Part shown: one piece after another, positions 1 through 25,954 of the stretch
How positions within the stretch are numbered: position 1 is the stretch's first letter
Layout: each line of letters opens with the position of its first letter
Source of the DNA: Chrysochromulina tobinii
Lineage: Eukaryota; Haptophyta; Prymnesiales; Chrysochromulinaceae
Reading direction: 5' to 3'
Assembly: GCA_001275005.1 (NCBI GenBank)
Contig: JWZX01002655.1
Coordinates: forward strand, 1 to 25,954
DNA length: 25,954 nt
The notes under the pieces: model-generated
Databases searched by the model: none
The model's input: the letters and a program-made list of their open reading frames with translations, nothing else
Told to the model about the DNA's origin: nothing
Made by a program: the position numbers and the translations under genes

Positions 1-2308
1 AGGGGGGGGAGGAGGAGGAGGGGAGCGCCCACCACGGCGCGGGCGGCGCCGCCCACGGCGAGGGCGCGGCCAACGCCTCCACCGAGGCGCCCTCCAATGC
101 CACCTCCGCCCCGTCGCACCCCCCAGCCAAGAAGCGCAGCAGCAGCAGCAGCGGCGGCGCTTCGGGCAGCAGCCACGCGGCCAACAGCACAGCGGCGTCG
201 ACCGTTGCGAACGCGATCAAGACTTGCCCCGCCTGTGGGGAAATCAACCCTCTCGCCCGCCTCTCGTGCCGCCTGTGCGCGGCCAAATTCTCGATCCCCC
301 CTTGCCTTGCATGCACACGCTCACCACGGCGCGCCTTCCTTCTTCCCCACAGGTGCGCGGCCAAATTCTCGGTCCGTCAAACCTCCCAATTGCTCCAGCA
401 GCCCTCACGGCCCATGAACGGGGCCAGCGGCGAGGTGCGCTACGCCGAGCTTGAGACGGGCCTTGACGAATCTTCCCTCTGATGATTTCTGAGGCCCCCT
501 TGATTGCCTCCCTCATCAGGTGCGCTACGCCGAGCTTGAGACGGGCCTTGACGAATCTTCCCTCGGGCCTTCATCCGATCCATGCTCCTCCGAGGTGTCG
601 GCCCTAGCTTTCCAACGGCTGCCCAAGGAGGCACAGATCCAGGTGTGAAGCCACCTGTGAAGCACCTCTGATGGACTCGATAGACCTCTGATGCCCTCTG
701 ATGCACCTCTGATGGCCTCTGATGATTTCTGACGACCCCTTGATGGCTCCCCTCATCAGGTGATGCAAGAGAAGGCAGCGCACCGTCTCCTCGCCCAAAC
801 GCTCCACCAGCAGGTCGTCGAAGAGTTGCACAAGAACCCCGAGCTCGCTGCTGACCCCGAGCAGCAGGTGGAGACTTGCCTCTATTGCCTCTGATTGCCT
901 CTGATTGCCTCGGATTGCCTCGGATTGCCTCTAATTGACGAGCCTCGTCACTCCATGAGCAGCTCCAATTCAAACGGCCTCGGATTGCCTCTGATTGCCT
1001 CTGATTGCCTCTAATTGACGAGCCTCGTCACTCCATGAGCAGCTCCAATTCAAACGGCCTCGGATTGCCTCTGATTGCCTCTGATTGCCTCTAATTGACG
1101 AGCCTCGTCACTCCATGAGCAGCTCCAATTCAAACGGCTGGCGCAGCAGCAGCTCCTCTATCAGATGGCTCTCGCTACCCAAGCGGCCGCTGCGCCTTCG
1201 GACGCCCACGGCGGCGGCCACGGCGGCGGCGTGGGCGCTTATTTAGACGACGAGGAGGAGGAGGCTATGTATGCCACGTACGACCTCGGAGGCGCGCGCG
1301 GAGGGTGCGGCGATTGCCACTGATGAGCTCTGATGACGTCTGATGAGGCCTGATGACGCCTGATGACGCTCAATGGTCTCCTTCATCAGGTATGGCGATC
1401 GGGCGGACTACGAAGGCGACGACCGTTACAGCGCCGGAGACGGTCCAAGAAATGGCCTCGGGAGCGCGCACGGTGTGGGGCACGGTGTGGGGCGGGGGGG
1501 CGGCGGCGGCGGCGGCAGCGGCTGGATGAGAGAATCTCGAGATTCGTTCACGCGACTGGCGGAATGGGTCGACGATGATCTGGGAGGTCATCAGAGAGGT
1601 CATCAGGGAGGTCATCAGGCGGAATGGGTCGACGATGATCAGCCGTTGCCGCGCAACAGCGAGCGCAACGGCGACCGTTTTGGCATCGCGGGCGGCGGCG
1701 GCATGGGCGCCGTCATGGGCGGCCTTGGGCGCGGTCAGTGGGATGATCCCTTCGAAGCGGATGTCAAGGCGCTCGTCAACGCCACCCTCGGCGGTGGCGG
1801 CGGGCGTGCTTCAGGCAGGGGAGGAGGTCGCAAGGGGGCTGGCCAGGGCCGCAGCTTCGCCTCCCATCAGAAGCACCAGAAGCACGCCTCACTCCTGGCG
1901 CTCGACTTCGCCGCCGAGTCCATCGAGCTCAACGACAGCGACATCATGGACCTGGCCGGCATCGGCGGTGGGCACGGGCGGCCCGCCGGCGCCGTGTCGG
2001 GCGCCAAGGGGCTCAAGCGAGCCGGTCTCGCCTCGCCCCCCGCCGGCCACCTCGGCGCCCAGCACGGCGCCTCGTGGAAGCGGATACGCTTGCAGCTGTG
2101 CGGCGCGCGAGCGCACGTGGCGACCGGTAAGAGCGGCGCTCAGCACGGCGCTGGGCTCGCCAAGGGGAGCTCGGGCGCTCAGCACGGCGCGTCCACCAAG
2201 TCGGCGGGACGGTCGGTGAGTAGTGACCACTTGGGGTCCGCCGCGGCGGCGTCGCTCACCATGAGCAACGGCGGCTCGAGCAGCAGCGGCGGCGGCGGCG
2301 GCAAAGGC

Positions 2309-2358
<50 letters not shown>

Positions 2359-5016
2359 TGGCCTTTATGCCCCAGAGCGCCCGCCGCCCAAGCGCCGCGG
2401 CTGGTTAACTGAGAGGGAAGAGCAGGAGGCACTCTCATCGGTCAAGTTCCCGCCATCGGCCGCCTCGGCGCGACTCCTCCGCCAGCTGGCAGACTTCAAC
2501 CCTTCGGGCAAGGTGGATCCGGCGGCGAATGTACGTGCTCGCCTCCATGCCCTCTTGATTGTATTGTTGATTGCGTCTCTTGATTGCGAATGTGCGTGCT
2601 CGCCTCCATGCCCTCTTGATTGCGTCTCTTGATTGCGTCTCTTGATTGCGTCTCTTGATTGCACTCTTGATTGCACTCTTGATTGCGTCTCTCAATTGCC
2701 TCCCTCGATGCCCTCCCTCGATGGCAACTGATGGGCTCTGATTGCCTCCCTCCTCAGATGCTCCTGCCCAATGAGCACGACGCCAAGGAGCGCGGCGAGA
2801 GCTGGCGGCTGCCCTCGACGGATCTGCTCGCCGTCGTCAAGGAGCGCGCGCGCGCCCAGGACGACGCGCGCGCCCAGTACGACGCGCGCGCCCAGGACGA
2901 CGCTCGGAACGGGACGAAGCAGGACGACGCCGCCGACGGCGACGAGGGCGCGGATGAGGACGACGACTTCGACGATCACCACGGCGACGGCGACGACGAC
3001 GAGGACGATGCTGACGGTGCTGCAGACGAGAGCGACAGCGGCGGCTACGGCGGCGGCTACGGCGGCTATGGCTATGGCGGCAAGGGAGGCGGCGGAATGC
3101 CCCTCGGCAGCGGGCCCAAGCTCCGGCGCGAGATTTCGGTGTCGGCGGTGGATGCTCTGTCGGCGATGCACACGGACCCCTCGGACCACTATGGCGGCGG
3201 CTATGGCGGCGGCTATGGCGGCGGCAGCAGCGGTGGCGGCCGGAGCGGCGGCGGTGGTGGCGGCGGCGGCTACGGCGATAATCTCGGCGATTATCTCGGC
3301 GCGGGCCAAAAGCTTCGACGCGATATTTCGGTCAATGCGGTCGACGCGCTCACCGCGATGCACTCGCACTCGACATATCACGACGGATCCCACTACGGCG
3401 CTGACGGCGGCGGCGGCTACGAGGGCGGCGGCGGCGGCGGCGGCGGCGGCGCGGCGGCGCAGTCCACTGTGAGTAGCCGCGCCTCAAGCTCGGGCGGTGC
3501 CCTTGCAGCGATGCTCTCGGACTCGCGCCCACCACAGCGCCCAGCCGCTGGTGCACACGGCGGCGGCGGCTATGGTGGCGGCGGCTACGGTGGCGGCGGC
3601 TACGGCGGCTACGGCGGCATGGGCGCCGGCATCGGGGGCGGCGGTATGGGGGGCGGTATGGGGGCTGCACCCGCCTATTCACCGTCCAACTGCTTGGGTA
3701 CGCCTAATATGGATACGCCTCGAGGCTTGGAGGCTGCCCTGACGAAACTGTGCTCGCACCTGCCTAATATGGATAGCCCAGGAGGGTTGGAGGCCGCCCT
3801 GTGCGCGGCGAACTTGTCGACGCCCGAGGACGTCGTGCACCAGCTGCTCATGGAGGCGCGGCGGACGTACAGCGCCGTCTCGGGTAGCGCCGTCTCGGGC
3901 AGCGCCGTCTCGGGCAGCGCCGTCTCGGGCGCCGAGGACGCCGTGCACCAGCTGCTCATGGAGGCGCGGCGGACGTACAGCCTCGGCGAAGGCGCGGCGG
4001 TCCCGCCCGAGACGGCGCCCCTCGGTGTGAATGGATTCACTCTTCACAGCGAGGGCAGCCACGGTGCTGCCGAGCACACGGCGCTCGAGTTCGGTGTGAA
4101 GAGCCCACGGTGTGAAGAGCACACGGCGCTCGAGTTCGCATGCGATGGCAGCCAAGGTGCCCACGACGGCGCTCAGCTGCCCATGACGGCGCTCGAGTTT
4201 GCATGCGGCCTCTCTTCGGCCTCGGGCTCGTTTGAATTAGGGCGGGAAGAGGCTCTCACGATGGCCGCGCGTGCCGCGCCGCTCTCCTGGGACGAGGGGC
4301 ACGATGCGGGCGCCGTCTTGGGCGCCGACTCGCTCGCGGGGGACGCCCTCTCCGCTGGCGGCGACGCCGCCGTTTCCACCGAGCCTGGTGGGCGTCCTGA
4401 GCGCCGTACTGAGCGCTCACCACGGCGCGCATGGCTGTCCGAGCCGCACGGGGCCTCAGATGTGATCATGTCCCTACCTCATCTCGCGAGCGATCTCGCA
4501 GGCGCTCACCACGGCGCGACCGAGGCCGCCGCGCCGAGTACGGATCCGAGGACGGAGGATGACGTGGCAGAAGAGCTCCTCTTCCGTCTTCCGCCGCTTC
4601 CCTCCTCCGCATCCTCCGTCGGAAGGGCGATGGACGGCGCGCAGTACGGCGCTCAGTACGGCGCTCGGTACGGCGCGAGCGCCCTCACGAATGAATTCGA
4701 GTCGTCCCCAACGAACCCCGCTGTGAACCTCGCTGTGAACCTCGCGAATGAATTCGAGTCGTCCCCAACGCCCGCCTCCGCCGCCCTACTTCCCTCGGCC
4801 GATGCCGCCGCGCCGTCATGGGCGCCAACCCTACTGATCGCGTCACTGCTGAACAGCGACGGCAGCAGCTGCTGCCCCGCGGCCGGCGGACTGCCCACAC
4901 TTGAGCTCGGTGTGAACGGGCACATGCCCACACTTGAGCACGGTGTGAACGGGCACATGCCCACACTTGAGCACGGTGTGAACGGGCACAGCGCCCTGAG
5001 CGATATGCTCGTGTGA
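1..5016 (+). CDS. Large low-complexity Gly/Ala-rich protein with N-proximal zinc ribbon (5' partial)
   Basis: Exons 1-274 (open from the window edge, first full codon at base 3), 353-434, 520-642, 760-867, 1123-1304, 1390-2530 and 2758-5016 join in frame into about 1388 residues ending in TGA. Exon 1 encodes an acidic/Ser-rich stretch, then KTCPACG...SCRLCAAKF, a C-x2-C-x10-C-x2-C zinc ribbon that resembles the small UPF0547/C16orf87-type finger. Exons 3-5 give a Gln/Leu-rich helical segment (FQRLPKEAQIQVMQEKAAHR, then LQFKRLAQQQLLYQMALATQ). The rest is Gly/Tyr-rich (GYGGGYGGYGYGG) and acidic, with duplicated modules: KLRR[ED]ISV[SN]AVDAL twice, VHQLLMEARRTYS twice, SAVSG x4 and PTLEHGVNGHM x3. 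Every junction keeps the frame, which strongly supports the gene model. I do not recognise the whole protein; binding of nucleic acid or protein is only a guess from composition. The true start lies upstream of the window. Confidence 0.8.
275..352 (+). other. Intron 1 of zinc-ribbon gene (exon-copy intron)
   Basis: A GT...AG intron of 78 nt. Its first 19 bases, GTGCGCGGCCAAATTCTCG, are identical to the first 19 bases of the next exon at 353. It ends TTCCCCACAG. It also contains one copy (318-332) of a short motif that is coding elsewhere in the gene. Confidence 0.85.
435..519 (+). other. Intron 2 of zinc-ribbon gene (45-nt exon copy)
   Basis: A GT...AG intron of 85 nt. Bases 435-479 are identical over 45 nt to exon bases 520-564. 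The remaining 40 nt are a filler with TGATGATTTCTGA and TTGATTGCCTCCCTCATCAG. Reading through without splicing reaches TGA just after the copy. Confidence 0.9.
643..759 (+). other. Intron 3 of zinc-ribbon gene
   Basis: A GT...AG intron of 117 nt made largely of CTCTGATGxxCT units. It ends TGGCTCCCCTCATCAG and shares TGATGATTTCTGA with intron 2. Its first bases (GTGTGAAG) may be a decayed copy of exon start GTGATGCAAG, but this needs gaps. Confidence 0.85.
868..1122 (+). repeat. Intron 4 of zinc-ribbon gene with an 80-bp tandem repeat
   Basis: A 255-nt intron between CAG|GTGGAG and ATGAGCAG|CTCC. It is filled by GGATTGCCTCTGATTGCC units and an exact 80-bp periodicity: CTCCAATTCAAACGGC starts at 963, 1043 and 1123. 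The third copy is the start of exon 5, so each repeat carries the acceptor plus the first 16 exon bases. The upstream acceptors would lead to a stop within about 14 codons. Confidence 0.8.
1305..1389 (+). other. Intron 5 of zinc-ribbon gene
   Basis: An 85-nt GT...AG intron with five TGATGA(C/G)-type units and end TGGTCTCCTTCATCAG. It starts GTGCGGCGAT against exon start GTATGGCGAT (8 of 10), a probable decayed exon copy. Splicing restores the frame (phase 2). Confidence 0.8.
1559..1640 (+). repeat. 60-bp in-frame tandem duplication inside exon 6
   Basis: GCGGAATGGGTCGACGATGA plus TC occurs at 1559-1580 and again at 1619-1640, exactly 60 bases apart. The spacer holds GGTCATCAG three times. 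As protein it reads AEWVDDDLGGHQRGHQGGHQ followed by AEWVDDDQ. A GT at 1567 and an AG at 1618 would allow removal of about 51-52 nt, so it also has the parts of an intron. Confidence 0.85.
2531..2757 (+). other. Intron 6 of zinc-ribbon gene with duplicated donor
   Basis: A 227-nt intron between GCGAAT|GTACGT and CCTCCTCAG|ATG. The exon end plus donor is repeated 61 nt downstream (GCGAAT GTGCGTGCTCGCC from 2586) with over 30 nt of near identity. The middle is TTGATTGCGTCTC repeated. No convincing copy of the downstream exon start is present. Confidence 0.8.
3871..3930 (+). repeat. 15-bp coding tandem repeat, SAVSG x4
   Basis: Four head-to-tail copies of AGCGCCGTCTCGGG plus T or C. They lie between two copies of the longer VHQLLMEARRTYS module in exon 7 of the zinc-ribbon gene. 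Confidence 0.9.
4894..4992 (+). repeat. 33-bp coding tandem repeat, PTLEHGVNGHM x3
   Basis: Three copies with a period of 33 (starts 4894, 4927 and 4960), the last diverging at its end. Each unit contains GGGCACATGCCC, a near palindrome. The array encodes the C-terminus just before SALSDMLV and the stop. Confidence 0.9.
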
Positions 5017-5163
5017 GAAGCTCGGGGGCTCAGTTGCCATATTAGGCGACGTATTGGTGGGAGCAGCGCACGTGCTCACCTCGGACGGCTCAGTTGCTGT
5101 GAACCTCGCTGTGAACCTCGATGGTCGACCTCATTGAACAGTTCGTGCGCAGGCGCTCGCTCT

Positions 5164-5244
5164 AGTACTGCTCAATACGGCGCTCACTCGAGTACTGCTC
5201 AATCCGGCGCTCACTCGAGTACTGCTCAATACGGCGCTCTGAGG
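5164..5244 (+). repeat. 27-bp tandem repeat x3
   Basis: The unit AGTACTGCTCAATACGGCGC plus TCACTCG starts at 5164, 5191 and 5218. It includes the CTCAATACGGCGCT form of the dispersed motif seen in the coding exons upstream. It is noncoding in the present gene model. Confidence 0.85.
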
Positions 5245-5380
5245 ACTGCCGGCTCGACGGCTCACCGTTCTGTGTCGAAGTGCTCGGTCACGTGAGACGG
5301 CGGCAGCGGCGGCGCTCGAGGAGACGCCAAACAGAGCGCAGGCAGTGCAATTTTGAGGAGAGGCCAGAAGGCCGTTGTAA

Positions 5381-5470
5381 CGACCGTTACAGAGGCGGCG
5401 CCATGAGCGACCGTTACAGAGGCGGCGCCATGAGCGACCGTTACAGAGGCGGCGCCATGAGCGATCGTTA
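5381..5470 (+). repeat. 27-bp tandem repeat x3 with GTAACG/CGTTAC ends
   Basis: The unit CGACCGTTACAGAGGCGGCG plus CCATGAG starts at 5381, 5408 and 5435, with a partial fourth copy CGATCGTTAC. The first unit is preceded by GTAACGACCGTTAC, an inverted repeat around a 2-bp centre. Confidence 0.85.
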
Positions 5471-6168
5471 CCCTCTAAAGAGAGTAGATGCATGCTTGAT
5501 GCTACTGAGGAGCACATGCCGACTGGAGAGGAGAGGATCGAGAGACAGAGAGCATGCATGGAGCGCATTTAGCCTACCCTGGAGTCCCCCCCGAGCCCCG
5601 CGCCCCCCGAATCCCCCGAGTCCCTCGGATCGTGGATCGAGTCCCCCATAACACCCCAACCCTCGTAGAATACCATCGCGCATGGCATACAGTAATTATC
5701 GCCACGCAAGAGGATTGGTGGGCCGTTGCATACTGTCTTGATTTATAATGAAATACTTTTAGTTTTACTTGAATGTAATCCCCTCCTCACGTCAAACCGG
5801 TCCGGTCGGCTGCCGCCCTCTCGGTGTCGGTCGCTCGGGCGGATGTCGGTCGGGTTGTCGCGCGCAGTTTCGAGTTATGCATGGAGTTATGCGATTGCGT
5901 GGTTCTTTGGGCAGTCGGCAGAGTTTATTTGTTGGGCTCGCGCTTTACACCGCACCGGCCCGCCGGCTGCCGTGCCTCTTGGAACCCCTCGGCAACGTAG
6001 CCACGTGTGCACAGGCCGTCTTATATTAAATACTTACTTACTTGACGCACGGACGAGCGAGGGACGCGACTAGCGCGCCGTGTTAGGCTCGCTCGCCATT
6101 CTGCGGCCACTGCCTAGGCAGAAGCGTGCACCATTCTTCATGGAACAGGCCCTCGAGTCGCTGAAACG

Positions 6169-7117
6169 TCAGACCATCTTGCTGTCCCAATTCGCATCCA
6201 GGCCATCAAAGAGATTGATCGGCGGTGGCCCCGCATAGCCCTTCGGGGCCTTCTCGCACGCGAGCTCAAACGTGGTGCACGCGCACTGTGGGGAAAGTGC
6301 GGCGAGCACGCACACGGTCGCGAGGTCGGCCCGAGTGGTCGCTGCGCCTTTGAGGAAGTGGCGATTTGTCTGTCCGACTTTGGGGATGCCGGCGAGCGCG
6401 GGCCCATGGGTGAGACGGCCTGGCCTGACGATCGTGTACTCCATGCCGGAGCGTCGGAGAAGCTTTTCACCGTCTGCCTTCAAGTCCATCGCGCCTGATC
6501 AGGGAGGCAGTCCACATGCAATCAGAGAGATTCGGAGCCAATCAGAGGGCAAGCACTCGCAATCATAGGCCATCCGAGGCCATCCGAGGCCATCAGAGGC
6601 CATCAGAGGCCATCGCGCCTTTTTGCTTCTTGAAGAACTTGCCCGTTATGACGTTGTTGAGAATGAGGCGGATGAAGACGTCTTTGTTAATCGGATCCAC
6701 GAGTTGGCTCGAGCAGAGCAGGTACCGCTGGCAGCCGGCCGCCTTGGCCATGGCTGCCGTCGCGCCCACCGCGTTGCAGTCCACCGCGACGCAGGCCTCG
6801 TATGATCGGCCGGCGGAGGTGTTGAAGACAAGTGTGGCTCCCGCGAAGACGGCTTTGAGCTCCTCTTCATCCGCGTGCTGTAGGTCGCCGGCCACAATCT
6901 TGCACCTTGGGTCCTCAGGAAAAGTTCCAGACGCCACCTTCGACGGGTCCCTCACGACGGCCCGGACCTCGCTTACCGACTGTTTCGCGAGCAAGGCTTT
7001 GACGACCTCCTTGCCGGCGCCGCCTCGCGCGCCAAGCACGACGGCTACAATGGTGCCCTCGCCGAGGGGAGCGCCGCCCGCCAAGGCCTCCGTGGTTGAG
7101 GTCGATTCCTTATGCAT
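6169..7117 (-). CDS. Atypical short-chain dehydrogenase/reductase (NAD(P)-binding, NmrA/SDR_a-like)
   Basis: Exons 7117-6619 and 6494-6169 join in frame into 274 residues. The N-terminus has VVLGARGGAGKEVV, a GxxGxxG-type dinucleotide-binding loop at about residues 29-35 after a beta strand, then AVVRDPSK, GDLQ, VFNTSAGRSYEACVAVD and CQRYLLCSSQL. The second exon has the family-typical MEYTIVRPGRL. This is the atypical SDR group of NAD(P)-binding Rossmann proteins, like the small plant plastid and cytosolic proteins of unknown substrate. Length is normal for a single Rossmann domain. The ATG at 7117 is chosen because the Rossmann strand begins 20 residues later; a targeting peptide is not obvious. 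Substrate and pathway cannot be told from sequence. The gene is divergent from the sulfotransferase gene. Confidence 0.85.
6495..6618 (-). other. GC-AG intron of the SDR gene
   Basis: A 124-nt intron with AAAAAG|GCGCGATGG at the donor and CTGATCAG|GCGCGATGG at the acceptor. The nine bases after each border are identical. The interior is TGATGGCCTC/GGATGGCCTC repeats, ending GACTGCCTCCCTGATCAG. The splice gives KKQKGAMDLK in frame. No GT donor gives the frame here. Confidence 0.8.
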
Positions 7118-7371
7118 TTCTCAGCGTGTGGGGTGTAAAAGACTCGTGTATAAACTTTTTTCCTAACTCGAAAGCCTGGATGTCGACACTATCTCTAACT
7201 CTCCAACACTGCGCCTGAAGCTTGACAAAAGAAGTGTCCCCCTTGTTTTATCCACATTTAAGTAATCACTCCCTACTTCTCTTTTTGGTATCGCGCACTC
7301 CCGACAAACGCGTATCGTTCGTTCGCGGCGTCTCATCTGCCTGAGGTCTCGGCAGCCGCGTGACGGGCCCC
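7118..7371. promoter_or_regulatory. Divergent intergenic promoter region
   Basis: 254 bp separate the SDR start (minus) and the sulfotransferase start (plus), the most AT-rich part of the neighbourhood. TATAAA reads on the plus strand at 7149-7154, about 220 bp before the sulfotransferase ATG. Use as a promoter is inferred from the divergent layout only. Confidence 0.4.
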
Positions 7372-9890
7372 ATGTCCTCACTCGTGGCCAATGTCCGATG
7401 GACTCGGGAGCAGTGGGAAGAAGGGATGCGGGCCGTGCTGGATCGGGAGCAGTGGGATGCCCGCAGGAACGCCGAGCTCATCGCCAAAGCTCCGACATTA
7501 TCCAGCCTCATCGATCACAGAGGCAGTGCTGAGTACAGCGAAACCTGGACGGCCCCGACGCGCTATGTTCAGCAGCACATACCTACGCGTCCACTCGAGG
7601 AGGTGGCTCGCTTCAACCCACTCTCGCCCACGCACCGCGCTCCTATTCTGCCCACGCTCTTCATGCCCGGCTTTCCCAAGTCGGCGACCTCGTGGTTGTA
7701 TGGCTGCCTGCTCCATGCATTCAGCCCAGAAGCCGTCGGCTGCGGTCGGCATGCACATCGATGGGGCGCGGACAAGTGCCCTCACCGCTTTGCCATGACC
7801 GCACTCTATTCTACCGCTCGCGGTGAGTTTCGCGAGAAGAAGGAGCTCTTCTACTTTGGCGGCATCAAGGGGGACGAGCAGTTCCGGTTCCGGCACGATC
7901 TGATGGACCTGCATGGACCCGACCCGACCGTGCCGCACCTACCACCCCTCTGGCCTTGGGATTATCGCATCGGCACGATGGTGTCGAAGCGCGAGATGCT
8001 GCATGCCATGTGTTCGAAGAGTGTCCACTCGCAGTCTTGCCTGCTCGAGCGTCGCGACAAGAACTGCACGGCGGCAACCTGCAGCGAGCCCTGCGCTCTG
8101 CCTCCCCGCTGCTCCAACTTGGGTACCGCGGCTTGTGAGGATCCGCATTGGGCCAAGTTCAGGTTCAGATGCAAGGCGCAAGGCAGCAACAAGCCACTCC
8201 CGAGCAGTGGCTGCTACCACCCAGCTTGCGTGCGCACGGCCCCGGCGAGCCCGCAGTTCTCGGGCCAGTTCCTCAAGTGCGCCTGGGACCGTGCGTTTGC
8301 GTTCCAAGGGCGGGGCGCGATCACGAAGGAGGCCTATTGCGTGCACTCCTTGCTGCCGTGGGCGAAGAAGGACGAGCTGAACGTGAGTGTCGTGGACTTC
8401 ACGCCCAATTACATTTGCGACGCGGATGCGATGAGGCGGCTGCATGAGGGGGCTGCCGGCCAGCGCGGTCGGCTACGCTTCATCGTCGTGATGCGCGATC
8501 CGATCATGCGTGCCTTCTCGGAGTGGGCCATGTTCTCACTCGGTTGGAATTGGGATCCGGTCAAGAACTTCTCCGCGTCGATGGCCTTCAAGATACGAGA
8601 CCTGAAGGAGTGTAACGAAACCCTCTTCAATCGGCCCGACTTGCTGCGCCACCTGCCCACCGAAGAGGTGGCCCAATACATGCGCAGCTGCTTCCGATAC
8701 GGCGCGGCCACCATGTACCCGACCACGTCGATGTACAGCGTGTGCATGTTGCATGCGCTGCGCTACTTCCGACGCGACCAGTTCTTGGTGCTTCGGTATG
8801 CGGATCTGATGCGGTGGTTGGATGCTTGGCTGATGCTCGGCTGATTGCGGTTGGATGCTCGGCTGATGCTCGGCTGATTGCGGTTGGATGCTCGGCTGAT
8901 GCTCGGCTGATTGCGCCTGAGGGTCTCTCTGATGGCCTCCCTCATTAGCGCCTGAGGGTCTCACTGATGGCCTCCCTCATTAGCGCCTGAGGGTCTCACT
9001 GATGGCCTCCCTCATTAGCGCCTGAGGGTCTCACTGATGGCCTCCCTCATTAGCGCCTGAGGGTCTCTCTGATGGCCTCCCTCATTAGCGCCTGAGGGTC
9101 TCTCTGATGGCCTCCCTCATCAGGTATGAGGATCTCATGCGGATGGATGCGAACACAATCGTCTCGACCCTCTCGAACTTCACTGGACTTCACCTGAGCA
9201 GTCGGATGAAGAATGTCCCCCAGTGCCAGCCCGCGACAAAGAGGTACAAGAAGTCCAAGAGCGCGAACGGCTCTCAAGCGACAAAGGAGCAAGGCAAGCC
9301 CACACTTCACCCTTCTGAGTGCCTTCTGAGTGCCTCTCTGAGTGCCTCTCTGAGTGCCTTTCTGATTGCCTCCCTTATCAGGCAAGCCCAACTCGTACTC
9401 GTCCATCACGCCCTATGCCGCCGAGATGCTCGAGGAAGCTTCGGCCCCTCTGGAGCGCTTCTTTGCCCCGTACAACCAACTGCTGCGGGAGATCATTGGG
9501 CCAACCTTTGGATGGGAAGCGAAGGACCATCGGAAGAGACCCCTCAGCCCGGAGCAGAAGGCAGAAGCGCTCGCCGCCTTCGAAAAGGGCCTCGCGCAGC
9601 AGCGGAACCGGCAGGTGAGCCGACGGACCGCCGAGAAGGCGAAACCAAGGCGATTCTGAGTGCATGCTGATTGCATCCCTCATCAGGTGAGCCGACGGAT
9701 CGCCGAGAAGGCGAAGGCCGACGAGATCCGCGCAAAGACGAGCCGTGGCGTCGTCATTCCTGTCGAGAAATTGCCTAGGGTAAGCTCCCCAAGCGAGCGT
9801 GGGCGCGGACGGGGTCGCGGCCGGCGCGGACTTAAGCGCTTGAACCGAATGCTTTCCACGACCTCGGATCGAACTCAAGTGCTGGCCTAG
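7372..9890 (+). CDS. Carbohydrate-type sulfotransferase with Cys-rich insert
   Basis: Exons 7372-8795, 9124-9293, 9382-9614 and 9687-9890 join in frame into 676 residues. PGFPKSATSWL at residues 99-109 is the 5'-phosphosulfate (PAPS) loop. VVDFTPNY and FIVVMRDPIMRAFSEW (RDP at 375) form the second half of the family signature, the 3'-phosphate binding site. FLVLRYEDLMRMDANTIVST spans the first junction and is the conserved C-terminal YEDL segment, which proves that splice. Such enzymes move sulfate from PAPS to sugar hydroxyls, usually in the Golgi. No N-terminal membrane anchor is visible, unlike most. Residues about 214-303 form an insert with 11 cysteines. The C-terminal ~140 residues are Lys/Arg/Glu-rich and end in a GRGRGRGRRG-like tract. 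The start is the first ATG in frame. A GTAAGC at 9780 could be another donor, leaving the last exon uncertain. Confidence 0.85.
8796..9123 (+). repeat. Sulfotransferase intron 1: decayed exon copy plus two tandem arrays
   Basis: 328 nt. It begins GTATGCGGATCTGATGCGG against exon start GTATGAGGATCTCATGCGG (17 of 19), so the unspliced read YADLMRW mimics the true YEDLMRM. Next come three 33-bp units (8816-8914, GGTTGGATGCTCGGCTGATG...) and six 35-bp units (8913-9122, starts 8913, 8948, 8983, 9018, 9053, 9088). Each 35-bp unit ends CCTCCCTCATTAGC, except the last, which ends CCTCCCTCATCAG|G and is the acceptor. Confidence 0.9.
9294..9381 (+). other. Sulfotransferase intron 2, GC-AG
   Basis: 88 nt, with GAGCAAG|GCAAGCCCA at the donor and TTATCAG|GCAAGCCCA at the acceptor. 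Nine bases are identical on both sides. The interior is TCTGAGTGCCT units, then GATTGCCTCCCTTATCAG. The only in-frame solution with this repeat uses a GC donor. Confidence 0.8.
9615..9686 (+). other. Sulfotransferase intron 3, 29-nt exon copy
   Basis: 72 nt. It starts GTGAGCCGACGGACCGCCGA and matches exon 4 from 9687 at 28 of 29 positions, then CTGAGTGCATGCTGATTGCATCCCTCATCAG-type filler. Nearly half of the intron is copied exon. Read-through meets TGA at the intron's own filler. Confidence 0.9.
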
Positions 9891-10319
9891 TCAAGACGCT
9901 TTCGCTACTTAGTTTCGGGATCGCCATCGGAAGCTGAAACAGAGGATTTGATGCGTAGTGTTTGACTACAGCGTTCGTACTTAGCGTTTCTCGCGTATTT
10001 TGATATGATCGGATCTAGTACTACTTATGATTGCGAGAATGATGTCCGTCGCTCTTCGTTGTCGCTTCGGTCCACGGTCGCTCGGCTTGGATGGTGCGGC
10101 AACGTGGGTGGCTCGACGAAGCCGGAACCCGTGAAGATCCACCTCTCCTCCGTCTCTACGGACAGCCCCGGGTCACCTACCCCACCGCCCCAACGGGCAC
10201 TGCCTCCCCCTCCCGCCTCGCGCCAGTCTGGCACCCCCTCGCGTCGTCGCGGGCGCCCCTTGCATGGAGGGGGACGCCCACAGCGCCCCAAGTTCCCCAC
10301 CTGTTCCGCGCCTCTCAGA
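9891..10319. other. Spacer between convergent genes
   Basis: 429 bp between the sulfotransferase stop and the LRR-kinase stop. It should hold both 3' ends. AT-rich words such as TTTTGATATGATC occur near 9996-10010, and the rest is C-rich. No gene is seen. Confidence 0.5.
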
Positions 10320-11957
10320 TTAGATGTCCGCGAGCGTCGCAACGATGGCAGCGAAGCTCGGGCGCGCCGCCACGTCCGGCCGCATGCACTGCTCGATGAG
10401 CTTCGTCAGCTTCGTCAGCTTGGCGGCGATGCTCGCGCTGTGAATCGGACCCGTTCCCTCCAAGCCCACTCTCTGCGCCAGCTCCTCTGCCATGCACCCA
10501 AAGGCACGCACTTCGATGCGCTCGATGAGCGGCGCGCTCGATGGTCCGAGGGGCTCGTAGTTGTACGCGGCGCCAAAGTCGCCTACCTTCGCCTCTCCCG
10601 TCCTCGGCTGGATCATCGTGTTGTGCGCGTACAGGTCTCCATGCGTGAAGCGCTTAGCATGCAAGTGCGCGCACGCGGCCGCAACGCCCTGCAGCGTGGT
10701 GAGCACCTGCGCGAGGGAGAAGGCGGTGCCCGCCTTATACGTGTCGCGCGTGCACGTTGCAAACGAGGGCGGCAGCCCGAGCTCGGTCCACTCGCCGGGC
10801 TCGAGGAGCTCAAGCACCAGTCCGAGCTGGGGCGCAGGGCACGCTCCGAGCACCCGGATCACATTTGGGTGACTCAGGGCTTCGCCGAGATCGATCTCGT
10901 GCGCCGGGTCGCCGTCGGTCACCGAGGCGGCGCCGCGGAAGACTTTGACCGCGCACGCCACCGGCGTCGCACCGGGCGCGCAAGTCCACGTGGCACGGTG
11001 CACGAAGCCACCGCCGCCCGCTCCGAGTTGTTCATGGAAGCTGAGCTCATCTGGATGTACCCAGCGGGGCGCGGGCAGCGGCGCGAATCCCGCGCCGCCG
11101 CGCGCCAAAAGAGGATTGCCCGCGAGGCCCATCCAAGAGAGCTTGGGCATCGTCAGCATGCCCGCGGGCAGCCTCTCGAGCGCGTTGTCGGCGAGGCGGA
11201 TGAGCTCGAGGTCGGCGCACGCGACGAGGGCCTCTGGCAACTGCCGGAGCTTGTTGTTCGTCAGCATCACCTTGCGCAGCCCTTTGGGCAGCTGGCTCGG
11301 CAGCGTGGTCAGCTGGTTGTCGGTCAGGATGAGCCACTCGAGCGTCGGCGCGAGCGCGGCGGGCGAGATGCTCGTGAGCTTATTCGACTTGAAGGAGAGC
11401 ATGTAGAGAGCGGGGAGTGTGCCGAGCACTATGGGCACCGAGCCGAAGCGGCACCCGAGGCAGAAAAGGATCCGCAGCTGGCTCAGCTTGCCGATGGCCT
11501 CGGGCAGGTCGCTCAGCGGCGAGAGCGACACGTCGAGCTTGGTGAGCTGTGAAAGCTCGCCGATCTGTGGCGGCAGCGCCAAGAGGCCAGCCTTCTTCAG
11601 GTTGAGTTCGAGTATGCCACTCAGGTTGAGGCTCCTGAGCAGCACCCCGCTGCCGAGGCCAGCGGCCAGCATGGCAGCAGTCGGGTCGACGTCTGCGCCA
11701 AATGTATCGAGGAGGCCTCGAGGGTCGTGCGACTGCGGTAGGCGCGTGCCGCCGCTGCCACGACCTCCGCTGCCGCGACCTCCGCCGCTGCTACTGGCGG
11801 CGCTTGCGCCTGTGCCGCTGGCGCCTCCGCTACGCGAGTGCAGAATGTCGACGATGCCCTGGATTGGGTTGGCGGGACGGGTGCGCAGCACTTCGGCCAC
11901 CGCCGCGGCCACCGCCTCCTGGACTCCGTGCGCAGCGAGGTACTCGCGGCCCTCCAT
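10320..11957 (-). CDS. Dpy-30 motif + leucine-rich repeats + protein kinase
   Basis: A single exon of 545 residues from ATG 11957; the frame stays open further upstream but has no ATG. Residues about 5-39 (EYLAAHGVQEAVAAAVAEVL, then RTRPANPIQGIVDIL) fit the Dpy-30/RIIa-type helical docking motif (RPxNPI). A Gly/Ser linker follows, then about seven leucine-rich repeats (116-283, e.g. LPEALVACADLELIRLADNA). The kinase domain spans about 305-545: glycine loop LGAGGGGFV (312), lysine in CAVKV (338), catalytic loop HGDLYAHN (439-446) and DFGAA (460). The catalytic Asp and Asn are kept, but the usual HRDLK Arg and Lys are replaced (HGDLY), as in an LRR-kinase branch common in algae and bacteria. 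The C-lobe is short. Dpy-30 domains dock to AKAP-like helices or flagellar complexes; a flagellar or chromatin role is inference. No intron is seen. Confidence 0.85.
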   Translation of the reverse strand: MEGREYLAAHGVQEAVAAAVAEVLRTRPANPIQGIVDILHSRSGGASGTGASAASSSGGGRGSGGRGSGGTRLPQSHDPRGLLDTFGADVDPTAAMLAAGLGSGVLLRSLNLSGILELNLKKAGLLALPPQIGELSQLTKLDVSLSPLSDLPEAIGKLSQLRILFCLGCRFGSVPIVLGTLPALYMLSFKSNKLTSISPAALAPTLEWLILTDNQLTTLPSQLPKGLRKVMLTNNKLRQLPEALVACADLELIRLADNALERLPAGMLTMPKLSWMGLAGNPLLARGGAGFAPLPAPRWVHPDELSFHEQLGAGGGGFVHRATWTCAPGATPVACAVKVFRGAASVTDGDPAHEIDLGEALSHPNVIRVLGACPAPQLGLVLELLEPGEWTELGLPPSFATCTRDTYKAGTAFSLAQVLTTLQGVAAACAHLHAKRFTHGDLYAHNTMIQPRTGEAKVGDFGAAYNYEPLGPSSAPLIERIEVRAFGCMAEELAQRVGLEGTGPIHSASIAAKLTKLTKLIEQCMRPDVAARPSFAAIVATLADI

Positions 11958-12155
11958 GTGAGCCCCGACGGGAACTTCGGAAGCCCCTTCGCGATCACGT
12001 TCAACGTTAATTTGCGACGAAAGCCCCGCACACTGTGCCCTGCGGGACACTGTTGATTGTCCGAGAAAGGCTCTCGCGGAGAATCTCTGGCAAAACGCCG
12101 TGCACACGCACACGACCGGCAGCGGGCCACACGCAACACCGCTTGAGTTTATAGG

Positions 12156-13184
12156 TCACTGCCACCTCCTCGCATCCTCCTCCCTGTCGACAGGCGAGTA
12201 CCAGCTTGGGTACCCGTTGCGCGGGTTGAGCCGGTAGTTGAGGAAGAGCTCCTCGTCGCGCACCTCGCGCGCCGCAATGAACGCGAGCCCGCGCAGCACA
12301 GGCCCGCCTTCGGGTTCCGTTCGACGAATGCTATCGGCTACACTGGCGCGGAAGACATCGATGAGCGCGCGCGACTCGGTGCCGTACGCGCTGCCCGCGA
12401 GAAGCCGCTGTGCGCTCGCGCTGCGGTGGTAGCTCACATTGGGCAACAGCGTGAGCAGCTCCCGTGGCACGGACACGTTCCAATCGATTGGAGCTGGCAT
12501 TACGTTTGGTCGGGCGCCGGAGGGCGGATGGTTGACGATATGCGCGGCGGACAGAGGGCACTCGAGGGCCTCCTGCGGGATGGTGCGCTGCGCCGTTTCC
12601 GACGCATCAATGATGCTGCGGTCGAAGCGCGCCATCAGGTATTCGTTGCCCTCAAAGGCGCGCGTGCCGCCTGGGAGAAGCAGCAGGTCGGCTGGCTCAT
12701 AACTGACGCCAGGCCAGAAGAGCAGCACCGAGCCGGGCGGAGCGCTGCCGTGCAAGAAGACGCCGTTGCCCGCGGACGGTCCGGCCTTTGATGGGCCCAC
12801 GCGCAGCTCGAAGCCAAAGGCGCGCCGCTGTGCCTCGTTCACCTCGGCGGCTCGCTCAGCCGCGAGCTCCGCACGCCGCTCCGCGGCCAGTGGCTTTGAG
12901 AGAGACTCCGGCGGCAGCGGCGATGGCCGCTCGCGGTGCCAGCGCTGCAGAAGAGTGGTCGCCTGCAGATATATGCGCTCGTGCACCACCTCGCGCTGGC
13001 GTCCCGGCGGCGGCAGCGAATCCAAGTCTGGAGGCGGCATGGGATTAGGCCACCACTCGCGTGCACCGGTGAGCAAGTAGAGGCGCAGCAGGTCCGCGTG
13101 CTCCTGTAAATTTGCGCCGCGCGCGTAGTTGTGCGGTCGCGTCAACGCGCGCAGCGCCTTTTGGAGCGCACTCAAGGCCTCCAT
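12156..13184 (-). CDS. SETD9: SETD9-like SET domain protein
   Basis: A single exon of 342 residues from the first in-frame ATG at 13184; a TGA lies upstream in the same frame. The N-terminal half has helical, Arg/Glu/Ala-rich sequence (about 95-125). The C-terminal two thirds resemble the SET fold of the SETD9 family: GNGVFLHGSAPPGSVLLFWPG (entered as GNGVF at 139, then PGSVLLFWPG), AHIVNHPPSGARPNVMPAPI for the NH..C/N-like core, LLPNVSYHRS, then GLAFIAARE and EELFLNYRL in place of the SET C-terminal ELxxxY. SET enzymes use S-adenosylmethionine to methylate lysines, but the SETD9 substrate is not established. The tyrosine in FLNYRL sits at the expected catalytic place. Family assignment rests on motif order recalled from memory, so orthology is likely but not certain. 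Confidence 0.65.
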   Translation of the reverse strand: MEALSALQKALRALTRPHNYARGANLQEHADLLRLYLLTGAREWWPNPMPPPDLDSLPPPGRQREVVHERIYLQATTLLQRWHRERPSPLPPESLSKPLAAERRAELAAERAAEVNEAQRRAFGFELRVGPSKAGPSAGNGVFLHGSAPPGSVLLFWPGVSYEPADLLLLPGGTRAFEGNEYLMARFDRSIIDASETAQRTIPQEALECPLSAAHIVNHPPSGARPNVMPAPIDWNVSVPRELLTLLPNVSYHRSASAQRLLAGSAYGTESRALIDVFRASVADSIRRTEPEGGPVLRGLAFIAAREVRDEELFLNYRLNPRNGYPSWYSPVDREEDARRWQ

Positions 13185-13420
13185 GTGTGGGAGAGGCGTC
13201 TTCAAAACTCGGTCGCCTCGCGCGTCCCGGAAACCCAAGTCAAGTCAAGTCAACATGGCAGCCACACCTCGAAAACCCCGCGGAGAGTCCGTCGTGCATT
13301 CTACTAGTAACAGTTTTCAAGTGGGGACGCGGAGGCCCTGAAACTATTGGCCAAATTCTGGCCAAAAGAGTTTCGATCCGCGTTCAAACAATGCATCTTT
13401 TACTGGCTCATCATCACGAG
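13185..13420. promoter_or_regulatory. Divergent intergenic region
   Basis: 236 bp between the SETD9-like gene (minus) and the membrane-protein gene (plus). It includes CAAGTCAAGTCAAGTCAAC, a short 5-bp repeat, at 13236-13254. Promoter activity is inferred from layout. Confidence 0.35.
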
Positions 13421-14098
13421 ATGCGGACCCTCGTCTCGCTCCTTCTGCTGGGCACGGCAAGCACCAAATGGACCGCCACTGGGAGCGCCAAACGGTTCGA
13501 CCGCCAGCAGGAGCGCCAGCTCATCACGCAGCCGCGCCCAGATCGCTCATCACGCTACGTGGGCGCACCGGCAGTGCGCGCAGTCATGGAGACATTGGAC
13601 CAGGCGACTGGCGGCTTCGCTTTCGCAGTGTATGATACACGACACCTGCACGTGAATTCCCTCGAAGGGCGTGCGTTCCTGCTCACGAACGTGCCCTTCT
13701 TCATCGCCGGAGCTCGGCTCATCCAGCACGGCCAGCTCGCTTTCGGCGCTTCCCTCAAGGTGGCTGGGCTGCTTTCACACCAGTATCACTCGGCTCAGCT
13801 CCGGGCGCCGCTGCGAGGCATCAGCCCCTCCAGCTGCCCCGAGACTGCGCTGTCGCTCCTCGCCGATTATGGTGGCGCAGTCGCGGCTGTTGTTGGCACC
13901 GCGGCAACGATCTGCGCCCGAGGCGGGATGGCATACCTGATTTCGCGTCCTATCTGCGCCGCATGCCTGGCTCTCGGTGCGCTTGCATTTGTGGGTGGCT
14001 GCGTCACTGACGAGGAGAGGCCGTGGCAGTACCTGACGGTGCACGGGGCGTGGCACGTGCTGTCTGCCGCTGCCTGCTTCCAACTCGCCTCCGCTTGA
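13421..14098 (+). CDS. Small multi-pass membrane protein, CREST-like
   Basis: 225 residues if the start is ATG 13421 (MRTLVSLLLLGTAST, signal-anchor-like), or 235 from ATG 13391. Hydrophobic segments lie at about 85-100, 107-118, 143-165, 175-195 and 205-222. Conserved-looking polar residues are SHQYH (119-123), LADYGG (Asp 149) and VHGAWH (208-212). This S/H, D, HxxxH order is the mark of the CREST hydrolase superfamily (alkaline ceramidase, PAQR, PGAP6/TMEM8). The protein is short for that superfamily, with about five rather than seven membrane spans. Enzymatic activity, probably metal-dependent lipid hydrolysis, is inference. Convergent with the next gene. Confidence 0.6.
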   Translation: MRTLVSLLLLGTASTKWTATGSAKRFDRQQERQLITQPRPDRSSRYVGAPAVRAVMETLDQATGGFAFAVYDTRHLHVNSLEGRAFLLTNVPFFIAGARLIQHGQLAFGASLKVAGLLSHQYHSAQLRAPLRGISPSSCPETALSLLADYGGAVAAVVGTAATICARGGMAYLISRPICAACLALGALAFVGGCVTDEERPWQYLTVHGAWHVLSAAACFQLASA

Positions 14099-14306
14099 AT
14101 CGATCTCGGCGAATTTGGGAGGCTTCTCAGAGGCAGAGCGTTGCGCATACCGCATGTTGCGGGATGCCCTTCCTGGTAAAACTTGCCTCGGCGCGCGCGT
14201 ACGATAGTTTATTTCACAGTTGAACACCTTATGTTCGACTTCAAACCCTGTGCGAGGAGGACCCCTCGCGCCTCGGAGGACCTACGCACGCGCGGCGCGT
14301 GTGCCG

Positions 14307-15524
14307 TCAACGCAGCCCATCTACTGCTGGGGACGCCGACGCCGCCTCGGCTGCCGCCTTTCGCTTTTCCGCCTGCCGCTGCCGCGCCGCCTCTGCCGCC
14401 TGCTCTGCGGCAGCCTCTTGTGCCACCGCCATGGCCGCCGCACGCCGCAACAGGGCCTCCTCCTCCGCATCCACGGGCACTTCGATCACCTCGGCACTCC
14501 CTCGTGTCTTGCCATGTGCGGCGGCCAGTCGAACGAGAGCGGCCTCCTCGTCCTCCTCCTCGCCCTCGTCGTCCTCCTCCTCCTCGCCTGGAGTCGCCGA
14601 GGCCTTAGCCGCGGCTTGCGCCTTTGCCGCTGCCTTGTTCTCCTTCTTACGCCCCTTCTTCTCCTTTCGCTTCTCCTTCTCATGTGCCCTTCTAGCCGCT
14701 GCGGCGGCCGCCGCCGCCTCCGCCTCCGCCGCCGCCGCCGCCGCCGCTGCTGCCTCGGTTGCCGCCCTCTCCGCCTGCCGCTGCCGCGCCGCCTCCGCCG
14801 CCTGCGCGGCGGCGCCCTCTAACGCCGCGGCCGTCTCGGTCGCAAAGAGCGCAGCGCTAATCGGCCCGTGCTTCGCCCCAGGTACCTGTGGCGAGAGGGC
14901 GCGATGGTGAGCACTTGCACGCAGGACTCCGAGGGTGACTCGACCGTTGAGGGGCCTTGACGGATCAAGAGGGTCCTGGACTGATGGTACCTTCAATCGA
15001 TCAAGTGCCTCGAGCGCCTTGGCCCTCAGATCCGTCTTGTCGAGGCAGCCATCGGGCGAGAGGCCAGCCTCCTTGATGAGCCCACGCAGCTCCTTGAGTG
15101 AGAGCGCCGCGAGTTGCTCCGTCAACGCACGCTTGTCTGAGCTAGCCTCAGGAGCAGTCAGGAGTTCACTTGGCAATTCAGTCGCATCATCGGTGCGTGT
15201 TGGCTGTGCAAACATCGACTGATAGTTGCTCTCCGCCTTCGCCAATGCGGCGGCTGCTTCTCGCGCTCGCGATCGGAGCTCTGGCTTGTCGATGCAGTCC
15301 GCGAAGCTCATTCGCGCCTTCGAAATGAGCTCTTTCAAATCGGTGATGGAAAGCGCATCCACGTCGACTACCTCAACCGCTGCAGGTGACTGCTCCACAG
15401 CGACAGCGTCGACAAGCCGCTCTTCAAGCTGTGCGAAGGTGCCAGTTGAATCAAGCCCGCGCGCATCGAGCGCCTCCCGCAGAGCAGCAATCACATCCTC
15501 ATCTGGTTCCGAGCATTCGGCCAT
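14307..15524 (-). CDS. SAP/ARMET-like repeat protein with charged Ala-rich coiled-coil tail
   Basis: A single exon of 405 residues from ATG 15524 (MAECSEPDED). Residues 10-40 (VIAALREALDARGLDSTGTF) look like a SAP helix-turn-helix. Two related repeats follow at about 57-94 (LSITDLKELISKARMSFADC) and 139-176 (LSLKELRGLIKEAGLSPDGC), each followed by (I/L)DK.(E/D)LR; this pattern is shared by SAP folds and the C-terminal half of ARMET/MANF. From about 215 to the end the protein is Ala/Glu/Lys-rich (RRAHEKEKRKEKKGRKKENK, EEEEDDEGEEEDEE) and predicted helical. No signal peptide is seen, so an ARMET-type secreted role is unlikely. DNA or protein binding in the nucleus is possible but inferred. GCC-triplet slippage explains the polyalanine. 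Confidence 0.7.
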   Translation of the reverse strand: MAECSEPDEDVIAALREALDARGLDSTGTFAQLEERLVDAVAVEQSPAAVEVVDVDALSITDLKELISKARMSFADCIDKPELRSRAREAAAALAKAESNYQSMFAQPTRTDDATELPSELLTAPEASSDKRALTEQLAALSLKELRGLIKEAGLSPDGCLDKTDLRAKALEALDRLKVPSVQDPLDPSRPLNGRVTLGVLRASAHHRALSPQVPGAKHGPISAALFATETAAALEGAAAQAAEAARQRQAERAATEAAAAAAAAAEAEAAAAAAAARRAHEKEKRKEKKGRKKENKAAAKAQAAAKASATPGEEEEDDEGEEEDEEAALVRLAAAHGKTRGSAEVIEVPVDAEEEALLRRAAAMAVAQEAAAEQAAEAARQRQAEKRKAAAEAASASPAVDGLR

Positions 15525-15746
15525 ATGGACTCCGACGAGGACGCGCACGCGGCTGTGAATGTGAACGTGGATCTTTTTTCTGTGAATACCAGTACAGTAC
15601 TGATTTACAATTGGTGCCTGGCACAACGCGGCCATCGCGGACCGCTTCTTGGCATGCTTCTTGGGCGCCCTTCTTGTTCTCTCCTGTTCTCTGTGCCTTT
15701 GGTTAGAGTGAGAGATAACAGCAGCTCGAAATTCCACACGGGCTCG
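15525..15746 (-). promoter_or_regulatory. Short head-to-tail spacer
   Basis: 222 bp between the stop of the kinase-PP2C gene and the start of the SAP-repeat gene, both on the minus strand. It must hold the end of the first and the promoter of the second. No clear element was identified. Confidence 0.35.
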
Positions 15747-18113
15747 TCACTTGAGGTCCTGAAGGAAGACGACGACGACTGTCGTGTTGTCGTCGGTGCC
15801 ACGGTCGAGCGCCTCGGTGAGCAGCCGTTTGGCGAGCATGTCGGGCGACTTGGCCGTGTGGTTACAGCAGTGAAGCACGCGCTCGGGCGACATGACATCC
15901 CATAGCCCGTCCGATGCGAGGATGATGGCCTTATCCACACTCGTGCGTTCAACCGTGTGGATCTCCGGCTCGGAGCTCAGACCGAGATGGCGCAGCGGAC
16001 GGTCGCCAATACAGCGCGTGACCTGGTGTGAACGGTGAATGGTCACGTGCATCTATCATAAGCAATCAGGGTTGGCAATCAGAGGCAATCAGAGGCCATC
16101 CGAGGCTCACTTGAATGATGCCACCCACTCGCATCTTGCCGTCCTTGGTGGTCGACACTGTCGCGCCCGCTGCCTCGACGCGCGCACGCTCCGCAGGCAA
16201 AGCGGCCGTGTGTTCCTGAGTCAGCCGGATGAGCTCCTCGCCGCGCCACAGATGACACTGGCAGTCGCCCGCGTTGGCGAGCCACACGCTGTGGGGAGTG
16301 CACACGGCTGCGAGGGCTGTGCAGCCCGAGTCGTCCGCACCGGCGCTGCGTAGGAAGCCTTCGTGCAGAGCGATGAAGGTGGCCTGCAGCGCCGTACCGG
16401 GCACCCTCGCCGCGAGGACGTGCTCCGGAATGCATGCTGGATCGCCTTCCTTATTAGGTGCGACCCGAGTCATCTCGATGGCATGCGTCCATTGATGAAG
16501 CAAGAGCTCGGGGAGGCACTTGCGGCAGAACTCGGCGCACGCATCGCCATTGTGCCTGCGTCATGGTGGCAGGACGTGAGGAGACGGGCACTCACGTGCA
16601 AGCAGGGGCTTCATCAGACGCCTGCAAGCAGGGGCTTCATCAGACGCCTGCAAGCAGGGGCTTCATCAGACGCCTGCAAGCAGGGGCTTCATCAGACGCA
16701 ATCCGCACACCCATCAAAGACAGCCGCGAGCGCCACGCCCGGGCGAGAGCAGAGCACATGACGATCCTCCATCCGATCGGCGCCTCGGCGCCCGGCGCTC
16801 GCCTCCCAACCGACACGCATCATTGGTGCACCTTCCTTATTAGGTGCACCACTCAAGCCGAGCAGGGAGCTCAGCCCATCGACGAAACCCAGCAGGTCAC
16901 TCAGGGCTGGCGCCGTGGCGGGCGCCATGGCGGGCGCCGTGTTGGGCACCGAGACGGGCGCCGTGACGGGTGCGGCGGAGGTAGGATCTCCAGCGGCCTT
17001 GGCGGCCGCATGCAAGTCTGATTCGTGCGCCATTGGTACCAGAAAAGGCAAGTCCGCTCGCGAGGCTGTTCCCCACAGCCCGAGCGCCACCGACAGCGCA
17101 ACGTCGAGCGAGCTCAGAATCTCGGGCAATGTCGGCCGAGATCCCGGGTCATTGGACCAGCAGCGCGCCGCCAGCGCCGCCGCCGCGTCAAGCGCGGGCG
17201 CGGCCTTGTCCGGTGCAGCTCCACCCACGCCGACACCAAATGACGAGCGCTGCGCTGGGCGCAGGCCTTCGGCGGTGATAGCCGCCGTGAGTAAGTCGTG
17301 ATTGTACCTGAGATGGCACTCGTTGGCCATCAGTGGCCATCAGCGACCATCAACGACCATCAGCGGCCATCAGTGGCCATCAGTGGGCCTCACGCACCGT
17401 GCCTCGAGGATGGTGTGAAGCTGCACTTGCTCCGTCATGGCGTCCGAATACGGTACCGTCTGCGTGAGCACCTCGTTCAGCGCGATGCCGAAGGAGTAGA
17501 CGTCGCACGCGCGGGTGTAGGCGGCGCCACGCACTGAGCGGAGCAGCTCGGGCGCCATGTACGGCAGCGTGCCCACCACGAACTGCTTGAAGAACCCACC
17601 CGTGGGCCTTGCTTGCGTGGTGATGTCCGCTGTGATGAGCGCTTCGGATTCGGCGGCGTTGAGGTCGGCGAGCACGGCACGCCCACCCTCGTCCACGAGC
17701 ACATTGTCCGTCTTGACGTCGCGGTGCAGCACGCCGCACGCGTGCAGATGCGCAAGCGCTCCAACCACGTCGTGGCAGATGGCTAGCTTTGCCGCCCCGG
17801 TGAGCGTGCGACCGGATGCGTGGAGCAGGCTGAAGAGGCTTCCGCGCGCATAGACTGGCAGCACGAGCGCATAGACTGGCGGCGACCGCACCAGCCCATA
17901 CGGGCAGACGAGATTCTCGTGTCGGCACATCTCCAAGAACCCAACCTCCTTCTCGAAGCGCTTCATGTCGCCGGGGCACGTGATTTTCGTGCGTTTGATG
18001 ACGACCTCCGCACCGGTGTCGTTGTGCGTCGTGATGTAGACGTCCGAGGAGCCGGAGGCGTGCAATGTGCGAACGCGCGTGCGCGTGAACGTGGAGAAGT
18101 CGACCTGCTTCAT
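15747..18113 (-). CDS. Protein kinase - PP2C phosphatase fusion
   Basis: Exons 18113-17398, 17307-16711, 16555-16111 and 16022-15747 join in frame into 677 residues. The kinase spans about 15-306: HASGSSDVY for the glycine loop, lysine in VVIKRTK (40), HRDVKTDN (130-137), DLN in place of DFG (150), GTLPYMAPELL, DVYSFGIALNE and RCWSNDPGSRPTLPEILSSL. A Pro/Ala/Val linker runs to about 395. The PP2C domain spans about 401-677: ADRMEDRH, AVFDGHNGDACAEF across a splice, DDSGCTA, ANAGDC, GGIIQVTRCIGDR across a splice, ILASDGLWDVMS and DRGTDDNTTVVVV. All metal-binding acidic residues of the phosphatase are present, so it looks active; the kinase keeps the DFG Asp but has lost Phe and Gly. Plants have a comparable kinase/PP2C fusion. 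One protein would add and remove phosphate. The upstream frame is open without ATG, so a 5' exon is possible. Confidence 0.85.
16023..16110 (-). other. Kinase-PP2C intron 3
   Basis: 88 nt, ATTCAA|GTGAGCC to CACACCAG|GTCACG. It begins with CTCGGATGGCCTCTGATTGCC-type units near the donor. Splicing yields GGIIQVTRCIGD, the conserved PP2C segment. No clear exon copy. Confidence 0.85.
16556..16710 (-). repeat. Kinase-PP2C intron 2 with 26-bp array
   Basis: 155 nt, GATGG|GTGTGCGG to GACGCAG|GCACAATGG. Splicing restores FDGHNGDACAEF. Four 26-bp units (plus-strand starts 16598, 16624, 16650, 16676; GCAAGCAGGGGCTTCATCAG + ACGCCT) fill the donor-side half. On the minus strand each unit reads CTGATGAAGCCCCTGCTTGC, and CAGG follows in three of the four, an acceptor-like site. 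Confidence 0.85.
17308..17397 (-). repeat. Kinase-PP2C intron 1 with 10-bp array
   Basis: 90 nt, GCACG|GTGCGTGAGG to CCATCTCAG|GTACAATC. The interior is about six CTGATGGCCA units. Splicing restores LEARYNHDLLTAAI in the kinase C-lobe. Confidence 0.85.
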
Positions 18114-18267
18114 GGCGTCAGCAAGCGCCTCTCCCAAATTCAGACCGGAAACTTGTTTCGGGACGAATCGGCAAAAAGGCGGCCTTTCGGCCTCTGACGT
18201 GCGCGAACTGCTCGCGCCCCGACTGGCAGCAGCACCCTCGGACTGTCCCAGCTCGCCGTCCAGGACA
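18114..18267. promoter_or_regulatory. Compact divergent promoter region
   Basis: 154 bp between the kinase-PP2C ATG (minus) and the proline-rich protein 1 ATG (plus). The last ~40 bp resemble the bases just before the ATG of proline-rich protein 2 (AGCA.CCTCGGAC...CCAGGAC.ATG), so part of the promoter or 5' UTR was duplicated with the gene. Confidence 0.45.
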
Positions 18268-18848
18268 ATGCGCGTTGTCGTTGCAGTGCTCTGCCTCTTG
18301 AGCCTGGCAACGGCCTCTGAGGTGGAGGTGGTGGATGTGGTGGAGGTGGTGGAGGAGGTGGAGGTGCTCTCGCATCCGCAGCCGCCGCCTCCTCCCCCGC
18401 CGCCGTCGCCGTCGCCACCTCCTCCCCCCCCTCCCCGCCGCCGCCGCCTTCCCTGCCGCCTCCGCCATCGCCTCTGCCGTCTTCGCCGCCTCCTCCCCCA
18501 CCGTCGCCGCCTCCACCATCGCCGCCTGCACCGCCGAGTCCGTCGCCGCCACCACCGATGCCACCGCCCCGGCCGCCGCCGTCTCCGCCGCCACCGCAGA
18601 CGCCGCCTCCGTCGCCGCCGCTTCCGCCCGCCGCGCCGTTGTCCGGCCCGAGATTACTGTTCGCCATCTTCCGAGAAATGATCAGAGATACCGTCTCCTC
18701 GCCGTTGTTTGCGAGCCTCTTCAACTTTCTGCTCCGCGCCGTGTACCTGGTCGGCAGTTGCCTCGGGATCTACCTGCTCTTCGCATGCGTCTGCGCATGC
18801 CGATACAGTGGAGCCCCACCGCTTCCAACGACTCGACGAGAAGCGTGA
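18268..18848 (+). CDS. Proline-rich membrane-anchored protein 1 (frame break)
   Basis: ATG 18268 gives MRVVVAVLCLLSLATA, a clear signal peptide, then an acidic segment and a Pro/Ser tract. In that frame the tract turns into RRRRLPCRLRHR, while another frame continues PPPSLPPPPSPLPSSPPPPP from about 18425 to a C-terminal FNFLLRAVYLVGSCLGIYLL anchor, FACVCACRYSG and stop at 18848. The change sits by a run of eight C at 18424-18431; one missing base there would explain it. Without it the protein would be about 190 residues: a hydroxyproline-rich, extensin/pherophorin-like surface protein with a Cys-rich short cytosolic tail. The break may be a sequencing error, a true mutation or a missed intron. 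It is the paralogue of the gene at 19343. Confidence 0.6.
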
Positions 18849-19342
18849 GCTGCATCTCAGCGCGTGAGATACAAGATGCAACGACGCCGCTCACCGCCCA
18901 CCGCCACCCCGCCGGCACCGCCGGTTAGAGCAACGTGTCCCGAGCAGCGTCCGCGGCGGTTAAGTGTGCCCGCGGCTTGCATGCACGCGCCGCGTGAATG
19001 CGGTGAAGGAGGTCAATGAACCGCAGACGCGGAGCGCAGTGGTGTTTGTCAATGCACCCACCGGCGGGTGATAGATCGGCCTCAGCATACGTGCCGTCCT
19101 CTTTTCGTAGTATGTGGGGTTTTCGGGTTTTCAAGTTGATTCTTCAGCTCGTCAAAAGAACGTCTTTATCGTCCCTTTTTGGTTTCGCGTCGTCTCCAGG
19201 CACGATCGGATTGCCCTTCCATGAAGGACATTCGGTGCGGCCCGGGGAGTGCATCGCTGCGAAGACGCCGTTGACGTCACAAGCAGGCGGCACCCTGACC
19301 GTCAGAAGCATCCTCGGACGGCCCAGGTAGTCGGCCAGGACG
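18849..19342. other. Spacer between the two proline-rich genes
   Basis: 494 bp. Near 18890-18925 it has CACCGCCCACCGCCACCCC and GGCACCGCCGGTTAGA, which resemble bases after the second gene (about 20999-21045), so the duplication unit went past the stop codon. The right end carries the upstream segment shared with gene 1. No gene is seen. Confidence 0.5.
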
Positions 19343-20889
19343 ATGCGCGTTGACGTCACGTTGCTCTGCCTACGGAGCCTGCCAACGGCTTGGCCACTGT
19401 TGCACATTCATGACGCGCCGCCGCCGCAAATACCGCCGTCGCCACCGCCGATATCGCCGCCGCCGCCGCCGTCACCACTACCGCCGCCGCCGCCGCCGTC
19501 ACTGTCGCCGCTACCACCGCCACTATCACCGCCGCCGCCGCCGCCATCGCCACTTCCGCCGCCTCCACCTTCGCCTCCACCGCCCGCACCACCTCCTCCT
19601 CCCCCGCCATCCCCGCTGCCGCCACCGCTATCACCGCCCTTTCCACCGCCGCCGATGGATTGTCGCCTCGGCGTGGCAGTGGCGGCAACCCGGCACGGGT
19701 GGGAGGCCCAAGAGAATTTCAACCTAGAAATCCGAATCGCAGAATGGTGGGCACAGATCATGCTGGTGATGACCTTTGATCCATCAGTTGACGTGTCTAT
19801 ACTACCGGGCACCAGGATCGAAGGTGGAGTGGCCAAGAACGAGACAGCTCCGAATGAGCTCAGGTTTGTGCTCGGCCCATCCCCGAAGACCCGCAGCGGC
19901 CGCGGGGGCCTCTTGGCAGCCACCGTCCACAGTAACAAGGACCTAACCCGAGTGGGCTCGGGCTTGTTCGTATCTTGCGAGGGTGTGTTCGCTCCCGGTC
20001 CGCCTCCACCGCGACCGCCCTCGCAACCGCCGCCGTCACTACCACCACATCCACCACCGCCGAGCTCAACACCATCGCCTCCACCGCCGTTGCCGCCGCC
20101 TTCACCTACACCACCCGTACCTCCCCCGTCGTTGCCGACCCCTTTCCCGCCACCTCCATCGCCGCCACCGCCGTCTTGGCTGCCTTCTCCGCCGCCATTA
20201 TCTCCACCGTCGACACCACCCTCATCGCCTCCTCCGCCGCTGCCACCCTCGTCGCCACCTCCTGTGCCACCACTACCCTCGTCGCCACCTCCTGTGCCAC
20301 CACCATCCCTCACCGCCATCACCATCGCCTCCACCTACACCGCCGCCCTCGCCGTCGCCTCCTCCTCCGCCGTCGCCGTCGCCGCCACCTCCTGTACCAC
20401 CGCCACCCTCCCCGCCACCTCCTGTACCACCACCACCCTTGCCGCCGCCACCCTCGCCACCGCCCTCGCCTCCACCACCCTCACACCCCCTCACCACCTC
20501 CGCCTTCACCGCCACCCTTGCCGCCGCCACCCTCTCCGCCGCCGCGGCCGCCGCTACCGCCACCCTCGCCGCCGCTGCCCTCACCGCCACCACCATCACC
20601 CCCGCCTACACAGCCCCCCCACCCGCCCGTCTTGCCGACGCGTCTTGTAGACAGCATGCAAGTGCTGGTGCCCGTCCTCGGACTCCTCGATTGGTCGTCC
20701 TTCCTCCCGGGCATATTCGACTTTGTGCTCAACGTCTTGTACGCGAGCTTCATTGCTGGCCTTTTGTGCCTCGCATGCGTCTGCGCCTGCCATGGCTCCT
20801 GCCGGCACACGCCCTATGAGGAGCTCAAAGAGCGTAAAGAGGCACCTGTGGGGAGTGGGGCGAGGCGCCGTGGCGAGCTCAAAGCGTAA
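19343..20889 (+). CDS. Proline-rich membrane-anchored protein 2 (two frame breaks)
   Basis: ATG 19343 gives MRVDVTLLCLRSLPTA, a weaker signal peptide than the paralogue, then a Pro/Ser tract to residue ~104. A 115-residue domain follows (105-218: WEAQENFNLEIRIAEWWAQI, FDPSVDVSILPGTRIEGG, LLAATVHSNKDL, ending FVSCEGVF) that looks beta-rich, perhaps carbohydrate-binding, but I do not recognise it. A second Pro tract then changes frame near 20310 and near 20490; only the third frame reaches the C-terminal PGIFDFVLNVLYASFIAGLL anchor and CLACVCACHGSC. Both breaks would be explained by one extra base each. The protein would be about 515 residues. The stop at 20887 comes from a 2-bp loss in a tandem repeat. 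Status as intact gene or pseudogene is open. Confidence 0.55.
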
Positions 20890-20926
20890 AGAGGCACCTG
20901 TGGGGAGAGGGGCGAGGCGCCGTGGC
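20821..20926 (+). repeat. 54-bp tandem duplication creating the stop codon
   Basis: The unit starting GAGCTCAAAGAGCGTAAAGA runs 20821-20874. A second copy, 20875-20926, lacks the bases AG (GAGCTCAAAGCGTAAAGA), which shifts GCG TAA into frame and ends the protein. A third start GAGCTCAAAGAGG follows at 20927. Confidence 0.9.
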
Positions 20927-22036
20927 GAGCTCAAAGAGGACCGCGCGGCGGGGCTCGCGTGAGGAGGAGGGGTGGGGGACCGGGAGGGGGGGGCGCTGCC
21001 CACCGCCCACCCCACCGACACCTCAACCGGCACCGCCGGCTCGACTGCCAGCCCGGGGACAAGGTCGCAAAACAGCTGCTGTTTTGCGTCCATCGGTACC
21101 GTAGTACTTAGGGATCGCCCTAGGATCCGGGTACGGTTAGAGTACTCTAGGGAACCTACCTCGGTGGGGGCGTGCGCCCTATGCCGGGGCTCTCAGCAGG
21201 TCTCAGCGCAGCAGGATCGATCAGCAGGGCCCGTCAGTGGACTCCGAGCGACAGGGAGCGGTCAGCCCTGCTCGCAGACACAGTCCACAGTGGCCGCCCG
21301 CTCGTGTCCACGTCGACCCGTCGTCACCTCTTTGCTAATCTTTCAATGCCGGTTTGTGCCGTGAAAAACAGCATGCGCTTTAAAAGATAAAACTCAGTCC
21401 ATATTACCATATTCGATGGTGCTAGTTCGCACTTCTCACTTGACTCTTCACAGGACACAGCCGCCGTCCATTGCGTCCCAAACAACGGTACTATCGCGAG
21501 GGTCGTCCGGCGGGTACAGCTGCTGTACACCTGTACTTCTAATCAGTAGTGAGTAGACTCCTAAAGTACAGGTTACACCACAGCTCGGTTGCTGTCCGAT
21601 GAATACCGTAGAGGCTTGCCCGTTGCCGTTCGTATTGTCTTTTTAACCGGGCCCGCCCGCGCCGCCCCGCGGCCATGCCGCGCCGGCCGCCGCCCGGCCC
21701 GCCCCCGCGTCCCCGTCCCGGACGGCGCGGGACTCGCGCACGGATGCGCAGCAAACCACCGCCACGATTTATATGCCTGGGTACCCCTTCGCCACGTGTG
21801 CGCTGCCGTCAGGCGTGTTTTCGCTACACGTGTATACTCGAGGACTTACGGGGGTCGCACACGTCAGCAACCAGCCATGAGCCAACCACGCGGCCTACCA
21901 GCGATCGGATCCGATCGTCGCATCTAGTCTGTTCAGCTATCACCTCACTTAGCTCTTAGGGGGGCACGTCAACCCGAAGGGGACACCGCGCGCTAGGTAT
22001 GGGTCTGGTCCCCAAATGCAACCCTTCCAACCCGAC
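20890..22036. other. Spacer between convergent genes
   Basis: 1.15 kb between proline-rich gene 2 and the first GT25-like gene. The left part has a remnant of coding frame up to 20962 and sequence related to the flank of the paralogue. 21650-21730 is extremely G+C-rich (CCCGGCCCGCCCCCGCGTCC). 21350-21450 is AT-richer. The ORFs here show no domain. Confidence 0.5.
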
Positions 22037-22981
22037 TCAACCCCCATCTGGGCCGACTGCATGGCCGACTGTTTCTGTCTTCTCGACTTTCCACATGGCC
22101 GCCACGAACGGGTAGCGCTTGATATAGAACTGTCGCGGCTGCCGCCCACTCTCGAGATACGAGTCGGAGAGCATGTGGTCGATGCGCATCACAATGGGAA
22201 AGCTGTTGAGAATGTGCCTGGCACCCTGCGCAGACACCACTTCGCCACACGCTGCCATCAAGCCCACCTCTCGGATCATTGCCCCCTTCTCGTAAAGATG
22301 GTAGCGGTCTGCCTCTTTTGGTAACGGCAAAAGGTCCCACCCGTTCTCCGAGAAGCTGCATGCGTAGAGAACCGTGAAATCAGCCTTTAACTCCCGAAGA
22401 GCCCGGTTCACGAAGTGGGAGTACTCCCAGCGCACTCTGACGTCATCCTCGAACACCAGCGCGGCCTCGAGGTTGCGAACGACCGTCATATCGTAAAGGG
22501 CTACGAAGAGCTTGAGCGTGGCCGAGAGTCCTCTGCGATGTAAGGTACCCGCGACATTGCTCACGTTGCTGCTTCTATCTCCGTGTGCGTCGTAAAAATA
22601 CTGCGTGAGCTTCCATGGGTGTCCAGGTATTGCTCTCGGAGTGGCTGGTACGACGCAGCACATGACACCCTCGTCGATCTTCTCCGCGTCAAAAGAACGC
22701 ACGACGCTCACTGGGACTCCGAGCTGTGGAAGCTGCATGCGTTGAAACTCCATTCGCCCTCGGTTATTAGTGTAGTGGATGAGATATGCGCGGCCGACGT
22801 TCATGGGTGGATACGAGCTGGATCCATTAGGAGGCAGGAGTTCCACTTGGTCCGCGCCTTGCCTCAAGTAGGCATGTGCACAGTCAGGCAAATGCACAGC
22901 AGTGAGTGGATTGCACGTACTGGCTCTCGTTCCACACAGAACGGCAAGCAGCATCAGCCGCGGCTTCTGCCCCCGAGTCAT
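22037..22981 (-). CDS. GT25-like glycosyltransferase 1
   Basis: A single exon of 314 residues from ATG 22981. The N-terminus MTRGQKPRLMLLAVLCGTRA is signal-like. NVGRAYLIHYTNNRGRMEFQ (61-80) and VVRSFDAEKID match the start of GT25 domains (acceptor-side loop and the 'DA' motif). LSATLKLFVALYDM (152-165) precedes LEAALVFEDDVRV with the metal-binding EDD at 178-180. GEVVSAQGARHILNSFPIVM and RIDHMLSD match the later G(A/S)YxxxxxGA and xDxxL blocks. GT25 enzymes transfer sugars, often galactose from UDP-galactose, in bacterial lipopolysaccharide or to collagen hydroxylysine. Here the acceptor is unknown. It sits 104 bp downstream of a second GT25-like gene on the same strand, but the two are divergent in sequence. 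Confidence 0.75.
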   Translation of the reverse strand: MTRGQKPRLMLLAVLCGTRASTCNPLTAVHLPDCAHAYLRQGADQVELLPPNGSSSYPPMNVGRAYLIHYTNNRGRMEFQRMQLPQLGVPVSVVRSFDAEKIDEGVMCCVVPATPRAIPGHPWKLTQYFYDAHGDRSSNVSNVAGTLHRRGLSATLKLFVALYDMTVVRNLEAALVFEDDVRVRWEYSHFVNRALRELKADFTVLYACSFSENGWDLLPLPKEADRYHLYEKGAMIREVGLMAACGEVVSAQGARHILNSFPIVMRIDHMLSDSYLESGRQPRQFYIKRYPFVAAMWKVEKTETVGHAVGPDGG

Positions 22982-23085
22982 CGCTCGCCGGGGTCGGTCG
23001 GGCGAAGTTGTGTATACCGGCTCATTTCACGCGGGGGGACCCCCTTTACAATTGTATCCGATCGAGTACTTTACCGGCATTACAG

Positions 23086-24063
23086 TCAAATGGAAAGCAA
23101 GTGGGTGCCCCCGCTGATGTTCTGGTTCTGGCCAAAGAACCAGCGTCCGGGACCGTATTGGCCGCTGGGTGCTCGCAGCTCGAAAGTGGCTTTCGGGCCG
23201 CTACCCATGCACTGTGGCGTCAAGCAGGATATAGCGACGTCAGCTGGTGCGTACACTGGATGGGTCATCATCAACCTCGCCCCACGCGCAAAGATTATGT
23301 AGCCGGCCGCCGAGATGATAACCGGATACTCCGAGTTGTTTTCAAGCCTCCGGTAGATGGTTGGGCCATCCGGAATGTGGACGGCTTCCGCTGACGGCTG
23401 CACTGGGCGGAACGCGGCACCGGCCAGGGAAAAGGTTCCCATATTATTCCTGTAGGCCGAAAGCCAGAAAATGCTCGCATCGCAAGGAACGTGATAGGCA
23501 GCCAGTTGCCTCCAAAGACTTGCAGGTACCATTGCGTCATCCTCCAGCACCAACGCGGCTGGAAGGTCCCGATGCACGACATCGAAATAGGCGAGGGCAT
23601 GCTTCAACGAGAGACTCAAGGTCCCATTGGACAATTCTTCAGGAATCCCGCGAAGATCCATCCGAAAGTAGCGGGGATGCACGCACATTCGTTCCTCAGC
23701 TGAAAGTGCTGCCACGTCCTCACGGTTCGCGCACTCAATAAATGTGACACTTGGCGAACCGAGCGCTGCGAGCCGGCGCTCGAGCGCTTCCATACGCTCG
23801 CGAAGGCGCACCGGAACGACCGTCGCGTATATCGGAAGGTAGAAAGACTGATGTACATCGCCGCGCGCGAGGTTGGTACGGCGCATGCATCCACTCGGAC
23901 GGTTAGTCAGTGCATGCAGCGTGCTGGTAAAGCAGTGATCTCGCGGATGCTCAGCATCTTTCACGGCGATTGAGTGCCTCGTCGCTCGCCTGGATCTCAT
24001 AGTGCTGTGATTGCTCGAGAGCAATGGCTGCAAGCAAACCGAATCATGCACATCTATGTCCAT
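23086..24063 (-). CDS. GT25-like glycosyltransferase 2
   Basis: A single exon of 325 residues from ATG 24063; ATG 23997 (MRSRRATRH) is another possible start, since the first 60 residues look non-conserved. YLPIYATVVPVRLRERMEAL (75-94) is the opening GT25 strand, and LSLSLKHALAYFDVVHRDLP (149-168) leads into AALVLEDDAMV with EDD at 174-176. AAGYIIFARGARLMM and APADVAIS match the later family blocks. The tail WFFGQNQNISGGTHL is a typical 'qn...s...' C-terminal segment. The role is as for its neighbour: sugar transfer in the secretory pathway, acceptor unknown. There is no clear signal peptide from either start, so an upstream exon is possible. Head-to-tail with glycosyltransferase 1. Confidence 0.72.
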   Translation of the reverse strand: MDIDVHDSVCLQPLLSSNHSTMRSRRATRHSIAVKDAEHPRDHCFTSTLHALTNRPSGCMRRTNLARGDVHQSFYLPIYATVVPVRLRERMEALERRLAALGSPSVTFIECANREDVAALSAEERMCVHPRYFRMDLRGIPEELSNGTLSLSLKHALAYFDVVHRDLPAALVLEDDAMVPASLWRQLAAYHVPCDASIFWLSAYRNNMGTFSLAGAAFRPVQPSAEAVHIPDGPTIYRRLENNSEYPVIISAAGYIIFARGARLMMTHPVYAPADVAISCLTPQCMGSGPKATFELRAPSGQYGPGRWFFGQNQNISGGTHLLSI

Positions 24064-24782
24064 GGTCCAGTGTATGCGTGCGCGAATGGTGGGTTTTCAC
24101 GTGAACAGGTGCGACGAGATTTGGTTTGGCGGCCGGCTGCAGGAGTTGACGTTTGTACTGTACAAGGTGCCGGCTCGGCATGCGGCGCTCAAGATCCACG
24201 AAGTGCACATATAACATACATGTATCGCGGGCCGCCCTCGCCGCAATTTACCCGTCTGCCGCGCGGGGCCGGGAGCCGTCGGCTACCCGATCGGTACACC
24301 ACAAAAATCCAGGATCCAGGTAGTTGGAGGTAGAGGTGCACAGTCTGGCTCTGGTCTCTAGAACTAGATTTTGCGTGTAGGCATTGCGTGTAGGCACGTG
24401 ATATTTATTTCATCGGACCCGAACGCCGCCCTCTACTGGTAGCGCGCTCGAGGCCGGCTACGGGCCCTGTACACGGCGCTACACATGTGCAGCGCGGACG
24501 ATATGTGCAGTAGTTAGCGTTAAGCGTTGCGCCCGCCGCAGCGGAAGCGCCGCGCTGGGGCGCTGGTCGCAAACGCGCGGAAACAGGCCGGGTCGGAGGG
24601 GGCCCTTATACACCTGAAACGAATAGAAAAGAACACAGAGATGAGACCACACTCGCCTTTGGGTCAAGGACCTCCTAGGCAACATATTGCAGGTGTCGGT
24701 CGGATACGTTTACACACGTGCGGCACCCGATGACCCGAACAGCCGAACCCGAACCCCGTGCCCGAAATCGTCCTCAGTCGAC
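24064..24782. other. Spacer upstream of the GT25 pair
   Basis: 719 bp between glycosyltransferase 2 and the stop of the next minus-strand gene. It contains AT-rich ACATATAACATACATGTAT near 24210, TGATATTTATTTCATC near 24400, and a direct repeat GCGTGTAGGCA twice at about 24374-24397. It should include the promoter of glycosyltransferase 2. No ORF with a domain was found. Confidence 0.45.
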
Positions 24783-25529
24783 TCATCTTTGTGCTTCGTC
24801 GTGGTTCGCATACCTGTCTGTGCGCGCCGTATGAAGGCGCGAGTCCAGGCGCGAGAGCTGCCCGAGGGAGCGTGAGTCCAAGTGGCGAGGTCGATAGTGC
24901 AAAGACTTTTCGAACTGGCGCCATGAGGATTCATCCTGCATCTGGTTCATTTCCTGTACGCGCCGACGCCAATCCGACTCCATTTCGTTGTACGACAGGC
25001 GAGCGAGCTGCCGCTGTGATTTGGACGGACTCGGATCGGAGAACTCGGTGACCGTACGGTCTGCGATGATGTCCCTCTGGCTCGGCTTCAAGATACCACT
25101 CTGGTAGGCGCGGAACTCAAAGGTGCCCTGGCTGGCAGAGTGCCCCAAGCTCGCCGACGGAAGATTGTGGAACGCGGGTTTAGAGCCTTGCCAGCTGTGC
25201 TCGAGCTGCGTACTCGTAAACACAGGCCGCGCTAGCACAAAGGCGTTTTGCCCGAGGCGCAAAGGGGTCTTTCGTGGTACTGGCTTCATGCATGGCAGGA
25301 ATGTCGACCTGCTGCTATCACCGTGATGCCGTTTGAGCATCGCCACGGAGTCATCTCGCGAGGCCGCACGCGGAGGCCGCCCGGCAAGATAGATGCGGCC
25401 TCCTCCCGCGCAGACTGAAGGAAGCTGCGTCTCCTGGAGTGACGCTCCATCGCGCTGACGGGGGGGAGGCGGCGTTTTGGCCGTGGTGGATCCCACAGGG
25501 TCGGAGTGGCCACGGACTGGCCACGCCAT
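24783..25529 (-). CDS. Unknown protein, Arg/Ser/Gln-rich with helical C-terminus
   Basis: 248 residues from ATG 25529 (MAWPVRGHSD). The open frame extends further upstream, but that part overlaps the divergent plus-strand gene and is read as its shadow. N-terminal half: Pro/Arg-rich, low complexity. Middle: RKTPLRLGQNAFVLARPVFT, GTFEFRAYQSGILKPSQRDI. C-terminal part: RLSYNEMESDWRRRVQEMNQ then SSWRQFEKSLHYRPRHLDSR, amphipathic helix rich in Arg and Gln. No signal peptide or membrane span. The style recalls small cytoskeletal or ciliary proteins, but I recognise no family. 63 bp separate its ATG from the next gene, so a shared bidirectional promoter is likely. Confidence 0.5.
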   Translation of the reverse strand: MAWPVRGHSDPVGSTTAKTPPPPRQRDGASLQETQLPSVCAGGGRIYLAGRPPRAASRDDSVAMLKRHHGDSSRSTFLPCMKPVPRKTPLRLGQNAFVLARPVFTSTQLEHSWQGSKPAFHNLPSASLGHSASQGTFEFRAYQSGILKPSQRDIIADRTVTEFSDPSPSKSQRQLARLSYNEMESDWRRRVQEMNQMQDESSWRQFEKSLHYRPRHLDSRSLGQLSRLDSRLHTARTDRYANHDEAQR

Positions 25530-25592
25530 GGCCTCGCCCTTTCTGGCGCTCGAAGGCCGCTCGTGCGCGGCGGTGCGACTTTTTCGTCGTCC
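25530..25592. promoter_or_regulatory. Very short divergent promoter region
   Basis: 63 bp between two facing-away ATGs. If both starts are right, the 5' UTRs and core promoters must overlap the neighbouring coding regions or be extremely short. Confidence 0.3.
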
Positions 25593-25954
25593 ATGGACGC
25601 GGCCGAAGCGCAGCAGCGTGCGGACGTCGAAGAAGAATTGGCGGAGAGCGCTCTCCGGCAGGCGGAGATCAAGCGGCGCATCGCGGAAGCCGAGCAGAAG
25701 CTGAAGGACCGCGAGCTGGCTCGCAAAGGCAAACGCGGCCGTATGAAGGTGAACGAGCAAACCATCGAGAACAATCTCCACGCGCTGCTCGTCCGGCTGC
25801 GAAGAGGGTACCTGCCGGGCGAAGTGATGAGCACTCCGAGCGCACCGCCCACGCAGGTGAGCGAGCGCGCAGCAGAACCTCCAACATCATGCTGCAGGCG
25901 GAGCAGCGCCATGCGTAAGGAGAACATCGATCACTTCTTCAAGTACGGTACGTT
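25593..25954 (+). CDS. Coiled-coil protein, 3' partial
   Basis: An open frame from ATG 25593 (MDAAEAQQRADVEEELAESA) to the window end without a stop, at least 120 residues. Residues 1-45 are strongly charged with heptad character (LRQAEIKRRIAEAEQKLKDR), then MKVNEQTIENNLHALLVRLR, RGYLPGEVM, and after a CAG|GTGAGC at 25855-25860 the frame continues SERAAEPPTSCC...MRKENIDHFFKYG. The composition and heptads make it more credible than the antisense frames. An intron from 25858 is possible: GTGAGC is a good donor, and CTGCAG near 25896 gives an acceptor but leads to a stop. Function unknown. Confidence 0.55.
   Translation, partial: MDAAEAQQRADVEEELAESALRQAEIKRRIAEAEQKLKDRELARKGKRGRMKVNEQTIENNLHALLVRLRRGYLPGEVMSTPSAPPTQVSERAAEPPTSCCRRSSAMRKENIDHFFKYGT

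Follow-up and report, generated by a model that had tools for sequence, protein, structure and literature searches.

The origin of new introns is a long-standing open question. Short elements mobilised by LINEs produce target duplications of variable length, with a constant 3' end and microhomology at the upstream joint, and the insertion of a CRISPR spacer brings in a piece of about 40 bp while duplicating about 30-45 bp. Nearer to the present case are the introners, for several families of which duplications of 3-9 bp are reported in the available part of Gozashti et al. (2022, PMC9860276); a family from Chrysochromulina sp. appears there with a 4 bp duplication and a 5' site of its own. The search described in that part required likeness starting no more than 10 bases from both intron ends and dropped low-complexity families. 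New introns of Daphnia have repeats of 4-12 bp, ascribed to staggered breaks in the portion of the account available (PMC4202315).

We consider here introns of Chrysochromulina tobinii that, to judge from their sequences, are probably spliceosomal introns of recent origin, created by very small introner-like elements that were inserted with a long, variable duplication of the target.

Results

The window, by which we mean the whole stretch of 25,954 nt that was analysed, contains introns with a common anatomy (Table 1). An element sits between two direct copies of host exon; the intron consists of the first copy plus the element, and the second copy starts the next exon. The donor (GT, sometimes GC) comes from the target and the AG from the element. 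The first-pass annotation had listed six introns whose start repeats the start of the next exon, and all six were found where it had placed them; its observation that the copies vary in length and occur in several genes, on both strands, is likewise borne out. It had also considered the intron at 1305 a likely decayed case, and there is indeed a partial match, which by itself proves nothing. Absent from its list is a seventh copy-filler-copy unit, either a GC-AG intron of 60 nt or an in-frame exonic insertion of 60 nt. The filler of this unit contains GAGGTCATCAG units, which are the units of family 1 (see below) in the opposite sense.

Table 1. Copies and elements at intron sites of the window
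Feature	Location (strand)	First copy	Element	Second copy	Match between copies; remarks
Intron 1, family 2	275..352 (+)	275-293	~309-352	353-371, opening next exon	19/19; element core 44 nt, donor-to-core distance 34 nt
Intron 2, family 1	435..519 (+)	435-479	480-519	520-564	45/45 (47 counting shared AG)
Intron with family-1 type acceptor	1305..1389 (+)	candidate decayed copy at start		next exon from 1390	9/12 by eye, not significant alone
Seventh copy-filler-copy unit	1558..1640 (+)	1558-1580		1618-1640	23/23
NAD(P)-binding protein gene intron, family-1 type	6495..6618 (-)	6618-6610		6494-6486	9/9 on minus strand (11 counting AG)
Sulfotransferase-like gene intron A, family-1 acceptor	8796..9123 (+)	8796-8814		9124-9142	17/19; long 35-bp array inside intron
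Sulfotransferase-like gene intron B, family-1 type, GC donor	9294..9381 (+)	9294-9302		9382-9390	9/9 (11 counting AG)
Sulfotransferase-like gene intron C, family 1	9615..9686 (+)	9615-9643	9644-9686	9687-9715	28/29

Those introns of the window that have copies carry at their 3' ends one of two shared elements, each of which recurs in near-identical form at many intron positions. Family 1 is an array of TGATTGC/TGATGAC ending in CCCTCATCAG (2889 exact ends in 53 Mb vs 35 for the reversed word); its members are mostly about 40-60 bp long and differ in unit number. Family 2, GCATGCAAGTGCTCACCACGGCGC..CCCCACAG (457 exact matches vs 0 reversed), measures 37-54 bp. Its left end is sharp, at GCATGC, across introns with duplications of 24-47 nt, and the 5'-truncated copies expected of a target-primed retrotransposon are accordingly not seen in it. 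When both element patterns were searched in a viral collection, there were no exact matches. Identity with CD-box snoRNAs was considered for six loci through Rfam and rejected: there were four matches, all below threshold, the best at 27 bits where 41 are required, and we take them as a chance likeness of TGATGA/CTGA units.

Copies were sought by looking within an intron for the start of the next exon, at a copy score of at least 12, with shuffled intron-exon pairs as control. This score was reached by 27 of 50 family-2 introns (0/500 shuffled pairs), by 12 of 28 newly drawn family-1 introns (0/280) and, taking all family-1 acceptors, by 81 of 156, against 1.7% of 1560 shuffled pairs. About half of the element-type introns sampled have no copy. 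Since a score of at least 9 arises in 0.6-3.5% of shuffles, a 9-nt copy is weak by itself. Exon sequence 50 nt downstream, serving as a further control, matched in 2/13 cases (family 2) and 20/137 (all family 1), owing to long duplications and arrays, and the control acceptors TCAG and ACAG before G[TC] had copies in 19/219 and 14/167 cases, several of them arrays or variant elements. When repeats were scanned for without requiring an element acceptor, AG was not clearly in excess ahead of the second copy, either in 126 kb (AG 11, other dinucleotides 1-11) or in all the DNA sampled (AG 62, others 28-51), because local tandem repeats swamp the signal. Gapped alignment of family 1 left just 31 of 127 introns above the 99% shuffle level and starting no more than 3 nt from the exon, in a procedure where element repeats pair with one another and the strict cut-off is biased to long copies. 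Tests of open frame and of third-position GC on joined flanks (78 rows) failed to tell the sense strand from the antisense.

The duplication was measurable in 28 of 49 family-2 introns, where it spans 24-47 nt and adjoins the element; the short duplication of 3-9 bp known from introners is not what is found. Exact copies, 30 in total, run from 18 to 46 nt, with one more of 77 nt among them, and have no single length. The range of 9-45 nt given in the first-pass annotation was right as to variability, but its spread is in part decay. Likeness between introns does not extend to both borders, the first 24-47 nt of the intron being a copy of the target. It is from this duplicated target that the 5' splice site is drawn: the copy begins with GT or GC in 25/27 family-2 and 49/62 family-1 cases, and with neither in 2/27 and 13/62. 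Directly after the element, GT stands in 406 of 474 exact family-2 copies (the frequency of GT in the genome is 0.052), and G is missing after AG in just 17 of the 474.

Relatives' proteins are uninterrupted across four intron sites of the window, at the predicted joints, and the introns are absent there from relatives, some of which may be transcripts. Deleting the first copy together with the element restores the protein seen in relatives. The joint of the intron in the NAD(P)-binding protein gene is borne out by P0080-P0083 and P0088, while P0084-P0087 keep the intron, and protein comparison backs each joint of introns A, B and C of the sulfotransferase-like gene. From this likeness of proteins we infer splicing at the predicted borders.

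Elements follow the strand of the gene, close neighbours being alike in strand in 55 of 57 pairs, and nearby elements resemble each other (0 of 2000 permutations were as extreme). Copies outside genes seem rare, to judge from the 17 family-2 copies with no G after AG; free insertion should leave many. Matches to reverse transcriptase (RVT_1) number 26, none of them tied to the elements, and there is a single match to a LINE-type endonuclease (Exo_endo_phos_2).

Discussion

An intron of this kind would begin with an element of about 40 bases landing in a gene, about 20-50 bases of which would be duplicated at the landing site. The element would carry the branch point, as CTGAT and CTCAC both fit the branch-point consensus YTNAY. 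It may enter at a staggered nick or break with a width of some 20-50 nt, the AG end facing the GT side; the long, variable duplication would then come from filling of both overhangs. At the upstream joint there tends to be a base in common with the element, as might come from microhomology joining or priming. Inserts are probably copied locally, since they tend to resemble nearby introns. As to the route of insertion, we favour one that copies in, by target-primed or repair synthesis; variable duplication with a constant 3' end, as expected of a target-primed retrotransposon, is what the introns have. Some findings weigh against the account as a whole: copies outside genes seem rare, about half of the element-type introns sampled lack a copy, some copies begin with neither GT nor GC, the scan that did not require an element acceptor gave no clear excess, and none of the reverse transcriptase or endonuclease matches was tied to the elements.

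Another possible course, though a rather unlikely one, is that an excised intron contributes its 3' part, which is reverse-spliced into DNA, either of the gene it came from or of a neighbour. The AG end of the fragment would attack a G|GT site on an open sense strand; strand displacement would lengthen the freed exon end by 24-47 nt, after which the new end would be joined to the fragment's 5' end. If true, this one route would explain why the joint falls exactly at AG|GT, why GT is needed, why the strand is locked and why copying is local, and also the long, variable duplication and the identical anatomy of two unrelated elements. The filler of the seventh unit, lying in the opposite sense, counts against it, as does the sharp left end of family 2, which would require a fixed fragment.

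Template switching during replication or repair also seems unlikely to us. Here synthesis that stalls or meets a break would jump to a nearby intron, copy its 3' part and return at AG|GT microhomology; a mobile element would be unnecessary and the likeness of elements a trace of local copying. Besides that local likeness, both joints offer something to this account: the base left of the first copy is G in 52/62 family-1 and 20/27 family-2 cases, so that AG|GT or G|GT would be common to the end of the donor intron, and at the upstream joint a C is shared in 8 of the 9 cases running directly into TGAT. Random jumps should, however, enter at many points and carry along parts of the donor's exon copy, whereas family 2 keeps its left end at GCATGC over the whole range of duplication lengths.

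Accidental staggered breaks, closed by end joining with any available filler as proposed for Daphnia, are an improbable source. Direct repeats of variable length beside the splice sites do recall the 4-12 bp repeats reported in the available part of PMC4202315, and variable length is the part of the first-pass proposal of staggered-break duplication that stands. The stretch between the copies is, however, one of two recurrent elements instead of arbitrary filler, sharp-ended at left in family 2, so accidental breaks with random filler are insufficient. The repeats are also several times longer than in Daphnia, and neither the strand lock nor the likeness of nearby elements is predicted by plain break repair.

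Very improbable is a tandem duplication of an AGGT-bearing exon stretch whose second copy is spliced out. Copy-element-copy-element-copy arrays, which would be its trace, are present (e.g., at loci L081, L049 and L120), but they fit later unequal exchange between copies, and in those introns of both families that were read, it is element and not exon that adjoins the acceptor, which contradicts tandem duplication as a first step. A cut-and-paste DNA transposon, the usual type of introner, would account for numerous copies with fixed ends and for a 3' site brought by the element with a 5' site taken from the duplication, as in introners described in the available part of PMC9860276, but its one fixed, short duplication, already judged the poorer fit in the first-pass annotation, is so disfavoured by the spread of exact copies (18-46 nt) and family-2 duplications (24-47 nt) that we give it almost no credence.

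Insertion of small introner-like elements thus remains the probable origin. The small genome of this freshwater alga holds thousands of element-type acceptors, and about half of those sampled retain a readable footprint of insertion: duplication length, both joints, strand and likely donor. With such footprints, models of break repair, target priming and reverse splicing can be put to a direct test. Under the criteria of the largest survey published, as given in the available part of PMC9860276 (likeness at both ends, exclusion of low complexity), introns of this kind should drop out; the class would probably have been removed, so such intron gain may be undercounted.

Comparison with known systems

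In the literature searched (openly licensed papers), we found no report of introners with long duplications in a haptophyte. The likeness to CRISPR spacer insertion lies in geometry only, kinship is not claimed, and the targets here vary from site to site. With short elements mobilised by LINEs the introns share a variable duplication, a constant 3' end and microhomology at the upstream joint; unlike them, the elements described here are tied to the gene strand and to GT, are about 40 bp long and, in family 2, lack 5' truncation, and no partner was found. The introner elements of Amoebophrya, in the available part of PMC7789003, are likewise repeated introns with direct repeats at their borders, but they differ in having direct repeats of 3-5 nt, inverted repeats and non-canonical borders. 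As in Daphnia, a direct repeat of the exon end lies within the new intron; here the repeats are longer and accompany a recurrent element, of which none is seen in the available part of the Daphnia account (PMC4202315). The introners of PMC9860276, so far as its available part describes them, also place repeated sequence at numerous intron positions by insertion into coding DNA, and some of their families also take the 3' site from the element and the 5' site from the duplicated target. The introns described here differ in an element of about 40 bp and a variable duplication of 24-47 nt: their gain resembles that of introners, yet the duplicated stretch of target is far longer, and varies far more, than the 3-9 bp given there.

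Copies in the window and the proteins they interrupt

The six intron/exon copy pairs that the first-pass annotation had described are all present, two of them with imperfect matches. Each first copy directly follows an exon and has GT or GC at its start, while each second copy is preceded by AG. A seventh unit, together with other features, is given in the table.

Coordinates of features in the window and at loci elsewhere in the genome (L and C handles)
Feature	Sequence	Position	Strand	Remark
Seventh copy unit	window	1558-1580 vs 1618-1640	+	exact over 23 nt
Sulfotransferase-like gene, joints	window	8795/9124, 9293/9382, 9614/9687	+	protein of 675 residues
Minus-strand gene, joint	window	6619/6494	-	yields KKQKGAMDLKADGEKLLRRSG
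Long introns	window	8796-9123 and 885-1140		tandem family-1-like units, periods of 35 bp and 80 bp
GCTCACCACGGCGC copies	window	4416-4428 and 4505-4517		inside open reading frame, GAHHGA-like protein repeats
CATCAG units	window	~16591-16700		within 26-bp tandem repeat
GCTCACCACGGCGC copies	C8	7302-7405		spaced 18 bp
Family-1 arrays	L054; L042	1092-1533; 9133-9182		sub-threshold CD-box snoRNA model matches
Family-2 cores flanked by copies	L098; L090	~136-196; ~172		usual AG end absent
Non-GT copies	L057; L116	870-956; 194-261		apparent donor 27 nt inside copy (by eye)

Judged by alignment with related proteins (P handles), removal of the first copy and the element restores the protein at these joints. 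All three joints of the sulfotransferase-like protein (PF00685 at 21.5 bits, slightly below the cut-off of 22) are covered by alignment with P0002, P0003, P0005, P0038, and P0040, of which P0005, from Prymnesium parvum (52%), is the best NCBI-named relative. The near-identical P0001 reads into the intron at the first site, like the window. In the minus-strand gene, which matches PF13460, KKQKGAMDLKADGEKLLRRSG is identical in P0080, close in P0081-P0083, and weaker in P0088, all five uninterrupted. Most uninterrupted relatives are of metagenomic origin, and part of the set may represent transcripts; P0005 was compared as an annotated protein. The closest relatives, P0084-P0087, read into the intron at the same point with unit numbers that differ from those at 6495-6618, a sign of rapid length change in the element array. 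P0084 (99% match over 62% of the gene's length) bears the source name Chrysochromulina OHIO genome, Chrpa1, presumably C. parva. Together with P0005, this places the host among the haptophytes, as C. parva itself or near it.

Two families of recurrent element

The filler between the copies is not random. Compared side by side, the introns have a common 3' end, and in the assembly (53.15 Mb, 2253 contigs, of which the window is contig 1499) this family-1 end, CCCTCATCAG, occurs 2889 times (35 for the reversed control), and the family-1 word GCCTCCCTCATCAGG 1324 times (reversed, 0). The family-2 unit, GTGCTCACCACGGCGC followed after 3-30 bases by CCCCACAGG, occurs 457 times (reversed, 0), and window intron 1 carries a variant of it. 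Further acceptor variants with the same copy-element-copy anatomy lie at L037, L057, and L027.

The family-2 word GCTCACCACGGCGC is found 1413 times (reversed control, 2), far above the 474 exact introns; the introner and the coding repeat may have a common origin. Arrays of the form copy-element-copy-element-copy, with units about 70-80 bp apart (L081, L049, L020, L120, L122, C107, C158), probably arose by unequal exchange between copies. The cores at L098 and L090 may point to joining without splice signals at every step. The snoRNA-like words in the arrays at L054 and L042 are TGATGA and CTGA (best model match 27 bits vs 41).

Excess over chance, target site, and strand

At a copy score limit of 12, a copy was found in 27/50 family-2 introns vs 0/500 shuffled pairs, in 12/28 family-1 introns freshly drawn from the genome listing vs 0/280, and in 81/156 of the whole family-1 acceptor sample vs 1.7% of 1560 (73/156 when the copy was limited to the last 130 nt and had to stop 15 nt or more short of the acceptor). 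AG sites other than the element acceptors gave 19/219 and 14/167. Exon sequence 50 nt downstream was likewise matched in 20/137 family-1 and 2/13 family-2 cases, because of long duplications and arrays. Most loci were chosen for holding an element; the unselected sample, 100 kb only, has nine family-1 and two family-2 acceptors.

The elements show a dependence on GT. The base following the 474 exact family-2 copies is G in 457, and the next two are GT in 406, compared with a GT share of 0.052 among all dinucleotides of the unselected 100 kb; for family 1, G follows in 2415/2889. With tight arrays excluded, the copy begins with GT or GC in 25/27 (family 2) and 49/62 (family 1). Twelve of the exceptions were examined: they include arrays, copies that look decayed, and copies with a possible internal donor. 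A donor 27 nt within the copy would add nine codons, so some gains may lengthen proteins. If elements inserted freely and selection acted afterwards, many copies without GT would be expected outside genes, but few are seen; either entry favours GT sites or other copies are quickly lost.

Strand is locked as well. Among the first 100 listed places per family, neighbours 200-3000 bp apart share a strand in 55/57 pairs, vs 12/22 for farther pairs, and cross-family pairs within 3 kb do so in 28/31.

Length of the duplication, and likeness of neighbours

The left end of family 2 is sharp, at GCATGC. By gapped alignment, 33/49 introns score above the 95% level of 490 shuffles, 18/49 above the highest shuffle. 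The distance from donor to element, readable in 28/49, is 24-47 nt (mean 36.2, sd 5.9), with elements of 37-54 bp; the other 21 comprise six weak cases and 15 whose best alignment begins at least 58 nt away from the element, through arrays, chance or, in L102, a likely longer duplication that would extend the range upwards if counted. Of thirty exact copies of at least 18 nt, from both families, one has 77 nt and the others 18-46. Where a family-2 intron has a copy, its length is 69-93 nt in 25/27 cases. The smallest intron that can be spliced may set the lower limit, and the spread at insertion was possibly wider than that observed. Gain of family 1 is recent, as 24/73 copies are identical over at least 20 nt.

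Family-1 elements in different introns within 3 kb resemble each other more than expected (0.592 vs 0.525; 163 pairs, 0/2000 permutations, pairs sharing an exon start excluded). Family-2 spacers go in the same direction (mean distance 0.40 vs 0.51; 23 close pairs, 62 typed places). Shared gene history may account for part of this. The base left of the first copy is G in 52/62 (family 1) and 20/27 (family 2). Nine of 30 exact copies lead directly into TGAT, and eight of these end in the C common to the CTGAT unit, an observation made post hoc, with at least two of the nine from one gene.

Route of insertion and comparison with known intron gain

The first-pass annotation had preferred variable staggered-break duplication to a transposase with a fixed target-site duplication. 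The spread of lengths disfavours a transposase with a fixed offset, and the recurrent elements disfavour plain break repair. A staggered opening, 20-50 nt wide, would be filled in at insertion, making the duplication. The route may be target-primed synthesis, repair synthesis templated by a nearby intron, or reverse splicing with strand displacement. Reverse-transcriptase matches number 26 in the genome, with 22 above cut-off, next to a single LINE-type endonuclease match.

Published repeat lengths are 4-12 bp at new introns in Daphnia (PMC4202315), 3-5 nt in Amoebophrya (PMC7789003), and 4-30 bp, mean 11.4, in a set of 213 introns (PMC11782384). Introner duplications are put at 3-9 bp (PMC9860276), in contrast to 24-47 nt in the 28 family-2 introns measured here. 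The same source already describes the arrangement of an element's 3' site with a target's 5' site. As given there, the survey criteria require likeness to begin no more than ten bases from each intron end and exclude low-complexity families, so the present introns would probably be lost. By this comparison of repeat lengths and arrangement, these introns most likely represent introner-type intron gain, in a new variant with a long and variable target duplication.
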